Below, piece after piece: positions 1 to 64,000 of a DNA stretch of 64,000 nucleotides (position 1 is its first letter; every line of letters starts with the position of its first letter). A program made the translations under genes and the position numbers. Source of the DNA: Tepidamorphaceae bacterium (GTDB taxonomy: Bacteria > Pseudomonadota > Alphaproteobacteria > Rhizobiales > Tepidamorphaceae); contig JANQNT010000031.1 in assembly GCA_028279445.1 (NCBI GenBank), positions 1-64,000 of the forward strand. The letters run 5' to 3'. The notes below the pieces were generated by a model. The model did no database searches. It saw only the letters and a list, made by a program, of their open reading frames with translations, and was not told the origin of the DNA.

Positions 1-66
1 ACCCTTGCGTCGGCTTTGCGCCTGGAACTGAACGATTTTGGCGCATACCACGCTCCAAATCCTGAA

Positions 67-80
67 TGTCGATACAGCCT
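67..80 (+). repeat. Interspersed repeat copy 1 (TGTCGATACAGCCT)
   Basis: This is the first of five short near-identical copies found only between genes in the window. The others are at 142-157, 9332-9348, 14407-14421 and 33784-33798. All lie in the same + orientation and all are downstream of at least one gene. The core CTGT-CGAT-ACAG is a small stem-loop. Confidence 0.5.
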
Positions 81-90
81 AATCCAAAAG

Positions 91-119
91 GGGGCGCGTG
101 GCGTGAGGCCACGCGCCCC
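91..119 (-). terminator. Hairpin terminator downstream of the orphan Liv-type binding protein
   Basis: A perfect 12-bp stem (91-102 with 108-119) encloses a 5-nt loop. Read on the minus strand, the stem is followed by CCTTTTGG, a short T-tract, so it fits a weak intrinsic terminator for the gene ending at 168. Two copies of a GTCGATA(A)CAGCCT repeat sit on either side of it. Confidence 0.65.
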
Positions 120-141
120 GGTTGTTGGTGCGATCCCCTGA

Positions 142-157
142 CTGTCGATAACAGCCT
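142..157 (+). repeat. Interspersed repeat copy 2 (with one inserted A)
   Basis: CTGTCGATAACAGCCT is the same repeat as at 67-80 with one extra A in the loop. It lies 11 bases 3' of the stop codon of the binding-protein gene. Confidence 0.45.
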
Positions 158-167
158 GGCGGGGAGG

Positions 168-1343
168 TTACATCTTGCACTCTCCCACATAGGAGTCGGG
201 CATGTCTTCGATGATGGCCGACTGGGCGGCGGCGACAAACTCGCCGCTCTGCGCCTGCACGACCTTCAGCAGATGCATGTCGTGGATGGGGTGCTGGTTG
301 GTGTTGAAGGCGAAATCGCCGCGCACGGACTGGAAGTCCGCCTTGGCGATGGCGGCCCGCATGGCTTCGGTGTCCTCCACCTTGCCACCAACGCTTTCGG
401 CCGCGCTGGCGTAGAGGCGAACCGTGTCAAAGGCCTGCGCGGCAAACTCCGAAGGCGTGCCGCCATGGGCCTTGCGGTAGGCATCCACGAACGCCGTGTT
501 GGCCTCGTTGGGCAGGTTGTAGGCCCACTGTCCCGCGGCGATCACGTTGAGACCTGCTTCGCCGATGGCCGGCAGCGTCGCGCCGCCGACGACGAAGGCG
601 GTGGTCAGCGGGATGGTGTCGATCAGCCCGGCCTGGGCGTACTGGCGCACCCACTGGACGCCGAGACCGCCGGGATAGAACACGAACACGGCCTCCGGCT
701 TGGTCGAGCGGATTTCGGTCAGTTCGGCGGAGAAGTCGGTCTGGTCGAGCGGCGTGTAGACCTCGCCGACGATCTCGCCTTCGAACGTGCGCTTGAAGCC
801 GGCCAGCAGATCGCGGCCCGCCTGATAGTTGGGCGCCAGGATATAGGCGGACTTGATGCCCTCGGCGTTGAGGTGAAGCCCCATGGCCTCGGCGGGCTGG
901 TCGTTCTGGAAGGGCGTGGCGAAGTAGTAGGGCGAGCACTGCGCGCCGGCCAGCGGCGCGGGCGCCGGGTTGGGCGACAACAGCAGCGTCTCGCTGCGGG
1001 TCACCGGGCGTGCGATGGCCATCATCACGTTGGAGAACGAGGCGCCGATGACCACGTCGACATCCTCCGAATTCACCAGCTTCTCGGCCGCCTCGCGGCC
1101 CACTTCGGGGCGGCGTTGATCGTCCTCGTAGATGAACTCCACATCGCGTCCGGCGATCTTGCCGCCCATCATTTCAAGCGCAAGGTCGGCGCCGCGGCGC
1201 ATGTCTTCGCCGATCACGGCGCCCGGTCCCGACAGCGACAGCACGAACCCGACCTTGATCGGATCGCTCTGCGCATGTGCCCCGGTCACCATGACCGATG
1301 CGAGGGCGGCACCCACCACCCAACTGGTCACTTTGTTGATCAT
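168..1343 (-). CDS. Liv-type ABC transporter substrate-binding protein (orphan)
   Basis: This is a 391-residue periplasmic binding protein of the leucine/amide type (Peripla_BP_6 fold). A Sec signal peptide covers about residues 1-24 and cleaves after AHA. The mature start PIKVGFVLSLSGPGAVIGEDMRRG is typical of LivK/AmiC-like receptors, as are the later 'AEKLVNSEDVDVVIGASFS' segment and a C-terminal Cys pair region. No permease or ATPase genes lie beside it, so partners must be elsewhere or left of the window. The substrate cannot be inferred, since the family binds branched-chain amino acids, amides, urea and aromatic acids. A hairpin terminator lies downstream. The 86-bp gap to the thioesterase gene upstream means it may be the last gene of the transcript starting near 2.9 kb. 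Confidence 0.85.
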   Translation of the reverse strand: MINKVTSWVVGAALASVMVTGAHAQSDPIKVGFVLSLSGPGAVIGEDMRRGADLALEMMGGKIAGRDVEFIYEDDQRRPEVGREAAEKLVNSEDVDVVIGASFSNVMMAIARPVTRSETLLLSPNPAPAPLAGAQCSPYYFATPFQNDQPAEAMGLHLNAEGIKSAYILAPNYQAGRDLLAGFKRTFEGEIVGEVYTPLDQTDFSAELTEIRSTKPEAVFVFYPGGLGVQWVRQYAQAGLIDTIPLTTAFVVGGATLPAIGEAGLNVIAAGQWAYNLPNEANTAFVDAYRKAHGGTPSEFAAQAFDTVRLYASAAESVGGKVEDTEAMRAAIAKADFQSVRGDFAFNTNQHPIHDMHLLKVVQAQSGEFVAAAQSAIIEDMPDSYVGECKM

Positions 1344-1429
1344 TGTTCCGATACCTCCGGTCCTTATGACTTCCCTGTCGTCATGACTTGCCTATGGTCG
1401 GCCTCGTTTCCGCCTTCGCAGCCCGTTGG

Positions 1430-1891
1430 CTACGTTCCGCTTGCCGGTTCCGTCTTCTTGTAGATCGCCGAGCCTGTCGCGAGCGTTCGCCCGTCCTGGA
1501 CGATGTCTCCGGCGCAGAACGCGATGCTCCGGCCGGCCCGGTTGAAACGCGCCCTGGCGGTGATCGGGTCCCGTTTGCCGGCGGTGAGATACTGTATGTC
1601 CAGCGCTATGGCGACACAGCTTCCCAGGCGGCGCTTTGCGAGCTCATACATGGCCATGTCCAACCATGCCGAGTGCGCGCCCCCATGCAGCGTGTCGATG
1701 GCGTTGAGCGATTTCTCGCTCGGCATGATCTGCATTTCAACGCCGTCGTCGCACGCCCGCCAGCGGATCGGTCCCAGCACGTTGATCAGCGGATCGTCGG
1801 TTCGGAACAGCTCGAGTGCATCCCGAGCCGCCAAACCGCCGGCTGTATCGAGCCGCTGCGCATCCGCTCCGCTGCATCCGCGATCCGCCAC
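1430..1891 (-). CDS. PaaI-type hotdog-fold thioesterase
   Basis: A small hotdog-fold acyl-CoA thioesterase-like protein (153 residues from the GTG start). The segment around residues 63-75, LNAIDTLHGGAHSAWLD, carries the Asn...HGG signature and the downstream acidic residue of the PaaI/YdiI group. These enzymes hydrolyse acyl- or aryl-CoA esters in the cytoplasm. I chose GTG at 1891 because a GGGAG box that overlaps the stop codon of the upstream oxidoreductase lies at proper spacing; an ATG at 1912 is the alternative. The tight link suggests translation coupling with the quinone-oxidoreductase-like gene. Substrate unknown. Confidence 0.75.
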   Translation of the reverse strand: MADRGCSGADAQRLDTAGGLAARDALELFRTDDPLINVLGPIRWRACDDGVEMQIMPSEKSLNAIDTLHGGAHSAWLDMAMYELAKRRLGSCVAIALDIQYLTAGKRDPITARARFNRAGRSIAFCAGDIVQDGRTLATGSAIYKKTEPASGT

Positions 1892-1895
1892 CCGT

Positions 1896-2909
1896 TCAGT
1901 CTCCCGGCCCATCGAGCGTGACGACCGTCTTGGCAATCGACTTGCGGTCGAGCAGGTCCTGCAGCCCTTGCATCAGGCTCTCAAGCGGCAGCGTGCGTGA
2001 GACGTTGGCGCGGACCCGGCCTTCGGCGAGCAGTTGCAGCCACCATTGCGCGCCCTCGCGGATCTGGCTGCGGGCCTTTTCGAACTGGATGTCGAGCGGC
2101 GCGCCGACCACGCCGAGATTGTTGTAGAGCAGGTAGTTCGTCTTCGCCGCCGGGATGACGCCGGCGGCAAAGCCGACGACGACCATGCGGCCGCCGAACC
2201 GCAGGCCACGCAGACCGGCGGTGAACATCGGATCGCCGACGGTCTCGATCACGACGTCGGCACCTTCACCGTCGGGCCACAGCCCGCAGACGTCCTCCTT
2301 GAACATCCGCTTGAGGCCATCCTCGCTGCTGTCGCCTGGAACGATCACGTGATCCGCGCCGTTCTGCCGCGCCAGCTCGGCCTTCTGCTGATTGGAGACG
2401 ATGGCCACGACATCGGCGCCGCGCACTTTTGCAAGCTGGGTCGCCGCCGAGCCGACCCCGCCGGACGCGCCAGTCACGACCACCCGGTCGCCGGCGGCAA
2501 CGCCGGCGCGCATGACGGTCGCCACATAAGCCGTGTTGAACACGGTGATCGCGCCGGCCGCATCGGCCGCGCTGACCTCTTCGGGACGGTGAAACACCCG
2601 CTCCAGAGGCGCGACGACCCGCTCGGCAAACGCGCCCTTGAAGACCTGCGCCACCACCGTGTCGCCGGCCTTGAATTCGCGCACGTCCCCGCCCACCGCG
2701 AGCACCCTTCCGGCGCAGTCGCGACCTGGGACGAATGGGGTCTCCGGGCGCTTCTGATACTTGCCCTGAACCATCAGCGCGTCGGGGTAGTTCAGACCGA
2801 TCGCCTCGACCTCGATCACCACCTCGCCGGCACCGGCAACCGGATCGGGAAGGTCGTGAATCTCATGGCCGCACGGCGGTCCGTAGCTTTCGATCAGGAA
2901 GGCGCGCAT
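1896..2909 (-). CDS. Zinc-independent MDR family NADPH:quinone oxidoreductase-like protein
   Basis: This 337-residue medium-chain dehydrogenase/reductase has a GroES-like N-terminal half and a Rossmann domain with VVVTGASGGVGSAATQLAKV (about residues 142-161). It lacks the structural-zinc Cys cluster, as in the quinone oxidoreductase/crotonase-reductase branch. Such enzymes reduce quinones or enoyl-type double bonds with NADPH. It starts 150 bp from the divergent hydantoinase, and a 19-bp palindrome (2928-2946) lies 18 bp before its ATG, suggesting shared control of both genes. Operon-like with the thioesterase downstream, which hints at an acyl-CoA or enone intermediate, but the pathway is not identified. 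Confidence 0.8.
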   Translation of the reverse strand: MRAFLIESYGPPCGHEIHDLPDPVAGAGEVVIEVEAIGLNYPDALMVQGKYQKRPETPFVPGRDCAGRVLAVGGDVREFKAGDTVVAQVFKGAFAERVVAPLERVFHRPEEVSAADAAGAITVFNTAYVATVMRAGVAAGDRVVVTGASGGVGSAATQLAKVRGADVVAIVSNQQKAELARQNGADHVIVPGDSSEDGLKRMFKEDVCGLWPDGEGADVVIETVGDPMFTAGLRGLRFGGRMVVVGFAAGVIPAAKTNYLLYNNLGVVGAPLDIQFEKARSQIREGAQWWLQLLAEGRVRANVSRTLPLESLMQGLQDLLDRKSIAKTVVTLDGPGD

Positions 2910-2927
2910 GGGGTATCCTCAGGCTTC

Positions 2928-2946
2928 TATATACAAACTGTATATA
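2928..2946. promoter_or_regulatory. Palindromic operator O1 (TATATAC-N5-GTATATA)
   Basis: A perfect 7+7 inverted repeat, TATATACAAACTGTATATA, lies just upstream of the oxidoreductase start. A near copy with the same 5-nt spacing lies at 3015-3033 before the hydantoinase. The pair probably binds one dimeric repressor; the shape recalls GntR/FadR-type sites. No regulator gene adjoins it in the window. Confidence 0.7.
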
Positions 2947-3014
2947 ATTATCCGGGAGCGATCAAGCGCCAACTTGGCCAGTTTGCGCGTCGCGCAATTC
3001 ACCGATTGAAAATT

Positions 3015-3033
3015 TATATACAACTAGTATAAA
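3015..3033. promoter_or_regulatory. Palindromic operator O2 (TATATAC-N5-GTATAAA)
   Basis: TATATACAACTAGTATAAA is the same half-site pair as O1 with one mismatch, placed 26 bp before the hydantoinase ATG. Centre-to-centre distance to O1 is 87 bp, which allows looping or independent repression of the two divergent promoters. Confidence 0.65.
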
Positions 3034-3059
3034 AATATCTCCTTCGAGGAGACAACACC

Positions 3060-6000
3060 ATGAGCGATAGCGGCGGCTGGCAATTCTGGGTGGACCGCGG
3101 CGGCACCTTTACCGACATCGTCGCGATGCGCCCCGACGGCAGCCTTCAGCATGAAAAGGTGCTCTCGGAGAATCCCGAGCGCTATCGGGATGCGGCCGTC
3201 TTCGGCATTCGCTCGATCCTTGGTCTTGGCCCTGACGACGCCGTGCCGGAAGGCATGATCGGGTCGGTGAAGATGGGCACGACGGTGGCCACCAATGCCT
3301 TGCTTGAGCGCAAGGGCGAGCGGACGCTGCTGGCGATCACGCGTGGGTTTCGCGATCTGCTGCGCATCGGCCACCAGAACCGCCCCGACATCTTCGCCCT
3401 GCAGATCAAGCTGCCCGAGTTGCTCTATGAACGCGCCATCGAAGTGGACGAGCGGCTCGATGCGGCAGGCGAGGTGATTTGCGCATTGGACGAGGCGCGG
3501 GCGGAGGAGGCGCTGCGTGCGGCTTATGACGACGGCATTCGGTCGGTCGCCATCGCGCTGATGCACGCCTATACCAATCCGGTCCATGAGATGTGTGTTG
3601 CCGAGATCGCGCGCCGGATCGGTTTCACGCAGATTTCCACCAGCGCCGGTGTCAGCCCGCTGGTCAAGCTGATCGGGCGGGGCGATACGGCGGTGGTCGA
3701 CGCCTATCTCAGTCCTATCCTGCGCCGCTATGTGGCCCAGGTGGCGGATGCACTGGGCGCGGATCGTGGCGCATGCCGGCAACTGCTGTTCATGCAGTCC
3801 AACGGGGGGCTGACCGATGCCTCCCTGTTCCAGGGCAAGGACGCGATCCTGTCCGGCCCGGCCGGCGGTGTCGTCGGTATGGTGGAAACCGGCCGGCGTG
3901 CCGGCTTCGACCGGCTGATCGGCTTCGACATGGGTGGCACCTCGACCGATGTCTGCCACTTCGCGGGCAGCTACGAGCGCAGCTTCGAGACGGAGGTTGC
4001 CGGCGTGCGGTTGCGCGCGCCGATGATGGACATTCACACGGTCGCCGCCGGGGGCGGTTCGATACTGTCGTTCCGCAACGGACGCATGCAGGTGGGACCG
4101 GAGAGCGCCGGCGCCAATCCCGGCCCGGCCTGCTATCGCCGTGGCGGACCGTTGACCGTCACCGACTGCAATATCCTGCTGGGCAAGATCCAGGTCGACT
4201 ACTTTCCCGCCGTGTTCGGTGTTGATGGCGATCAGCCGCTCGATGCGGCCGTGGTGCGCGAGAAGTTCGGGGAACTCGCCCGTCAGATCGCCGAGGAGAC
4301 GGGCGACGAGCCCAAGAGCCCCGAGCAGCTCGCCGAAGGCTTCCTGCGCATCGCCGTGGAGAACATGGCCAATGCGATCAAGAAGATCTCCGTCCAGCGC
4401 GGCTACAACATCACCGCCTATACGCTGAACAGTTTCGGCGGCGCCGGCGGGCAGCACGCCTGCCTGGTCGCCGATACGCTGGGCATGAAGCGCGTCTTGC
4501 TCAACCCCTTCGCGGGCGTGCTGTCGGCGCTCGGCATGGGGCTGGCCGAGATACGCAGCCTGCGCCAGCATCAGCTCGATCGACCGCTCGGCGAGATCGC
4601 GGCGGCGCATTCGGTGTTAGATGCGCTGCGGCGCGATGCGGTCGCCGAAGTCGCCGCGCAGGGCATCGAGGCGGAGCAAATCGCCTGCGTCAGCCGGGCG
4701 CATCTTCGCTACGCGGGATCGCACCAGACGCTTGAGGTCGCCGTCGACGATCCGGCCGCCATGGCGGGAGCATTCGAGCGGCTGCACAAGGCCCAGTTCG
4801 GCTTCGTGCCGTGCGGCCGCGAGATGGTCATCGACACGCTCGACGTGGAGGCCATCGGCCAGACCAGCCGGCCCGATGCCCTGGGCGTCGATTGCGCCGA
4901 GACCGAGCCTGAGCCCGACGCCCGCGTGGAGATGACATCGGGTGGTCAACGCCATGCGACGCCGATCTACAAGCGCGAGACGTTGCTGGCCGGACAGCGC
5001 ATTCAGGGCCCTGCGATCATTGCCGAAGCCATCGGAACCAGTGTCGTCGAGGATGGCTGGACGGCGGACGTCGACGCTCTCGGCAATCTGGTGCTCGAGC
5101 GCACGCAGGACCGGCAGGGCCTGGAGGATATCGGCGCGCAAGCCGATCCGGTGATGCTGGAGGTCTTCTCCAACCTGTTCATGTCGATCGCCGAGCAGAT
5201 GGGAGCAACGCTCGCCAACACCGCCTATTCGGTCAACATCCGCGAGCGGCTCGACTTCTCCTGCGCCCTGTTCGACATGCACGGTAACCTGGTCGCTAAC
5301 GCGCCGCACGTTCCGGTCCATCTGGGATCGATGAGCGAATCCGTGCGCACCGTGATCGAGCAGAACGCCGGCGCGATCAGGCCCGGCGACGTGTTCATGC
5401 TCAACGCCCCGTTCAACGGCGGCACCCACTTGCCCGACGTGACCGTGGTCACGCCCGTCTTCGATGCCGCCGGAACGCAGATCCTGTTCTACGTCGGCTC
5501 GCGGGGACACCATGCCGACATCGGTGGCAAGACGCCCGGATCGGCTCCTCCCGACAGCACGCATATCGAGGACGAAGGCGTGCTGATCGACAATTTCAAA
5601 CTCGTCGATCGTGGCCAACTGCGCGAGGCCGAAGCGCGCGCCCTGCTTGGATCAGGCCGCTGGCCGTGCCGCAATCCTGATGAGAACATGGCTGATCTGA
5701 CCGCGCAGATCGCCGCCAACGAGACCGGTGTGCGCGAAGTCGGCCGGATGATCGATCAGTTCGGGCTGGATGTCGTGCAGGCCTACATGCGGCATGTGCA
5801 GGCGAATGCCGAAGCCTCGGTGCGCCGCGTCATCGCCGCGCTCAAGGACGGCAGCTTCACCTATCCGCTGGACAACGGTTCCATGATCCAGGTGGCGATC
5901 CGGGTGGACCATGAGACGCAAAGCGCCCAGATCGACTTCACCGGCACGTCGCCGCAGGATCCGGGCAATTACAATGCGCCGCTATCGGTCTGCCGGGCCG

Positions 6001-6671
6001 TTGTGCTCTACGTGTTCCGCACACTTGTGGGTGCCGATATCCCGCTGAACGAAGGCTGTTTCGCACCGCTGGAGATCACCGCGCCCGAGGGCACCATGAT
6101 CAACCCCGTCTATCCGGCTGCCGTCATCGCCGGCAACACCGAGGTCAGCCAGGCCATCGCCGATACACTCTATGGCGCGCTCGGTGTCATTGCCGGTTCG
6201 CAGGGCACCATGAACAACTTCGTGTGGGGCAATGAGCGCATCCAGAACTACGAAACGATCTGCGGCGGTTCGGGCGCCGGCCCGGATTTCGACGGCACCG
6301 ATGCGGTTCACTCGCACATGACCAATACGCGCCTGACCGATCCGGAGGTGCTGGAGTGCCGCTTCCCCGTGCGCGTCAAGGAGTTCTCGATCGCGCAAGG
6401 CACCGGCGGTTCCGGCCGGCACGCCGGCGGCAACGGCGTTCGCCGGACGCTGCACTTCCTGGACACGATGTCGGTGACGACACTTAGCTCGCATCGCATC
6501 GTTCCGCCCCACGGGCTGGAGGGCGGAGAGCCGGGGGCCTGTGGAGAGAACACGGTGGTTCGGCGCGATGGCCGCCGGGAGGAACTCGCAGGTAACGACT
6601 CGATACTGGTCGAGCCGGGCGACGAGGTTACGATCCGTACGCCCGGCGGTGGCGGCTTTGGCCACCGATAG
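3060..6671 (+). CDS. Fused hydantoinase/5-oxoprolinase family protein (HyuA-HyuB)
   Basis: A 1203-residue fusion of the two subunits found separately as N-methylhydantoinase HyuA/HyuB or acetophenone carboxylase. Residues about 1-690 form the HyuA ATPase half, with [13 protein letters not shown] near the N-terminus, [14 protein letters not shown], and the phosphate-binding [11 protein letters not shown]. Residues about 700-1203 form the HyuB half, with [14 protein letters not shown] and a Gly-rich C-terminus ending TPGGGGFGH. Members use ATP to open cyclic amides (5-oxoproline, hydantoins) or to carboxylate ketones. The start is fixed by a GAGGAGA box 7 bp upstream. The gene stands alone on the plus strand and ends 14 bp before the convergent permease gene. 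A 5-oxoprolinase role is the default, but the neighbours do not settle it. Confidence 0.85.
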
Positions 6672-6685
6672 CTGGCCCCGAATGC

Positions 6686-8263
6686 CTACTTCTGATCGGC
6701 GCGGCGGAAGGCCCCCTGCACGATCCGGTCGATGACCATCGCCACGAACAGGATCGCGAACCCGCCCAGCAGGCCCGGCCCCTTGGCGGCGAATTGCAGC
6801 GCCTCCAGGATGACCTTGCCCAGTCCGCCGCCACCGATCAGCGAGATGATGACGACCATCGACAGGCACATCAGGATCGTCTGGTTCACCCCGGTCATGA
6901 TCGAGGGCAGGGCGAGCGGCAGTTCCACATCCTTCAGCAGTTGCCAGCGCGATGCGCCGAACGCGGTCGCGGCTTCCTTGATGGTGTCTGGCACGCCGCG
7001 CATGCCGAGCGCGGTGAGGCGGATCACCGGCGGCATGCCGAAGATGATCGTTGCCAGAATGCCTGGAGGATTGCCGGTGCCGAAAAAGGCGATGATCGGG
7101 ATCAGATAGACGAAGGCCGGCAGCGTCTGCATCAGGTCGAGCACCGGCTCGGAGAACCGGTAGGCCCGCCGTGACTTGCCGAACCATATGCCGAGCGGAA
7201 TGCCGATAACGACGCAAAGCACCACCGCGGCGCCGACCAGCGCCACCGTCTCCATGGCGATCTCCCAGTAGCCGAGCAGTGCGATATAGGCCAGCGCGGC
7301 GGCGGTGAAGATCGCCACGCGCGGCCCCGCCGCGCGCCAGGCGAAGACGCAGATCACCGCCATCACCACGGGCCATGGGGTGCCGATCAGGGCGAGCGAG
7401 ATGGTGTCGAGGATCTGCCGCACCGCCAGCACGATGCCATCGAAGGCCCCCGCACCGCTGCGGGCGGCATCGTCGATCAACGCCTCCAGCCAGCGCGCCG
7501 TCTCGCCGTAGTGGTCCGGGTTGGCGGGAAACGCCGTCAACCAGTCCGGCACGTTCTCGATGGTGAACCGGTAGACGGTCAGTGGCATGATGACGAGGCC
7601 TAGTATCACGCCGAAGACGATGTTCGGCGTGCGGAAGCCCGAGGGCACCTCGTCGGGCTCCACGCGCCAGCGCGAGTATTGCTTCTCGTAGACGACGTTC
7701 GACCAGACGCCCTGCACCACGCGCAGGACGAGCAGAAGCACCAGCCCGGACACGAGGATCATGAAGGCATCGGCGGCGGCTGCTTCCGCCGTCTCGCGGC
7801 TGCGCTCGGCAGCGCGCATCAGGTTGCCCCCCAGGGTCTCGAACCGGCTTGGGTCCTCGCCTGCGTCACGGGCCGCCTGCGCCTGGCGCAGGAACTCCTC
7901 GGCGCGGGCGGTCTGGCGTTCGGCCAGCGCCATGGCGTCGGCGCCCAGTTCGCCCCATGTGCCGCGTCCGATCTGCACCCAGGCGACGATCTCGAAGATC
8001 AGAAATGCCCAGAAGAAGCCCCAGATGCCGCGCGCGGCGGCCCAGAACGGGCCGAACGCGGCAGCCGCCCAGTTGAAGACGCGCGGGATGCCGGTCGTCG
8101 TGTCGTGAATGGTGTGAAACGCTTTTGCGTAATAGGCCGGGTTGCGGTCGACGAACGCGGCGATGGACTGGTCCAGCTCCTGGCGGTCGACCTCGATGTC
8201 CTTGACCGAGGACGCCGTGGCGTTCGGGTTCGTGTCGTCGGTGGACGGGGCTTGAATGTTCAT
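6686..8263 (-). CDS. Glycine-betaine/proline-type ABC permease (ProW-like) with long N-terminal extension
   Basis: This inner-membrane permease has 525 residues, against roughly 280-350 for usual ProW. The C-terminal half (about 290-525) is the binding-protein-dependent permease domain, with the EAATAFGASRWQLLKDVELP coupling loop. Before it, residues about 1-60 are polar, 60-110 resemble a DUF2628-type membrane segment (FGPFWAAARGIWGFFWAF), and about 115-165 form an Ala/Glu/Arg-rich predicted coiled coil. Further membrane helices follow. The start overlaps the ATPase stop as TGATG. It is the last gene of the operon with ProV, ProX, the racemase, the aminotransferase and the sulfo-lyase. The fold suggests a quaternary-amine or zwitterion substrate; the context suggests an aminosulfonate. 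Confidence 0.85.
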   Translation of the reverse strand: MNIQAPSTDDTNPNATASSVKDIEVDRQELDQSIAAFVDRNPAYYAKAFHTIHDTTTGIPRVFNWAAAAFGPFWAAARGIWGFFWAFLIFEIVAWVQIGRGTWGELGADAMALAERQTARAEEFLRQAQAARDAGEDPSRFETLGGNLMRAAERSRETAEAAAADAFMILVSGLVLLLVLRVVQGVWSNVVYEKQYSRWRVEPDEVPSGFRTPNIVFGVILGLVIMPLTVYRFTIENVPDWLTAFPANPDHYGETARWLEALIDDAARSGAGAFDGIVLAVRQILDTISLALIGTPWPVVMAVICVFAWRAAGPRVAIFTAAALAYIALLGYWEIAMETVALVGAAVVLCVVIGIPLGIWFGKSRRAYRFSEPVLDLMQTLPAFVYLIPIIAFFGTGNPPGILATIIFGMPPVIRLTALGMRGVPDTIKEAATAFGASRWQLLKDVELPLALPSIMTGVNQTILMCLSMVVIISLIGGGGLGKVILEALQFAAKGPGLLGGFAILFVAMVIDRIVQGAFRRADQK

Positions 8264-9291
8264 CACCGGCCTCCCTGGATGCCGCGCAGCAATGTCGTCT
8301 TGGTGATGACGCCGACGTCCTTGCCAGCCTCGGTGACGACGAGCGGGTGGTCGCTGCCAACAGAGATGTCGATCAGCGAATCGAGATCCTGTTCGCCGTC
8401 GACACGGATGGCATCGGCTGAGGCCGCGCCGTTCTTGAGCGGCTCCATGATGGTGTGCGCGCGCACCAGCTTCAGCCGCGAGATGCCCTGCACGAAGTCG
8501 CGCACGTAGTCGTCGGCGGGCTTGGTGACGATTTCCTCGGGTGTGCCGATCTGGACGATGACGCCATCCTTCATGATCGCGATGCGGTGGCCGATGCGGA
8601 TCGCCTCGTCGAGGTCGTGGGTGATGAACAGCGTGGACTTGTTCAGGTCGCGCACCAGCGCCTTGAACTGGTCCTGCAATTGCAGGCGGATCAGCGGGTC
8701 GAGCGCCGAGAACGGCTCGTCCATGAGCAGGATTTCGGGGTCGCTTGCCAGCGCGCGGGCGATGCCGACGCGCTGCTGCATGCCGCCGGAGAGCTCCTTG
8801 GGAAGCCGGTCCTCATAGCCGGTCAGGTCGACCAGGCCGAGGGTGTAGTCGGAAATCGCCCAGCGCTTGGATTTGGGAATTCGGCGGATCTCAAGCGGAT
8901 AGGCGACGTTCTCGCGCACCGAGCGGTGCGGCATCAGCGCCATGTGCTGGAAGACCATGCCGATGTGGCGGGCGCGCATCTGGCGCAGCTCGGTCTTGCC
9001 CATGGCGCCGACATCCTCGCCGAGCACCTTGATGGAGCCCGCGCTGGGCTCGATCAGCCGGTTCACATGCCGAACGAGGGTCGACTTGCCGGAACCAGAC
9101 AGGCCCATGATGCAGAAGATCTCACCGCGCGCGACCGCGAAGGACGCATCGCGCACACCGATGACGGTCTGGTACTTCTCCAGTGCATCGGCCTTGGACA
9201 GTTCGGAGCGTTCAGCTTCGGCGATCGTCTCATCGGCGCGCTCACCAAACACTTTCCAGACATTGGACAGTTCGACGACGGTCTCAGCCAT
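8263..9291 (-). CDS. Glycine-betaine/proline-type ABC ATPase (ProV-like)
   Basis: This 342-residue cytoplasmic ATPase has Walker A GLSGSGKST (about 69-77), signature LSGGMQQRVGIARAL, Walker B EILLMDEPFSALDP and the H-loop FITHD. A C-terminal CBS-like part (about 275-342) with HPLVVTEAGKDVGVI is typical of ProV/OpuAA, where it senses ionic strength. The insert between strands one and two (ADETIAEAERSELSKADALE) is also characteristic. I chose ATG at 9291 over the in-frame TTG at 9303 because a GAGGT box precedes it. It powers the ProX/ProW system encoded on either side. Confidence 0.9.
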   Translation of the reverse strand: MAETVVELSNVWKVFGERADETIAEAERSELSKADALEKYQTVIGVRDASFAVARGEIFCIMGLSGSGKSTLVRHVNRLIEPSAGSIKVLGEDVGAMGKTELRQMRARHIGMVFQHMALMPHRSVRENVAYPLEIRRIPKSKRWAISDYTLGLVDLTGYEDRLPKELSGGMQQRVGIARALASDPEILLMDEPFSALDPLIRLQLQDQFKALVRDLNKSTLFITHDLDEAIRIGHRIAIMKDGVIVQIGTPEEIVTKPADDYVRDFVQGISRLKLVRAHTIMEPLKNGAASADAIRVDGEQDLDSLIDISVGSDHPLVVTEAGKDVGVITKTTLLRGIQGGR

Positions 9292-9331
9292 GGGACCTCG
9301 CAAGGAAAGCTGGAGTGGTCTTTCGACCTCT

Positions 9332-9348
9332 GGCTGTCGATACAGCCT
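9332..9348 (+). repeat. Interspersed repeat copy 3 (GGCTGTCGATACAGCCT)
   Basis: This copy has the longest stem of the five: GGCTGT and ACAGCC pair around a CGAT loop. It lies between the ATPase start and the binding-protein stop, 8 bases from the larger hairpin at 9356-9386. Confidence 0.5.
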
Positions 9349-9355
9349 GTGGAAT

Positions 9356-9386
9356 GCCGCCGCGGAACGTTGTATTCCGCGGCGGC
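9356..9386 (-). other. Strong intercistronic hairpin between proX-like and proV-like genes
   Basis: A perfect 12-bp stem, GCCGCCGCGGAA with TTCCGCGGCGGC, holds a 7-nt loop. No T-tract follows on the minus strand, so it is more likely an mRNA-stabilising or partial-attenuation hairpin that keeps the binding protein more abundant than the ATPase and permease. Confidence 0.65.
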
Positions 9387-9398
9387 CGCGCTACGAAG

Positions 9399-10361
9399 TC
9401 AGTTGGTCAGCCAGCTGAGCACAACGTCCTGGTTCTTGGCGACCCAGTCCTTTGCGTATTCCTCAACGTCGCGATCCTTGACGGAGAGTTCGTAACCCGC
9501 CTCGCTGAGCACTTCCGGCGGCATCTTGTAGTTGTCGAGCATCGCGGCGACTTCCGGGAATTTCTCGCGGATGGCGGCCGAATAGTGCAGGTGCAGCGTT
9601 GCGCCTTTCCATGCCGTCGAGGCTTCCGACTTCTCCAGCCATTGCGGATCGTCGGTCGGCTGGATGATCGTCCAGGTCGCCGGATCGTGCGCCGGCTCTT
9701 CCAGATAGACGAGATCGTAGGCGACGAAGATGAAGTGCGGCTCGTAGCAGAAGCCCATCCACGGCTCGTCCGCGGTCGCGGCGGCGCCCAGTTCGCCCCA
9801 GGCGACGGTGCCGTCGTATTCCTTCAGCTCCATGGTCTGGTCGTAGCCGTAGGACTTGGCCCGGATCTTCTCGATCACGGTCGACGCCCAGCCCGGTGCG
9901 CCGATCCACACTTCCGGCGTGCCGTTACCGTCCTTGTCGAAGACCTTCATCTTGTCGGGATCGGTCAGGTCATTGATCGAGGTGATGCCGTAGGTATCGG
10001 CGGTGTGCTTGGTCACGCACATGCCCTGCACGGCCTGAACGGGATTTTCGTTCATGACCACCGACTTGTTTTCGTTGACGTATTTGTTGTGCAGGTTGAT
10101 CTGGTTGGGCAGCCAGACTTCCGGATGCAGGTGCATCGAGCCGGCATCCATGGCTTCGAAGATGATCGGGTTGGTGCCGCTCTGCAGCTCGACTTTAAGG
10201 CCGAAGTTCTCCTCGATGACGACCTTGAGAATGTTGGAGGTGGCGTTGGCGGCGGGCCAGTTCGGCACGCCCAGGACAAGATCGGCGGCCTGAGCCGCCC
10301 CGGCCGTGCCCATCGAGACGAGGGCGCTGGCCAGCAGCAGTCTGGTTTTGCTGTTCAGCAT
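9399..10361 (-). CDS. Glycine-betaine-type substrate-binding protein (ProX/OpuAC family)
   Basis: This 320-residue periplasmic protein has a Sec signal peptide that cleaves after AQA (about residue 26). The mature part begins ADLVLGVPNWPAANATSNILK, the start typical of the OpuAC quaternary-ammonium-binding fold. Many Trp and Tyr residues (for example PEVWLPNQ, WMGFCYEPHF, ATWTIIQP) could build a cation-pi cage. ATG at 10361 is preferred to upstream starts because the signal peptide follows directly and AAAGGAA lies upstream. It overlaps the racemase stop by 7 bp, so the importer belongs to the sulfo-lyase operon. The ligand is unproven: glycine betaine-like, or an aminosulfonate zwitterion. 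Confidence 0.88.
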   Translation of the reverse strand: MLNSKTRLLLASALVSMGTAGAAQAADLVLGVPNWPAANATSNILKVVIEENFGLKVELQSGTNPIIFEAMDAGSMHLHPEVWLPNQINLHNKYVNENKSVVMNENPVQAVQGMCVTKHTADTYGITSINDLTDPDKMKVFDKDGNGTPEVWIGAPGWASTVIEKIRAKSYGYDQTMELKEYDGTVAWGELGAAATADEPWMGFCYEPHFIFVAYDLVYLEEPAHDPATWTIIQPTDDPQWLEKSEASTAWKGATLHLHYSAAIREKFPEVAAMLDNYKMPPEVLSEAGYELSVKDRDVEEYAKDWVAKNQDVVLSWLTN

Positions 10362-11143
10362 TGGAGTTGTTCCTTTCCCTGGTGGTCGGTTTTGGTTTGC
10401 ATGGAGGCAGCGCTCGACCCGCGCGCCGCCCCTCTGGCAGGATGATGACCTCTCGCGTAAGCAACGCACGCTTCGGCCAGCGCATCAAGCGTATCGAATA
10501 GCGGATTGACGGCGCGCAGGTTTTGCGCCAGCACCGAAAACTCCGTGCAGCACACCATGACGACGTCTGCACCGTGCTCCGCCAGGTGATCCGCGGCCCG
10601 CTGCAAGGCGGCGACCGCATCCGCCGAGATGCCGTGTTTCTTGACGCCGCGGATGATGGCGAGGCGCTCCTCGGCGTCCTGGCCATGGACCGGGACCAGT
10701 CCGGCCCACTCCAGGGGACGCTGGAACACGCCTGTCTGCGCCAGTGCGGGCGATCCGAGGACGCCGATCCGCGCGCCGGCCCCGGTCAGGGCGCGGGCCT
10801 TTGCGGCGGCGAGCTCGACCATGTTCAGGAATGGCACGGACACTGCGTCGGTGATCGCGTCCGCATAGCAATGGGCGGTGTTGCAGGGCATCGCCAGCGC
10901 TTCGGCGCCGGCGTCCTCCAGGCCGCGCCCCATGGCGGCCAGTACGGGGCCGGGGTCTTCGCCGTCGCCGTCGATCAGCGCCTTGATGCGCGAGGGCACC
11001 TGCGTGTTGTTGTGGACGATGAGCGGGATGTGGTCGGCGTCGTCGTCCGCCGGCACGATGTCGACCATCTTCTGCATGAAGAGGATGGTGGCTTGCGGGC
11101 CCATGCCACCCAGAACGCCGATGGTCGCCTTGGCCGGTGTCAT
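10355..11143 (-). CDS. Aspartate/glutamate racemase family protein; candidate cysteate racemase
   Basis: This 262-residue PLP-independent amino-acid racemase-like protein shows GVLGGMGPQATI (residues 9-20), the first catalytic-Cys motif MPCNTAH (Cys87) and the second VCCTEF (Cys199). Both match aspartate racemase rather than MurI or hydantoin racemase. It overlaps the aminotransferase stop by ATGA. The last about 28 residues are a Ser/Gln-rich extension made by read-through into the next gene's leader. Cysteate is the sulfonate analogue of aspartate, and the gene lies in the cysteate sulfo-lyase operon, so interconversion of D- and L-cysteate is a reasonable inference. Plain aspartate racemase remains possible. 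Confidence 0.8.
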   Translation of the reverse strand: MTPAKATIGVLGGMGPQATILFMQKMVDIVPADDDADHIPLIVHNNTQVPSRIKALIDGDGEDPGPVLAAMGRGLEDAGAEALAMPCNTAHCYADAITDAVSVPFLNMVELAAAKARALTGAGARIGVLGSPALAQTGVFQRPLEWAGLVPVHGQDAEERLAIIRGVKKHGISADAVAALQRAADHLAEHGADVVMVCCTEFSVLAQNLRAVNPLFDTLDALAEACVAYARGHHPARGAARGSSAASMQTKTDHQGKEQLQC

Positions 11144-12342
11144 GCGGCGCCATCCATCGACATTTGCGAGAGCGTATGGGCGATGATCCGCGCGATGTGC
11201 TCGCAGTCACCCAGAGTGAACGTGAGCGGGATGCGCATGTCGAACAGACCGGCCAGGAGCCGATCGGTCTTCGCAAGCTGTTGCGGCTCGATATAGGTCC
11301 AACTGTGGTGGTTGGAGGTGTAGCCGACGGGATTGTCATCGCCGAACCACTTCAGTTCCACGCCCAGCGCCTTGTTGGCGTCGACGAACGCCCGCGCCGC
11401 GCCCGGCTCGGCCCAGGGCAGACGAAACTGGATCGAGCTGCCGACATAGAACTCGGAGCGATGGCGGTTCGGCAGGACGACGCCCGGGATATCGGCGAGG
11501 TGGCTGGCGAGCAGGTCGTATCGCGCGTTCCAGCGGGCGATATTCTCGTCGAGCGCGGCCAGTTGGGGCAGCAGGATCGCCGCGCGCAGGTTGTCCATGC
11601 GCCCGGACATGTTGGGCGTTTCGAGCCGGATCGTGTCGAAGATTTCCCTGGGCGGGGCGGCGCCGTGGCGCTCATAGAGCATGTAGGAGCCCGACAGCAC
11701 GATGGCGCGGGCCATGAATTCGGCATTATCCGACGTCAGCAGTCCGCCCTCGCCGGAGTTCAGGTGCTTGTAGGTCTGGGTCGAGAAGCATCCGGCCAGG
11801 CCGAAGCTGCCGCTGAGCCTTCCGTTCCAGCGCGCACCCATCGTATGGGCGCAGTCTTCCAGCAGCAGCACGCCGGACGCATCGAGCAGGGCGACCAGCG
11901 CGTCCATGTCGCACAGATGGCCGCGCATGTTCGACAACAGCAGCACCCTGGCGCCGCTCGATGTGATCTTGCTGCGCAGATCGTCGAGGTCGATGACGAG
12001 GTCGTCGGTGATGTCGACCAGCACCGGATTGGCGCCGACGCTTGCGATCGCGCCGGGTACGGGCGCGAGCGTGAACCCGTTGGTCAGGACATTGTCGCCC
12101 GGCGCGACGCCGGCAGCCCGCAGCGCAAGCGACATTGCGTAGCCGCCGGACGCGCAGGCCAGGCAGTAGCTGGCTCCCTGATAGTCCGCATAGGCGCGCT
12201 CCAGCCGGGAGACCACGCTGGGCTCATCGCCATCGGTGTTGTAGCGGTGCAGGCGGCCGCCGCGCATCACCTCGCCGGCGGCCGCGATGGCCGCTTCGGG
12301 TATGGCTTCCTGCTGGGTGAAGTTGCCGCGGAACGGGGTCAA
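11140..12342 (-). CDS. DegT/DnrJ/EryC1-family PLP aminotransferase
   Basis: This 400-residue fold-type-I PLP enzyme is assigned to the DegT/EryC1/StrS family. Features include the cofactor-phosphate-binding CASGGYAMSLAL (about 63-74), the Asp of LLLEDCAHTMGA (Asp163) and the Schiff-base Lys192 in STQTYKHLNSGEGG. Most relatives aminate keto-sugars, yet no sugar pathway genes lie nearby. It starts at TTG, 13 bp before the sulfo-lyase stop, with a GGAGG box at good spacing. Its place between a cysteate lyase and a racemase suggests transamination of an aminosulfonate (for instance cysteate to sulfopyruvate, which would feed the sulfolactate genes next door). This is inference from context only. 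Confidence 0.82.
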   Translation of the reverse strand: MTPFRGNFTQQEAIPEAAIAAAGEVMRGGRLHRYNTDGDEPSVVSRLERAYADYQGASYCLACASGGYAMSLALRAAGVAPGDNVLTNGFTLAPVPGAIASVGANPVLVDITDDLVIDLDDLRSKITSSGARVLLLSNMRGHLCDMDALVALLDASGVLLLEDCAHTMGARWNGRLSGSFGLAGCFSTQTYKHLNSGEGGLLTSDNAEFMARAIVLSGSYMLYERHGAAPPREIFDTIRLETPNMSGRMDNLRAAILLPQLAALDENIARWNARYDLLASHLADIPGVVLPNRHRSEFYVGSSIQFRLPWAEPGAARAFVDANKALGVELKWFGDDNPVGYTSNHHSWTYIEPQQLAKTDRLLAGLFDMRIPLTFTLGDCEHIARIIAHTLSQMSMDGAA

Positions 12343-12354
12343 CAGCGCCTCCGC

Positions 12355-13380
12355 TTACTCGGCGGCCTGCACGGCCGGCCTGTCGTAGCCGAAGGCGCCG
12401 GTGTAGCCGAACAGCGCGACCGCGCCGCCGGTGTGCAGGAAGACGATGTTCTCGTCGCCAGCAAATTCGCCCTTCCTGATCAGGTCGACCAACCCGGCGC
12501 CTCCCTTGCCGGAGTAGACCGGGTCCAGGAGTATACCTTCAAGCCGCGCGAACATCTCAATGGCCTGCAGACATTCCGGCGTCGGGATGCCGTAGCCCTC
12601 GCCGACATAGTCAGTGTTGGCCACAATGTCGTCGCGTGCAACCACGCCGGGGCAACCGAGTTTCTCGGCCGTTGCGATGGCCAGGTTGTAGACGTTCTCC
12701 TCCTGCTTTGGCCTGGGCGCGCGCACGCCGATGCCGAGCAGGGGAATGTCGGCGTTGATGGCCTTGAGGCCGACGATGAGACCAGCCTGCGTGCCCGCGC
12801 TGCCGGTCGCATGGACGATCCGGTCGATCTTCAGACCCATTGCGTTGGCTTGCTGCACCAGTTCCATGGCGGCATTGGCATAGCCCAATGCGCCGGTCGG
12901 GTTCGATCCGCCGCCGGGGATGGTGTAGACGTTGCGCCCCTTTGCCCGGAATGTCTCGGCGACCGCCTCCATCTCCGCGTTCATGTCGAGACCACCGGGG
13001 CGCTTTTCCGCCGTGGCGCCATGCAGATAATCGAGGAAGACGTTGCCGTTGGTGTTGTAGTCGACGTCGTTCGATCCCGTCCGGTCCTCCAGCAGGATGT
13101 GGCAGTCCATGCCCATGCGCGCTGCGAAGGCCGCCGTCTGGCGGGCGTGGTTGGATTGGGTCGCGCCCTGGGTGATGACAAGGTCTGCGCCCTGGGCCGC
13201 GGCCTCCGCCATCAGGAATTCCAGCTTTCGCGTCTTGTTGCCGCCCGTCGACAGCCCCGTGCAATCGTCCCGCTTGATCCACACGCGCGGTCCGCCAAGC
13301 GTTTCCGACAGCCTGTCCATGGGCTCGAGCGCGGTTGGCAGATGTGCCAGGTGCACCCGCGGAAAACGCGAAAAATGCAT
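12355..13380 (-). CDS. cuyA: L-cysteate sulfo-lyase (D-cysteine desulfhydrase homologue)
   Basis: This 341-residue fold-type-II PLP enzyme cleaves L-cysteate to pyruvate, ammonium and sulfite if it is CuyA. The PLP lysine is Lys49 in [24 protein letters not shown] forms the phosphate cup, and [10 protein letters not shown] and [14 protein letters not shown] follow the ACC-deaminase/D-cysteine desulfhydrase pattern. Residues CTGLSTGG rather than the enteric DcyD VTPMAMGG, the divergent LysR gene and the adjoining sulfolactate locus favour CuyA. ATG at 13380 has GGAGGTGA upstream; longer in-frame starts run into the LysR operator. It is the first gene of a six-gene operon. D-cysteine desulfhydrase is the alternative. 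Confidence 0.78.
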
Positions 13381-13461
13381 GGAAGTCACCTCCGGGTCCG
13401 TTCTTTTGCGCACTCTTGCATTGCCTTTCACGAGGTTCAAATGCAATTTTCGTGGCAGATC

Positions 13462-13476
13462 ATGCAGGACCTGCAT
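13462..13476. promoter_or_regulatory. LysR-type box between cuyA and its regulator
   Basis: ATGCAGGACCTGCAT is a perfect 7+1+7 palindrome containing a T-N11-A core. It lies 17 bp before the LysR start and 81 bp before cuyA. A second inverted pair, TTGCAT at 13416-13421 and ATGCAA at 13441-13446, lies closer to cuyA. The arrangement fits a recognition site with a weaker activation site. Confidence 0.7.
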
Positions 13477-13493
13477 ATTGAGCCCGGTGTGCC

Positions 13494-14399
13494 ATGAGGA
13501 TTGACTGGCTTGAGGACATCATCGCGCTGCTCGACACCGGCTCGGTGGTCGAGGCGGCGGCGATGCGCAATGTTTCGCAATCGGCTTTCTCGCGGCGCAT
13601 TCAGACCCTGGAGGTGCTGCTCGATGTCGGGCTGATCGACAGGCGCTCGAAGCCGAACCGCCCGACGGCCGCCCTGCGCAATCACGAGGAAGCGTTGCGG
13701 CAGGCCGCGCGCCAGCAGCGCAGCCTGATCAAGCAGATCCAGACCGAGAGCCGTTCGGGATCGGAGCTCGTGGTCGTTGCATGCCAGCATGCGATCACGG
13801 CCTCGCTGGGGCCGCAGATCGTGAAGCTGATCGCCGGCGCGGGAAAGGCGCATGTGCGTCTGCGTTCGGCCAACCGCAACGAATGCGAGGCGCTGCTGCT
13901 GACCGGGCAGGCGGACTTTTCCATCACCTACGGTATGGAGGCCGACGCGGCAGGGCACCGGGCCGCGATGACTGACGAGGCCTTCATCGCCAACGAACGG
14001 CTGATTCCGGTCTATCGGGCGCCGGCGGTCGAGGAGATGCTCGTGCGCTTCGAGGCGGGCAATCTCGATGTGATTGCCTATCCCGCCGACGTCTTCCTGG
14101 GCATCGCCGTGGAACGGCACATCTACCCGCACATCGAGCGTGAGTGCCGCCTCAACATCGTCGCGGAGACGGCGCTGACCCTGGCAGCCAAGCAGATGGC
14201 CTCAGCGGGCGTCGGCGTTGCCTGGGTTCCGGAAGCGCTGGCGCAAGCCGATCTCGGCGACGAGCGGCTCAGCGATCTCAGCGGGCAATTGGGCAGTCTG
14301 GGCATGCAGATCGTCGCCCGCAAACGCGCCGAGGACACCACGGACCTGCACACCCGCATCTGGGATGAACTCTCCCGCAGCGGCGCTGTCGCTCCTTAG
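13494..14399 (+). CDS. cuyR: LysR-family regulator of the cuyA operon
   Basis: This 301-residue regulator has an N-terminal winged helix-turn-helix (about 3-62, with [24 protein letters not shown]) and a substrate-binding effector domain from about residue 90 ([20 protein letters not shown]). It is divergent from cuyA across 113 bp holding a T-N11-A palindrome. The effector domain presumably senses an aminosulfonate or a product. The name cuyR is used by analogy with the divergent LysR gene described next to cuyA in marine alphaproteobacteria; identity is inferred from position. It converges with the GntR gene 40 bp further on. Confidence 0.82.
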
Positions 14400-14406
14400 A
14401 TTCTGA

Positions 14407-14421
14407 CTGCCGATACAGCCT
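14407..14421 (+). repeat. Interspersed repeat copy 4 (CTGCCGATACAGCCT)
   Basis: This copy carries one base change (T to C). It fills the 40-bp gap between the convergent LysR and GntR genes and is therefore downstream of both. Confidence 0.45.
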
Positions 14422-14439
14422 GGCGCGCTTCGAGACGCG

Positions 14440-15141
14440 TCAGCTCAGGGTGATCGAATAGGACAGATTGTCGGTGATCACGACGCTCTCGCGCAGCTCC
14501 ACGCACCTGTCGAGCAGGTCGAAACCCCTACGTTCCACGATCAGCGATGGCTTGCCGGGCTCATAGCCCAAATCGGTGGCCAGCTTCTCGTCGAGCACGT
14601 CGGCGCGCAGGTTCTCCTTCGCCGTCACGATGATGCAGGAGTAGCTTCGCTGGAACAGCACATAGAGTGTGTTGGGCAACGGCGCACGATCCTGCAGGCC
14701 GGGGAACATCGCGGCCGAGACGACGACGGTCTCGTGGCAGATGGCGCGCCCCTGGAACGAGCGCACGCGCGCGATCTCGTAGACCTCGGCGGGGTGATCG
14801 AAGAGCGCGTGCGTTTCTTCCGGTCGGGCGGGGCGGCGGAAGACGCTGTTGCGGTCGAGCTCCGGCGGGATCTGGTTGCCGTCGGCATCGCGCAGCCGAA
14901 AGAAGTGGAACAGCGAGCTTTCCGGCGTGCGCAGCGTGACGAAGGTGCCGCGTCCCTGACGGCGCTCCACGACGCCCTTGCGCTCGAGCTCCGTCAGGGC
15001 CTTGCGTGCCGTGCCCTGGCTGACATCGAACTCGTCCCCGAGCTCGAATTCGCTGGGCAGCATCGCGCCCGGCGGATAGGCGCCCGTGGCGATCCGGCTC
15101 AATATGTCCTTGTAGACGGACCTGTATAGCGGTTCCGACAC
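14440..15141 (-). CDS. GntR-family (HutC-type) regulator of the sulfolactate genes
   Basis: This 233-residue protein has a GntR winged helix at about residues 6-72 (LPSEFELGDEFDVSQGTARKALTELERKGVVERRQGRGTF) and a C-terminal UTRA ligand domain of the HutC subfamily. It starts at GTG with AAGGAG about 10 bp upstream. It diverges from suyA across 127 bp that hold a sigma-70-like promoter whose spacer contains a 7+7 inverted repeat (15209-15232). It is therefore the likely repressor of suyAB-slcC and the TTT importer, with sulfolactate or a related acid as inducer. Comparable sulfolactate loci carry their own regulator, so the role fits. Confidence 0.85.
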   Translation of the reverse strand: MSEPLYRSVYKDILSRIATGAYPPGAMLPSEFELGDEFDVSQGTARKALTELERKGVVERRQGRGTFVTLRTPESSLFHFFRLRDADGNQIPPELDRNSVFRRPARPEETHALFDHPAEVYEIARVRSFQGRAICHETVVVSAAMFPGLQDRAPLPNTLYVLFQRSYSCIIVTAKENLRADVLDEKLATDLGYEPGKPSLIVERRGFDLLDRCVELRESVVITDNLSYSITLS

Positions 15142-15202
15142 GGGCTGGCGCTCCTTTTTATCCGCAATACCACAGCGAACTTGCTGCGCTCAATGACAAG
15201 GC

Positions 15203-15232
15203 TTGACTCTTATATAATTATTAACATATAAG
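15203..15232 (+). promoter_or_regulatory. suyAB promoter with embedded GntR operator
   Basis: TTGACT (15203-15208) and TATAAG (15227-15232) are spaced by 18 bp and resemble -35/-10 boxes. The inverted repeat CTTATAT (15209-15215) and ATATAAG (15226-15232) overlaps spacer and -10 box, so a bound dimer would block polymerase. The suyA ATG is 36 bp beyond the -10 box. Confidence 0.7.
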
Positions 15233-15268
15233 ATTGGCAACACCGTCCAACCAAGAGTGAGAAACAAG

Positions 15269-15559
15269 ATGTCCGAGATTCCCCATCTTCTCGTGCATGA
15301 GCATGCCGACAATGTCGGTGTGGTCGTGGTCGAGGGGCTGACGGCCGGCACCGACATGCTGTGCTGTGTCACCCATGACAACTCCACCTTCCGCCTGCAG
15401 GCCGGTGCCGATGTGCCGATCGGGCACAAGATCGCGCTGAAGGACTTCAAGGAGGGCGACACGGCGATCAAGTACGGCGAGGACATCGGCAAGATCATCG
15501 CCGGCATCCCGAAGGGCGGCCACGTCCACACGCACAACTGCAAGACCAAGCGCTGGTAG
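15269..15559 (+). CDS. suyA: (2R)-sulfolactate sulfo-lyase, small subunit (SAF domain)
   Basis: This 96-residue protein consists of one SAF domain, the N-terminal part of the altronate dehydratase family made as a separate subunit. Visible features are [18 protein letters not shown], the IPxGHK-like [12 protein letters not shown] and the end [14 protein letters not shown]. In split form it pairs with the large subunit encoded 11 bp downstream. In Paracoccus SuyAB this pair cleaves sulfolactate to pyruvate and sulfite. The alternative, altronate dehydratase, is less likely because no uronate genes are present while a sulfolactate-type dehydrogenase and TTT importer follow. Start at ATG 15269; the GTG at 15257 lacks a ribosome site. 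Confidence 0.78.
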
Positions 15560-15570
15560 GGGTAAAGGCA

Positions 15571-16752
15571 ATGGCATCGAAATACGCGAACATGACGGTC
15601 AAGGGCTACCGTCGCGAGAACGGCCGGGTCGGCGTGCGCAACCACGTCGTCATCCTGCCGGTGGACGACATCTCCAACGCCGCCTGCGAGGCGGTCGCCA
15701 ACAATGTGAAGGGCACGCTGGCCATTCCGCACGCCTACGGGCGCTTGCAGTTCGGCGAGGACCTTGAGCTGCATTTCCGTACCATGATCGGCACCGGATC
15801 GAACCCCAACGTCGCCGCGGTGGTGGTCATCGGCATCGAGCCGGGCTGGACCAAGCGCATCGCCGACGGCATCCGCGAGACCGGCAAGCGCGTGGCCGAG
15901 TTCTCCATCGAGCAGAAGGGCGACTTCGAGACCATCCGCGCCGCAAGCTGGGCCGCCAAGGACTTCGTCCACTGGGCGACCGAACTGCAGCGCGAGGAAT
16001 GCTCGGTCTCCGAGCTCTGGGTCTCCACCAAGTGCGGCGAGAGCGACACCACCACGGGACTGGGTTCCTGCCCGACGGTCGGCAACATGTACGACAAGCT
16101 GCTTCCCGAAGGCATCACGGGCTTCTTCGGCGAAACCTCCGAGATCACCGGCGCTGAGCACATCTGCCAGAAGCGGGCGATCAACGAAGAGGTCGGGGAG
16201 CGCTGGCACGCGATGTGGAAGGCCTATCAGGACGACGTGATCTTCGCCCACCAGACCGACGATCTCTCCGACAGCCAGCCCACCAAGGGCAACATCGAGG
16301 GTGGACTGACCACGATTGAGGAGAAGGCGCTCGGCAATCTGGAGAAGATCGGTCGCACGTCGCAGTACATCGACATTCTCGACCCCGCCGAGAGCCCCAA
16401 GTCCGGCAACGGGCTGTACTTCATGGACTCCTCTTCGGCCGCGGCGGAATGCGTCACGCTGATGGCCGCCGGCGGCGCGGTCATCCACACGTTTCCGACG
16501 GGGCAGGGCAATGTCGTCGGCAACCCGATCGTGCCGGTGATCAAGATCACCGCGAACCCGCGCACGGTGCGCACCATGGGCGAGCACATCGATGTCGACG
16601 TGTCCGGCATCCTGCGCCGCGAGAAGACCATCGACGAGGCCGGCGACGACCTGATCGAGGCGATCCGCCGCACGGCCAACGGCCGGTTCACCGCAGCCGA
16701 AGCGCTCGGTCATCGCGAGTTCTCGATGACCAAACTCTATCGTAGCGCCTGA
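15571..16752 (+). CDS. suyB: (2R)-sulfolactate sulfo-lyase, large subunit (UxaA-C family)
   Basis: This 393-residue catalytic subunit corresponds to the C-terminal UxaA/GarD domain. Family motifs include [19 protein letters not shown], the metal-ligand segment [11 protein letters not shown] (about 151-161) and [14 protein letters not shown] near the end. It would eliminate sulfite from sulfolactate in the cytoplasm, using a divalent iron-type cofactor as in the family. It forms an operon with suyA (11 bp) and slcC (2 bp). Assignment as SuyB rather than altronate dehydratase rests on the neighbours, not on a residue I can point to. Confidence 0.78.
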
Positions 16753-16754
16753 GG

Positions 16755-17684
16755 ATGCTGGTTGTTGTCACCGAGTTCATGGATCGCCCGGCACTGGAGC
16801 GCTTCGGCGACCATGTCCGGGTGGTCTACGAGCCGACCCTGGTCGACGACCGGGCGGCAACGCTGGCGGCTGTCGGCGAGGCTTCGGCGATCATCGTGCG
16901 CAACCGCACGCAAGTCGATGCGCAGCTTCTCGCTGCCGCCCCGGACCTGAAGGTGGTCGGCCGGCTCGGTGTCGGGCTCGACAACATCGATCTCGATCAG
17001 TGTGCCCAGCGTGGGGTGGCGGTCTGTCCGGCCACCGGCGCCAATACAAGGTCGGTGGCTGAATACGTCATCGCCACGACGATGATGCTGGTGCGCGGCG
17101 CGTTCCAGTCCAATGCCCGGATGATCGCGGGCGAATGGCCGCGCGGCCAACTCGGCACGGGCGGTGAGGTTGCCGGGCGGCGGCTGGGCCTGTTCGGGTT
17201 TGGCGCCATCGCGCGCGAAGTGGCGCGGCTGGCAGGTGGCCTCGGCCTTGAGGTATCGGCCTACGATCCGCACCTGCCGGGTGATCATCCCGCCTGGGAG
17301 AGCGTTCAGCGCTGTCCCTCGGACGAGCTTCTGGCCACGTCCGATGTCCTGAGCCTGCATGTCCCGCTGACGCCGGAAACCGAAAACCTGATCGATGCGC
17401 AGGTCATCGCCCGCATGAAGGCAGGTGCCGTCCTCATCAACACCGCGCGGGGCGGCATCGTCGACGAGGAGGCGCTTGTCGATGCGCTGCAAACTGGCCG
17501 GCTGGCGGGCGCGGCTCTAGATGTCTTTGCGCAGGAGCCGCTGAGCGCGGAGCGGGGCCGACTGTTTGCATCCGCGCCCAACCTGATACTGACGCCGCAT
17601 GTCGCGGGGGTCACCGAAGAGGGCAATGTCCGGGTCAGCCAATTGACCGTCGAAAATGTCATTCGCGTTCTGGAGGGCCATTGA
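16755..17684 (+). CDS. slcC: D-isomer-specific 2-hydroxyacid dehydrogenase, candidate (S)-sulfolactate dehydrogenase
   Basis: This 309-residue NAD-dependent dehydrogenase belongs to the SerA-like family. The nucleotide-binding GFGAIAREVARLAGGLGLEV sits near residue 153, followed by the Arg of NTARGGIVDEEAL and the catalytic His of LTPHVAGVTEEGN (Glu/His pair). The start overlaps the suyB end by 2 bp, so they are cotranscribed. In Chromohalobacter, SlcC oxidises (S)-sulfolactate to sulfopyruvate, and a second dehydrogenase (ComC) makes the (R)-isomer that SuyAB can cleave. No ComC-like gene lies in the window. A generic phosphoglycerate or glyoxylate reductase is the fallback reading. Confidence 0.75.
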   Translation: MLVVVTEFMDRPALERFGDHVRVVYEPTLVDDRAATLAAVGEASAIIVRNRTQVDAQLLAAAPDLKVVGRLGVGLDNIDLDQCAQRGVAVCPATGANTRSVAEYVIATTMMLVRGAFQSNARMIAGEWPRGQLGTGGEVAGRRLGLFGFGAIAREVARLAGGLGLEVSAYDPHLPGDHPAWESVQRCPSDELLATSDVLSLHVPLTPETENLIDAQVIARMKAGAVLINTARGGIVDEEALVDALQTGRLAGAALDVFAQEPLSAERGRLFASAPNLILTPHVAGVTEEGNVRVSQLTVENVIRVLEGH

Positions 17685-17694
17685 TCGACCGTCG

Positions 17695-17718
17695 CTTCGG
17701 TGCGTCATGACGCCGAAG
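17695..17718 (+). other. Imperfect palindrome downstream of slcC
   Basis: CTTCGG-TG-CGTCATGACGC-CGAAG forms a stem with one bulge. No T-tract follows. It may damp transcription from the suyAB-slcC operon into the importer genes, which start 266 bp after slcC. The rest of the 17719-17950 gap shows only a strong GGAGGAG ribosome site before the next gene. Confidence 0.35.
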
Positions 17719-17950
17719 TCCGGGGCCGGTGACGCACTGCAGACCTTACGTGCCTTTGCCGTCCATGCGCCGGTTTCGGCGAACATGTGTGGACGGTTCA
17801 TGGATCGGCTGCCATTGTGTTGGCGATGAGGGGTTTTGGCCCCTGCAAAGAGACACAGAACGACGGAGACCAGGCAGCCTGGAACTGAAGTTCGCCTTGA
17901 AATGCCCCCTGAAACCAACAGGGGCTGAGTGAAATAGCGGAGGAGCTACG

Positions 17951-18910
17951 ATGATCAGAAAGACTTTGTTTGCGGCCATTGGTGTCGCTGCGCTCGGGCT
18001 GGCCGGGATGTCGGCCAATGCCGAGGAATTTCCGTCCAAGTCCGTCGACTACGTGATTCCATTCGGGCCGGGCGGTGAATCCGATATCACCGCGCGTTTC
18101 CAGCAGTCCTTCTTCAAGGACAAGTTCGGCCAGGAACTGGTCGTGTCCTACAAGCCCGGCGGTGGCGGTGCGGTCGGCTGGTCGCAGCTCAACTCGATGG
18201 CCGGCGATGGCCATTCGATCATGGGCATCAATCTGCCGCATATCATCGTCAAGCCGCGGCAGGGCGATGTGGGCTTCCAGACCGACGACATCACCGCCGT
18301 CTACATGTTCCACTACACGCCGGACGCGATTGTCGTGAACGCCGACAGCGATCTGAAGTCGCTGCAGGACCTGATCGACTACGCCAAGGCCTACCCCAAG
18401 CAGCTCACTTTCTCGGGCTCCGGCAAGGGCACCGCCAACCATCTGGCCCAGATCATCTTCGACCAGAAGGCCGGAATCGAGACGACCTACGTGGCGTTCA
18501 AGGGAACCGGCGCGTCGGTGACCGCGCTGCTCGGCAACCAGGTCAGTGCCCAGTGGGGCTACACGACGGTTGGTGCCAAGCAGGGCGACAAGGTGCGCCT
18601 GCTGGCGGTTGCCATGGAAGAGCGTCACCCGGCCTTCCCGGATGTTCCGACATTCAAGGAGCTTGGTTTCGACATGGTGTCGGGCGCCTATCGCGGCATC
18701 GCGGTGCCGAGTTCCACGCCTGAGGATATTCGCCAGAAGCTCTCCGGCATGATCGCCGAGATCAACGCCGACCCGGCCTTCCAGAAGCAGATGCTCGAAG
18801 GCGGCTTCGCCATGATGGACATCGGCTATGGCGCGGATCTGGACGCCTGGATGGCGGCCCGGACCGAGGACTATGTCGCCGCGGCGAAGAGCGCCGGCAT
18901 CATCGACTGA
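17951..18910 (+). CDS. slcH: TTT-family solute-binding protein (TctC/BugT-like), candidate sulfolactate receptor
   Basis: This 319-residue periplasmic receptor of the tripartite tricarboxylate transporter family has a signal peptide cleaving after ANA (about residue 24). The mature start EEFPSKSVDYVIPFGPGGESDITAR carries the FxxGGxxD ligand-loop signature, and LTFSGSGKGTANHLAQIIF is the second family motif. A GGAGGAG box precedes the ATG. The membrane component follows after a UUCG hairpin. In sulfolactate degraders the importer SlcHFG is of this type, which supports sulfolactate as ligand; other dicarboxylate- or sulfonate-like acids are possible. Confidence 0.82.
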   Translation: MIRKTLFAAIGVAALGLAGMSANAEEFPSKSVDYVIPFGPGGESDITARFQQSFFKDKFGQELVVSYKPGGGGAVGWSQLNSMAGDGHSIMGINLPHIIVKPRQGDVGFQTDDITAVYMFHYTPDAIVVNADSDLKSLQDLIDYAKAYPKQLTFSGSGKGTANHLAQIIFDQKAGIETTYVAFKGTGASVTALLGNQVSAQWGYTTVGAKQGDKVRLLAVAMEERHPAFPDVPTFKELGFDMVSGAYRGIAVPSSTPEDIRQKLSGMIAEINADPAFQKQMLEGGFAMMDIGYGADLDAWMAARTEDYVAAAKSAGIID

Positions 18911-18929
18911 TATCCAGCATCGACCGGAG

Positions 18930-18945
18930 CGGCCCTTCGGGGCCG
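18930..18945 (+). other. UUCG-tetraloop hairpin after the slcH-like gene
   Basis: CGGCCC-TTCG-GGGCCG is a compact 6-bp stem with the very stable UUCG loop, 20 bp after the receptor stop codon. A weak CCCC run rather than a T-tract follows, so read-through into the membrane gene at 19015 with higher receptor mRNA is expected. Confidence 0.55.
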
Positions 18946-19014
18946 TTCCCCCTCCGGTTGCCGCCGATGCTTGGTGCCTGAACGTCCAGAGTTCGGGTAC
19001 AACGGGGATTTGCC

Positions 19015-20985
19015 ATGTTCGAATATGTGCTATCGGCGTTCACGCCGCTGAACATCGCGCTGGCTCTCGCCGGAGTCGCGGCGGGAACCATCATCGGGTC
19101 GATCCCCGGACTGACGGCGACAATGGCCGTTGCGGTTCTGGTTCCGATCACTTTCTCGATGCCGGCCGACAGCGCGCTGATCCTGATGGGGGCGATCTAT
19201 ACCGGCGCCATCTACGGTGGCGCCTATGCCGCGATCCTGCTCAATACGCCGGGCACCCCATCGGCCATCGCCACGACCTTCGATGGCTATCCGATGGCCC
19301 GCAGGGGCGACGGGGATCTGGCGGTTTCGGTTGCCTGTCTGTCTTCGGTCGTCGGCGGTATCGTCGGGGCCATCGCCTTGCTGCTGCTGGCGCCGCCGCT
19401 GGCCGAGGCCGCCCTGGCGTTCGGGCCGGTTGAGTATTTCTGGCTGGCGATCTTCGGTCTTTCGCTGATCGCGGCCCTGTCGACGGGCGACTTCCTGAAA
19501 GGCGTGATCGCGGCGTGTTTCGGCCTGCTGATCTCGATGATCGGCATCTCCGAGACCAGCGCGGAGGTGCGTTTCACCTTCGGCTCGCAAACGCTGCTGG
19601 GCGGCATCGAGATCGTCTCGGCGCTGATCGGGCTTTATTGCATCCCCGTTCTCATAGACCTGGTCGCCACGCCGGCGCGCCATCTTGAAATGCCCGAGAA
19701 GGGCCGTGGGTTCCGGCTTCCCGAAGCGTTCGGCAAGCTGATGCTCAACAAGTTCAACGTGCTGCGCAGTTCGGTGATCGGTACGCTGGTCGGCGCGCTG
19801 CCGGGTGCCGGTGGGTCGATTGCCGGCCTGGTGGCCTATTCGGAGGCGCGGCGCACGGGCAAGGGCGACGAGAAGTACGGCGAAGGCAATCCTGGTGGCA
19901 TCGTTGCCACCGAGTCAGCCAACAACGCAACCGTCGGCGGCGGTTTCATTCCCACCCTGGTGCTCGGCATCCCCGGCACGCCGCCGGATGCGGTGATCCT
20001 CGGGGCGCTGCTGGTGCAGGGGGTCAAGACCGGTCCGACCCTGTTCGCCGAAGGCGCCAACATCGTCTACACGTTCATCTTCGGCCTGCTGCTGGCGACC
20101 ATCCTGATGCTGCCGGTCGGTCTGATGATCGGGCGCTTCGCCTATGGTGCGATCGTGCGTTCGCCCAAGGCGGTGCTCGTCCCGGTCGTCGCCTTCATGA
20201 CCGTGATCGGCACGTTCGCGATCCGCAACAGCATCTCCGACATCGCCATCATGGTGGTGCTGGGCATTATCGGCTGGATCGCCACCAAGCGGGGCTTTTC
20301 GGTTTCGCCCATCGTGCTCGGGCTGATCCTCGGGCGCATCGCCGAGCAGGGCTTCGTGCAGGGCTGGACGATCGGCGACGCGGTCGGCAATCTCTGGGGG
20401 CAGTTCTTCGGACGCCCGCTGTCGCTGGTCATCATCGCCATGACCCTGGTCAGTTTCCTCTATCCCTTCCTGCCGCAGATCAAGCGGCTGGTCATGCGAT
20501 CGAACCCCAACCCGGTGATCGAGCGCGATCCAGCTCCGATGAGCGCGGTGCTGCGCGACGGCATCTCGTTCCTGATCTTCGGGGCGGTCGCGCTGGTCGT
20601 CGTCGTGGAAAGCGCCTCGCTCAACCCCGATGCCGCGGTCTTTCCCAGAACGATTGCCATGGGGATGCTGGTTTTCGTCGCCGCTGCGCTCATCAAGCTC
20701 GTGCTGACGCGCGATGTGATCGAGGAGACAGCCGAAGGATCGGTTGTCCGGCGGATCGCGGTGCCGACCATCATGCTTGGCGGCGTGGCGCTGATATCGA
20801 CCCTCGGGTTTGGTGTGGCCGGTCTGCTGATGGGTGTGGCGCTGATGTTCGTCGCCCAGCACGGCAGGGCATCGCCTCAGTTCTGGCTGACGCTGACCGC
20901 TGGTGTCGTTATCACCATCCTGGTCTTCACCTTCGGCTTCCGGAACCTTCTCGCGGTGCCGTTGCCGGCAGGCTGGTTCCTGTAA
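19015..20985 (+). CDS. TTT-family membrane protein, TctA-TctB fusion
   Basis: This 656-residue integral membrane protein has a TctA part (about 1-500), with GAIYGGAYAAILLNTPGTPS and PGAGGSIAGLVAYSEARR as family motifs and about 12 helices. After the linker RSNPNPVIERDPAPMSAV, residues about 515-656 form the four-helix TctB subunit (FLIFGAVALVVVVESASL...). These two subunits are usually encoded by separate tctB and tctA genes, with TctB first; here TctB is at the C-terminus of TctA. With the receptor upstream it makes a complete secondary importer, probably the SlcFG counterpart. Confidence 0.85.
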   Translation: MFEYVLSAFTPLNIALALAGVAAGTIIGSIPGLTATMAVAVLVPITFSMPADSALILMGAIYTGAIYGGAYAAILLNTPGTPSAIATTFDGYPMARRGDGDLAVSVACLSSVVGGIVGAIALLLLAPPLAEAALAFGPVEYFWLAIFGLSLIAALSTGDFLKGVIAACFGLLISMIGISETSAEVRFTFGSQTLLGGIEIVSALIGLYCIPVLIDLVATPARHLEMPEKGRGFRLPEAFGKLMLNKFNVLRSSVIGTLVGALPGAGGSIAGLVAYSEARRTGKGDEKYGEGNPGGIVATESANNATVGGGFIPTLVLGIPGTPPDAVILGALLVQGVKTGPTLFAEGANIVYTFIFGLLLATILMLPVGLMIGRFAYGAIVRSPKAVLVPVVAFMTVIGTFAIRNSISDIAIMVVLGIIGWIATKRGFSVSPIVLGLILGRIAEQGFVQGWTIGDAVGNLWGQFFGRPLSLVIIAMTLVSFLYPFLPQIKRLVMRSNPNPVIERDPAPMSAVLRDGISFLIFGAVALVVVVESASLNPDAAVFPRTIAMGMLVFVAAALIKLVLTRDVIEETAEGSVVRRIAVPTIMLGGVALISTLGFGVAGLLMGVALMFVAQHGRASPQFWLTLTAGVVITILVFTFGFRNLLAVPLPAGWFL

Positions 20986-21048
20986 GGCTGGTGTCGCGAC
21001 GGCACGACGGATGCCGTATCCGGTCAGTTCGCGCCCTTGGCCGAAAGG

Positions 21049-21888
21049 TCATCGGGTTGTGGCAAGCCCGATCCGCGTCAGCGCGTCGACCATCGCGGCA
21101 CGGAAGCCGGGCCGGCCGTACAGATCGTTGTGGTCCGCATCGGCGATCGTTCGGTCGAGGACGAGACCTGGAATGGCCCGCCGCACCGCATCGGTTCGCC
21201 GCGGCGGGATGATCGTGTCGTGTTGCGCCGCGATCAACGCGGTCGGCGTGGATACGCCGCGCATGTCGTCGAGCGGGGACATGTGGTGGCGCAGCAGCCA
21301 TCCCACCGGTGCCCAGGGATAGTGTTCGCGCGCCATCGCCTGCAGCGAATCGAACGGGCTCACCAGGATCAGGCCGGCAAGCGGCCTGCGGCTTGCCAGA
21401 TGCGCCGCGACGCCGGCGCCGATGCTGAAACCCACCGCAACGATGCGGTCCGTCTCCAGCGCCAAGCGGACATGATCGTAGACGACCGGCGCATCGGCGA
21501 GCAGCGCGGCGGCGCCGGGACTGCCGGTGCTCGGCCGGTAGCCGCGATAGTGGAAGGCGACCACCTCCACGTCGGGAAACAGCTCGTGCAGATACGCGGC
21601 GAGGTCGTCGGCGTTCCACGCATTGCCGCCGAAGCCGAGGACCACCAGCCGCTCTCCCGGCCGGGCTTGTGCGGGCGGGATATGTACGCCCGTCAGGCGC
21701 TCGCCGTCCGGTGTCTCGACCTCATACCGGCCTACGGTCGCCGGAAGGGGCGGTCCGGCCGGCGTCGCCATTCCTGTCGGGAACAGCATCCGGGTCTGGG
21801 CCGCATACATCACCGCGACGACGGCGATGTAGAGCGCGGCGAGGACGAGGATCAGCTTGAGGAGCCACATACCGCCATCCATCATCAT
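21049..21888 (-). CDS. Membrane-anchored alpha/beta hydrolase
   Basis: This 279-residue protein has a single N-terminal membrane helix (about 8-32: LLKLILVLAALYIAVVAVMYAA) followed by an alpha/beta-hydrolase domain resembling the ABHD13/BEM46 group. The nucleophile elbow reads VGFSIGAGVA (Ser near residue 143); IAAQHDTIIPP supplies the acid, and a late ADHNDLYG the likely histidine. It probably faces the periplasm or membrane surface as a thioesterase or carboxylesterase. It converges with the TTT importer gene and lies 28 bp downstream of a small hypothetical gene, so it may share the Liv-type importer transcript. Confidence 0.75.
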   Translation of the reverse strand: MMMDGGMWLLKLILVLAALYIAVVAVMYAAQTRMLFPTGMATPAGPPLPATVGRYEVETPDGERLTGVHIPPAQARPGERLVVLGFGGNAWNADDLAAYLHELFPDVEVVAFHYRGYRPSTGSPGAAALLADAPVVYDHVRLALETDRIVAVGFSIGAGVAAHLASRRPLAGLILVSPFDSLQAMAREHYPWAPVGWLLRHHMSPLDDMRGVSTPTALIAAQHDTIIPPRRTDAVRRAIPGLVLDRTIADADHNDLYGRPGFRAAMVDALTRIGLATTR

Positions 21889-21916
21889 CGTGCATCACCG
21901 GCCATGTTTGCCCCAT

Positions 21917-22534
21917 TCAGGAGGCCATGGCCTGGGATATAGGTGCCGCGATGAGCAGGGCCGCCGCCAGCATCTTTCGATAGTCGTCGAAGACCGGGGG
22001 CTTCTCGCCCTTCCAGCGCTCGTAGAGCCGGCAGTCCGGTTGGCGTCCATCTTTCAGTGCATCCAGTGCGGCGTGCGCATCCGCGACGAAGCCTGCTATG
22101 CGCTTGCGCTGGTTGGCGAGAAAGGTGTCCCAGTGGCGCGCCTCCATGCGCAGATGGAACATGGAGCTGCGGGCGCGCCGGGCCAACTCAAGCGTTTCGA
22201 TCTGTGCGGGCACCCGTCGCCATATCACCAGCGCCTGGGTGTAGAGCGCGTGCGCCTTGGTCTCGTTGCCGTGGAGCCGGGCGGCCATGGCGGCGTTGGC
22301 GAGGCTGGTGGCATAGCGCGGATCGCGCCGCCGGAAGCGCCAGAAGGCGAGCCGGCGCGCCTTGCGCCACTTGGCGATGGCGGTTGCTTCGTCGCCTGCG
22401 CGCCAGGCGGCAAGCCCGGCTTCCTGCAGCCGCTCCCAGTCGAGATCGACCTTGCGCCAGCCGGCCGCCTTCGCCGCCTTGAGGTCGCGTTCGTAGGGGT
22501 CGGGTTCAGATGCCGAGATAGGCTGCGCGCACAT
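21917..22534 (-). CDS. Hypothetical TPR-like protein overlapping the end of livF
   Basis: The product is about 205 residues, Ala/Arg/Trp-rich and helical. Residues about 30-115 show two TPR-like helical pairs (WERLQEAGLAAWRAGDEATAIAKW and TSLANAAMAARLHGNETKAHALY). No signal peptide or catalytic motif is seen. The likely start at 22534 lies inside the end of the ATPase gene (29-bp overlap); ATGs at 22546 and 22570 are alternatives, and none has a strong ribosome site, consistent with coupled translation. Function unknown; it may be an adaptor related to the importer. Confidence 0.55.
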   Translation of the reverse strand: MCAQPISASEPDPYERDLKAAKAAGWRKVDLDWERLQEAGLAAWRAGDEATAIAKWRKARRLAFWRFRRRDPRYATSLANAAMAARLHGNETKAHALYTQALVIWRRVPAQIETLELARRARSSMFHLRMEARHWDTFLANQRKRIAGFVADAHAALDALKDGRQPDCRLYERWKGEKPPVFDDYRKMLAAALLIAAPISQAMAS

Positions 22535-23213
22535 GCTCGTTGTCATGCAACTCTGCGGCCGGCCCTTCAAGCACTACGGAACCGGTCTCCAGCACATAGG
22601 CGTGGTCGGCGAGATCGAGCGCCAGTTCGGCGTTCTGCTCCACCAGCACGACCGGCACGCCGTCGGCGTTGATCTCCTCGATGATCCTGGCGATCTCCTC
22701 GACGATCACCGGAGCAAGCCCCATCGACGGTTCGTCCATCAGCAGAAGCCGGGGCCTGGCCATCAGCGCGCGGCCGATGGCGAGCATCTGCTGTTCGCCG
22801 CCGGACATGGTCTTGGCAAGCTGGGTGCGCCGCTCGCGTAGGCGGGGGAAGCGCTCGAAGACGCGCTCCAGGTCCTGTTCGACCTCCGGTGCGTTGCGGC
22901 GCAGGAAGGCGCCGGTGCGCAGGTTTTCCTCCACGCTGAGATCGGGGAACACCCGCCGCCCCTCCGGCACGTGGGCGATGCCGCGCGCCACGACCTTGTC
23001 GGCGGGCAGGTTGTTGATGCGTTCGCCCTCGAAGCGGATTTCGCCCCTGGCCAGCGGTTCAAGCCCGGAGATCGCCCGCAGCGTCGTCGACTTGCCTGCG
23101 CCGTTGGCGCCGATGATGGTGACGATGCCGCCATCGGGCACACCCATGGAGATGTCGCGGATCGCCGAGACCTTTCCGTAGGAAACGCTGATGCCATCGA
23201 GTTCAAGCAACAT
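22506..23213 (-). CDS. Liv-type ABC ATPase (LivF-like)
   Basis: This 235-residue ATPase has Walker A GANGAGKST (about 35-43), Q-loop, signature MSGGEQQMLAIGRALMARP and Walker B LLLMDEPSMGLAP, as in LivF/UrtE. It energises the Liv-type importer encoded by this operon. It starts inside the end of the LivG gene; ATG at 23213 is preferred, with GTG at 23222 as an alternative. The following gene overlaps its end. Confidence 0.88.
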   Translation of the reverse strand: MLLELDGISVSYGKVSAIRDISMGVPDGGIVTIIGANGAGKSTTLRAISGLEPLARGEIRFEGERINNLPADKVVARGIAHVPEGRRVFPDLSVEENLRTGAFLRRNAPEVEQDLERVFERFPRLRERRTQLAKTMSGGEQQMLAIGRALMARPRLLLMDEPSMGLAPVIVEEIARIIEEINADGVPVVLVEQNAELALDLADHAYVLETGSVVLEGPAAELHDNEHVRAAYLGI

Positions 23214-23970
23214 GGCGCGCACCCCCCAGATAGGCCTCGATCACGTCGGGATGGTTGCGAATGTCCTCAGGGCCGCCCTCGGCAAGCAACTTGCCGAAAC
23301 TCATGCAGGTGATCTTGTCGCACAGCCCCATGATCGCGTGCATGTCGTGCTCGACGATGAGGATGGTGACGCCGCTGTCGCGCAGCTTGCGCATCAGCTC
23401 CATCATCGCGCGGGTCTCTTCCGGGTTCATGCCGGTGAAGGGTTCGTCCAGCAGGATGACGTCGGGGTGCGCGGCGAAGGCCACCGCCATGCCGAGTGCG
23501 CGCTGGTGCCCATGGGCGAGATCGCCGGCGCGTTCGTGCATCAGCGCGTCCAGGCCGAAGAACTCAAGCGCTTCCCTGGCGCGCGCCCGCGCGCCGTGGC
23601 GGTCCTCCCGGTCCCAGCCGGCAATCGCCGCGAAGATGTTCGGGCGGAACGCCATATGCGTGCCGACCAGCGCGTTCTCAAGCACGCTCAGTTCGGCGAA
23701 CAGCGTGGAGTGCTGGAAGGTGCGCACCACGCCGCGCCGGGCGACATCGTGCATCTTGAGGCCCGAAATCTCCTCGCCGCGCAGCAGGATCTTGCCCGCG
23801 GTCGGTTTGTAGAAGCCGGAGATGGCGTTGAAGGTGGTGGTCTTGCCGGCACCGTTGGGGCCGATCAGCCCGTGGATGGCGCCATGGTCGACGGTGAAGC
23901 TCAGGCTGTCGACGGCGGTGAGCCCGCCGAAGCGCATGGTCAGCCCGTCCACATGGAGAAAGTCGGTCAT
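23203..23970 (-). CDS. Liv-type ABC ATPase (LivG-like)
   Basis: This 255-residue ATPase carries GPNGAGKTT (Walker A, about 38-46), the long LivG insert after it (NALVGTHMAFRPN...), signature-region LAHGHQRALGMAVAF and Walker B VILLDEPFTGMNPEE. The signature is degenerate (AHGHQR for SGGxQR), as is usual in LivG. It overlaps both neighbours by a few bases, so translation is coupled. Partner ATPase to the LivF-like protein. Confidence 0.88.
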   Translation of the reverse strand: MTDFLHVDGLTMRFGGLTAVDSLSFTVDHGAIHGLIGPNGAGKTTTFNAISGFYKPTAGKILLRGEEISGLKMHDVARRGVVRTFQHSTLFAELSVLENALVGTHMAFRPNIFAAIAGWDREDRHGARARAREALEFFGLDALMHERAGDLAHGHQRALGMAVAFAAHPDVILLDEPFTGMNPEETRAMMELMRKLRDSGVTILIVEHDMHAIMGLCDKITCMSFGKLLAEGGPEDIRNHPDVIEAYLGGARHVA

Positions 23971-24980
23971 GGCGTGTCCGATGCGGGGCTGGCGGGCGGG
24001 GCATCGCCGGCGGGCGTGCCGCTTGCGGGCGTTCGCCTGAAGGGCTTGAGCGCCCGTTCCACGAGGCTTTCAAGGCCGTTCGGCAGGAACAGGATCGAGA
24101 GAATCAGGATCGCGCCGTAGATCAGCGGGCGCATCTGCTCGAACCCCATCTCGCGCAGCACGATCTCGTTGAGAATGGTGAGCACGACGCAGCCGAGGAT
24201 CGGCCCGTAGAAGGTGGCCGTGCCGCCGACGATGGCCCAGGTCAGCACGAAGACCATCACCTCCACATCGAAGCTGTTGGGATTGATGGTGCCGATGTAA
24301 TGGGCCATCAGCGCCCCGGCGAGGCCGGCAAAGCCGCTGGCGATGACGAAGGCAAGCGTTCGGTAGGCCTGCACGTTCACGCCGGCGGCCTGGGCGAGCT
24401 TGTCCTGCCAGTGCACCGCATGGAAGGTCAGCCCGACGGGGGAACGTTCGATGCGCCACATCAGCCACAGGCACACCGCGACGACGGTGGCGGCGAAATA
24501 GTAGTAGCTGACCGGCTCGAAGAAATCGAAGTCGTAGATGCCGATGGAGAAATCCGGCATCGGCTCGATGCCCTTCAGGCCCTTCGGCCCGCCGAAGGGG
24601 TCGCGGAAGCGCTTCCACAACAGGCGGATGATCTCGCCGGCGGCGAAGCTGCCGATCAGGAAGTAGAAGCCCTTCATGCGGAACAGCGGGTAGCTGAGCA
24701 CCATGGCAACCAGCGCGGCGGTCACCGCGCCGAGCAGCATGGAGACCGGTACGAAGACGCCGAATTCCTTGGTGTAGAAGGCCGAGGCGTAGGCGCCGAC
24801 CCCCATGATCACCACGTGCGCCAGCGACCATTCGCCGGTCAGCGTCAGCAGCCGGTAGGAGGCGACCAGCAGCACGTTGATGGTCAGGAAGACGAGGATT
24901 TCCTGTTGCGAGAAGGACAATGCGTGCGGCAGCGCGATGAGCGCTGCGGCGAGCGCGATCCAGAAGAGCGCCTTAAGCAC
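23967..24980 (-). CDS. Liv-type ABC permease (LivM-like)
   Basis: This inner-membrane permease has 337 residues and about nine helices, with the LivM motif GEWSLAHVVIMGVGAYASAF and the coupling-loop region SPVGLTFHAVHWQDKLAQAAGVNVQAYR. It starts at GTG and overlaps the end of the LivH gene by 8 bp. The C-terminal tail (about 315-337) is Pro/Ala-rich and cytoplasmic. Confidence 0.88.
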   Translation of the reverse strand: MLKALFWIALAAALIALPHALSFSQQEILVFLTINVLLVASYRLLTLTGEWSLAHVVIMGVGAYASAFYTKEFGVFVPVSMLLGAVTAALVAMVLSYPLFRMKGFYFLIGSFAAGEIIRLLWKRFRDPFGGPKGLKGIEPMPDFSIGIYDFDFFEPVSYYYFAATVVAVCLWLMWRIERSPVGLTFHAVHWQDKLAQAAGVNVQAYRTLAFVIASGFAGLAGALMAHYIGTINPNSFDVEVMVFVLTWAIVGGTATFYGPILGCVVLTILNEIVLREMGFEQMRPLIYGAILILSILFLPNGLESLVERALKPFRRTPASGTPAGDAPPASPASDTP

Positions 24981-25842
24981 GTTCCGCCGTCCCGAACAGG
25001 CCGGTGGGCTTGACGATCAACACCAGCAGCATCAGCGACAGGCCGACGATGTCGGCGATCACCCCGTCCCAGAAGGTGGTGACGACGGTGTGCACGAAGG
25101 CGTAGACGACCGAGGCCAGCACCGCGCCTTCCAGAGAACCCACACCGCCGACGATGATGACGATGAAGGCGGTGACGATGACCGAGTGGCCCATGTGCGG
25201 ATTGACCGAGACGAGTGGTGCCGTCAGCGCACCGGCGACGCCGGCAAGTCCTGCGCCGATGAACATGGCGATGCGGGCGGTCTGGTTGATCGAGATGCCC
25301 TGCAGGGCGGCGGCTTCGGGGTCCTGCGCGGAGGCCCGCAGCGCCCAGCCGAAGCGGGTGCGGCGCAGGAAGTACCACAGCGCCCCCAGCAGCACGACGG
25401 CCGCCACCATGACGAACAGCCGCGGCAGCGGCAGGCGCACTTTCTCGGAGAACACGATGACCTCCTGGGTCACCGGCGGGATGTGCTCCATGCGCACGCC
25501 GAAGCCGATGGAGGCCAAAGCCTGGAGGATCATCAGGAAGCCGATCGAGGCGACAAGACCGCCGAGCGGGTTGTCGCGCAGCGGCCGGAACATCGATCGC
25601 TCCATCACCAGCCCGAGCAGGCCGACGAAGATCAGCCCGAAGGTGATCGCCACCAGGAAGGGCATCTGCAGGTCGGCATACAGGGCGACGACCGTGTAGG
25701 CGCCGACCATGAACAGCTCGCCGTGGGCGAAGTTGATGACGCCCATGACGCCGAAGATCAGTACCAGGCCGACGGCGACAAGCGAGATGTAGCTTGCCGC
25801 GTACAACGCGTTCAGCCCGGTCTGTGCCAGGAGTTCGATCAT
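24973..25842 (-). CDS. Liv-type ABC permease (LivH-like)
   Basis: A 289-residue, about eight-helix permease with GVMGVINFAHGELFMVGAY near the N-terminus and the coupling helix region RRTRFGWALRASAQDPEAAALQGI; both are LivH signatures. It is the first membrane gene after the binding protein (76-bp gap). Forms the transmembrane heterodimer with the LivM-like protein. Confidence 0.88.
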   Translation of the reverse strand: MIELLAQTGLNALYAASYISLVAVGLVLIFGVMGVINFAHGELFMVGAYTVVALYADLQMPFLVAITFGLIFVGLLGLVMERSMFRPLRDNPLGGLVASIGFLMILQALASIGFGVRMEHIPPVTQEVIVFSEKVRLPLPRLFVMVAAVVLLGALWYFLRRTRFGWALRASAQDPEAAALQGISINQTARIAMFIGAGLAGVAGALTAPLVSVNPHMGHSVIVTAFIVIIVGGVGSLEGAVLASVVYAFVHTVVTTFWDGVIADIVGLSLMLLVLIVKPTGLFGTAERA

Positions 25843-25918
25843 CGTATGCTCAATGTCGGAGACGGGACGCGGCGCGGGCGCTTGTCGGGCCCGCGCCGCC
25901 GGATTGCCAACAGATGGA

Positions 25919-27220
25919 TCAGCCGCGCTGGTTCCACATCTGGTTGTAGGCGGTCATGTGCTTCTTCAGCAGCTCGCCGTGCTTGTCGTACCAGTCGGGG
26001 ATCGACTTCATCGCCTTGATGACGGCCTTGCCGTCCTCGATGACGACGACCGGCCAGTTGCCGACCAGCGCGTTGTCGATACCGAACAGGTCCTTGCCCC
26101 ACCACTTGGCCTCGCCGAAGGCATGCAGGCCCGTGCCGCCGTCCTTCATGGCGGCGAGCACCGCGTCGGGCTCCACGGACCCGGCCTTTTCGGCGCCGGC
26201 CTTCCATAGGTCCATGATGGAGGCGTATTCCCAGCTCACCGCGCCCCACTCGCCGGGGTGGCGCTCGTTGTAGACCTCGAAGAACTTGTTGGGGTCCTTG
26301 AAGTTGATGCCTTCGGCATTGAGGGCTGGATCGTCGAAATCGGGGAACTGGAAGATCATGCCTTCCATGAACTCCTTCGACGTCTTCTCGATGATCTGGT
26401 CGTAGAAGTCGGCGGTGCAGGAGATGATTTGCCCCTTGTAGCCCTGCTGGAAGAGTTGCTCGCAGATCGGATGCACGTAGTCGGAGTAGCAGGTGTCGAG
26501 GCAGACGATATCCGGGTTGCCTGAGATCAACTTGGTGACGACCGGCGCGAAGTCGGTGGTCGCGGGGTCGAACAGCAGCGGCTCGCTCTGCATCTCGATG
26601 CCGGCGGCCTCGAAGGCGGCCAGATAGGTCGCCACCGACGGCAGGCCGAGCGCATCGTCCTGGGCGCACATCACAGCGGTCTTGAGGTCGGGCTTGTTCT
26701 CCGCCAGCCACTCGACGCCGGTGACGTTGTAGATCGGATGCACCTCGGCCGGGGCGATCAGCGTCGTCGTCTCCGGCGACAGGTCGGAGGGCAGCAGGGT
26801 GGAGAACAGCATGCCGGTGCGGTCTGCCACCGGCTGCACGCCGGGCCAGGTGTCCCCGCCCAGCATCATGATGAACTTGACCTCGTCCTCGCGGATCAGC
26901 TTGGTGGCGCCGGTCCTCGCCTTGGCCGGGTCGTATTCGTTGTCGTAGCCGACGAACTCGACCGTGTGGCTCTCGCCATCGATGGTGATGCCGCCGGCGG
27001 CATTGATCCCCTCGGCCCAGATCTGACAGCCGTCGAGACCGGGCTTGCCCCAGGCTGCGACCGGGCCGGTCAGCGGCGCCAGGAATCCGATCCTGATGAC
27101 CTTGTCGGCTGCGTGCACGCGGGTCGCGATGCCCGGCAACAGGCCGCTGCCGATCAGTGTCGATGCGGCAGCGAGAAAGCCGCGGCGCGTGAGTGCAGAC
27201 AGAATTCGCTTGTGTGACAT
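25919..27220 (-). CDS. Liv-type ABC substrate-binding protein with Tat-like leader
   Basis: This 433-residue periplasmic receptor has the leader MSHKRILSALTRRGFLAAAS, which contains the twin-arginine motif TRRGFL, and a cleavage site near VHA-AD. The mature part starts VIRIGFLAPLTGPVAAWGKPG. The protein belongs to the amide/aromatic branch of Peripla_BP_6. Many Trp residues and the segment LDTCYSDYVHPICEQLFQQGYKG are notable, but I cannot name the ligand. GGGAGG precedes the ATG at 27220. First gene of the five-gene importer operon. Confidence 0.85.
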   Translation of the reverse strand: MSHKRILSALTRRGFLAAASTLIGSGLLPGIATRVHAADKVIRIGFLAPLTGPVAAWGKPGLDGCQIWAEGINAAGGITIDGESHTVEFVGYDNEYDPAKARTGATKLIREDEVKFIMMLGGDTWPGVQPVADRTGMLFSTLLPSDLSPETTTLIAPAEVHPIYNVTGVEWLAENKPDLKTAVMCAQDDALGLPSVATYLAAFEAAGIEMQSEPLLFDPATTDFAPVVTKLISGNPDIVCLDTCYSDYVHPICEQLFQQGYKGQIISCTADFYDQIIEKTSKEFMEGMIFQFPDFDDPALNAEGINFKDPNKFFEVYNERHPGEWGAVSWEYASIMDLWKAGAEKAGSVEPDAVLAAMKDGGTGLHAFGEAKWWGKDLFGIDNALVGNWPVVVIEDGKAVIKAMKSIPDWYDKHGELLKKHMTAYNQMWNQRG

Positions 27221-27271
27221 GGTTCCTCCCAGGGGCTTCGTAGATCGAAGACTTTTTGGCGGAACCATTCT

Positions 27272-27291
27272 AATTCGCGTTAGACCGAATT
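27272..27291. promoter_or_regulatory. Inverted repeat upstream of the Liv-type importer operon
   Basis: AATTCG-N8-CGAATT lies 51 bp upstream of the binding-protein ATG in AT-rich DNA. The perfect 6+6 symmetry suggests a dimeric regulator site near the promoter. No linked regulator gene is visible. Confidence 0.45.
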
Positions 27292-27570
27292 GCGAGAAAT
27301 TTGTACCAAAAATTCTCCAATGCCGTATCAGTGGGCAGAAAAATGCAGAAAAGATCGGTATTTAGGCAAGATTTATGATCCAATTTTAGTCCAATTAATC
27401 CACCATCGGATCTGTGATCTCAGGCGTTGAGGCACGACTATGTCGGAGGTGTCCACCGCCGGCGCGGCTCGTTGCAGACGCGGCACCCGGTGGTCGTGGG
27501 CGAAATCCGGCATGCGTGGAATCGATGAGCAGACCGGCTGACCCGATCGCGCATACGCCCTGGGGACTAC

Positions 27571-27607
27571 GACCATCGTCCAATCCCATTAAGACCATCG
27601 TCCAATC
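27571..27607 (+). promoter_or_regulatory. Direct repeat GACCATCGTCCAATC x2, 22 bp apart
   Basis: Two exact 15-bp copies (27571-27585 and 27593-27607) are spaced by 22 bp, two helical turns. Each contains a small GAC-N4-GTC dyad. They lie 160 bp before the acetate-type symporter genes and are good candidates for binding sites of an activator such as a response regulator. Confidence 0.6.
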
Positions 27608-27766
27608 TCTTGATGCGGACCAACCCGCTAGTGTCGCCGCGCGTTGAGAGATAGCGGCTCGCGGCCGGCTTCGTGCGTTCGCGCATGGGGCCGGGCGCAA
27701 TTCCTGGCCGCGCTGTGGGCGGACGCGCGGAACAACACTACGCCCGGCATTTAGGGGAGGGACTGC

Positions 27767-28033
27767 ATGTCCAGTGAACCAACACAAACCGACAGTGGGT
27801 ATTGGGCGGCGAACGTCCGTATCATTGTCATCAGCCTCGCCATCTGGGCGCTCGTGTCGTTCGGATTTGGAATCCTGCTTCGCCCGCTGCTGTCGGGCAT
27901 CACCGTCGGGGGAACCGATCTCGGCTTCTGGTTTGCCCAGCAAGGCTCGATCCTGGTCTTCCTGGCACTGATCTTTTTCTACGCCTGGCGGATGAACAAG
28001 CTCGACCGTGAACACGGCGTGGACGAGGAGTAG
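27767..28033 (+). CDS. DUF4212 small subunit of a sodium:solute symporter
   Basis: This 88-residue protein has two membrane helices (about 21-43 and 58-79) and the family features YWAANVRIIVISLAIWALVSFGFGILL and FWFAQQGSILVFLALIFFYAWRMNKLDREHGVDEE. In many bacteria this small protein is encoded directly before a VC_2705-type cation/acetate symporter and is thought to act with it. Here the symporter starts 5 bp downstream. An AGGGGAGGG ribosome site precedes the ATG. Confidence 0.88.
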   Translation: MSSEPTQTDSGYWAANVRIIVISLAIWALVSFGFGILLRPLLSGITVGGTDLGFWFAQQGSILVFLALIFFYAWRMNKLDREHGVDEE

Positions 28034-28038
28034 GCACG

Positions 28039-29817
28039 GTGGATCAATATACACTCAATCTGCTGGTGGTCGGCGCGACCTTTGCGCTCTACATCGGCAT
28101 CGCGCTGTGGGCCCGGGCCGGGTCGACATCCGAATTCTACGCCGCATCGCGCGGCGTTCATCCGGTCACCAACGGGATGGCGACGGCGGCTGACTGGATG
28201 TCGGCGGCGTCCTTCATCTCGATGGCTGGCCTCATCGCCTTCGGCGGTTACGGCGCCTCGTCCTTCCTGATGGGCTGGACCGGCGGCTACGTGCTGCTGG
28301 CGCTTCTGCTGGCGCCTTACCTGCGCAAGTTCGGCAAGTTCACGGTGCCGGAGTTCATCGGCGACCGGTTCTACAGCCCGACCGCCCGCATGGTGGCGGT
28401 GCTCTGCCTGATCGTCGCTTCGGTGACCTACGTCATCGGTCAGATGACCGGCGTTGGCGTTGCGTTCTCGCGCTTCCTGGAAGTGTCCAACACCACCGGC
28501 CTGCTGATCGGCGCGGGTGTGGTGTTCCTGTATGCTGTTCTCGGTGGCATGAAGGGCATCACCTACACGCAGGTGGCGCAGTACTGCGTACTGATCACCG
28601 CCTACACGATCCCTGCGGTGTTCATCTCGCTGCAGCTCACCGGCAATCCGATCCCGGGCCTTGGCCTGTTCGGCGACCACTTCTCCGGCGAGCCGCTGCT
28701 GGCGCGTCTCGACCAGGTGGTGACCGAGCTCGGCTTCAGTCAGTACACTGCGCAGGACGGCACGCCGTCCAGCGTCATCAACATGGCGCTGTTCACCTTC
28801 TCGCTGATGATCGGGACGGCGGGTCTGCCGCACGTCATCATCCGCTTCTTCACGGTGCCGAAGGTGGCCGATGCGCGCTGGTCCGCCGGTTGGGCGCTGG
28901 TGTTCATCGCGCTGCTGTATCTCACCGCTCCGGCCGTGGGTGCGATGGCGCGTCTGAACCTGATCGACACGGTGTATCCCAACGGCACAGCCGAGGCGCC
29001 GATCGACTACGAAGCGCGTCCCGACTGGATGAAGAACTGGGAAGTCACCGGTCTTCTGAAGTTCGAGGACAAGAACGGCGACGGCAAGATCCAGTGGTAC
29101 AACGACAAGTCGGAGAGCTTTGCGGCCACCGCCCAAGAGCGTGGTTGGACCGGCTCCGAGCTGTCGGTGAACCGTGACATCCTGGTGCTTGCCAATCCGG
29201 AGATCGCGCGTCTGCCCGGCTGGGTGATCGCGCTTGTCGCGGCCGGCGGGCTTGCGGCCGCGCTGTCAACGGCGGCGGGCCTGCTGCTGGCCATATCGGG
29301 AGCCGTCAGCCACGATCTGATCAAGGGGCAGTTCAACCCCAACATCAGTGAGAAGGGCGAACTGCTCGCGGCGCGAATAGCCATGGCCGCGGCGATCGTG
29401 GTGGCGACCTATCTTGGTCTCAATCCACCAGGATTTGCCGCCCAGACCGTGGCGCTGGCCTTCGGGTTGGCGGCAGCCTCGATCTTCCCGGCACTGATGA
29501 TGGGCATCTTCTCCAAGCGCATCAACAACAAGGGTGCGGTCGCGGGAATGCTGGCCGGCCTGCTGTTCACGCTGGTCTACATCTTCTTGCACAAGGGCTG
29601 GTTCTTCATTCCGGGCACCAATCAGTTCCCGGATACGATCCAGGGATCGCTGCTGGGCATCCAGTCGACGGCGATCGGGTCCATCGGCGCGCTGCTCAAC
29701 TTCGTGGTTGCGTATTTCGTGTCCAATGCGACCGAAGACACGCCCGAGGAGATCAAGCAGTTGGTCGAAAGTGTCCGGGTGCCGCGCGGCGCGGCAGCCG
29801 CTACGCTCGACCACTGA
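28039..29817 (+). CDS. Sodium:solute symporter, cation/acetate type (VC_2705 subfamily), with EF-hand-like loop
   Basis: This 592-residue secondary transporter has 13 or so membrane helices. The N-terminus carries STSEFYAASRGVHPVTNGMATAADWMSAASFIS, the substrate/Na site region of ActP-like symporters. Between two helices (residues 344-355) lies DKNGDGKIQWYN, which matches the DxNxDG pattern of a calcium-binding EF-hand loop. It starts at GTG, 5 bp after the DUF4212 gene. Acetate or another short-chain acid is the expected substrate, in keeping with the DUF294, exonuclease, symporter-kinase and ScfR genes nearby. A hairpin terminator follows. Confidence 0.85.
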   Translation: MDQYTLNLLVVGATFALYIGIALWARAGSTSEFYAASRGVHPVTNGMATAADWMSAASFISMAGLIAFGGYGASSFLMGWTGGYVLLALLLAPYLRKFGKFTVPEFIGDRFYSPTARMVAVLCLIVASVTYVIGQMTGVGVAFSRFLEVSNTTGLLIGAGVVFLYAVLGGMKGITYTQVAQYCVLITAYTIPAVFISLQLTGNPIPGLGLFGDHFSGEPLLARLDQVVTELGFSQYTAQDGTPSSVINMALFTFSLMIGTAGLPHVIIRFFTVPKVADARWSAGWALVFIALLYLTAPAVGAMARLNLIDTVYPNGTAEAPIDYEARPDWMKNWEVTGLLKFEDKNGDGKIQWYNDKSESFAATAQERGWTGSELSVNRDILVLANPEIARLPGWVIALVAAGGLAAALSTAAGLLLAISGAVSHDLIKGQFNPNISEKGELLAARIAMAAAIVVATYLGLNPPGFAAQTVALAFGLAAASIFPALMMGIFSKRINNKGAVAGMLAGLLFTLVYIFLHKGWFFIPGTNQFPDTIQGSLLGIQSTAIGSIGALLNFVVAYFVSNATEDTPEEIKQLVESVRVPRGAAAATLDH

Positions 29818-29838
29818 GGTCGCCTGACGAAACTTGAC

Positions 29839-29864
29839 GCGGGCCGCTCGAAAGGGCGGCCCGC
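29839..29864 (+). terminator. Hairpin after the symporter gene
   Basis: GCGGGCCGC (29839-29847) pairs with GCGGCCCGC (29856-29864) around an 8-nt loop. The 3' flank GCCTTACTT is only weakly T-rich, so termination may be partial before the DUF294 gene at 29908. Confidence 0.55.
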
Positions 29865-29907
29865 GCCTTACTTGGCAAGAGCATACAAACCTCATATTTG
29901 AGCGCTG

Positions 29908-31737
29908 ATGGACGAGGCAGAATTCTCCCGCTTCCTTGCGACGATCCACCCCTATGACAGATTTGGGGGCGACGAGACGGCGCGCGTCGCCAAACTGTTT
30001 CGCCCCGTCACATTTGAATCCAGCGAAACGATCTATGAATTCGGCAAGCCGCTGGAGGGGCTCTATCTCATCGAGTCCGGCCATGTGACCGTGTTCGACG
30101 AAGAGGGCGCGCAGCTTTCTTCCCTCAGCCGCGGCAACTGCTTCGGCGAGCGTGGCCTGTTGCGCGGCGGCCTGGCGGTCACCACGGCGATCGCCGCAGA
30201 AGACAGCCGGCTGTGGGTGCTGCCGAAAGACGCCTTCGACGAACTCAACACATCCCAGCCGGCTTTCCGGCGGTTCTTCAACCGCGGCACCCGCCGGCCC
30301 GCGGCTGCACGTCCCAACGATCTTGCGACGGTCCGTGTGGCCGATCTGATGAGCAAGAATCCATGGACCTGTCGCCGGGAAACGACGGTCCTCGACGCCG
30401 CGCAGGAGATGCGCGAGCGCCGGGTCTCCTCGCTGTGCGTCGTTGATGACGACGGCAAGCTGATCGGCATCGTGACGTTGCGCGACCTCTCCGGCCGCGT
30501 GCTGGCCGAGGGGCGGGCGCCGCAGACGCCGGTGGGCGAGGTGATGACACCCGATCCGCACACCTTGCCGCCGGAAGCGATCGGCACCGACGTGCTCAAC
30601 GCCTTGATGGAGCGCGGCATCGGCCAGGTGCCGATCACGGATCGCGACGAGCCGGTGGGTATTGTCACCAAGACTGACCTGATACGCCGACAGGCACTCA
30701 GCGCTTCGTTTCTGGTGGGCGATGTGGCCAAGGCTGCGGATGCCGGGGCGATCCGCAAGATCACGGTTCAGATCCCGGCGCTACTGGCCCAGCTTGTGGG
30801 GGCGGGCAACCGCCACGACGTGGTCACGCGCCTGGTCACCGATATCGCCGATGCGGCCACGCGCCGACTGCTGATGCTGGCAGAAGAAGCTCTCGGGCCG
30901 GCGCCGGTGCCCTATCTGTGGCTTGCCTGCGGCAGCCAGGGACGGCGCGAACAGACCGGCGTGTCGGACCAGGACAACTGCCTCATTCTCGACGACACCG
31001 CCACCAAGGACGATCTCGCCTATTTCGAGGGGCTGGCGAAGTTCGTCACCGATGGTCTCAACACTGCGGGCTATGTCTATTGCCCCGGCGAGATGATGGC
31101 GTCGACACCGCGCTGGCGGCAGCCGCTGTCGGTGTGGCGCGACTACTTCCGCGGCTGGATCGCGACGCCCAACCCGGAAGCGCAGATGCTGTCCTCGGTG
31201 ATGTTCGACCTGCGCGCCATCGGCGGCAGCGCCCCGGACCTGCTGGACAAGCTGCAGCAGGAAACGCTCGAAGCGGCCTCGAAGAACTCCATCTTCGTGG
31301 CGCACATGGTGGCCAACTCGCTGAAACACCGGCCACCGCTCGGGCTGCTGCGCGGCTTTGCGACGCTGCGCTCGGGCGACCACCGCAACACCATCGACAT
31401 GAAGGCCAATGGCGTGGTGCCGATCACCGATCTGGCGCGGCTCTACGCGCTGATGGCGGAACTGCGCCCGGTCAACACGCGCCAGCGGCTCGAGGCGGCA
31501 GCCGGTACCAAGGCCGTCAGCACCAGCGGCGGCCAGGACCTGCTCGACGCCTATGATGTCATCGCCGAGGCGCGGCTTGAACACCAGGCGCGGCGTGTCA
31601 GCCAGAACGAAGCCCCGGACAACTATCTGCCGCCGGCGGACCTGTCCGACTTCGAGCGAAGCCATCTGCGTGACGCCTTCGTGGTCGTCCGCACCATGCA
31701 GGAAGCTGTTGCACAGGGCCGCGGTACGGTTATTTAG
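29908..31737 (+). CDS. cNMP-binding/CBS/DUF294 nucleotidyltransferase-like signalling protein
   Basis: This 609-residue cytoplasmic protein has four parts. A cyclic-nucleotide-binding-type beta roll (about 15-125; ETIYEFGKPLEGLYLIESG and GNCFGERGLL) is followed by two CBS motifs (about 140-265). A GlnD-like nucleotidyltransferase domain (about 290-430) contains WLACGSQGRREQTGVSDQDN, with the GS and DxD metal-binding pattern, and a C-terminal DUF294_C helical domain runs from about 460. It probably senses adenine nucleotides and modifies a protein or nucleotide target. Its position behind a VC_2705-type symporter is a recurrent pairing. Target unknown. Confidence 0.85.
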   Translation: MDEAEFSRFLATIHPYDRFGGDETARVAKLFRPVTFESSETIYEFGKPLEGLYLIESGHVTVFDEEGAQLSSLSRGNCFGERGLLRGGLAVTTAIAAEDSRLWVLPKDAFDELNTSQPAFRRFFNRGTRRPAAARPNDLATVRVADLMSKNPWTCRRETTVLDAAQEMRERRVSSLCVVDDDGKLIGIVTLRDLSGRVLAEGRAPQTPVGEVMTPDPHTLPPEAIGTDVLNALMERGIGQVPITDRDEPVGIVTKTDLIRRQALSASFLVGDVAKAADAGAIRKITVQIPALLAQLVGAGNRHDVVTRLVTDIADAATRRLLMLAEEALGPAPVPYLWLACGSQGRREQTGVSDQDNCLILDDTATKDDLAYFEGLAKFVTDGLNTAGYVYCPGEMMASTPRWRQPLSVWRDYFRGWIATPNPEAQMLSSVMFDLRAIGGSAPDLLDKLQQETLEAASKNSIFVAHMVANSLKHRPPLGLLRGFATLRSGDHRNTIDMKANGVVPITDLARLYALMAELRPVNTRQRLEAAAGTKAVSTSGGQDLLDAYDVIAEARLEHQARRVSQNEAPDNYLPPADLSDFERSHLRDAFVVVRTMQEAVAQGRGTVI

Positions 31738-31779
31738 GGTCCTGATCCGAAGGCCGTCATCGCAAGGCGGGAAAGCGAA

Positions 31780-32301
31780 ATGCTGTTTGAGCTTGTCGCG
31801 ACCGTGGTCGCAGGTTTCGCCGGTGCTGGCGTCGCGCTCCTGCTCAACAAGGTGCTGGGCGGGCGCCTGCCGCGCTGGGTCACGCCCGTGGCGGCCGGGC
31901 TCGCCATGCTGGCGACCACGATTGCCAACGAATATGGCTGGTATGAGCGCACCGTCGCCGCGCTTCCCGACGGGCTTGAAGTCGCGATAACAGTCGAGAA
32001 CAAGGCGTTCTACCGGCCGTGGGCGTATGTCTTCCCGTTCGTTTCGCGCTTTCTTGCCATCGACACGACAACGGTGCGTACCAACGACGCACTGCCCGGC
32101 CAGAAGATGGTCGAGGTCTATGCCTTCGGTCGTTGGACGTCGCCGCAGAGCCGCCTGGTGATGATCGACTGCGAGGGTGGACGCCGCGCCGATATCGCGC
32201 GTGGTGCGGTCTTCGGTCAGGACGGCACCATCGACGGTATTGTTTGGCGCGACGCCGGCCATGACGACCCGTTGGTCAAGACCGCGTGTCGGGAGTCCTG
32301 A
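31780..32301 (+). CDS. Hypothetical protein with N-terminal membrane helices
   Basis: The 173-residue product starts with two hydrophobic helices (about 3-27 and 36-49: GFAGAGVALLLNKVLGG, PVAAGLAMLATTIANEYGWY). A soluble part of about 115 residues without a recognised domain follows. AAGGCGGGA lies before the ATG. It sits between the DUF294 gene (42 bp) and the PAS-exonuclease gene, so it likely belongs to the same unit. No function can be assigned. Confidence 0.7.
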   Translation: MLFELVATVVAGFAGAGVALLLNKVLGGRLPRWVTPVAAGLAMLATTIANEYGWYERTVAALPDGLEVAITVENKAFYRPWAYVFPFVSRFLAIDTTTVRTNDALPGQKMVEVYAFGRWTSPQSRLVMIDCEGGRRADIARGAVFGQDGTIDGIVWRDAGHDDPLVKTACRES

Positions 32302-32380
32302 GACCCAGCCCTTTTGAAGTCGGTGACTTTTCTGTGTTTTGATTAGGACAATTAAAAACGCAGGATAGGGAGGCTGGGCA

Positions 32381-33778
32381 ATGACGGGACTTTCGCTTCG
32401 CGCTCGGATTTGCCTGTTCTTTCTGGCCTTGGTGCTGGGCGGGCTGGCGTTCGTCATCGTCGGTTTGTGGGTTGGCTATTCGCGCGCAGGTGGCGATCCG
32501 AACGGCTACATGATCGCCGGGCTGATCTCCTGCTTCGGCATCCTCGGCCTTGTGGCCGGTATCGGCTATCTGTTCGACGAGCATGTCGCCAAGCCGATCA
32601 CCAAGGTGTCGGCAGACTTGCGCACGCGCGCCCATGCCGGCGTCTCGGGCAGCATTGATCATTCCACCCTGCGCTATCTCGGAGACCTGGGGCCGGCTGC
32701 CGCGGCGGTCAGCGAGAAACTGAGCGCCGATACCGTCGACACCGCGGAACAGATCGCGGCCGAGACGGCGCGTCTGTCTGCCGAGCGGGCGCAACTGACG
32801 GCGGCCCTGTCGGAGATTCCGGTCGCCGTCCTGATGCTGTCGGAGGACCACCGGATTGTCCTGTATGACGGCCAGGTGGCGGCCGCCCTCGAGCCGCTGA
32901 AGCCGCTGTGCCTGGGCCATTCCATCTTCGAGCATCTTGATCGGGCGTCGATCGAGCGAGCGGCGGACAAGCTCTCGCCGGAGGGCCAGCGGACCGCCGA
33001 GCTGACCATCGCCACGACCGATGGAGCGCACGTCTTCGAAGCGAACCTGCGCGGTCTGGGAACGGGCGCGGGCTACATGCTGACGTTCAAGACCGAGCCC
33101 GACGCCAGGGCCGAACGCCCGCTGGTGTTCGATTTCGATCTGGCGAATGGTGGCGAACGCCCCGAACTCGCCGCGACGCCCTTGCGCAACCTGACCTACG
33201 TGGTGTTCGACACGGAGACCACCGGCCTGTTGCCGGAGAAGGACGACGTGGTGCAGATCGGCGCTGTGCGTCTGGTCAATGGCCGCCAGGTCGAGGGCGA
33301 GGTGTTCGACACGCTCGTCGATCCGGGCCGGCCGATCCCGCCAACCTCGACCAAGGTGCACGGGATTTCCGATGACATGGTCGAGGGTGCTCCATGCATG
33401 GCGGAAGCAGGCGCGCGCTTCCGGCAGTTCGCCAAGGACGCGATCCTCGTCGCCCACAACGCACCCTTCGACATGGCGTTCATGAAACGCGACGCCAGGC
33501 AGGCAAGCGCCACGCTCGACAACCCGGTGTTCGACACCATCCTGCTGTCGGCTGCCGTGTTCGGCGCCGAGGCGACCCACACACTCGATGCGATCGCGGA
33601 GCGCCTGGAGGTCGAAATCCCTACGGAATTGCGCCATACGGCGTTGGGGGATGCCGAAGCAACCGCGTTGATCTTCCAGAAGATGCTGCCGGTCCTGGAG
33701 GCCAGGGGCATCTCCACTTTCGCCACGGCGCTTGAGGCCATGAAGGCCAATTCCCGGATCGTCAAACCCGTCAGTTGA
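32381..33778 (+). CDS. Membrane-anchored PAS-like sensor fused to DEDDh 3'-5' exonuclease
   Basis: In this 465-residue protein two membrane helices (about 8-30 and 44-67) are followed by a HAMP-like linker and coiled coil (about 70-135) and a PAS-like domain (about 137-225: LTAALSEIPVAVLMLSEDHRIVLYDG). An epsilon-subunit-type exonuclease follows (about 270-445). The acidic residues are Asp277 and Glu279 in VFDTETTG; HGISDDMV, AHNAPFDMAFM and HTALGDAEATALIF supply the remaining Asp/His motifs. The architecture resembles a sensor kinase in which the kinase is replaced by an exonuclease. Together with the DUF294 neighbour it suggests a nucleotide- or RNA-based signalling output. Confidence 0.82.
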   Translation: MTGLSLRARICLFFLALVLGGLAFVIVGLWVGYSRAGGDPNGYMIAGLISCFGILGLVAGIGYLFDEHVAKPITKVSADLRTRAHAGVSGSIDHSTLRYLGDLGPAAAAVSEKLSADTVDTAEQIAAETARLSAERAQLTAALSEIPVAVLMLSEDHRIVLYDGQVAAALEPLKPLCLGHSIFEHLDRASIERAADKLSPEGQRTAELTIATTDGAHVFEANLRGLGTGAGYMLTFKTEPDARAERPLVFDFDLANGGERPELAATPLRNLTYVVFDTETTGLLPEKDDVVQIGAVRLVNGRQVEGEVFDTLVDPGRPIPPTSTKVHGISDDMVEGAPCMAEAGARFRQFAKDAILVAHNAPFDMAFMKRDARQASATLDNPVFDTILLSAAVFGAEATHTLDAIAERLEVEIPTELRHTALGDAEATALIFQKMLPVLEARGISTFATALEAMKANSRIVKPVS

Positions 33779-33783
33779 GCGGC

Positions 33784-33798
33784 CTGTCGATACAGCCT
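33784..33798 (+). repeat. Interspersed repeat copy 5 (CTGTCGATACAGCCT)
   Basis: This copy lies 5 bp after the exonuclease stop codon and directly abuts the palindromic repeat element that starts at 33799. Confidence 0.5.
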
Positions 33799-33903
33799 AG
33801 AGCATTTCCGGTGAAAGTCGAGTCACCAGAAATGCCCTATCTCTTTGATTTTGAACATGTTCTTGTCCGAAAACCGCTCACACTTTTCGGGAACATGCTC
33901 TAG
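33799..33903. repeat. REP-like palindromic intergenic element bordered by AGAGCAT/ATGCTCT
   Basis: About 105 bp between two convergent genes contains two nested dyads. GCATTTCCGGTGA pairs with TCACCAGAAATGC near the left end, and CCGAAAA pairs with TTTTCGG near the right end. The outer borders are AGAGCAT and ATGCTCT. The border sequence supplies the TAG stop codon of betA. Elements of this look are common between genes in Hyphomicrobiales. It may also end transcription from both sides. Confidence 0.65.
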
Positions 33904-35558
33904 CGCTGGGCGTTCTGCCAGTCCGGATGTATCCACGGCTTGCTGTTGTCGGGCGCCAGCGGGTCGCGGCCGAGGATATGGTCGGATGCCTTCTCGCCGA
34001 TCATGATCGAGGGCGCGTTGAGATTGCCGTTGGTGATGCGCGGAATGATCGAGCTGTCGACGGCGCGCAGCCGTTCCACCCCGATCACCCGGGTTTGCGG
34101 ATCGACCACGGCTTCGGGATCGTCGGCCGCGCCCATGCGGGCCGTGCCGCAGGGGTGATAGGCGCTTTCCACATGTTCCCGCACGAAGGCGTCCAACGCC
34201 TCGTCGCTTTGCGTATCGGCGCCTGGCTGGATTTCATGGGCGAAGTACGGCGCGAACGCCGGCTGGGCGAAGATCTCCCGCGTCAGGCGGATGCAGTTGC
34301 GGAAATCCGCCCAGTCCTCTTCGTGGCTCATGTAGTTGAACACGATGCGCGGGGCATCGGCCGGATCGCCCGAACGCAGCGTGACCGCGCCGCGCGAGCG
34401 GCTGCGCATCGGCCCCACATGGGCCTGGAAACCGTGACCTTCGGCCGCCGCCTGACCGTCATAGCGCACCGCGATGGGCAGGAAATGATACTGTATGTCG
34501 GGATAGTCGATACCGGCGGCGGAGCGGATGAAGGCGGCGCTCTCGAACTGGTTGGAGGCCCCCGGTCCGGAGCGCGAGAGCAGCCAGCGCGCGCCGACAT
34601 AGGCCTTGCCCAGCAGGCTCCAGTAGCGAAACAGCGAAACGGGCTGTGATGCGGCGGCCTGGATGTAAAGCTCCAGATGGTCCTGCAGATTGCGGCCGAC
34701 GCCGGGACGGTCGCAGATCACGTCGATACCGTGCTCGGTGAGATGCGCGGCCGGGCCGATCCCCGACAGCATCAGCAGCTTCGGCGTGTTGATCGACGAG
34801 GCGGCGAGGATGACCTCGTTTTCCGTGTGGATCATCTCGGTTCGCCCGTCGATGTCGACTTCGACACCGGTCGCGCGGCCCTCCTCGATGACGACCCGGC
34901 GGGCCAGCGCGCGCACCAGCGTGCAGTTGTCGTGTTTCAGCGCCGGGCGCAGATAGGCCTTGGCGGCGGACCAGCGCTCGCCCCCGTGCACCGTCATGTC
35001 GAACGGACCGAAGCCTTCCTGCTGATGGCCGTTGTAGTCGTCGGTCACTGGATAACCGGCCTGGCGTCCGGCCTCCACGAAGGCGCGGGTCAGCGGATTG
35101 TCGCGGCGCCCCCTGGTGACGTGCAGGGGGCCGCTGCGGCCCCGCCAGTCCGCATCGCCGCCGTGGCCGCCATCGTCCCAGCTTTCCAGGCGTTTAAAGT
35201 AGGGCAGCACGTCGGCGTAGCCCCAGCCGGCCGCGCCCTGGTCGCGCCAATGGTCGTAGTCGCGCGCGTGGCCGCGCACATAGATCATGCCGTTGATCGA
35301 GGACGAGCCGCCGATGACCTTGCCGCGCGGCACCGCCAGTCGGCGTCCGTCCAGATGCGGCTCCGGCTCGGTGCGGAAGCCCCAGTCATAGCGCGCCATG
35401 TTCATCGGATAGCTGAGCGCGCCCGGCATCTGGATGAACGGCCCCCAGTCGCTGCCGCCATGCTCGATGATCAGCACGCGCTTGCCGGCCTCGGCGAGAC
35501 GATAGGCAACCGCGCAGCCCGCGCTGCCGGCGCCGACGACAACGTACTCGGCCTGCAT
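33900..35558 (-). CDS. betA: Choline dehydrogenase
   Basis: This 552-residue GMC-family flavoprotein oxidises choline to betaine aldehyde at the membrane. The FAD-binding motif [18 protein letters not shown] is at the N-terminus, followed by [20 protein letters not shown]. The C-terminal active-site region has [10 protein letters not shown] with the catalytic His and the GMC end motif [17 protein letters not shown]. It overlaps betB by ATGA and is last in the betICBA operon. Its stop codon lies inside the adjacent palindromic repeat. Confidence 0.95.
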
Positions 35559-37015
35559 CAGAAGGGCGCCTCCACGTCGCCCATGCGGACATAGACGGAC
35601 TTGAGCTGGCTGTAGTGCTCGATCGCGGCCTTGGCGTTTTCGCGGCCGACACCGGACATCTTGACGCCGCCGAAGGGCATTTCGACCGGCGCGTCGTTGT
35701 ATGAGTTGATGAAGCAGGTGCCGGCTTCGAGCCGGCCGATCACCCGGTGTGCACGGCTGAGGTCACGGGTGAAGACGCCGGCGGACAGACCGAAGGCGGT
35801 GGCGTTGGCGCGCGCGATGGCCTCGTCCTCGGTGTCGAAATCCAGCACCGCCATCACGGGTCCGAAAATCTCCTCGCGCACGATGGTCATCTGGTCGGTC
35901 GTGTCGGCGAAGACAGTCGGTGCGACGAAGAAGCCGTCGCGGTCCAGGCGCTTGCCGCCCGTCACCAGCCGGGCGCCTTCCTCGCGGCCCTTGTCGATAT
36001 AGCCGAGCACGATCTCCATCTGCCGTTCGCTGACCATGGGGCCGAAGCTGGTGGCCTCATCGAGCGGGTCGCCGATGACCGCGTCCGCGAGGCGTTCGGT
36101 CAGGCGTTCAAGAAAGGCCTCCCTGACGCTGCGTTGCACGAAGACGCGGGTGCCGTTCGAGCACACCTGACCGGAGGAATAGAAGTTGCCGAGGATGGCG
36201 CCGCCCACCGCGTTGTCGATGTCCGCATCGTCGAAGACGATCAGCGGCGACTTGCCGCCGAGTTCCATGGTGACATGCTTCATGCCCTTGGCGGCCGCCG
36301 CATAGACACCGCGGCCCGTGGGCACCGATCCGGTCAGCGACACCTTGGCGATGCGGGGATCGCCGACCAGGCTGGCACCCACCTCGCCCATGCCCTGGAC
36401 CACGTTGAACAGGCCGGGTGGGGCGCCCGCCTCGGTCAGGATCTCGGCGACCTTCAGGGCGCACAGCGGTGTCGTCTCGGAGGGCTTGAAGACCATCGCG
36501 TTGCCGCAGGCCAGCGCCGGTGCGGCCTTCCAGCAGGCGATCTGGGTGGGGTAGTTCCACGCCCCGATCCCCACGCAGACACCCAGCGGCTCGCGCACGG
36601 TGTAGGCCCAGTCCTCGCCGAGCAGGATGTGCTCGCCGGTCAGGCTTGCCGCCAGGCCGCCGAAATACTCCAGCGCATCGGCGCCGCTTGTCGCATCCGC
36701 CACCAGCGTTTCCTGCAACGGCTTGCCGGTATCGTGGGTCTCCAGAACCGAAAGCGCGCGATTGCGTTCGCGGATCAGATTGGCCGCGCGGGTCAGGACC
36801 CGGCCACGCTCACGGCCGGGCAGGTGTGCCCAGTCCCGTTGCGCCGCGACGGCCGAGGCAATCGCCTGCTCGACGATCGTCGCCGTCGCCGCGTGAACGG
36901 TGGCGATTGTCTTGCCGCTGGCCGGATAGATGACGGGCATCTCTTCGCCGGCCACGTCGTCGACATAGCCGCCGTTCACGTAGTGGCTGGCGGTCGGCTG
37001 TAGGGCATCGGCCAT
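35558..37015 (-). CDS. betB: Betaine aldehyde dehydrogenase
   Basis: This 485-residue ALDH-family enzyme converts betaine aldehyde to glycine betaine with NAD(P). Motifs are [16 protein letters not shown] (catalytic Glu) and [13 protein letters not shown] (catalytic Cys), plus the [20 protein letters not shown] region typical of BetB. It starts 9 bp after betC stops and overlaps betA at the other end. The context fixes the substrate. Confidence 0.95.
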
Positions 37016-37024
37016 CGGCGTTCC

Positions 37025-38533
37025 TCACTCGCCGCGCGGATAGCGCTGGCGGTCCTCGACCTCGTTCAGGTCCATGTGGTTGCGCATGAAGCGGTCGCTG
37101 GCCTGTTGCAGCGGCTGATAGTCCCACGGGAAGTACGCGCCGTTGCGCAGCGCCTCGTAGACCACCCAGCGGCGCGCCTGGCTCTTGCGCACGTCGGCGT
37201 CGAAGCGATCGAGGTCCCAGCGCGCATCGGCATCGGCGCGCAAGCCCGACAGCGCCTCGGCGTGGGCCGGGTCGCAGGCGAGGTTCACGCGCTCGTGCGG
37301 GTCGGCTTCCAGGTCGAACAGTTGCTCGGGATCGAGCGCGCAGCGCACATACTTGTAGCGGCCGTCGCGCAGGCCCACGAGCGGCGCGTAGGAGGCTTCC
37401 GCCGCGTATTCCATCGGAACGGCGCCGCGCTGCGCCGATCCATCGACCACCGGCAACAGGCTCTTGCCCGCCGTCCATGGCGCCACCTCGTCCATGCTGA
37501 CGCCGGCCAGATCGCACAGCGAGGGACAGACATCGATGGTGGAGACCGGCTGATCGATGCGCTGCGGCTCCAGTCCCGGCGCCGCCAGCATCATCGGCAC
37601 GCGCGAGGAGCCCTCATAGAAGGTCATCTTGAACCACAGCCCGCGTTCGCCCAGCATGTCGCCGTGGTCGGAGACGAACAGGATCGCGGCCTCCTGATGG
37701 GTGGCTTCGAGGATGTCGAGGAACTGGCCGACCTTCTCGTCCAGATAGGAAACATTGGCGAGGTAGGCGCGGCGCGCATCGCGGATGTGAGCTTCCGTGA
37801 TGTCGAAGCTGCGCCAGTCGTTGGCATCGAAGATGCGCTGCGAATGGGGGTCCTGATCCTCATAGGGGATCGCGCCGAACTCCGGCAGCAGGTGGTCGCA
37901 GTCCTCGTACAGGTCCCAGAATTTCCGACGCGCCAGATAGGGGTCGTGGGGATGGGTGAAACTGACGGTCAGGCACCAGGGGCGCGGGTCGCGGCGGCGC
38001 GCCAGATCGTAGAGCTTGCGGATAGCGCAATGGGCCACCTCGTCGTCGTACTCCATCTGGTTGGAAATCTCGGCAACGCCCGCGCCGGTCACCGAACCCA
38101 TGTTGTGATACCACCAGTCGATCCGCTCGCCGGGCTTGCGGTAGTCCGGCGTCCAGCCGAAATCGGCCGGATAGATGTCGGTGGTCAGCCGCTCCTCGAA
38201 GCCGTGCATCTGGTCGGGGCCGACAAAGTGCATCTTGCCCGACAGGCAGGTGTGATAGCCCGCCCGCCGCAGGTGATGCGCATAGGTCGGCAGGTCGGAG
38301 GGGAATTCGGCGGCATTGTCGTAAACGCCGGTCACCGACGGCAATTCGCCCGACATGAAGCTCGCCCGCCCCGGCGCGCACAGCGGCGAGGCAGTGTAGC
38401 AATTGGCAAAACGCACCGAGCGCTCCGCCAGCCGTTTGAGGTTGGGGGTGTGCAGCCAGTCGGCCGGCCCATCGGGAAACAGCGTTCCGTTGAGCTGATC
38501 GACCATCAGGATGAGGATGTTGGGCGGGGTCAT
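37025..38533 (-). CDS. betC: Choline sulfatase
   Basis: This 502-residue alkaline-phosphatase-fold sulfatase releases choline from choline-O-sulfate. The formylglycine motif is CAPGR in SPLCAPGRASFMSG (Cys near residue 54), and metal-binding acids lie in LILMVDQLNG and the later FVSDHGDMLGERG. Size and motif order match rhizobial BetC. It overlaps betI by ATGA. An anaerobic or FGE-type maturase is needed from elsewhere. Confidence 0.93.
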   Translation of the reverse strand: MTPPNILILMVDQLNGTLFPDGPADWLHTPNLKRLAERSVRFANCYTASPLCAPGRASFMSGELPSVTGVYDNAAEFPSDLPTYAHHLRRAGYHTCLSGKMHFVGPDQMHGFEERLTTDIYPADFGWTPDYRKPGERIDWWYHNMGSVTGAGVAEISNQMEYDDEVAHCAIRKLYDLARRRDPRPWCLTVSFTHPHDPYLARRKFWDLYEDCDHLLPEFGAIPYEDQDPHSQRIFDANDWRSFDITEAHIRDARRAYLANVSYLDEKVGQFLDILEATHQEAAILFVSDHGDMLGERGLWFKMTFYEGSSRVPMMLAAPGLEPQRIDQPVSTIDVCPSLCDLAGVSMDEVAPWTAGKSLLPVVDGSAQRGAVPMEYAAEASYAPLVGLRDGRYKYVRCALDPEQLFDLEADPHERVNLACDPAHAEALSGLRADADARWDLDRFDADVRKSQARRWVVYEALRNGAYFPWDYQPLQQASDRFMRNHMDLNEVEDRQRYPRGE

Positions 38534-39099
38534 GGGCAGGCCTGCAGTTCACGGTCAAGGGCGTCCAGGACATGCGGCACGGCGGTATCCACCGAGTCGT
38601 CGCAGGCATGGGCGAAACGCAGGTACAACCCATCGATGAGCGCGCCGATCCGCTCGGCGATTCCCTCGGCATGCGCGCCGGCAAGCGGCCGCAGGTCATG
38701 GACCAGATTTGAGTGCAGGCGCCGGTGATAGACGCGTAGCAGCCGGCGTGCCTCTTCGGAGCGATAGGCAAGCACGTAGAAATTGAGCCAGGATGCGATC
38801 ACGCCGGGATGGAAGTTGGGCGGGCTGAAGCTGGCGGCGATCAATTCGTCCAGACGCGCTCGCGGTGTATTCGCGGCGGCGATCGCGCCGCGCACCTGGT
38901 CGCCATAGACCCTCAGCACATGACGCATGGCGGCGAGGAAGAGGCGCTCCTTGTCGCCGAAATAGTGGAACGCCAGCGCCGGCGACACGCCTGCGCGCCT
39001 GGCGATGCGTCCGACCGTAACGTCAAGGGAGCCGGTCTCGCCGATCTCGACGATCGCCGCGTTCACCAATTGCTCTCTGCGCTTGAGTTCAACGCCCAT
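38530..39099 (-). CDS. betI: TetR-family repressor BetI
   Basis: The 189-residue regulator has an N-terminal TetR helix-turn-helix (about 10-55: IGETGSLDVTVGRIARRAGVSPALAFHYFGDKERLF) and the BetI-type C-terminal domain with HPGVIASWLNFYVLAYRSEEARRLLRVYHRRL. First gene of the bet operon, divergent from choX. A 20-bp near-palindrome at 39144-39163 in the 128-bp gap is the likely operator, so choline should relieve repression of both operons. Confidence 0.93.
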   Translation of the reverse strand: MGVELKRREQLVNAAIVEIGETGSLDVTVGRIARRAGVSPALAFHYFGDKERLFLAAMRHVLRVYGDQVRGAIAAANTPRARLDELIAASFSPPNFHPGVIASWLNFYVLAYRSEEARRLLRVYHRRLHSNLVHDLRPLAGAHAEGIAERIGALIDGLYLRFAHACDDSVDTAVPHVLDALDRELQACP

Positions 39100-39143
39100 C
39101 GCCAGTTTCCAGAAAGGAGTTGCATTCTCGGATTATTCATTCA

Positions 39144-39163
39144 TTGTTTGACTGGTCAATCAA
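39144..39163. promoter_or_regulatory. BetI operator between betI and choX
   Basis: TTGTTTGACTGGTCAATCAA is a 9+2+9 inverted repeat with one mismatch and resembles the known BetI box (TTGATTGGAC...CAA type). Its place between the divergent starts, 45 bp from betI and 65 bp from choX, fits joint control. Confidence 0.8.
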
Positions 39164-39227
39164 AAAAACGAACGAGAACCTTTCGGGTCGAGCAAGACCT
39201 TTCGGGTCAATGAAGAGGGAGACAGCC

Positions 39228-40142
39228 ATGAAGTTGATTACTGCCGTCTCGGTTCTGTCGATTTGCGCCATGGGTGCCGCCCATGCCAATTGCGACACCG
39301 TGGTCATGTCCGATGTCGGCTGGACCGACATCACCACCACCACCGCGACCGCCGAGCACGTGCTCGAAGGGCTCGGCTACAAGGTGGACGTGAAGGTTCT
39401 GTCGGTTCCGGTGACGTTCGCGTCCCTGGAAAGCGACGATGTCGACGTGTTCCTGGGCAACTGGATGCCGGCCCAGACCAGCGCCATCACGCCCTATCTG
39501 GAAAGCGGTGAGATCGAACAGATCAACATCAATCTGGAAGGTACCAAGTATACGCTCGCCGTGCCGACCTACAGTTGGGACGCGGGCCTGCAGAGCTACG
39601 CCGACATCGCCAAGTTCGCTGATGATCTCGACAAGAAGATCTACGGCATCGAGCCGGGCAACGAGGGCAACGCCTATCTCGTCAGCCTGACCGAGGAAAA
39701 CAAGCACGGGCTCGGCGAGTTCGAGGTGGTCGAAAGCTCCGAGCAGGGCATGCTGGCGCAGGTCGCGCGCGCCTACAAGAACCAGGAGCACGTCGTCTTC
39801 CTGGGCTGGGAGCCGCATCCCATGAACGCCAATTTCTCGCTGAAGTACCTGCCTGGCGGCGAGGAGTTCTTCGGCGGCGAGGGCGTCGTGCACACGGTGA
39901 CCCGCGCGGGATACTCGGCCGAATGTCCCAATGTCGCCAAGCTGTTCGCCAACATGGATTTCACCCTGGCAATGGAAAACAAGATCATGGGTCAAATCCT
40001 CGACGACGGCGCTGATCCCGCTGATGCCACCCTGGCGTGGCTGAAGGCGAATGCCGGCGTCCTCGACACCTGGCTCGACGGAGTGAAGACGCGCGATGGC
40101 GGCGATGCCATGGCCGCGGTGAAAGCGCATCTGGGCCTGTGA
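39228..40142 (+). CDS. choX: Choline ABC transporter substrate-binding protein
   Basis: This 304-residue OpuAC-family periplasmic receptor has a signal peptide cleaving after AHA (about residue 20). The mature N-terminus NCDTVVMSDVGWTDITTTTATAEHVLEGLGYK is the rhizobial ChoX pattern. Further ChoX-like features are ANFSLKYLPGGEEFFGGEG and conserved Trp and Tyr residues for an aromatic cage. ATG at 39228 has GAGGGAG upstream and gives a clean leader. Divergent from betI, it supplies the choline oxidised by BetA/BetB. Confidence 0.92.
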   Translation: MKLITAVSVLSICAMGAAHANCDTVVMSDVGWTDITTTTATAEHVLEGLGYKVDVKVLSVPVTFASLESDDVDVFLGNWMPAQTSAITPYLESGEIEQININLEGTKYTLAVPTYSWDAGLQSYADIAKFADDLDKKIYGIEPGNEGNAYLVSLTEENKHGLGEFEVVESSEQGMLAQVARAYKNQEHVVFLGWEPHPMNANFSLKYLPGGEEFFGGEGVVHTVTRAGYSAECPNVAKLFANMDFTLAMENKIMGQILDDGADPADATLAWLKANAGVLDTWLDGVKTRDGGDAMAAVKAHLGL

Positions 40143-40434
40143 CCCGGTGACTTTCGGCCAGCCGCCCGCCTACATCACCCTGTGTTTGGGCTGACTCAAC
40201 CCAGACGCAGAAAAGATGATCGATTTCTATAGGGTTAGAGCAACTTGCCTGCGCCGATCCCGGCGCAGGTTGCTCTAGCGGGCGGTTGGCCGCTTCGTTA
40301 TCGTCACGAGATCGTATCCAGGGCCTCGACCCTGAAGGTCCCGGCCTTGAGGGTTTCGACCCTGGGGGTCCGGCTTGTGCGCTGCGGCGCGCCGGACGCG
40401 CGCTGGGGAAAACGCGAATGGGAGGGATCGCGTT
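40143..40434. other. Long choX-choW spacer
   Basis: A 292-bp gap inside one operon. It holds an AGAGCAAC-bordered hairpin (40236-40277), two imperfect copies of a 30-bp unit (TCGACCCTG...GGTCC..GGC.TTG at 40326 and 40356) and the GGAGGGA ribosome site for choW. No gene is seen. It may lower choWV expression relative to choX. Confidence 0.6.
40236..40277. repeat. Palindromic repeat with TAGAGCAAC borders
   Basis: TAGAGCAAC and CCTGCGCCG on the left pair with CGGCGCAGG and TTGCTCTA on the right, around a short loop, with a small bulge in the left arm. The TAGAGCA border links it to the element at 33799-33903. It forms a strong stem in the choX-choW mRNA. Confidence 0.65.
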
Positions 40435-41271
40435 TTGGATTGGCTGACCGACAACAAAATCCCTGTGGGCAAGGCGGCAAGCGCCGTCTTCGAATGGGTG
40501 CGCGACAACGGCGAGGTGCTGCTGGAAGCGTTCTCGGACGTCATGGAAGCGCTGATCGATGCGATCCTGTGGCTGTTTCAGACACCCAATCCGCTGATCG
40601 TCGTCGCGGTGTTCGTGGCCGCCACCTTCTGGCTGCAACGCAGTTGGAAGATCTGCGCGTTCGTGCTGCTCGGTTTCCTCTTCATCATCAATCAGGGCTA
40701 TTGGGAGGAAACCACCGAGAGTCTCACCCTGGTGCTGTCGTCGTGCATGATGTGCATGGCCATCGGCGTGCCCATCGGCATCGCCGCCGCGCACCGCCCA
40801 AGGCTGTATACCTACCTGCGGCCGGTGCTCGATCTGATGCAGACGCTGCCGACCTTCGTCTATCTGATACCGGCCATCGTGTTCTTCGGCATCGGCATGG
40901 TGCCGGGCCTGATCGCGACCGTGATCTTCGTGCTGCCGGCGCCGATCCGCCTGACCTATCTGGGCGTCTCGTCGACGCCGCAATCGCTGCTTGAGGCGGC
41001 GCGGGCCTTCGGCGCCACCGGGCGGCAGACGCTGTTCAAGGTGGAACTGCCCTATGCCGTGCCGCAGATCATGGCGGGACTGAACCAGACCATCATGCTG
41101 TCGCTGTCGATGGTGGTGGTGGCCGCGCTGGTCGGCGCCGATGGTCTCGGCGTGCCGGTGGTGCGCGCGCTCAACCAGGTCAACACGTCACTGGGCTTTG
41201 AATCCGGTCTGGTCATCGTCGTTGTCGCGATCATGCTCGATCGCATCCTGAACATGGGAACAAGGCGATGA
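40435..41271 (+). CDS. choW: Choline ABC transporter permease
   Basis: This 278-residue ProW-type permease begins LDWLTDNKIPVGKAASAVFEW from a TTG codon 7 bp after a GGAGGGA box; no ATG is suitably placed. It has six or seven helices. The coupling loop reads LLEAARAFGATGRQTLFKVELPYAVPQIMAGLNQ. The end overlaps choV by ATGA. Partner of ChoX/ChoV. Confidence 0.92.
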   Translation: MDWLTDNKIPVGKAASAVFEWVRDNGEVLLEAFSDVMEALIDAILWLFQTPNPLIVVAVFVAATFWLQRSWKICAFVLLGFLFIINQGYWEETTESLTLVLSSCMMCMAIGVPIGIAAAHRPRLYTYLRPVLDLMQTLPTFVYLIPAIVFFGIGMVPGLIATVIFVLPAPIRLTYLGVSSTPQSLLEAARAFGATGRQTLFKVELPYAVPQIMAGLNQTIMLSLSMVVVAALVGADGLGVPVVRALNQVNTSLGFESGLVIVVVAIMLDRILNMGTRR

Positions 41272-42302
41272 GCACGGCCGTCTCGATCGACAGCGTTTCC
41301 ATCGTGTTCGGAGAAAACCCTGAACGCGGCCTGCCGCTGATGGATGCCGGCAAGGAGCGCGAGGAAATCCAGTCCGAAACGGGTCTGATTCTGGGCGTGC
41401 ACGATTGCAGCCTGACCATCGAGCAAGGCGAGATTCTCGTGCTGATGGGATTGTCCGGGTCCGGCAAGTCCACGCTGCTGCGCGCGGTCAACGGCCTCAA
41501 TCCGGTCGTTCGCGGCGCCGTCACCGTGCATGACGGCGATTGGGCGTGCGATCCGGCGCAGTGTTCGCCGGAGGACCTGCGCCGGCTGCGCCTTGAATGC
41601 GTCTCGATGGTGTTCCAGCAGTTCGGTCTGCTGCCCTGGCGTACGGTGCGCGAGAATGTCGGGCTGGGGCTGGAACTGGCCGGCATGGCGCGCGCCGAGG
41701 CGCGCGCGCGCATCGACGAACAGCTCGACCTGGTCGGGCTGGCGGACTGGGCCGAGCGCAAGGTGGGCGAACTCTCCGGCGGCATGCAGCAGCGCGTCGG
41801 GCTGGCCCGCGCGTTTGCCACCCAGGCCCCGATCCTGCTGATGGACGAGCCGTTCTCGGCGCTCGATCCGCTGATCCGCACCAAGCTCCAGGACGAGTTG
41901 CTGGAGCTGCAGGAACGGTTGAAGCGCACCATCCTGTTCGTCAGTCACGATCTGGACGAGGCGTTCAAGCTCGGCAACCGGATTTCGATCATGGAAGGCG
42001 GGCGCATCGTCCAGACCGGCGCGCCGCAGGATATCTTCAGCGATCCCAAGAACGACTATGTCGCCGAATTCGTGCAGCACATGAACCCGCTGGGCGTCTT
42101 GCGCGCCCGCGATCTGATGCAGCCGCTGACGTCGGCGAAGAAGCCCAGCATCACCGTCGACGCCGACCGCCTGGTGCGCGACGGGCTGGAGGATATGATC
42201 GGCACCGACGCGCCGATCGGCGTGGTCGAGGAGGGTAACCTCGTCGGCCAACTCAGCAAGGACGATGTGCTGCGCGGCTTGCGGCGCGCAACCGGCGGAT
42301 AG
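41268..42302 (+). CDS. choV: Choline ABC transporter ATPase
   Basis: A 344-residue ATPase with Walker A GLSGSGKST (about 60-68), signature LSGGMQQRVGLARAF and Walker B ILLMDEPFSALDP. It also has the ProV-type N-terminal insert (ENPERGLPLMDAGKEREEIQ) and a single C-terminal CBS-like part. It completes the high-affinity choline importer. Confidence 0.93.
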   Translation: MSTAVSIDSVSIVFGENPERGLPLMDAGKEREEIQSETGLILGVHDCSLTIEQGEILVLMGLSGSGKSTLLRAVNGLNPVVRGAVTVHDGDWACDPAQCSPEDLRRLRLECVSMVFQQFGLLPWRTVRENVGLGLELAGMARAEARARIDEQLDLVGLADWAERKVGELSGGMQQRVGLARAFATQAPILLMDEPFSALDPLIRTKLQDELLELQERLKRTILFVSHDLDEAFKLGNRISIMEGGRIVQTGAPQDIFSDPKNDYVAEFVQHMNPLGVLRARDLMQPLTSAKKPSITVDADRLVRDGLEDMIGTDAPIGVVEEGNLVGQLSKDDVLRGLRRATGG

Positions 42303-42342
42303 TCAGGGCCTCAGCCCGCGCCATCGCCTTGGGCAGGTTGCC

Positions 42343-45039
42343 CTATGCATCGGCGGTTACCATGTCGCCGACGGGTTCGGTGCTCGGCACCAGCGTGATG
42401 CGGAAGAAGCTGGAATTGTCGGGCACGAACTCCACGGTGACGTTGCCGTCCATGGCGCGCATGATCGCCCGGCAGATCGGCAGCCCCAGCCCGGCGCCCT
42501 GATCGCGGTCTGCCCGTTCGCCGCGGGCGAACTTCTCGAACACCACCGCCGCATCCTTGCGGCTCACACCGCCGCCGTTGTCGATCACATCGATCAGGAC
42601 GGCTTCGCCGTTGGTCGTCGTGCGCACATGGATCTCGGGCGTGTCCGAGATGTTGTACTTCACTGCGTTGGACAGGATGTTCATCAGCACCTGGCGCAGG
42701 CGGCCGCTGTTGGACCGCACCGGCGGGAGCTGCGGGTCGAGCGTGCTGGTGACGGCGATGCCGGCCTTGCGCGTCATGCCCATCACCGCGTCGAGCGCTT
42801 CTCCGACCGCGTCGTTGACATCGAGTGCCTCAAGCCGCAGGTCCGCCATTCCGGTCTCCAGGCGGTTCATGTCGAGAAGTTCGTCGAGCAGGCTGGTCAG
42901 ACGCCGGCTCTCGTTGTGGATGATGGAGACGAACCGGTTCCTGTCCTCGATGGAGATATCGTCCTCGTCCATCAGGATTTCCGAAAACGAGCGGATCGAC
43001 GTCATCGGCGTGCGTAGTTCGTGGCTGACCTGGCTGACGAAGTCGTCCTTCTGGGCATCCAGCGAGCGCAGGCGTTCGTTGACGCTGCGCAGTTCCTCGG
43101 CGGTGCGCTCCAGCTCGGCCGACTTCTCCGCGAGCCTGCGCGAGGTGACGATCAGCTCATGGGTCTCGTCGGCGATGTCGATGAGTTCGGTCATGCCGAC
43201 GGTCTCGCGGCCTGCGATGCGCTGCACCATGGCATGCGCCGAGGCGGCGCCGATCGAGCCGGCCAGTTCGCGTTCGAGGCGCGCGATGACATCGTCGGTG
43301 GGGTGGGGCAGGTTGCTGCTGGACCCTTGCGTGCGGGCCATCTCGTTGAACAACCGCCGGGCGGGCTCGGAGCCGAGAATGCGCTGCGCCAGGATGAACA
43401 GGTCCTCGGCGCCCGCCGATGTCGTGGCCACGGTGGTGGGCGCGCCGCCGGCGGAGCGGAAGACATCGACGAACAAGGTGGCCTGCAGCCGTTCGACCAG
43501 GCCGCGGCGGGTCAGGCTTGAGACGACCAGGAACACCAGTGCGTTCAGCCCCACGCTCCACACGACCGCATGCACCAGCGGGTCCATGCCCTGCAGCCCG
43601 AGCAGCGCCTGCGGCCGCAGTGCTTCGATGCCCCAGGGACCGTCGGCAAGCACCTGCGGACCGATCAGGACCTGACCCTCGAAGCTCGGCAGGAACAGCG
43701 TGTAGGCCCACAGGATGAACCCGGTCACCAGCCCGCAGATGGCGCCGGTGCGCGTGGCGCCGCGCCAGAACAGCCCGCCGACGAGGCTCGGCATGAACTG
43801 TGCAACGCCGACGAAGGCGATCAGGCCGATGGCCGCCAGGGCGGCGGAGCCGCCGCTCAGCCAGAAGTAGAGAAAGCCCAGGCCCAGCACGATGGCAATC
43901 GAGAAGCGCCGCGCGGTGAGCAGCAGGTCGCGCACGTCGCCGCTCACCGCACGGTCGGGCGCCAGCAGCCGCAGCAGGATCGGCATGACGATGTGATTGG
44001 AGACCATCGTTGACACGGCAATGGCCGCGACGATGACCATCGACGTGGCCGAGGAGAAGCCGCCGAGATAGGCCAGCAATGCCAGCTCGTACTGCTGGTT
44101 GGCGAGCGGGATGGTCAGCACGAAGAGATCGGGGTTCGACCCTTCCGGCATGGTGTTCAGCCCGACCAGCGCGATCGGCATGGTGAACAGCGACATGCCG
44201 AACAGGTAGGCGGGAAACAGCCACGAGGCGGTCTTCAGGTGGCTCTCGTCGATGTTCTCCACGATGGTGACCTGAAACTGCCGCGGCAGACAGATGATGG
44301 CCGTCGCGGACAGAAAGATCAGCACGGCCCAGCGCGGGCCGAAAATGTCCTCGCCGCCCAGCGCCTCGATATCGACATCGGCGAACACATCGGCAAATCC
44401 GTCGGCAACCACATAGGTGGCGAACACGCCGACGGCGATCAACGCCACCAGCTTGACGATCGCTTCCAGGGCGATTGCCGCCACCACGCCGTGATGGCGC
44501 TCGTTGGCGTCCAGCGTGCGGGTGCCGAAGAGGATGGTGAACAGCGCCATGCCGGCGGCGATCCAGAACGCGGTGGTGAAGGCGTCCGCGTCCGTGTCGA
44601 TGACCTGATAGGTGCGGGTCAGCGACTGCAGTTGCAGGGCGATGTAGGGAGTGGTCGCCAGCACCACGATGGCGGTGACCAGCACGGCGAGAAAGGAACT
44701 CTTGCCGTAGCGCGAGGAGATCAGGTCGGCGATCGAGGTGACCCGGTGGGCGCGGCCGATGCGCACCAGCTTGCGCAGCAGGAACCACCAGCCGATGAAG
44801 ACCAGCGTCGGCCCCAGATAGATGGCGACGAACTCCAGCCCGTTGCGGGCGGCCGAGCCGACGGCGCCGTAGAACGTCCAGGAGGTGCAATAGACGGAGA
44901 TCGACAGGGTGTAGATGACCGGCGATTGCAGCCAGTCGATGGGCCCGCGCCGGGTGCGGCGGTCGACGATGAAGGCAATCGCGAACAGCAGCGCGACGTA
45001 GCCGAGACAGACCGCGAGGAGCAGATCGACCGACAGCAT
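42343..45039 (-). CDS. Sodium:solute-symporter/histidine-kinase hybrid (CrbS-like)
   Basis: This 898-residue membrane sensor has two halves. Residues about 1-510 form a PutP/SSS-type 13-helix domain (LGYVALLFAIAFIVDRRTRRG... and FSSATSMVIVAAIAVSTMVSN). After a linker and coiled coil, a HisKA domain carries the phospho-acceptor His673 in SHELRTPMTSIRSFSEIL, and the HATPase has N, G1 and G2 boxes (NILSNAVKYN, DNGGGVS, GAGLGL). CrbS-type proteins sense acetate or related acids and control acetyl-CoA synthetase. The adjoining small membrane protein, receiver and ScfR genes support a short-chain acid signal. It is separated from the symporter/DUF294 block by the choline genes. Confidence 0.88.
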   Translation of the reverse strand: MLSVDLLLAVCLGYVALLFAIAFIVDRRTRRGPIDWLQSPVIYTLSISVYCTSWTFYGAVGSAARNGLEFVAIYLGPTLVFIGWWFLLRKLVRIGRAHRVTSIADLISSRYGKSSFLAVLVTAIVVLATTPYIALQLQSLTRTYQVIDTDADAFTTAFWIAAGMALFTILFGTRTLDANERHHGVVAAIALEAIVKLVALIAVGVFATYVVADGFADVFADVDIEALGGEDIFGPRWAVLIFLSATAIICLPRQFQVTIVENIDESHLKTASWLFPAYLFGMSLFTMPIALVGLNTMPEGSNPDLFVLTIPLANQQYELALLAYLGGFSSATSMVIVAAIAVSTMVSNHIVMPILLRLLAPDRAVSGDVRDLLLTARRFSIAIVLGLGFLYFWLSGGSAALAAIGLIAFVGVAQFMPSLVGGLFWRGATRTGAICGLVTGFILWAYTLFLPSFEGQVLIGPQVLADGPWGIEALRPQALLGLQGMDPLVHAVVWSVGLNALVFLVVSSLTRRGLVERLQATLFVDVFRSAGGAPTTVATTSAGAEDLFILAQRILGSEPARRLFNEMARTQGSSSNLPHPTDDVIARLERELAGSIGAASAHAMVQRIAGRETVGMTELIDIADETHELIVTSRRLAEKSAELERTAEELRSVNERLRSLDAQKDDFVSQVSHELRTPMTSIRSFSEILMDEDDISIEDRNRFVSIIHNESRRLTSLLDELLDMNRLETGMADLRLEALDVNDAVGEALDAVMGMTRKAGIAVTSTLDPQLPPVRSNSGRLRQVLMNILSNAVKYNISDTPEIHVRTTTNGEAVLIDVIDNGGGVSRKDAAVVFEKFARGERADRDQGAGLGLPICRAIMRAMDGNVTVEFVPDNSSFFRITLVPSTEPVGDMVTADA

Positions 45040-45050
45040 CGCAAACCGCG

Positions 45051-45317
45051 TCAGGTTTCGATGTTGCCCGGCTGCACCGGGTCGGCGGTCTCGTCGGCCT
45101 CACTCAAACGTCCGGCCAACACCATGGCCACGACGATCAGCGCCAGCCAGACGCCGAAGATGTAGAGCAGTGGGATGGGGATGCCGGCGAACGTGTCGTC
45201 GACCGCGGCGACACCGACAATCGGCGGTAGCAGCAAGGCGACGCCGGCGAGCAGGTGGACCATCGAGCGGTCGCGCACCTTGCGCCGGTTCGGCGGCGTG
45301 TCGCGTGTGTCCTTCAC
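45051..45317 (-). CDS. Small two-helix membrane protein preceding the symporter-kinase
   Basis: The 88-residue product has a basic N-terminus and two membrane helices (about 20-40 and 46-68: IPIPLLYIFGVWLALIVVAMVLA). It lies 11 bp upstream of the symporter-kinase gene and resembles the short partner proteins often placed before SSS-type proteins. Start at GTG 45317 is uncertain; ATG at 45263 is an alternative. A repeat border (CTAGAGCATG) lies immediately upstream. Confidence 0.65.
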   Translation of the reverse strand: MKDTRDTPPNRRKVRDRSMVHLLAGVALLLPPIVGVAAVDDTFAGIPIPLLYIFGVWLALIVVAMVLAGRLSEADETADPVQPGNIET

Positions 45318-45318
45318 G

Positions 45319-45333
45319 CTAGAGCATGTCCCG
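45319..45333. repeat. Solo border of the palindromic repeat (CTAGAGCATGTCCCG)
   Basis: Matches the outer border of the 33799-33903 element (reverse strand CTAGAGCATGTTCCCG) with one deleted base, but no partner arm is present. It fills most of the 21-bp gap between the receiver gene and the small membrane protein gene. Confidence 0.45.
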
Positions 45334-45338
45334 TGCGA

Positions 45339-45716
45339 TCAGCCGTTGCGGCCGTCGATCAGTCCTTCGACGGCGGAGATGATGTCGGAATTCGCAAACG
45401 GCTTGGTGATGAACAGGTCGGCGCCGCAGTCCATCGCCGTCTCGCGGTCGGCCCGCTGCCCCTTGGCGGTCAGCATGACGACCGGCAGCGTTTCGCCGCG
45501 GCGGTCGGTGCGCAGATGGCGCAACACCTCGTAGCCGCTCAGCTCCGGCAGCATGACGTCCAGAATGAGAAGGTCCGGCGGCTCGCTCAGCGCCGCGTCG
45601 AGCGCCTTGCGCCCATCGGTCTGCACGCTCACCTGATAGCCGGCACGCTCCAGCAGGAACGTGAGCGACTCGACAATGTTGGGCTCATCCTCTGCCAACA
45701 GCACCCGCTTGGTCAT
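45339..45716 (-). CDS. Stand-alone receiver-domain response regulator
   Basis: This 125-residue CheY-like protein has the acidic pocket AEDEPN (Asp10/Glu11 area), the phospho-acceptor Asp53 in LLILDVMLPELSG, and the Thr/Lys switch residues in MLTAKG and ITKPF. There is no output domain, unlike the LuxR-type CrbR. It is the obvious partner of the symporter-kinase downstream and may pass phosphate on or act by protein contact. ATG at 45716 is chosen over the upstream in-frame start because it directly begins the domain. Confidence 0.88.
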   Translation of the reverse strand: MTKRVLLAEDEPNIVESLTFLLERAGYQVSVQTDGRKALDAALSEPPDLLILDVMLPELSGYEVLRHLRTDRRGETLPVVMLTAKGQRADRETAMDCGADLFITKPFANSDIISAVEGLIDGRNG

Positions 45717-45815
45717 CGGTCCTCGGTCGCTCCCCAAATACGAACCCGTCTGTCGCAGGTTTTTGCAGCTTGTTCCTTATCTTGCCCATCTTGTCGCCAA
45801 TGCAGCAACCCCGGC

Positions 45816-47210
45816 CTATTCGGCCAGCGGGTCCTCGACGCGGTGCAGGCAGGTTTCGCGGGGGCATAACCGGCAACCGGGACCGACCTCTTCCACGGTG
45901 GCGGAGGGGTCGGGATCGTAGACGGTGTGGCGTGCGTCGGCCTCGTTCGTCACGATCATGTCGGTGATGTAGTGGCGCGGCCTGCCGAAGCCGCTGGGAC
46001 CGGTATGGCGGGCGCGGGCCGCGAACACGAAGCGCTCGCCGGAGGGAAACAGGACCCGCTGGCGGATCACCGCCTCCGGCGACTGCTGGGCGCGGAACAG
46101 CACCCACAGCGGGCAGCCGGTCGTGTAGCGGGGAACGGCCAACCCCTCCAGGCCGAGCATCTCGATGATGGTTCCGGCGGCGTTGGCGCGGAAATAGCCG
46201 AAACGCGGCACGTCGTCTGCCGGCGGCAGCGCGGCGAGCCGCCGGCAGACCGTTTCCACCTCGACGGTGAAATCCTCCGCCAGGACCTCGATGTCGTAGC
46301 GCGACTGCGCCGCGCGCGGGGCGAACTCGTCCACCGGCATGAGCACCGCGGCGACGGCATAGTCCAGCAACGCGCGGCGGGCGCGTCCACGCGCGGCGGC
46401 GGTCCTGATCTGCGGCTGGTTGGCGATCAGCGAGTCGATGAGGCCCTCAAGCGAGTCCTGCACAAGCTGTCTGGCCGTCTGGCGCCGCGAGACCGGCCGC
46501 GGGTCCCCCAGCATGGCGTTGAGCGGTTGCGCGGCCTCGTCGATCTCGACGAACCGATTGCCGCGGTCGGCAAACAGCGAGCCCACCTCGTCAAGCGGCG
46601 TGAGAACCGGCTCGGCGTCGTCGGTGCGGTCGAGATAGGCCGCCAGCGCCTCGCCGACGTCCGACAGCGTGCGGATTTCCTCGTGCACGATCCGGTTGAA
46701 GCGCGTCCGCCGCTCTTCGGGGAGGTCGGCGTATTCGGTCAGGATTTCCGTGGTGGAGCGCACCGCCGTGATCCGGGTCAGCATGCGGTGCACGGTTTCG
46801 CTGAGGTGCGGGTCGTTGGCCAGGCGTTCCGACAGGCGCTGGGCGCGCTCGTTGGCCTGGCGCTCGGTGCGCGATAATTCGCCGAGCGCCCTGGCCCAGC
46901 CGGGGAAACGGCCGATCAACTCGTTGGTGCGCTCGCCTTCCACCCCCAGCTTGCGCATCACGGGCTGGTGGGCAAGCCCGGTCAGGGTGTCGTAGAGCGG
47001 TCTCTCGTCGGCGCCTTCCAGATCGTCGAGAGGTAGCTGGAGAGCCTGCGCGGTGCGTTGCAGCAGCCGCCCGGCGATGCGCCGTTTGTTCCACTCGATG
47101 AGATTGAGATAGCTCGGCGATATGCCGATCCGTCGCGCCAGCTCCGCCTGGGTCACGGCGAGCTCGCGGCGGCGCTGGCGAATCCGGGCGCCGAGGATCG
47201 AGTGCTGCAT
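45816..47210 (-). CDS. Short-chain fatty acyl regulator (ScfR-type XRE regulator)
   Basis: This 464-residue transcription factor has an N-terminal XRE helix-turn-helix (about 4-58: LGARIRQRRRELAVTQAELARRIGISPSYLNLIE), a middle ImmA/IrrE-like region, and a C-terminal ScfR domain. The C-terminus has clustered Cys residues (TGCPLWVLFRAQ, GPGCRLCPRETC). Relatives such as RamB and PrpR-type proteins control acetate or propionate metabolism in response to acyl-CoA. It is divergent from the Liv-type importer at 47471 across 260 bp of AT-rich DNA, so that importer is a likely target. ATG at 47210 precedes the HTH directly. Confidence 0.85.
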   Translation of the reverse strand: MQHSILGARIRQRRRELAVTQAELARRIGISPSYLNLIEWNKRRIAGRLLQRTAQALQLPLDDLEGADERPLYDTLTGLAHQPVMRKLGVEGERTNELIGRFPGWARALGELSRTERQANERAQRLSERLANDPHLSETVHRMLTRITAVRSTTEILTEYADLPEERRTRFNRIVHEEIRTLSDVGEALAAYLDRTDDAEPVLTPLDEVGSLFADRGNRFVEIDEAAQPLNAMLGDPRPVSRRQTARQLVQDSLEGLIDSLIANQPQIRTAAARGRARRALLDYAVAAVLMPVDEFAPRAAQSRYDIEVLAEDFTVEVETVCRRLAALPPADDVPRFGYFRANAAGTIIEMLGLEGLAVPRYTTGCPLWVLFRAQQSPEAVIRQRVLFPSGERFVFAARARHTGPSGFGRPRHYITDMIVTNEADARHTVYDPDPSATVEEVGPGCRLCPRETCLHRVEDPLAE

Positions 47211-47470
47211 GGTAAATAGTCCTTGGATTCCCGCTGGTTGGCTGCCGTGAGTCAATAATTTACAATATCGACAACAGAAAACGCAAATATATTTACAAAA
47301 AAATCCAATTATACCAACTGCCTATTGTGTTCTTTACAGCAGCGGGACAGTGTCTCGGCAAGGAGCGACAAGTCTCCTGATCTCGAAGCCGCCAGAGAGC
47401 CTCCCCGCGAAGGGGCCGCAGTCGGCCTTCGGGCGATTTATGTGGAAACGCCTCAACGGAGTCTCTGAAC
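47211..47470. promoter_or_regulatory. AT-rich divergent control region between scfR-like gene and importer
   Basis: Within 47250-47340 the DNA is unusually AT-rich and contains several TTTACA words (47260, 47290, 47333 areas) on the plus strand, including AATTTACAATAT and ATTTACAAAAAAA. These may be regulator half-sites for the XRE protein or promoter elements. The right part holds the leader of the importer gene without a clear hairpin. Confidence 0.45.
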
Positions 47471-48817
47471 ATGGGCAAACTCTATACAAGCCGCCGCGAC
47501 CTTCTGAAGGGCGGCGCTGCCGCCGGCATCGCGCTGGCCGCACCGACCATCTTTCCGAGCAGCGCCTGGGCCGGCTTCACCAACGAGCCGACCGGCGGCA
47601 GCGTGACGCTCGGCTTCAACGTACCGCAGTCGGGTCCTTACGCCGATGAGGGTGCCGACGAACTGCGCGCCTATGAACTGGCGGTCGAGCACCTCAATGG
47701 CGGCGGCGACGGCGGCCTGCTCAGCACGTTTTCGTCCAAGGCGCTGAAGGGCACCGGCATTCTCGGCAAGAAGGTCGAGTTCGTCACCGGCGACACCCAG
47801 ACCAAGTCGGATGCCGCACGGGCCTCGGCGCGCTCGATGATCGAGAAGGACGGCGCGATCATGGTCACCGGCGGTTCGTCATCGGGTGTGGCGGTCGCCG
47901 TGCAGGCGCTCTGCCAGGAGGCGGGCATCATCTTCATGGCCGGCCTGACGCATTCCAACGACACGACCGGCAAGGACCGCCGCCGCAACGGTTTTCGGCA
48001 CTTCTTCAATTCCTACATGTCCGGCGCCGCACTCGCGCCGGTGCTCAAGAACGCCTATGGCGCGGAACGCAATGCCTACTACCTGACGGCCGACTACAAC
48101 TGGGGCTACACGACGGAGCAGGCGGTCCGCGAGGCGACCGAGGGCATCGGCTGGAACACGGTCGAGAAGGTGCTGACGCCGCTGGCCGCCACCGACTTCT
48201 CGTCCTACATCGCGCCGGTGCTGAACTCCGATGCCGACACGCTGGTGCTGGTGCACTACGGCGGCAACATGGTGAACTCGCTGACCAATGCGGTTCAGTT
48301 CGGCCTGCGTGACCGGGTGGTCAACGGCAAGGACTTCCAGATCGTCGTGCCGCTCTACTCGCGCCTGATGGCCAAGGGTGCCGGCGCCAACGTCAAGGGC
48401 ATCTTCGGTTCCACCAACTGGCACTGGTCGCTGCCGGACGAAGGCTCCAAGGCCTTCACCAAGTCCTTCGGCACCAAATACGGCTTCCCGCCGTCCCAGG
48501 CCGCACACACCTGCTACGTGCAGGCCATGCTCTACGCCGACGCGGTGGAGCGGGCCGGTTCGTTCAACCCGTGCGCGGTCGTCGAGGCGCTCGAGGGCTT
48601 CGAGTTCGACGGCATGGGCAACGGTCCCACGCTGTATCGCGCCGAGGATCACCAGTGCTTCAAGGACGTGCTCGTGGTGAAGGGCAAGGAAAACCCGGAC
48701 AACGAGTTCGACTTGCTGGAGATCGTCGAGGTGACGCCGGTGGATCAGGTGACCTACGCGCCGGATCACCCGCAGTTCGCCGGCGGCGAACTCGGCGCCT
48801 GCAACCCCGGCGCCTAA
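47471..48817 (+). CDS. Liv/urea-type ABC substrate-binding protein with Tat leader
   Basis: This 448-residue periplasmic receptor has the leader MGKLYTSRRDLLKGGAAAGI, which contains the twin-arginine motif SRRDLLK, and an A-x-A cleavage site near SSAWA. The mature part starts GSVTLGFNVPQSGPYADEGADELRAYELAVEHLNGG. It is of the FmdD/UrtA-like Peripla_BP type. It is divergent from the ScfR-type regulator and heads a five- or six-gene unit. The ligand is unknown; the regulator suggests a short-chain acid or a precursor of one. Confidence 0.85.
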   Translation: MGKLYTSRRDLLKGGAAAGIALAAPTIFPSSAWAGFTNEPTGGSVTLGFNVPQSGPYADEGADELRAYELAVEHLNGGGDGGLLSTFSSKALKGTGILGKKVEFVTGDTQTKSDAARASARSMIEKDGAIMVTGGSSSGVAVAVQALCQEAGIIFMAGLTHSNDTTGKDRRRNGFRHFFNSYMSGAALAPVLKNAYGAERNAYYLTADYNWGYTTEQAVREATEGIGWNTVEKVLTPLAATDFSSYIAPVLNSDADTLVLVHYGGNMVNSLTNAVQFGLRDRVVNGKDFQIVVPLYSRLMAKGAGANVKGIFGSTNWHWSLPDEGSKAFTKSFGTKYGFPPSQAAHTCYVQAMLYADAVERAGSFNPCAVVEALEGFEFDGMGNGPTLYRAEDHQCFKDVLVVKGKENPDNEFDLLEIVEVTPVDQVTYAPDHPQFAGGELGACNPGA

Positions 48818-48839
48818 GCCGTAAACGCAACACTGCCGC

Positions 48840-48869
48840 GAGCCGCCGGGGGGCTGGCCCCCGCGGCTC
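48840..48869 (+). other. GC-rich hairpin 1 after the binding-protein gene
   Basis: GAGCCGC pairs with GCGGCTC and inner GGGG pairs with CCCC around a CTGG loop. It lies 23 bp after the stop codon. With the next hairpin it likely protects the binding-protein message or attenuates read-through into the permease genes. Confidence 0.6.
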
Positions 48870-48873
48870 CGGC

Positions 48874-48897
48874 GCTGCCGGCAGTTGCGCCGGCAGC
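48874..48897 (+). other. GC-rich hairpin 2 after the binding-protein gene
   Basis: GCTGCCGGC and GCCGGCAGC make a perfect 9-bp stem with a 6-nt loop, directly behind hairpin 1. No T-tract follows. Confidence 0.6.
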
Positions 48898-48968
48898 CCG
48901 TTGGACCACGCTGACCGGCGTGTCACCCGGTGGGCGGTTCGGTCACACGATCGACGGAAACAGGGATC

Positions 48969-50000
48969 ATGGACGCAATCATCCTGCAGATTCTGAACGG
49001 GCTGGACAAAGGATCGGCCTATGCGCTGATCGCGCTCGGGCTGACGCTGATCTTCGGCACGCTCGGCGTCGTCAACTTCGCGCACGGCGCGCTGTTCATG
49101 CTCGGCGCCTTCTGTGCGGTGACGCTGAGCCGGCTGCTGCAGACCGCCAGTGTCACCATCGATCCGGAGCGCACCGACTTCCTGGGCAATCCGCTCAAGG
49201 TCGAGACGCCCTACGTCATCGAGTGGTTCGGGCCAGAGGTCGGGTCGCTGATCCTGGACTGGTCGGTGCCGCTGGCGATCCTGTTCGCCATCCCCATCAT
49301 GGGCCTGATCGGGCTGGCGATGGAACGCGGCCTGATCAAGCACTTCTACAAGCGTCCCCATGCCGACCAGATTCTCGTCACCTTCGGCCTGGCCATCGTG
49401 CTGCAGGAGATCGTCAAGTACTTCTACGGCGCCAATCCGATCCCGACCCCGGCGCCGGACGCGCTGGTCGGCTCGCTCGATTTCGGCGTGCTGGTCGGCT
49501 TCGACGCCGGCACGGTCATCTATCCCTACTGGCGGCTGATCTACTTCGTCTTTGCCGCCGTGGTGATCGGTGTCGTCTTCGCCTTCCTGCAATTCACCAC
49601 CTTCGGCATGGTGGTGCGTGCCGGCATGGCCGACCGGGAAACCGTCGGGTTGCTGGGCATCAATATCGACCGGCGGTTTACGCTGATGTTCGCGTTCGCG
49701 GCCATCGTGGCGGGGCTTGCCGGGGTGATGTACGCGCCGATCAACTCCCCCAACTACCACATGGGCATGGACTTCCTGGTCCTCAGTTTCGTCGTGGTGG
49801 TCGTCGGGGGGATGGGCAGTCTGCCGGGCGCGGTGGCGGCCGGGTTCCTGCTCGGCGTTCTGGAGAGCTTCGCCTCGATGCCGCAGGTGGTCACCCTGAT
49901 CCCGGGCATCAACCAGATCATCATCTATCTCGTCGCGATCATCATTCTGCTGACCCGTCCGCGTGGCCTGATGGGCCGCAAGGGCGTGATGGAGGCGTGA
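48969..50000 (+). CDS. Liv-type ABC permease (LivH-like)
   Basis: This 343-residue permease carries the LivH motif [22 protein letters not shown] at the N-terminus and [20 protein letters not shown] as coupling region. It is longer than usual because of an insert of about 45 residues after the second helix ([25 protein letters not shown]...). ATG at 48969 follows a GGAAACAGG leader. It ends 4 bp before the LivM-like gene. Confidence 0.88.
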
Positions 50001-50004
50001 GCCC

Positions 50005-51213
50005 ATGTTCGGTCTGAAACAAAAGGACGCAACGCTCTTCCTGGTCGTGGTCGCGATCACCGCGCTGGCGCCGTTCCTGCTCAACCCGTTCCCGGAGAAC
50101 TCCGAACTGGCGCAGTTCAACGCGGGCTATCCCGACCTGATGCAGCGCTTCATGATCTTCGGCATCTTCGCCATCGGCTTCAACATCCTGTTCGGGCTCA
50201 CCGGCTACCTGTCCTTCGGACACGCGGCGTTCCTGGGCGTGGGCTCCTATGCCGGGGTCTGGATGCTCAAGCTGCTGAGCATGAACATCATCCCGGCGAT
50301 CATCGTCTCGGTCGTCGTCGCGGGAGTGTTCTCGCTGATCGTCGGCTACATCTCCCTGCGCAGATCCGGCATCTATTTCTCGATCCTGACGCTTGCCTTC
50401 GCCCAGATGTCGTTCGCGCTGGCCTATTCGGTGCTGACGCCGATCACCGGCGGCGAGACGGGTCTTCAACTCGCCCTCGACGATCCGCGCATATTCGGCG
50501 TCGCGCAGACCGCCGACGGCTCCATTCCGCTGACCAATTTCTTCGGGCTGGAAATGCGCGACGGCATCGAGATCGCCGCGGGTCCGTGGCTGTTCACGCT
50601 GAATGTCGGCTACTACCTGTCGGCGATCGTCATGCTGGCCTCGTTCTATGTCGCGATCCGTATATTCCGCTCGCCCTTCGGGATGATGCTGAAGGCAGTC
50701 AAGTCGAACCAGCAGCGCATGAACTACACCGGCATCAACCCCAAGCCCTACACGCTCGCGGCCTTCGTCATCTCCGGCATGTATGCCGGGCTGGCCGGCG
50801 GCCTGATGGTGGCGATGGACCCGCTGGCGGGCGCGGAGCGCATGCAATGGACCGCCAGCGGCGAGGTCGTTCTGATGACCATCCTCGGCGGCGCCGGAAC
50901 CCTGGTCGGTCCGCTGCTCGGCGCCGGCGTGATCAAGTACTTCGAGAACATCTTCTCGAAGATCAACGACAACATTCTCTATGAGTGGTTCTCGTTCATG
51001 CCCGGCGGGCTGCAGGACTTCTTTGTCACTATCATCTACCCGTTCATCGGCAAGGGGTGGCACCTGACGCTCGGCATCATGTTCATGCTGGTGGTCATCT
51101 TCCTGCCCGGCGGCATCGTCGAGGGCGGCAAGCGCCTCGGGCGGCTTTTCTCGCGCAAGAAGGCCGAAGGCGGCGGTAGCGATGCAACCCCGGCGGCAAG
51201 CCCGGCCGAGTGA
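50005..51213 (+). CDS. Liv-type ABC permease (LivM-like)
   Basis: This 402-residue permease has [23 protein letters not shown] (the LivM hallmark) and the coupling loop [27 protein letters not shown]. The C-terminal tail is basic and ends in an Ala/Pro-rich stretch. It lies between LivH- and LivG-like genes with minimal spacing. Confidence 0.88.
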
Positions 51214-51223
51214 GGAACGATCG

Positions 51224-51978
51224 ATGGGAATTCTCGAAGTCAAAGGCGTCAACAAGAACTTCGGTGGCCTGAAGGCGCTCGACGACGTCAATCTCGACGT
51301 CCAGGAAGGCACCGTTCACGCCATCATCGGCCCGAACGGCGCCGGCAAGTCGACGCTGCTCAATGCGCTGATCGCCAAGCTGGAACCCGATACCGGGACC
51401 ATCAGCTTCAACGGCAAGTCGTTGCTCGGGCTACAGGCGCACGAGATCAACCAGATCGGCGTGTGCCGGGTGTTTCAGACGCCCGAGATCTTTCCCGACC
51501 TGAGCGTGCTGGACAACGTCATGATCCCCGCCTTCGCCAAGCACCAGGGGTCGTTCCGTCTCAACCCGTTCGCCGCGGTCGACGCGGATGCGGAGGTCAC
51601 CGAGCGGGCGCATGAGGTGCTGGAAGATGTCGGGCTGACGCCGCGCAAGGACTTCGAGGCGGGTTCGCTGTCACGCGGCGACAAGCGCCGGCTGGAGCTT
51701 GCCATGGCGCTCGCCCAGGACCCCAAGCTGCTGCTGCTCGACGAGCCGACCGCCGGCATGTCGCGCGCCGACACCAACAACACGATCTCGCTGCTCAAGC
51801 ACATCGGCGAGACGCGCGGCATTACCAAGGTCGTCATCGAGCACGACATGCATGTCGTGTTCTCGCTGGCCGATACGATCTCGGTGATGGCGCAAGGCCA
51901 TGTCATCGTCGAAGGCAAGCCTGAGGAGATCAAGGGCAATCCGAAGGTCCAGGATGCCTACCTTGGAGGGGCACACCT

Positions 51979-51982
<4 letters not shown>
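51224..51982 (+). CDS. Liv-type ABC ATPase (LivG-like)
   Basis: This 252-residue ATPase has Walker A GPNGAGKST (about 36-44), signature-region LSRGDKRRLELAMAL and Walker B LLLLDEPTAGMSRAD, matching the urea/amide LivG branch (UrtD-like). ATG at 51224 has GAGGAACG upstream. The end overlaps the LivF-like gene by ATGA. Confidence 0.88.
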
Positions 51983-52809
<827 letters not shown>

Positions 52810-52839
52810 TCGGGTCCCCACGGCCAGTTGCCCGGTATC

Positions 52840-53505
52840 ATGAGCGCGGACAAGTCCAATATTTATCCCACCCTCGCCCTGGAGACGAAGGTCGAGGAGG
52901 ATTTCGTCGCACCGCTGACGGCGGTGCGCGGATCGCTGGAGATATTGCGGGACTTCGCCGAGTTGAGCGACGAGGAACGGCAGCGCTTCCTCGATGCCGC
53001 GCTGCGCGGGTGCACGCGGCTGGAACAGTCGGTCAAGGAGCTTGGAGAGGCGGTTTATTCCGCCGGACAGAAAGCCGAGGCCGGCCATGCCCGGGACTTC
53101 ACCTCCGATGAGCACAAGCGCTACGCCGAGCGCATCAACGTGATGCGCGCGCTGGACATCGTCGAGATCGACTTCAGCGATTTCGAGTTCAGCAGCAGCC
53201 AGATCGTCAATCACTTCCACGATGTCATCGAGGAGGTGATCGAGGCGACCGGCCGCAAGTGGTTCCTGCTCGTCAACTACCGCGATTGCAGCATCTGGCC
53301 GGAAGCCTGGGTGGCCTTCGCGCACCGGGGCAAGCGGGTCAATGTCAACTTCTCGCTGGGAACCGTGCGCTACGCGGAACTGCCGCCTGGCGAAGACGAT
53401 GCCGATGCGTCCGCCGGACAGGACAGTTCCGATACGGGCATACTGCCGTCGCGGGAGATGGCCCTGGCCAGGCTGGACGACATGAGGCGTACCGGCCCGG
53501 CGTGA
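52840..53505 (+). CDS. Histidine-less DHp-like/STAS-like two-domain protein
   Basis: The product has 221 residues. Residues about 16-72 read like a kinase dimerisation helix pair, but the phospho-acceptor region is EEDFVAPLTAVRGSLEILRDF, with Phe/Val where His-Glu would be, so it cannot be phosphorylated there. Residues about 97-185 look like a STAS/SpoIIAA-type domain (RALDIVEIDFSDFEF and KWFLLVNYRDCSIWPEAWVAFAHRGKRVNVNFSLGTVRY). The C-terminus is acidic and disordered. It lies 30 bp after the importer ATPase and is probably cotranscribed. It may tune the symporter-kinase system or the importer. Confidence 0.7.
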   Translation: MSADKSNIYPTLALETKVEEDFVAPLTAVRGSLEILRDFAELSDEERQRFLDAALRGCTRLEQSVKELGEAVYSAGQKAEAGHARDFTSDEHKRYAERINVMRALDIVEIDFSDFEFSSSQIVNHFHDVIEEVIEATGRKWFLLVNYRDCSIWPEAWVAFAHRGKRVNVNFSLGTVRYAELPPGEDDADASAGQDSSDTGILPSREMALARLDDMRRTGPA

Positions 53506-53521
53506 GCCTGACGGAGCGCTA

Positions 53522-54364
53522 CTACCCCACAAGCTCCTGAAGCCATTGCGCGAAGGCTTGCGCGTGCGGCGCCTTGCCTGCGGCAAGGAAGTAACCTTCA
53601 GGTGATTCCAGCGCGGCGGGATGTACCTGCGTGACCTCGCCACTGCGAATCGCTGCGCGTGCCAGGAGGCTGCTGGTCAACGCCACGCCCTTGCCATTGC
53701 GCGCCAGGTCCAGCGCGAGACCATAGGAATCGACGTAGATGCTCGGCGCCAGTTCGTGTGGGACCGCGGCCCTGGCGGACCAGGCCGGCCAGCCCGACGA
53801 CGTTCCCACGGTCTCGATCAGGATTTGCTGTTCCAGGGGACCATCAAGGGGAGTCTTTGCGACGGCGACAAGGCGGTCGGGTCCCAGGCGTGTTGCGCCG
53901 TCGCCGACCTGCTTCTCGGCGCCGAAGCGTATCTCCACATCGGCGATCGAGGCCTTGAACTCGTCGGGCCAGATGGTGCTGAGCAGGCGAATGCGCAGTC
54001 CGGAGTGCTGCGACAGGAAGCGGTCGATATTGGGCACCAGCAGCCATTGGGCCACGCTTACGGATGTGGCAATCGACAATAGCTGTTCGCTGGGGCCGGT
54101 CTCGAAGGCGGCCGTCGCCGCGTGCAGCGACGCAAGCGCTTCGCCAACCTGCGGCAGCAGCTTGCGGCCGTCATCGGTGATCGAGAGCCCTCGTGCCTTG
54201 CGCGCAAAGAGCTGAACGCCGAGCCGGACCTCCAGGGCGCGGATATGCTGGCTCACCGCCGATTGCGTCAGCCCCAGTTCCTGGGCCGCCGCCGTGACGT
54301 TGAGATGGCGCGCGGCGGCTTCGAAGGAGCGGAACCAGTGCAGTGGGGGCAGCGCGCGCGACAT
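53522..54364 (-). CDS. LysR-family regulator of the monooxygenase operon
   Basis: This 280-residue LysR-type protein of the GcvA/AmpR branch starts SRALPPLHWFRSFEAAARHLNVTAAAQELGLTQSAVSQHIRALE, with the HTH at about 18-40, and has an effector domain from about residue 95. ATG at 54364 is the start right before the HTH; upstream in-frame codons run antisense into the hydrolase gene. It is divergent from the hydrolase gene by 102 bp. A TAAG-N12-CTTA dyad (54380-54399) is the likely site. Confidence 0.85.
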   Translation of the reverse strand: MSRALPPLHWFRSFEAAARHLNVTAAAQELGLTQSAVSQHIRALEVRLGVQLFARKARGLSITDDGRKLLPQVGEALASLHAATAAFETGPSEQLLSIATSVSVAQWLLVPNIDRFLSQHSGLRIRLLSTIWPDEFKASIADVEIRFGAEKQVGDGATRLGPDRLVAVAKTPLDGPLEQQILIETVGTSSGWPAWSARAAVPHELAPSIYVDSYGLALDLARNGKGVALTSSLLARAAIRSGEVTQVHPAALESPEGYFLAAGKAPHAQAFAQWLQELVG

Positions 54365-54379
54365 GAAACAAGCAAGATA

Positions 54380-54399
54380 TAAGTGAACGTAATACCTTA
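54380..54399. promoter_or_regulatory. Possible LysR binding dyad
   Basis: TAAG (54380-54383) and CTTA (54396-54399) flank a 12-bp spacer, 15 bp from the LysR start and 67 bp from the hydrolase start. The short arms make this tentative. Confidence 0.35.
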
Positions 54400-54466
54400 G
54401 CCGGAAAATCCATTGTTTGTAAAAGCGCTGCCTCCCCGACACCATTTCGGTGTGGGAGGACTTGCG

Positions 54467-55279
54467 ATGCTTGCCGAGACCCGGCTGCTGTCTGAGACTG
54501 GCGGGAACGTCGCTGTGCGGGCGCAGGGAACCGGCGCGCCGGTCGTCCTGCTGCATGGTGTGGGCCTGCAATCGGCGGCCTGGCAGCCTCAGATCGCGGC
54601 GCTGGCGCCGGATCATCATGTTCTGGCGCTCGACCTTCCCGGCCACGGGATGAGTGCAGGGCTTGGGCGCGGCGCGCGGCTGCCGGATTTCGTCGACTGG
54701 CTGCGTCGCGCGCTGGACGCCCTGCAACTTGGGCCGGTCAATCTCGTCGGACATTCCCTGGGGGCGCTGATCGCCGCCGGATATGCCATCGAGCACCCGG
54801 AGCAGGTCTCGCGTCTCGCCCTCCTGAACGGCGTGTTCAGACGCAGCGCCAACGCGCGCGCCGAAGTGGAGGCGCGCGCCGACGAGATTGCGCAAGGACG
54901 CCGTGACATCGACAGCCCGCTTGCCCGCTGGTTTGGCGATGCGTCGAGAGAACGGTCCGTGTGTGCGTGCGTTCGCCAGTGGCTGAGCGAGGTGGACCAG
55001 GGCGGCTATGCAACGGCCTATGCCGCCTTTGCCCGCGGCGACGACATCTATGCCGATCGCTTCGCGACACTGGCCTGTCCGCTGCTCGCGCTGACCGGAT
55101 CGGATGATCCCAATTCGACGCCTGAGATGTCGCGGGCAATGGCGAGCGCTGCCCGCAGCGGGGTGGCGGACGTGATCGAAGGCCACCGCCACATGGTCAA
55201 TCTGACCGCACCGGACGCGGTCAACCGGTCGCTGCGCGACTGGCTGGACAGGCCGCTCGACGGCAGGGGCGATCCATGA
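54467..55279 (+). CDS. Alpha/beta hydrolase (lactonase/esterase-like)
   Basis: This 270-residue soluble hydrolase has oxyanion motif VVLLHGVGLQSAAW, nucleophile elbow VGHSLGAL (Ser97), acid in LALTGSDDPNSTPE and late His in EGHRHMVNLTAP. It resembles 3-oxoadipate enol-lactonase. ATG at 54467 with GGAGGA 7 bp upstream is preferred over the TTG at 54413. It opens the four-gene operon and overlaps the flavin reductase gene by ATGA. It may hydrolyse an ester or lactone formed by the monooxygenase. Confidence 0.82.
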   Translation: MLAETRLLSETGGNVAVRAQGTGAPVVLLHGVGLQSAAWQPQIAALAPDHHVLALDLPGHGMSAGLGRGARLPDFVDWLRRALDALQLGPVNLVGHSLGALIAAGYAIEHPEQVSRLALLNGVFRRSANARAEVEARADEIAQGRRDIDSPLARWFGDASRERSVCACVRQWLSEVDQGGYATAYAAFARGDDIYADRFATLACPLLALTGSDDPNSTPEMSRAMASAARSGVADVIEGHRHMVNLTAPDAVNRSLRDWLDRPLDGRGDP

Positions 55280-56232
55280 GCGCGCACGGGCCCCGGGCCC
55301 TGCGCGATGCGCTCGGCGCTTTCCTGACCGGCGTCACGGTGGTCACCACCTGCGATGCCGACGGCAAACCGATCGGCTTCACCGCCAACTCCTTCACGTC
55401 CGTGTCGCTGGAACCGCCGCTGGTGCTGGTCTGCGTTGCCAGGACCTCTCACAACCATGCAACGCTGATCTCCGCGCGGGGCTTTGCGGTCAACGTGCTC
55501 TCGGCGGGCCAGGTCGACGTGTCCAACACCTTCGCGCGCCCGGTCGAGGACCGGTTCGCCGCGGTGTCGTGGCGTAGTGGTCCGCACGGGTCGCCGATCC
55601 TCCAGGACGTCTCGGCCTGGTTCGATTGCGCGATGCACAAGACGGTCGATGGTGGCGACCACACCATCCTGATCGGCGAGGTGCGGGCATTCGAGAATTT
55701 TGCCGCGCCGGGGCTCGGCTACGCGCGCGGCGCTTATGTGACGCCGACGGTGGAAGCCGCGACCCTGCAGCCGGATATGGGGCTCGTCGTCTCCGCCCTG
55801 ATTGACCATGGCGGTGCTGTGCTGCTGGTCGATGACGGCGCCGGCAATCCCACCATTCCCACCATTGCGGTCGACGGGACGAGCGTTTCGGCCTCGCTTG
55901 AGGCGCTGCTGGCCTCGCTGGGAATCGCGGCCGCACCCGGCTTCGTGTTCTCGGTGTTTGAAGACGCCGGGCGGCGACACCGCCATATCTGCTTTTTGTG
56001 TCAGGTCGCGGAGGAGGCGGTGCAAGACGACCGCTTCAACGTGCTGGACCCGATGCTTCTGGCGAAGGTCGGCGATCCGGCCATCCGCGCCATGCTGCAG
56101 CGGTTCCTGGAGGAGCGCAGCATGGGGCAGTTCGGCTTCTATTTCGGTAGCCACGCGCACGGGAAAGTCGGTCGCATCCGGCACTCTCGGGCCGATGCCG
56201 GCCAGCACCATGGAGGAGATCGGGGGCGATGA
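55276..56232 (+). CDS. Flavin reductase (HpaC/DIM6-NTAB) with extra C-terminal domain
   Basis: In this 318-residue protein, residues about 1-165 form the short-chain flavin reductase domain (ALGAFLTGVTVVTTCDADGKPIGFTANSFTSVSLEPPLVLVCVA), which delivers reduced FMN to a partner oxidase. Residues about 175-300 form a second domain (LVVSALIDHGGAVLLVDDG... and VFSVFEDAGRRHRHICFLCQV) that looks like a Nudix fold, although no Nudix box is visible. Overlaps both neighbours by ATGA. It is the reductase half of a two-component monooxygenase. Confidence 0.8.
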   Translation: MSAHGPRALRDALGAFLTGVTVVTTCDADGKPIGFTANSFTSVSLEPPLVLVCVARTSHNHATLISARGFAVNVLSAGQVDVSNTFARPVEDRFAAVSWRSGPHGSPILQDVSAWFDCAMHKTVDGGDHTILIGEVRAFENFAAPGLGYARGAYVTPTVEAATLQPDMGLVVSALIDHGGAVLLVDDGAGNPTIPTIAVDGTSVSASLEALLASLGIAAAPGFVFSVFEDAGRRHRHICFLCQVAEEAVQDDRFNVLDPMLLAKVGDPAIRAMLQRFLEERSMGQFGFYFGSHAHGKVGRIRHSRADAGQHHGGDRGR

Positions 56233-57266
56233 AGTTCTCCCTGTTTGCGCATATGGAGCGGCTTGCCGACGACCAGTCGGAACGCACGCTCTACGCCGAG
56301 TTTCTCGAGCTGTGCCGCATCGCGGACCGGAACGGTTTCCACGCGGTGTGGACCGGCGAACACCACGGAATGAACTTCACCATCGCGCCCAATCCGCTGC
56401 TCAACCTTGTCGATGTTGCGCGCGAGACCAGCAACGTTCGTCTGGGAACCGGCACCATGGTCGCCCCGTTCTGGCATCCCATCCGGCTGGCGGGGGAGGC
56501 GGCCATGGCCGATATCATCACCGACGGGCGGCTTGAACTGGGCATCGCGCGTGGGGCTTACGAATACGAATACGAGCGGATGGTGCCGGGCCTCGATGCC
56601 TGGCAGGCAGGGCAACGCATGCGTGAACTGGTGCCGGCGGTCCGGGGCCTGTGGGCGGGCGATTACGCGCAGGAGGGGCAGTTTCACAGCTTCCCCAGCA
56701 CCACATCGTCGCCCAAGCCGCTGCAACCCGGTGGGCCGCCGATCTGGATCGCCGCGCGCGACCCCAACAGCCATGAATTCGCACTGGCCAACGGCTGCCA
56801 CGTTCAGGTGACGCCGCTGTGGAAGGGCGAGGACGAGATCACCCATCTGATGGACGTCTTCAACGAGACCTGCGCCAGCTTCCCGCAGACACCCCGGCCG
56901 AAGATCATGCTGCTGCTGCACACATACGTTGCCGACAGCGGTGAAGACGCAGACCGGGCGGCCGAGGAACTCAATCGGTTCTACTGCTATTTCGGGGCGT
57001 GGTTCATGAACAAGCGTTCCGTCAGCCAGGGCCTGATCGCGCCCTTGTCGGACGAGGAGATCGCCGCGCATCCGTTCTACTCGCCGCAGGCCATGATGCG
57101 TGATCTGGTGATCGGCGAGCCCGACCATGTCATCGAGCGGCTCAAGCGCTACGAGGCACTGGGTTATGACGAGTACGCATTGTGGATCGATTCCGGCATG
57201 AGCTTTGAGCGCAAGAAGGCCTCGCTGATGCGCTTCATCGATCATGTCATGCCGGCATTCGCATGA
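56229..57266 (+). CDS. Luciferase-like (LLM) flavin-dependent monooxygenase
   Basis: This 345-residue bacterial-luciferase-fold oxygenase starts MKFSLFAHMERLADDQSERTLYAEFLELCRIADRNGFHAVWTGEHH. The GEHHGMNFTIAPNPLLN segment with its His pair and RLGTGTMVAPFWHPIRLAGEAAMADIITDGR are class hallmarks. It uses FMNH2 from the adjoining reductase. With a lactonase-like hydrolase and an ALDH in the same operon, a Baeyer-Villiger-type or C-heteroatom-cleaving oxidation is likely. Substrate unknown. Confidence 0.85.
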   Translation: MKFSLFAHMERLADDQSERTLYAEFLELCRIADRNGFHAVWTGEHHGMNFTIAPNPLLNLVDVARETSNVRLGTGTMVAPFWHPIRLAGEAAMADIITDGRLELGIARGAYEYEYERMVPGLDAWQAGQRMRELVPAVRGLWAGDYAQEGQFHSFPSTTSSPKPLQPGGPPIWIAARDPNSHEFALANGCHVQVTPLWKGEDEITHLMDVFNETCASFPQTPRPKIMLLLHTYVADSGEDADRAAEELNRFYCYFGAWFMNKRSVSQGLIAPLSDEEIAAHPFYSPQAMMRDLVIGEPDHVIERLKRYEALGYDEYALWIDSGMSFERKKASLMRFIDHVMPAFA

Positions 57267-57277
57267 AGGAAAACGAG

Positions 57278-58747
57278 ATGCAGCACTTCCAGCTCTTCAT
57301 CGACGGGGCCTGGGTCGAGGGCGCGGACGGGCAGGTGATGACCTCGCAGAATCCCGCAACGGGCGAGTCGTGGGCCACCTTCGCCTGCGCTGCGCCGGGC
57401 GATGTTGACCGCGCCGTCGCAGCGGCCCGCCGCGCCCTGTCGGATCCCGCCTGGCGCGACATGACGCAGACCGCGCGCGGCAAACTGATCCATCGGCTGG
57501 CCGAACTGGTCGAGGAGCATGCCGAGAGCCTCGGCCGTACCGAGACGACCGACAGCGGCAAGCTGCTGAGCGAGACGGCCACCCAGACGCGATATATCGG
57601 CGACTACTATCGCTATTACGCCGGGCTTGCCGACAAGATCGAAGGCTCGGTGCTGCCCATCGACAAGCCGGACATGCATGTCTTCACCCGGCGCGAGCCG
57701 ATTGGCGTCGTGGTGGCCATTGTTCCATGGAACGCGCAGATGTTCCTGTCGGCGACCAAGCTCGGGCCGGCGCTTGCGGCAGGCTGCACGGTGGTGCTGA
57801 AGGCATCGGAGATCGCGCCGGCGCCGATGCTGGAATTCGCCCGGCTGATCGAGGCCGCCGGCTTCCCGCCCGGTGTCGTGTCGGTGATCACCGGTGATGC
57901 CGAGAACTGCGCGATCCCGCTGACCCGGCATCCGGATGTCGACCGGATTGCCTTCACCGGCGGGCCGGAAACCGCGCGCCATGTGGTGCGCAACTCGGCG
58001 GAGAACTTCGCCGTGACCACGCTGGAACTGGGTGGCAAGTCGCCGATCCTGGTGTTCGAGGATGCCGATCTGGATGCGGCCGCCAATGGCCTGATCGCCG
58101 GCAATTTCGGCGCCTCGGGACAAAGCTGCGTGGCCGGTTCGCGCGGGCTCGTGCAGCGGCCGGTGTTCGAGGATCTGATCGCGCGCATCGGCGACAAGGC
58201 CAGCGGCATCGTTGTGGGCGATCCGCTCGACGCCGCCACCCATGTGGGTCCGCTATGCACCGATGCGCAGATCGAGAGGATCGAGGCGACGCTTGCCGAG
58301 GCGCAAGGCCAGGCCGCGACCGTCCGCTTCGGCGGTGCGCCGCTCGACCGGCCGGGCAACTATATGGCGCCGACGCTGGTCGAATGCGCCACGCCGGACA
58401 CGGCGACACTGCGGGTGGAGATGTTCGGGCCGGTGATGTCGCTGCTGCCCTTCGACACCGAGGACGAGGCGATCGCGCTTGCCAACGACTCGCCTTTTGG
58501 CCTCGGCTCGGGCGTGTTCACGCGCGATGTCGCCCGGGCGCACCGGGTCTCGTCGCGGCTCAAGGCCGGCATCTGCTGGGTCAACACTTATCGCATGATC
58601 TCGCCGATCGCGTCCTTCGGCGGACTGAACCAGTCCGGTTACGGGCGGGAAGCCGGCATCGAGGCGATCCTCGACTACACCCGTACCAAGACGACCTGGA
58701 TCAGCATATCCGACGCGCCGATGGCCAATCCGTTCGTCATGCGTTAG
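57278..58747 (+). CDS. Aldehyde dehydrogenase
   Basis: This 489-residue NAD(P)-dependent ALDH has catalytic Glu in TTLELGGKSPILVFEDAD and catalytic Cys in ASGQSCVAGSRGL, with VPWNAQMFLSATKLGPALAAGCTVV as cofactor region. ATG at 57278 has AAGGAAA at proper distance; the ATG at 57263 overlaps the previous stop codon as ATGA and is the alternative. It would oxidise the aldehyde released by the monooxygenase/hydrolase pair to an acid. Confidence 0.88.
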   Translation: MQHFQLFIDGAWVEGADGQVMTSQNPATGESWATFACAAPGDVDRAVAAARRALSDPAWRDMTQTARGKLIHRLAELVEEHAESLGRTETTDSGKLLSETATQTRYIGDYYRYYAGLADKIEGSVLPIDKPDMHVFTRREPIGVVVAIVPWNAQMFLSATKLGPALAAGCTVVLKASEIAPAPMLEFARLIEAAGFPPGVVSVITGDAENCAIPLTRHPDVDRIAFTGGPETARHVVRNSAENFAVTTLELGGKSPILVFEDADLDAAANGLIAGNFGASGQSCVAGSRGLVQRPVFEDLIARIGDKASGIVVGDPLDAATHVGPLCTDAQIERIEATLAEAQGQAATVRFGGAPLDRPGNYMAPTLVECATPDTATLRVEMFGPVMSLLPFDTEDEAIALANDSPFGLGSGVFTRDVARAHRVSSRLKAGICWVNTYRMISPIASFGGLNQSGYGREAGIEAILDYTRTKTTWISISDAPMANPFVMR

Positions 58748-58767
58748 GCCCCGACGCTTCGTCGCGT

Positions 58768-60438
58768 TCACGTCTGTGCGGTGGCGGCGACGCTGCGACC
58801 AAGGGTGGGAAGCACGGCGGCGGGAGGGCCTTTCGCCATCAGTTGCCCGTCCTCGATAACCCAGACTTCGTCCATGCGCGCGGCGATCGCCTTGTTGTGG
58901 GTGATCACCAGGGCAGTTGCCGGCGAGTCGAACACCAGCCGTTCGACCAGCGCCGGCCCATGCTGATCGAGCGCGTCGTCGGGCTCGTCGAGCAGCATCA
59001 GGCTGGAGCCCGACAACGCGGCGCGGGTCAGCAGGACCCGGCGGATTTCGCCGGCGGAGAGGTTGCGCCCGGCCTCGGCGACCTTGCCGGACAGCCCGCC
59101 CAGTCGCTCGATCACATTGCCCAGTCCGAAGCTCTCCGCGCGGCGCAGCACGACCTCGTCGTCGCAGCGACCGTCGACGCCCATGGTCAAGGCGCGCCGT
59201 AGCGATCCGGCGAGGATCGGCGAACGGGTGCCGACAAACGAGATCAGCCGGCGGCGTTCGGATGCGGACAGCTCGATGGTCCGGCGTCCGGCGAGCAGGA
59301 CTTCTCCCTGTTCGGGTTGCTCAAGACCGGCGGCCAGGCTCAACAGGGTCGATTTGCCCGCGCCATTGGGGCCGACCAGCGCGATCTTGCGTCCGGGCGG
59401 GACGGTGGCATCGATCGGCGACAGCGCGCCGGCACCCGCTCCGTTGAACGAAAGGCTCTGCGGAATGTTCTCAAGCTCCGGCGCCGCGTTGCCGGACCGG
59501 CGCGCGAGTCTTGGAACGCACAGCAGGTTTGCGCATTTCTCGCGGGCGACTTTCCAGCCGCGATGGCGGTCCCAGACGCTAGCCAGATCGCGCAGTGGCT
59601 GGATCATCAGCGCGACGGCGGCCAGCGCGCCTGCGGCCTCCGCGCCGGTGGTGTCGCTTGTCAGAGCCGCAAGGAAAACGAGAGCTGCGGCGATGCCGGC
59701 GACCGCGTCGGGTATGGCGCGCAACAGCGCGGTGCCGCGGACCCGTTCCAGCGCGGCGTCGATCAGGTTCTCGGTACGCTTCAGGATCAGCCGGGTCTCG
59801 GTCGTGACCCGGCCAAGCAGCCGCAGTTCCGGCGCATGGGGAACCCGTTCGCTCATGTCGGCGGCGAGCCTGGCGCGGCGGCTGCGCAGCCTCCTGTGCG
59901 CCGGACCAAGCCTGGGGCCGGCAACGCCCATGGCGATCATGCCGAGCGCGATCGGTCCCGCAGCCGCTGCCCCCAGGACGGGGTTGAGGAGGAACAGTGC
60001 AAGCGTCGCCAGCGGAAGCACGATCAGCGATGAGATCATCCGCGCGAGACCCAGGCTCACCCAGTTGCGTACGGCGGCGAGATCGCCGACGAAGCGCAGC
60101 GACAGCGCGCCGCTGCGCCGCTGCGCGATATCGCGGGCCGACACCTGGGACAGGTGCTTGAACAAGGTGATCCGCAGGGCGCCGACATAGTCCTGTCCGA
60201 CACGTTCGGCGACGACGCGCTCGCGGTAGCGCAGGATCGCGATGGACAGTCCCGAACAGGCCACAAGCGCCAGCGCGACAAATGGCACGGCCGACGAGTC
60301 GTCCCGGAAGGCGGCGAACACATCGCGCGTCGCGAAGGCGGCGATACCCGCCGATGCCGCTTGCCCCAGCGCCAGGCCGACGATGGTGGCGATGCCCCAG
60401 GCCCTGCCATTGCCGAGAACGGGCGGCATCGCGCTCAT
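58768..60438 (-). CDS. ABC half-transporter (membrane plus ATPase domain)
   Basis: This 556-residue fused exporter-type half-transporter has six helices over about residues 10-290 (for example LIVLPLATLALFLLNPVLGAAAAGPIALGMIAMG), then a nucleotide-binding domain with Walker A GPNGAGKST (about 357-365). The signature is LSAGEIRRVLLTRA (A for the first G), Walker B LMLLDEPDDALD and H-loop ITHNKA. The architecture recalls CydD-like or peptide/lipid exporters. It overlaps the hydrolase gene upstream by ATGA. Substrate unknown. It would form a homodimer, since no second half is encoded nearby. Confidence 0.85.
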   Translation of the reverse strand: MSAMPPVLGNGRAWGIATIVGLALGQAASAGIAAFATRDVFAAFRDDSSAVPFVALALVACSGLSIAILRYRERVVAERVGQDYVGALRITLFKHLSQVSARDIAQRRSGALSLRFVGDLAAVRNWVSLGLARMISSLIVLPLATLALFLLNPVLGAAAAGPIALGMIAMGVAGPRLGPAHRRLRSRRARLAADMSERVPHAPELRLLGRVTTETRLILKRTENLIDAALERVRGTALLRAIPDAVAGIAAALVFLAALTSDTTGAEAAGALAAVALMIQPLRDLASVWDRHRGWKVAREKCANLLCVPRLARRSGNAAPELENIPQSLSFNGAGAGALSPIDATVPPGRKIALVGPNGAGKSTLLSLAAGLEQPEQGEVLLAGRRTIELSASERRRLISFVGTRSPILAGSLRRALTMGVDGRCDDEVVLRRAESFGLGNVIERLGGLSGKVAEAGRNLSAGEIRRVLLTRAALSGSSLMLLDEPDDALDQHGPALVERLVFDSPATALVITHNKAIAARMDEVWVIEDGQLMAKGPPAAVLPTLGRSVAATAQT

Positions 60439-61358
60439 GACGGAGTACCCGGAAACCGCGCTTGCGCCGCAGATGCCCGTTTGCCGGTGTCACAATCGCT
60501 GGCGCAATGGGGCTCCGATCGACTTCTTTCTGTCTGTTGGTCTCCGTCGGGAACAATAATCCGGTCGAGATCGCCGCGAAGCACGCATTGTCGGAAGTCG
60601 TGTCCGCAGGCGGACAAAGCGACAAACGTGGCGCGAGGCGTCATGTCGCGCAGGCGCGCGGACGCCTTGAGGGCCCGCGTCCATCGGATCGCGCGGACCA
60701 GGCGGTGTTCGCCCTGCTGCGCGTCGATCGCCGGGCCGGTCCGGGTGCTGTGGTCGCGCAATGTGTCATCGGCACCGACGCAAACCTGGATCGGTATGGC
60801 GAGGAAGCGCTTGATGTTGTTCTCGCCGACGGCCGACCAGGGATCCGGCCGGCCGGGTCGCACGGAAAGCCCGTAGGGAAAAGGTGCGGCGTCGGGGAAG
60901 GTGTACCAGCCCGCCGAGGCAACGGTCAGCCGCGCGACCAGATGCGGATGCAGCATGGCGAAGCGATGGGCGAATTGCGCGCCGCCCGAAAAGCCGCTCA
61001 GTTCGAAGCGCTGCGTGCGCCAGATGCCCTGACGGCGCAGTGCTTCCATCAGCGCGATCAGCGCCAGATCGGCGCGCCCGCGCCGCACGGCCTGCTGATA
61101 GCGCGGCCAGCGACCCCGGTCGAACAGCGGTGCGATGACCGCGCGTCCCGAAGCGCTTGCGCGTTCGGCGAGCAGTTCCGCCTGCTGGCGCGCGTTGCGG
61201 CGGATGCCGTGAACGGCGACGATGGGCGGTGTGTCGGACGCCATGCGAGCGGGCAGTGCCAGCCAGCATGGCAGTTCGTCGGCGCCCGCCTCCGGCCGGT
61301 AGACAATCGGGGTCACCGGCTCGGAGGGGATCATCGTATATGGGGCTGCCTGGAGCAT
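60435..61358 (-). CDS. Alpha/beta hydrolase (poly-hydroxyalkanoate-depolymerase/esterase-like)
   Basis: A 307-residue hydrolase with VAVHGIRRNARQQAELLAERA at the oxyanion region, nucleophile GFSGGAQFAHRFA (Ser124), acid in VCVGADDTLRD and His in LSACGHDFRQ. The C-terminal about 35 residues are Arg/Ser-rich and probably disordered. No signal peptide is seen. It overlaps the ABC gene and lies 22 bp after the dioxygenase gene, so all three form one operon. Confidence 0.78.
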   Translation of the reverse strand: MLQAAPYTMIPSEPVTPIVYRPEAGADELPCWLALPARMASDTPPIVAVHGIRRNARQQAELLAERASASGRAVIAPLFDRGRWPRYQQAVRRGRADLALIALMEALRRQGIWRTQRFELSGFSGGAQFAHRFAMLHPHLVARLTVASAGWYTFPDAAPFPYGLSVRPGRPDPWSAVGENNIKRFLAIPIQVCVGADDTLRDHSTRTGPAIDAQQGEHRLVRAIRWTRALKASARLRDMTPRATFVALSACGHDFRQCVLRGDLDRIIVPDGDQQTERSRSEPHCASDCDTGKRASAAQARFPGTPS

Positions 61359-61380
61359 GATCTGTGTTCCGTGCCTGCGC

Positions 61381-61953
61381 TCAGGCCGCGGCGCCGAACA
61401 CGTCCTCGGCGAGATGGCTCGGCAGCATGTCGAAGATCATGTGGATGCGGTCGTGCTCGCCGTCGTTGTGGGCTTCATGCATCTGGTTGTTGTCGAACCA
61501 CCAGACTTCGCCCTCGCGCATCCGCACCTCTTCATCGCCCGCCTTGAGCCAGGAGCCGTCGGCGGAGCGCAGGACGAAGTGATAGCGCCCGCGCACGCGG
61601 TAGTACTCGCCGCGGTCGACATGCGGATAGACCCGCTTGCCCGCCGGCAGGCAGACGATCTTGGCGCGGCCCAGAATGCTGTCCTGCTCCTGCGCGAAGT
61701 CCTCCAGGAACCGGCGGGCGAGGACAAAGCGCTTCGAGCCTGTCGTCCACCGGCTTTCGTGCACATCGCGCCGCTCGCGTCCGCCGATGGCCGACTTGCG
61801 CAGACCGCGCAGCGGAATGGCGAGCGCCTCGCGCTGCACCTCGATCTTGTCCTGGCGACCGGTCGACAGCGCCCAGGCGTCGTCAATGCCGTCGATCTCG
61901 TCGAGAAACGGCTTCGGATCCACATCCGATTTCAGGCGTTTGAAGAACTGCAT
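61381..61953 (-). CDS. Aspartyl/asparaginyl beta-hydroxylase-family Fe(II)/2-oxoglutarate dioxygenase
   Basis: This 190-residue cupin-like dioxygenase has the metal motif His111-x-Asp113 in YPHVDRGEYYRV and distal His159 in FDNNQMHEAHND. RYHFVLRS supplies the 2-oxoglutarate-binding Arg. Size matches small bacterial AspH proteins, which hydroxylate peptides, amino acids or lipid head groups. ATG at 61953 has GAGAGGAC upstream; an earlier start would add 21 unlikely residues. First gene of the operon with the hydrolase and the ABC exporter, hinting at a hydroxylated small molecule or lipid that is then exported. Confidence 0.83.
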   Translation of the reverse strand: MQFFKRLKSDVDPKPFLDEIDGIDDAWALSTGRQDKIEVQREALAIPLRGLRKSAIGGRERRDVHESRWTTGSKRFVLARRFLEDFAQEQDSILGRAKIVCLPAGKRVYPHVDRGEYYRVRGRYHFVLRSADGSWLKAGDEEVRMREGEVWWFDNNQMHEAHNDGEHDRIHMIFDMLPSHLAEDVFGAAA

Positions 61954-62098
61954 GGTGATGTCCTCTCCGCTGCTTGGCTGTCGTTCGTCTTCTTGTGATC
62001 TGGTTGGGAAACGCACGGGAGCGCCGGTTATTCCGCTGCCGTGCGCGGGTTCTTGCGATGATCGACGTTCAGCAAGGCGGATGGGGCGTGATCGCCGA

Positions 62099-63196
62099 TC
62101 AGGCCGCCACCCGTCGCGTAGGGTTGCCTGCCCTCAGGAGGGGCCTCACCCGTTCGGCAATGTCATCGGGGTCGCACAACTGCTGGCAGGTGACGTGCGG
62201 CACGCCCGTGGCGGCCACGGCCTCGCGCATCGCCAACGGCGAGCAGGTGACCATGCCCGAGATGGCGAACGGCCTTTGCCCGTAGCGCTCGAGCGCCTGG
62301 ACGCCACCGGCGGAGCTGAGCGCGTCGGGTGCGGCAAACAGCAGGCCGTCCAGCCGCTTGCCGATGGCCGAGTTTTCCAGGATCGCCGCGGTCTCCTGTT
62401 GGAACACGCCATCGGCGATCTCGACGACGACGATCTGCGCGCCTTGCGCGGCCGCATGGCCGACCAGCGTTTCGAAGCTCTCCTGGATGCGCGACAACGC
62501 CACCCGGTAGGTCGATGCCAGTCCGGCGTCGGTGAAGTCGAAGGTGGCGATGCCGGTGTCCTCGAAGGCGAGGAAGTCGCCGAACGAGCCCGTGCCCGTC
62601 ACCTTGGCGCCGGCGACGGCGTATCCGGCCCGCGACAGGCCATGGGCGAGGCTGACGGCGGCCGTGGTCTTGCCGGCGTTCATCGACGCGCCGAAGACCC
62701 CGAGCACGGTCACGCCATCGGGAATTTTCCGCTTGGGCAGGCCGTAGCGGGAGACGTTGATGACGCTGCCCTCAAGATCGACCAGAAGGCCCAGCGGCCG
62801 TACCCTGGTCGGCGGCGCCATGCGGTCGTGGGCGTATTCGACCGTGCCGACGACACCGCCGCCGGCGAGAAGATCGCCCGCTTCGGCTGTGATCTCGGCG
62901 CGTCCCTGGAACTGGTCGGGCGCGTAGCGATCGCCGACACAGGCAACGAACAGGTCGCCGACATAGCTCTTCTTGTAGCGCTTGGAGGCGAGCTGAAGGC
63001 GCTTGTGCTGGCCGATCCGCGTGATCTCGCACAGAACGAGGTCTCCGGTGCGGGCGGCCGGGAAGTGCTTCGACAGCCCGGCGACATCGTTGCGATCGAC
63101 CCTGCGGGTGGTGAACGTCCAGTGCGCACCGGCAAGTGCCGGCATGGCTCTACCCACAATGGGGGTTTGCGAAAGTAGGGCTCGCGACGTGTCCAT
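62099..63196 (-). CDS. P-loop NTPase, DUF1611-like
   Basis: The product has 365 residues. The N-terminal part (about 20-160) is a beta-rich domain (GDLVLCEITRIGQHKRLQL...), and the C-terminal part is a SIMIBI-type P-loop domain with FGASMNAGKTTAAVSLAHGL (Walker A at about 169-177), VVVEIADGVFQQET and a late GMVTCSPLAMREAV. It resembles DUF1611 proteins, some of which act as D-glutamate N-acetyltransferases (DgcN). The usual epimerase-like partner DgcA is absent here. ATG at 63196 has AGGAG upstream; earlier starts read through an unrelated stretch. Confidence 0.6.
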   Translation of the reverse strand: MDTSRALLSQTPIVGRAMPALAGAHWTFTTRRVDRNDVAGLSKHFPAARTGDLVLCEITRIGQHKRLQLASKRYKKSYVGDLFVACVGDRYAPDQFQGRAEITAEAGDLLAGGGVVGTVEYAHDRMAPPTRVRPLGLLVDLEGSVINVSRYGLPKRKIPDGVTVLGVFGASMNAGKTTAAVSLAHGLSRAGYAVAGAKVTGTGSFGDFLAFEDTGIATFDFTDAGLASTYRVALSRIQESFETLVGHAAAQGAQIVVVEIADGVFQQETAAILENSAIGKRLDGLLFAAPDALSSAGGVQALERYGQRPFAISGMVTCSPLAMREAVAATGVPHVTCQQLCDPDDIAERVRPLLRAGNPTRRVAA

Positions 63197-63342
63197 GTCT
63201 GATCTCCTGCGTTTCGGCTTCCTGGCGAAGCCATGGCAGGAGAACGTCGCGGCGGTGCAGTTATTCCCGGTGGTCGGCGTTTTTTTCGTGAACCGCCGCA
63301 AATGGCGGTATTCGGGAGGGTGGACCATCCGGTGCCCGGCGA

Positions 63343-64000
63343 TCAGCGCAACTGTTGCAGAGCGGTTTTCTCGGCATCCGGGGACAGCGGGTCGCCCGCG
63401 CCGATCGCCGACAGATAGGCGTCGAGCGCGTCGAGCGAGGAGGCCGGCGCGTAGCCGTCATTGGCGCTGCCGGCGACGACGGTGAACCGCACCTGCCATT
63501 GCCCGGCGGACTGGCAGGCCACCGAGACCACCGTCGAGGCATCCGCCTTGTCGAGTTCGAACTCGCGGCACAGCTCTTCGGTCTCGTCGCGGAACGAGGC
63601 GATGGCGCGAAACCGGCCGACGTCTTCAAGCGCCCGTTCCTCGCCTGACGGCACCGTGCGCAGCGCCACCACCAGTGCGGGGTCACTGAGGTCGGCCGTC
63701 ATCAGTCCGGCCGGTGGCGCGGCGGTCTGCGATGTGCTCACCAGGTAGCCGACCGCCGCGCCGACAACCAGTGCGATGGACGCGGCAAGTGCCAGATCGA
63801 GGCGTGCACCCATGAACCGGGGCCTGCTCGCGATGGCGACGACGTTGTCATGCTCAGCCGGTGCAGGGTCGGGCTTGGACGCGCCTTCGTGTCTGGCCAC
63901 CATGTCCTCGATGCTGCTTTTGAGGGTGTCGGGAACCGGTGTGTCCAGCAAGGGTTTGAAGGCGTCCGAGGCGGCCTGGCGCGTGCTGGAGAAGGCGGCA
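63343..64000 (-). CDS. Anti-sigma-factor-like membrane protein (5' end outside the window)
   Basis: The gene is cut by the right window edge; the frame stays open to 64000 with AAFSTRQAASDAFKPLLD before the TTG at 63951. The visible part has a cytoplasmic stretch ending PVPDTLKSSIEDMVARHE, one membrane helix (LDLALAASIALVVGAAVGYLV) and a periplasmic domain with ELCREFELDKAD and a C-terminal DPLSPDAEKTALQQLR. This layout fits anti-sigma factors of the ECF or RskA-like type. The partner sigma gene would be expected upstream, beyond 64000. Confidence 0.65.
   Translation of the reverse strand, partial: AAFSSTRQAASDAFKPLLDTPVPDTLKSSIEDMVARHEGASKPDPAPAEHDNVVAIASRPRFMGARLDLALAASIALVVGAAVGYLVSTSQTAAPPAGLMTADLSDPALVVALRTVPSGEERALEDVGRFRAIASFRDETEELCREFELDKADASTVVSVACQSAGQWQVRFTVVAGSANDGYAPASSLDALDAYLSAIGAGDPLSPDAEKTALQQLR

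What the first reader, a model, noticed from the sequence alone, without database searches (positions are those of the whole stretch)
10355..11143. Candidate cysteate racemase
An aspartate-racemase-like protein with both catalytic Cys motifs overlaps genes of the cysteate lyase operon. Cysteate differs from aspartate only by sulfonate for carboxylate. A racemase would let the cell use D-cysteate, for which I know no described route.
Basis: inference. Interest (0 to 1): 0.8.

Follow-up and report, generated by a model that had tools for sequence, protein, structure and literature searches.

The report
Cysteate racemase (CuyB) gene

Summary
The ORF is real: 10355-11143 (-), 262 aa, aspartate-racemase fold, both catalytic cysteines (C87, C199), overlapping both flanking genes. 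It scores 272.3 bits on NCBIfam NF052483 "cysteate racemase" CuyB (cut-off 190); cuyA, one gene upstream, scores 543.6 on NF052482 "D-cysteate sulfo-lyase" (cut-off 450). A cysteate racemase is therefore already described.

The survey adds support: the protein sits in a supported racemase clade (35 rows, 32 linked to cuyA). In 289 Alphaproteobacteria, the 13 genomes with an in-clade racemase all carry cuyA within 6 kb. cuyA-linked racemases have S or N (31 of 32) where 9 of 11 outgroup rows have D, next to a conserved Arg.

Less expected: the DegT-type aminotransferase between cuyA and cuyB. All 15 sampled genomes that carry it also carry the DHPS dehydrogenase HpsN (10 of 274 others do). It may be the sulfopyruvate/cysteate aminotransferase whose gene one paper calls unknown in Ruegeria pomeroyi. 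No activity was tested.

The parts
10355..11143 (-). cuyB: predicted cysteate racemase, 262 aa; catalytic Cys C87 and C199; S51-R52; K168
   Evidence: NF052483 272.3 bits, cut-off 190; PF01177 131.4 bits; residues; model m389556b96bb3
12355..13476 (-). cuyA: predicted D-cysteate sulfo-lyase (PLP); likely start at 13380 (Met33)
   Evidence: NF052482 543.6 bits, cut-off 450; HMM match begins at residue 33; upstream GGAGG
11140..12342 (-). DegT/DnrJ/EryC1-type PLP aminotransferase, 400 aa, K192 in KHLNSGEGG; substrate unknown, candidate cysteate/sulfopyruvate or cysteinolate aminotransferase
   Evidence: PF01041 192 bits; no NCBIfam cut-off met; motif; HpsN co-occurrence 15 of 15
9399..10469 (-). 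ABC transporter substrate-binding protein, betaine type; likely start 10361
   Evidence: PF04069 OpuAC 170.3 bits; start
8263..9303 (-). ABC transporter ATPase, ProV type
   Evidence: TIGR01186 336.9 bits, cut-off 326.6
6686..8266 (-). ABC transporter permease, ProW type
   Evidence: PF00528 94.9 bits; best NCBIfam hits choline/betaine permeases, below cut-off
13494..14399 (+). Divergent LysR-type regulator, possible regulator of the operon (inferred from place)
   Evidence: PF00126 and PF03466
15257..15559 (+). Small ORF before the dehydratase-type gene, SuyA-like by place and size (name recalled)
   Evidence: No Pfam match; assignment is inference
15571..16752 (+). SuyB-like (R)-sulfolactate sulfo-lyase subunit (name recalled; families shown are galactarate/altronate dehydratase type)
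   Evidence: PF20629 275.3 bits, PF04295 116.5 bits; no NCBIfam cut-off met
16755..17684 (+). 2-hydroxyacid dehydrogenase, SlcC-like by place (name recalled)
   Evidence: TIGR01327 281.8 bits, below its cut-off 454
17951..20985 (+). Tripartite tricarboxylate-type transporter (TctC 17951-18910; TctA with TctB 19015-20985)
   Evidence: PF03401, PF01970, PF07331

Best explanation
The gene encodes a member of the CuyB racemase clade that is predicted to convert L-cysteate to D-cysteate, likely to supply the D-cysteate sulfo-lyase CuyA encoded one gene upstream. Likely mechanism: two opposed cysteines (C87, C199) remove and re-add the alpha proton without a cofactor, as in aspartate racemase, while R52 and K168 hold the acidic side chain. 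CuyA (PLP) would then split D-cysteate into pyruvate, ammonia and sulfite. Shown here: sequence, family scores, gene order, clade, co-occurrence, model fold. Inferred: substrate, direction, residue roles, and that the betaine-type ABC transporter imports cysteate or a similar aminosulfonate.
For: NF052483 272.3 bits against a cut-off of 190, CuyA NF052482 543.6 against 450. PMC11382572 passages: CuyB interconverts L- and D-cysteate, CuyA prefers D. NCBI names a 54% identical relative 'cysteate racemase' (P0181, Marivita geojedonensis). Clade of 35 racemases, support 99/98, 32 linked to cuyA. In 289 class genomes, CuyB and CuyA over cut-off: 13 of 16 against 13 of 273, Fisher 4e-13; the 13 have both genes on one contig with gaps under 6 kb. 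S or N at position 51 in 31 of 32 cuyA-linked rows, D in 9 and G in 2 of 11 outgroup rows. Model fold best matches aspartate racemase 1JFL.
Against: No activity was tested. The protein also passes the generic amino acid racemase model TIGR00035 (139 bits, cut-off 93.1). One cuyA-linked in-clade racemase (L105) keeps D at position 51. Thirteen of 26 genomes with CuyA over cut-off have no CuyB over cut-off, so CuyA does not always need it. PMC10507020 (passages) still describes CuyA as an L-cysteate sulfo-lyase that can also act on D-cysteine, against the D-first view. Four racemases over the NF052483 cut-off (L103, L104, L108, L113) lie outside the clade and are not linked to cuyA, so the family score alone is loose. 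Only 2 of 8 genomes of the window's own family pass the CuyB cut-off. The primary CuyB paper was not held.
Confidence: 0.9

Rival explanations
1. It is an ordinary aspartate racemase that happens to lie in the cysteate operon.
For: Passes TIGR00035 amino acid racemase (139 bits, cut-off 93.1); closest solved structures are aspartate racemases; R52 and K168 equal R48 and K164 of the Pyrococcus enzyme.
Against: Scores twice as high on the CuyB model (272.3 bits); sits in a clade linked to cuyA in 32 of 35 rows that leaves out 1JFL and 5B19; has S51 where those have D.
Confidence: 0.06
2. The pair acts on cysteine: CuyA is a D-cysteine desulfhydrase and the racemase makes D-cysteine or another amino acid.
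For: CuyA also matches the D-cysteine desulfhydrase family TIGR01275 (324.8 bits, cut-off 289.4) and PDB 7YSK 'D-Cysteine desulfhydrase' (421.6 bits). PMC10507020 says CuyA can also act on D-cysteine (passage).
Against: CuyA passes NF052482 D-cysteate sulfo-lyase far over cut-off. Taurine-type (L029) or betaine-type transporters, suyB and hpsN lie in the clusters of relatives.
Confidence: 0.03
3. It is a hydantoin racemase working with the fused hydantoinase gene at 3060-6671.
For: Same Pfam family name PF01177; the hydantoinase-type gene lies next to the operon on the other strand.
Against: PDB hydantoin racemase 2EQ5 ranks only 25th (TM 0.65 by target length). In the nearest relatives L014 and L015 the operon runs on into hpsN instead.
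Confidence: 0.01

Closest known systems
CuyB cysteate racemase (NCBIfam NF052483; Liu et al. 2024, seen only as a citation)
   Same: Family score over cut-off, both cysteines, next to cuyA in the same operon
   Different: A DegT-type gene stands between cuyA and cuyB; C-terminal tail of about 30 residues beyond the model, predicted disordered
Aspartate racemase of Pyrococcus horikoshii (PDB 1JFL, 2DX7)
   Same: Fold (TM 0.91 by target), C82/C194, R48 and K164 equivalents kept
   Different: 33% identity; D47 is S51 here; outside the cuyA-linked clade
E. coli aspartate/glutamate racemase (PDB 5ELL, 5HRA)
   Same: Same superfamily fold
   Different: Thr in place of the first Cys in 5ELL, and no Arg at the R52 place in that alignment
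3-amino-5-hydroxybenzoate synthase (PDB 1B9H), nearest solved relative of the DegT-type neighbour
   Same: DegT-type PLP enzyme with an aligned lysine (109.8 bits)
   Different: Distant; only residues 38-321 match; no such biosynthesis genes were seen nearby

Membership tests
CuyB cysteate racemase (NF052483) | HMM score over the curated cut-off | tested here: met
   272.3 bits, cut-off 190
CuyB cysteate racemase (NF052483) | Two catalytic cysteines | tested here: met
   C87 and C199, the same in all 46 aligned rows
CuyB cysteate racemase (NF052483) | Linked to cuyA and inside the cuyA-linked clade | tested here: met
   cuyA one gene upstream; clade 99/98, 32 of 35 rows linked
CuyB cysteate racemase (NF052483) | Interconverts L- and D-cysteate | not testable with these tools
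   Needs an assay
CuyA D-cysteate sulfo-lyase (NF052482) | HMM score over the curated cut-off | tested here: met
   543.6 bits, cut-off 450
CuyA D-cysteate sulfo-lyase (NF052482) | Preference for D- over L-cysteate | not testable with these tools
   Stated for CuyA in PMC11382572 (passage); not tested here
Aspartate racemase | Generic amino acid racemase model TIGR00035 | tested here: met
   139 bits, cut-off 93.1
Aspartate racemase | Asp before the conserved Arg (D47 in 1JFL), as in the aspartate racemases aligned; a mark seen here, not a published definition | tested here: not met
   S51 in the window protein; D in 1JFL, 5B19, 3S7Z
Sulfopyruvate/cysteate aminotransferase (DegT-type neighbour) | PLP aminotransferase family with the lysine motif | tested here: met
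   PF01041 192 bits; KH-N-GEGG motif in 83 of 83 rows; lysine role recalled
Sulfopyruvate/cysteate aminotransferase (DegT-type neighbour) | Genomic tie to C3-sulfonate catabolism | tested here: met
   HpsN in 15 of 15 carriers against 10 of 274 others; CuyA in 8, SuyB in 5, Xsc in 10, any of these in 13 of 15
Sulfopyruvate/cysteate aminotransferase (DegT-type neighbour) | Transaminates cysteate or sulfopyruvate | not testable with these tools
   Needs an assay

The most novel reading that the evidence does not exclude
The DegT-type protein between cuyA and cuyB is the missing aminotransferase of C3-sulfonate catabolism: it joins sulfopyruvate (from DHPS and sulfolactate) to cysteate, so that cuyA-degT-cuyB, with hpsN, forms a DHPS-to-pyruvate-plus-sulfite route. 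A sister reading is that it transaminates cysteinolate, an algal osmolyte.
Probability: 0.4. Interest if true: 0.6.

Novelty: new member of a known kind. Interest (0 to 1): 0.35.

Why it matters
For the racemase: it extends a known step, the stereochemical adapter between L-cysteate and a D-preferring lyase, with a simple mark (S or N for D before the conserved Arg) that may separate true cysteate racemases from other racemases scoring over the same cut-off. For its neighbour: PMC11382572 calls the genes for the sulfopyruvate aminotransferase and for CuyB in Ruegeria pomeroyi unknown (passage); a DegT-type gene that was found only in genomes with HpsN (15 of 15) gives a concrete gene to test. 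DHPS and cysteinolic acid reach high levels in algae (PMC8703288 passages).

Tried and rejected
Sugar-nucleotide aminotransferase for the DegT-type gene: no NCBIfam cut-off was met, and the operon holds no sugar-nucleotide genes among those scanned. In 23 of 83 tree rows the gene lies in another setting, beside a phosphoglycolate-phosphatase-like gene with glmU and glmS in the example scanned; this did not explain its function. The cuyA-linked DegT rows are not one clade (10 changes on the tree, shuffled mean 21.9), so the link was gained or lost several times. Within the 25 HpsN genomes the DegT-type gene was not significantly tied to CuyA (8 of 15 against 2 of 10, p 0.21), which counts against a role in the CuyA branch alone. 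Two of 15 carriers (G200, 64% complete, and G202) have none of CuyA, SuyB or Xsc at my thresholds. A route to cysteinolate through a 2-keto product of HpsO/HpsP is weakened by PMC11131964, which places their chemistry on C3 (passages). Neighbours of eight cuyAB clusters without the DegT-type gene in the cluster were scanned (one or two genes each, with one DegT-bearing locus, L123): no aminotransferase among them. Literature: 'cysteate' with 'DegT' gave one unrelated paper (listing); a search on dihydroxypropanesulfonate, DegT, cuyA, hpsN gave 25 papers, 15 listed, and no listed one held DegT with dihydroxypropanesulfonate or hpsN. 'cysteate racemase' or 'CuyB' occurred in one of the 9 papers listed. 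Most subscription papers are not in that library.

Full report
Observation. The ORF at 10355-11143 (-) is present as described: 262 aa, PF01177 131.4 bits, with MPCNTAH (C87) and CCTEF (C199). Gene order on the minus strand is cuyA 12355-13476, DegT-type 11140-12342, this gene, then binding protein, ATPase and permease of an ABC transporter down to 6686. The gene overlaps the DegT-type gene by 4 nt and the likely binding-protein start by 7 nt. A divergent LysR gene starts at 13494. A second block that I read as sulfonate genes lies at 15257-17684 (+): SuyA-like and SuyB-like ORFs and a 2-hydroxyacid dehydrogenase, followed by a tripartite tricarboxylate-type transporter at 17951-20985. The suy and slc names are recalled; no call gave them.

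What it is. NCBIfam scores it 272.3 bits on NF052483 'cysteate racemase' CuyB (cut-off 190), and cuyA 543.6 on NF052482 'D-cysteate sulfo-lyase' (cut-off 450). It also passes the generic TIGR00035 (139, cut-off 93.1). The AlphaFold2 model (29-row alignment, mean pLDDT 88.8, residues 237-262 below 50) matches 1JFL best (TM 0.80 by query, 0.91 by target, rmsd 1.7).

Clade and residues. I used 46 racemase rows: 43 loci with a tblastn score of at least 60 bits and an ORF of at least 190 aa, plus segments of three PDB chains; loci below that were dropped. The maximum-likelihood tree puts 35 rows in one clade with support 99/98; 32 of them are linked to cuyA (linkage from the loci themselves, or for short class loci from coordinates). 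L103, L104, L108 and L113 pass the NF052483 cut-off but lie outside the clade and are not linked to cuyA, so that cut-off seems loose. At window position 51 the 32 linked rows have S 25, N 6, D 1 (L105); the 3 unlinked in-clade rows have S; the 11 outgroup rows have D 9, G 2. R52 and both cysteines are the same in all 46 rows, K168 in 45 (L110 has R). That R48 and K164 of the Pyrococcus enzyme, their equivalents, bind substrate carboxylates is recalled, not looked up.

Co-occurrence. In 289 genomes drawn evenly from the class, CuyB passes its cut-off in 16, CuyA in 26, both in 13 (Fisher 4e-13; without the window's own genome 12 of 15 against 13 of 273, 4e-12). In these 13 the genes lie on one contig with gaps under 6 kb. 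The three CuyB-only genomes (G038, G185, G281) carry the out-of-clade racemases L108, L104 and L103; G038 is 63% complete, and G185 has a CuyA-like hit below cut-off on another contig. Thirteen CuyA genomes lack CuyB. In the window's own family 2 of 8 genomes pass the CuyB cut-off. Of 14 control genomes, one passes for CuyB and one for CuyA; the output does not say which. The tests are not corrected for relatedness.

Literature. PMC11382572 (passages only) states that CuyB is a racemase interconverting L- and D-cysteate, with D-cysteate the preferred CuyA substrate, citing Liu et al. 2024 (not held) and Denger et al. 2009 (not held). It also says that the genes for the sulfopyruvate-to-cysteate aminotransferase and for CuyB in Ruegeria pomeroyi are unknown. 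PMC10507020 (passages) describes CuyA as an L-cysteate sulfo-lyase that can also act on D-cysteine.

The DegT-type neighbour. Within 6 kb, 18 of 80 have both cuyA and cuyB (one of them also suyB), 4 cuyA only, 3 cuyB only; 4 more have suyB within 7 kb; 51 have none, some of them on short contigs. A 436-aa protein encoded after cuyB in one Thioglobus locus (L054) matches the PDB (R)-DHPS dehydrogenase (8WWE, 583.1 bits) and CpHpsN (8V35, 535.5) far better than histidinol dehydrogenase (244.3). Its relatives lie in 18 of the 80 DegT loci, two of them cut by a contig or locus end, including the two nearest to the window (L014, L015), right after the permease.

Genome-wide, the DegT-type protein (E up to 1e-100) is in 15 of 289 genomes from 11 families, and all 15 have HpsN (E up to 1e-130), against 10 of 274 others (Fisher 7.5e-19). 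CuyA is in 8 of the 15, SuyB in 5, Xsc in 10, any of these in 13. Among the 13 genomes with linked cuyA and cuyB, the 5 with the DegT-type protein (G000, G035, G155, G161, G183) are exactly the 5 with HpsN; in G161 it lies elsewhere in the genome. The window's own genome has HpsN at C33:83530, about 20 kb beyond the window, with a LacI regulator, TRAP transporter, SDR and zinc-dehydrogenase genes.

This supports a job in C3-sulfonate catabolism; which amine it handles is open. Cysteate/sulfopyruvate fits the stated need for such an enzyme. Cysteinolate would fit a tie to HpsN rather than to CuyA, but no route was shown. HpsN binds L-cysteate as an inhibitor (PMC11382572 passages), which shows that its pocket takes an aminosulfonate.

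Verdict. Novelty of the racemase is low. The aminotransferase is the part worth a bench test.

Noticed in passing
window 11140-12342: DegT-type aminotransferase between cuyA and cuyB, found in 15 class genomes, all of which also carry HpsN.
   Followed up: partly
L103, L104, L108, L113: Racemases over the NF052483 cut-off that lie outside the cuyA-linked clade, keep D before the Arg and are not linked to cuyA: the curated cut-off may be too low.
   Followed up: partly
L137 (G000:C33:70000-89900): An hps-type operon (LacI regulator, TRAP transporter, HpsN, SDR, zinc dehydrogenase) on the window's contig, about 20 kb past the window end.
   Followed up: partly
L031, L036, L041, L058: In marine SUP05/Thioglobus-type Gammaproteobacteria the DegT-type gene lies near suyB without cuyA.
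   Followed up: no
L054:2870-6862, L086:3736-7866, L040:6428-7966: Trimethylamine-methyltransferase-like (MTTB) genes, and in L086 an FAD oxidoreductase fused to a GCV_T domain, lie beside the DegT-type or cuyA gene; a methylated aminosulfonate could be the real nutrient there.
   Followed up: no
window 3060-6671: Fused hydantoinase A/B (oxoprolinase type) gene, 1203 aa, at the end of the operon on the other strand.
   Followed up: no
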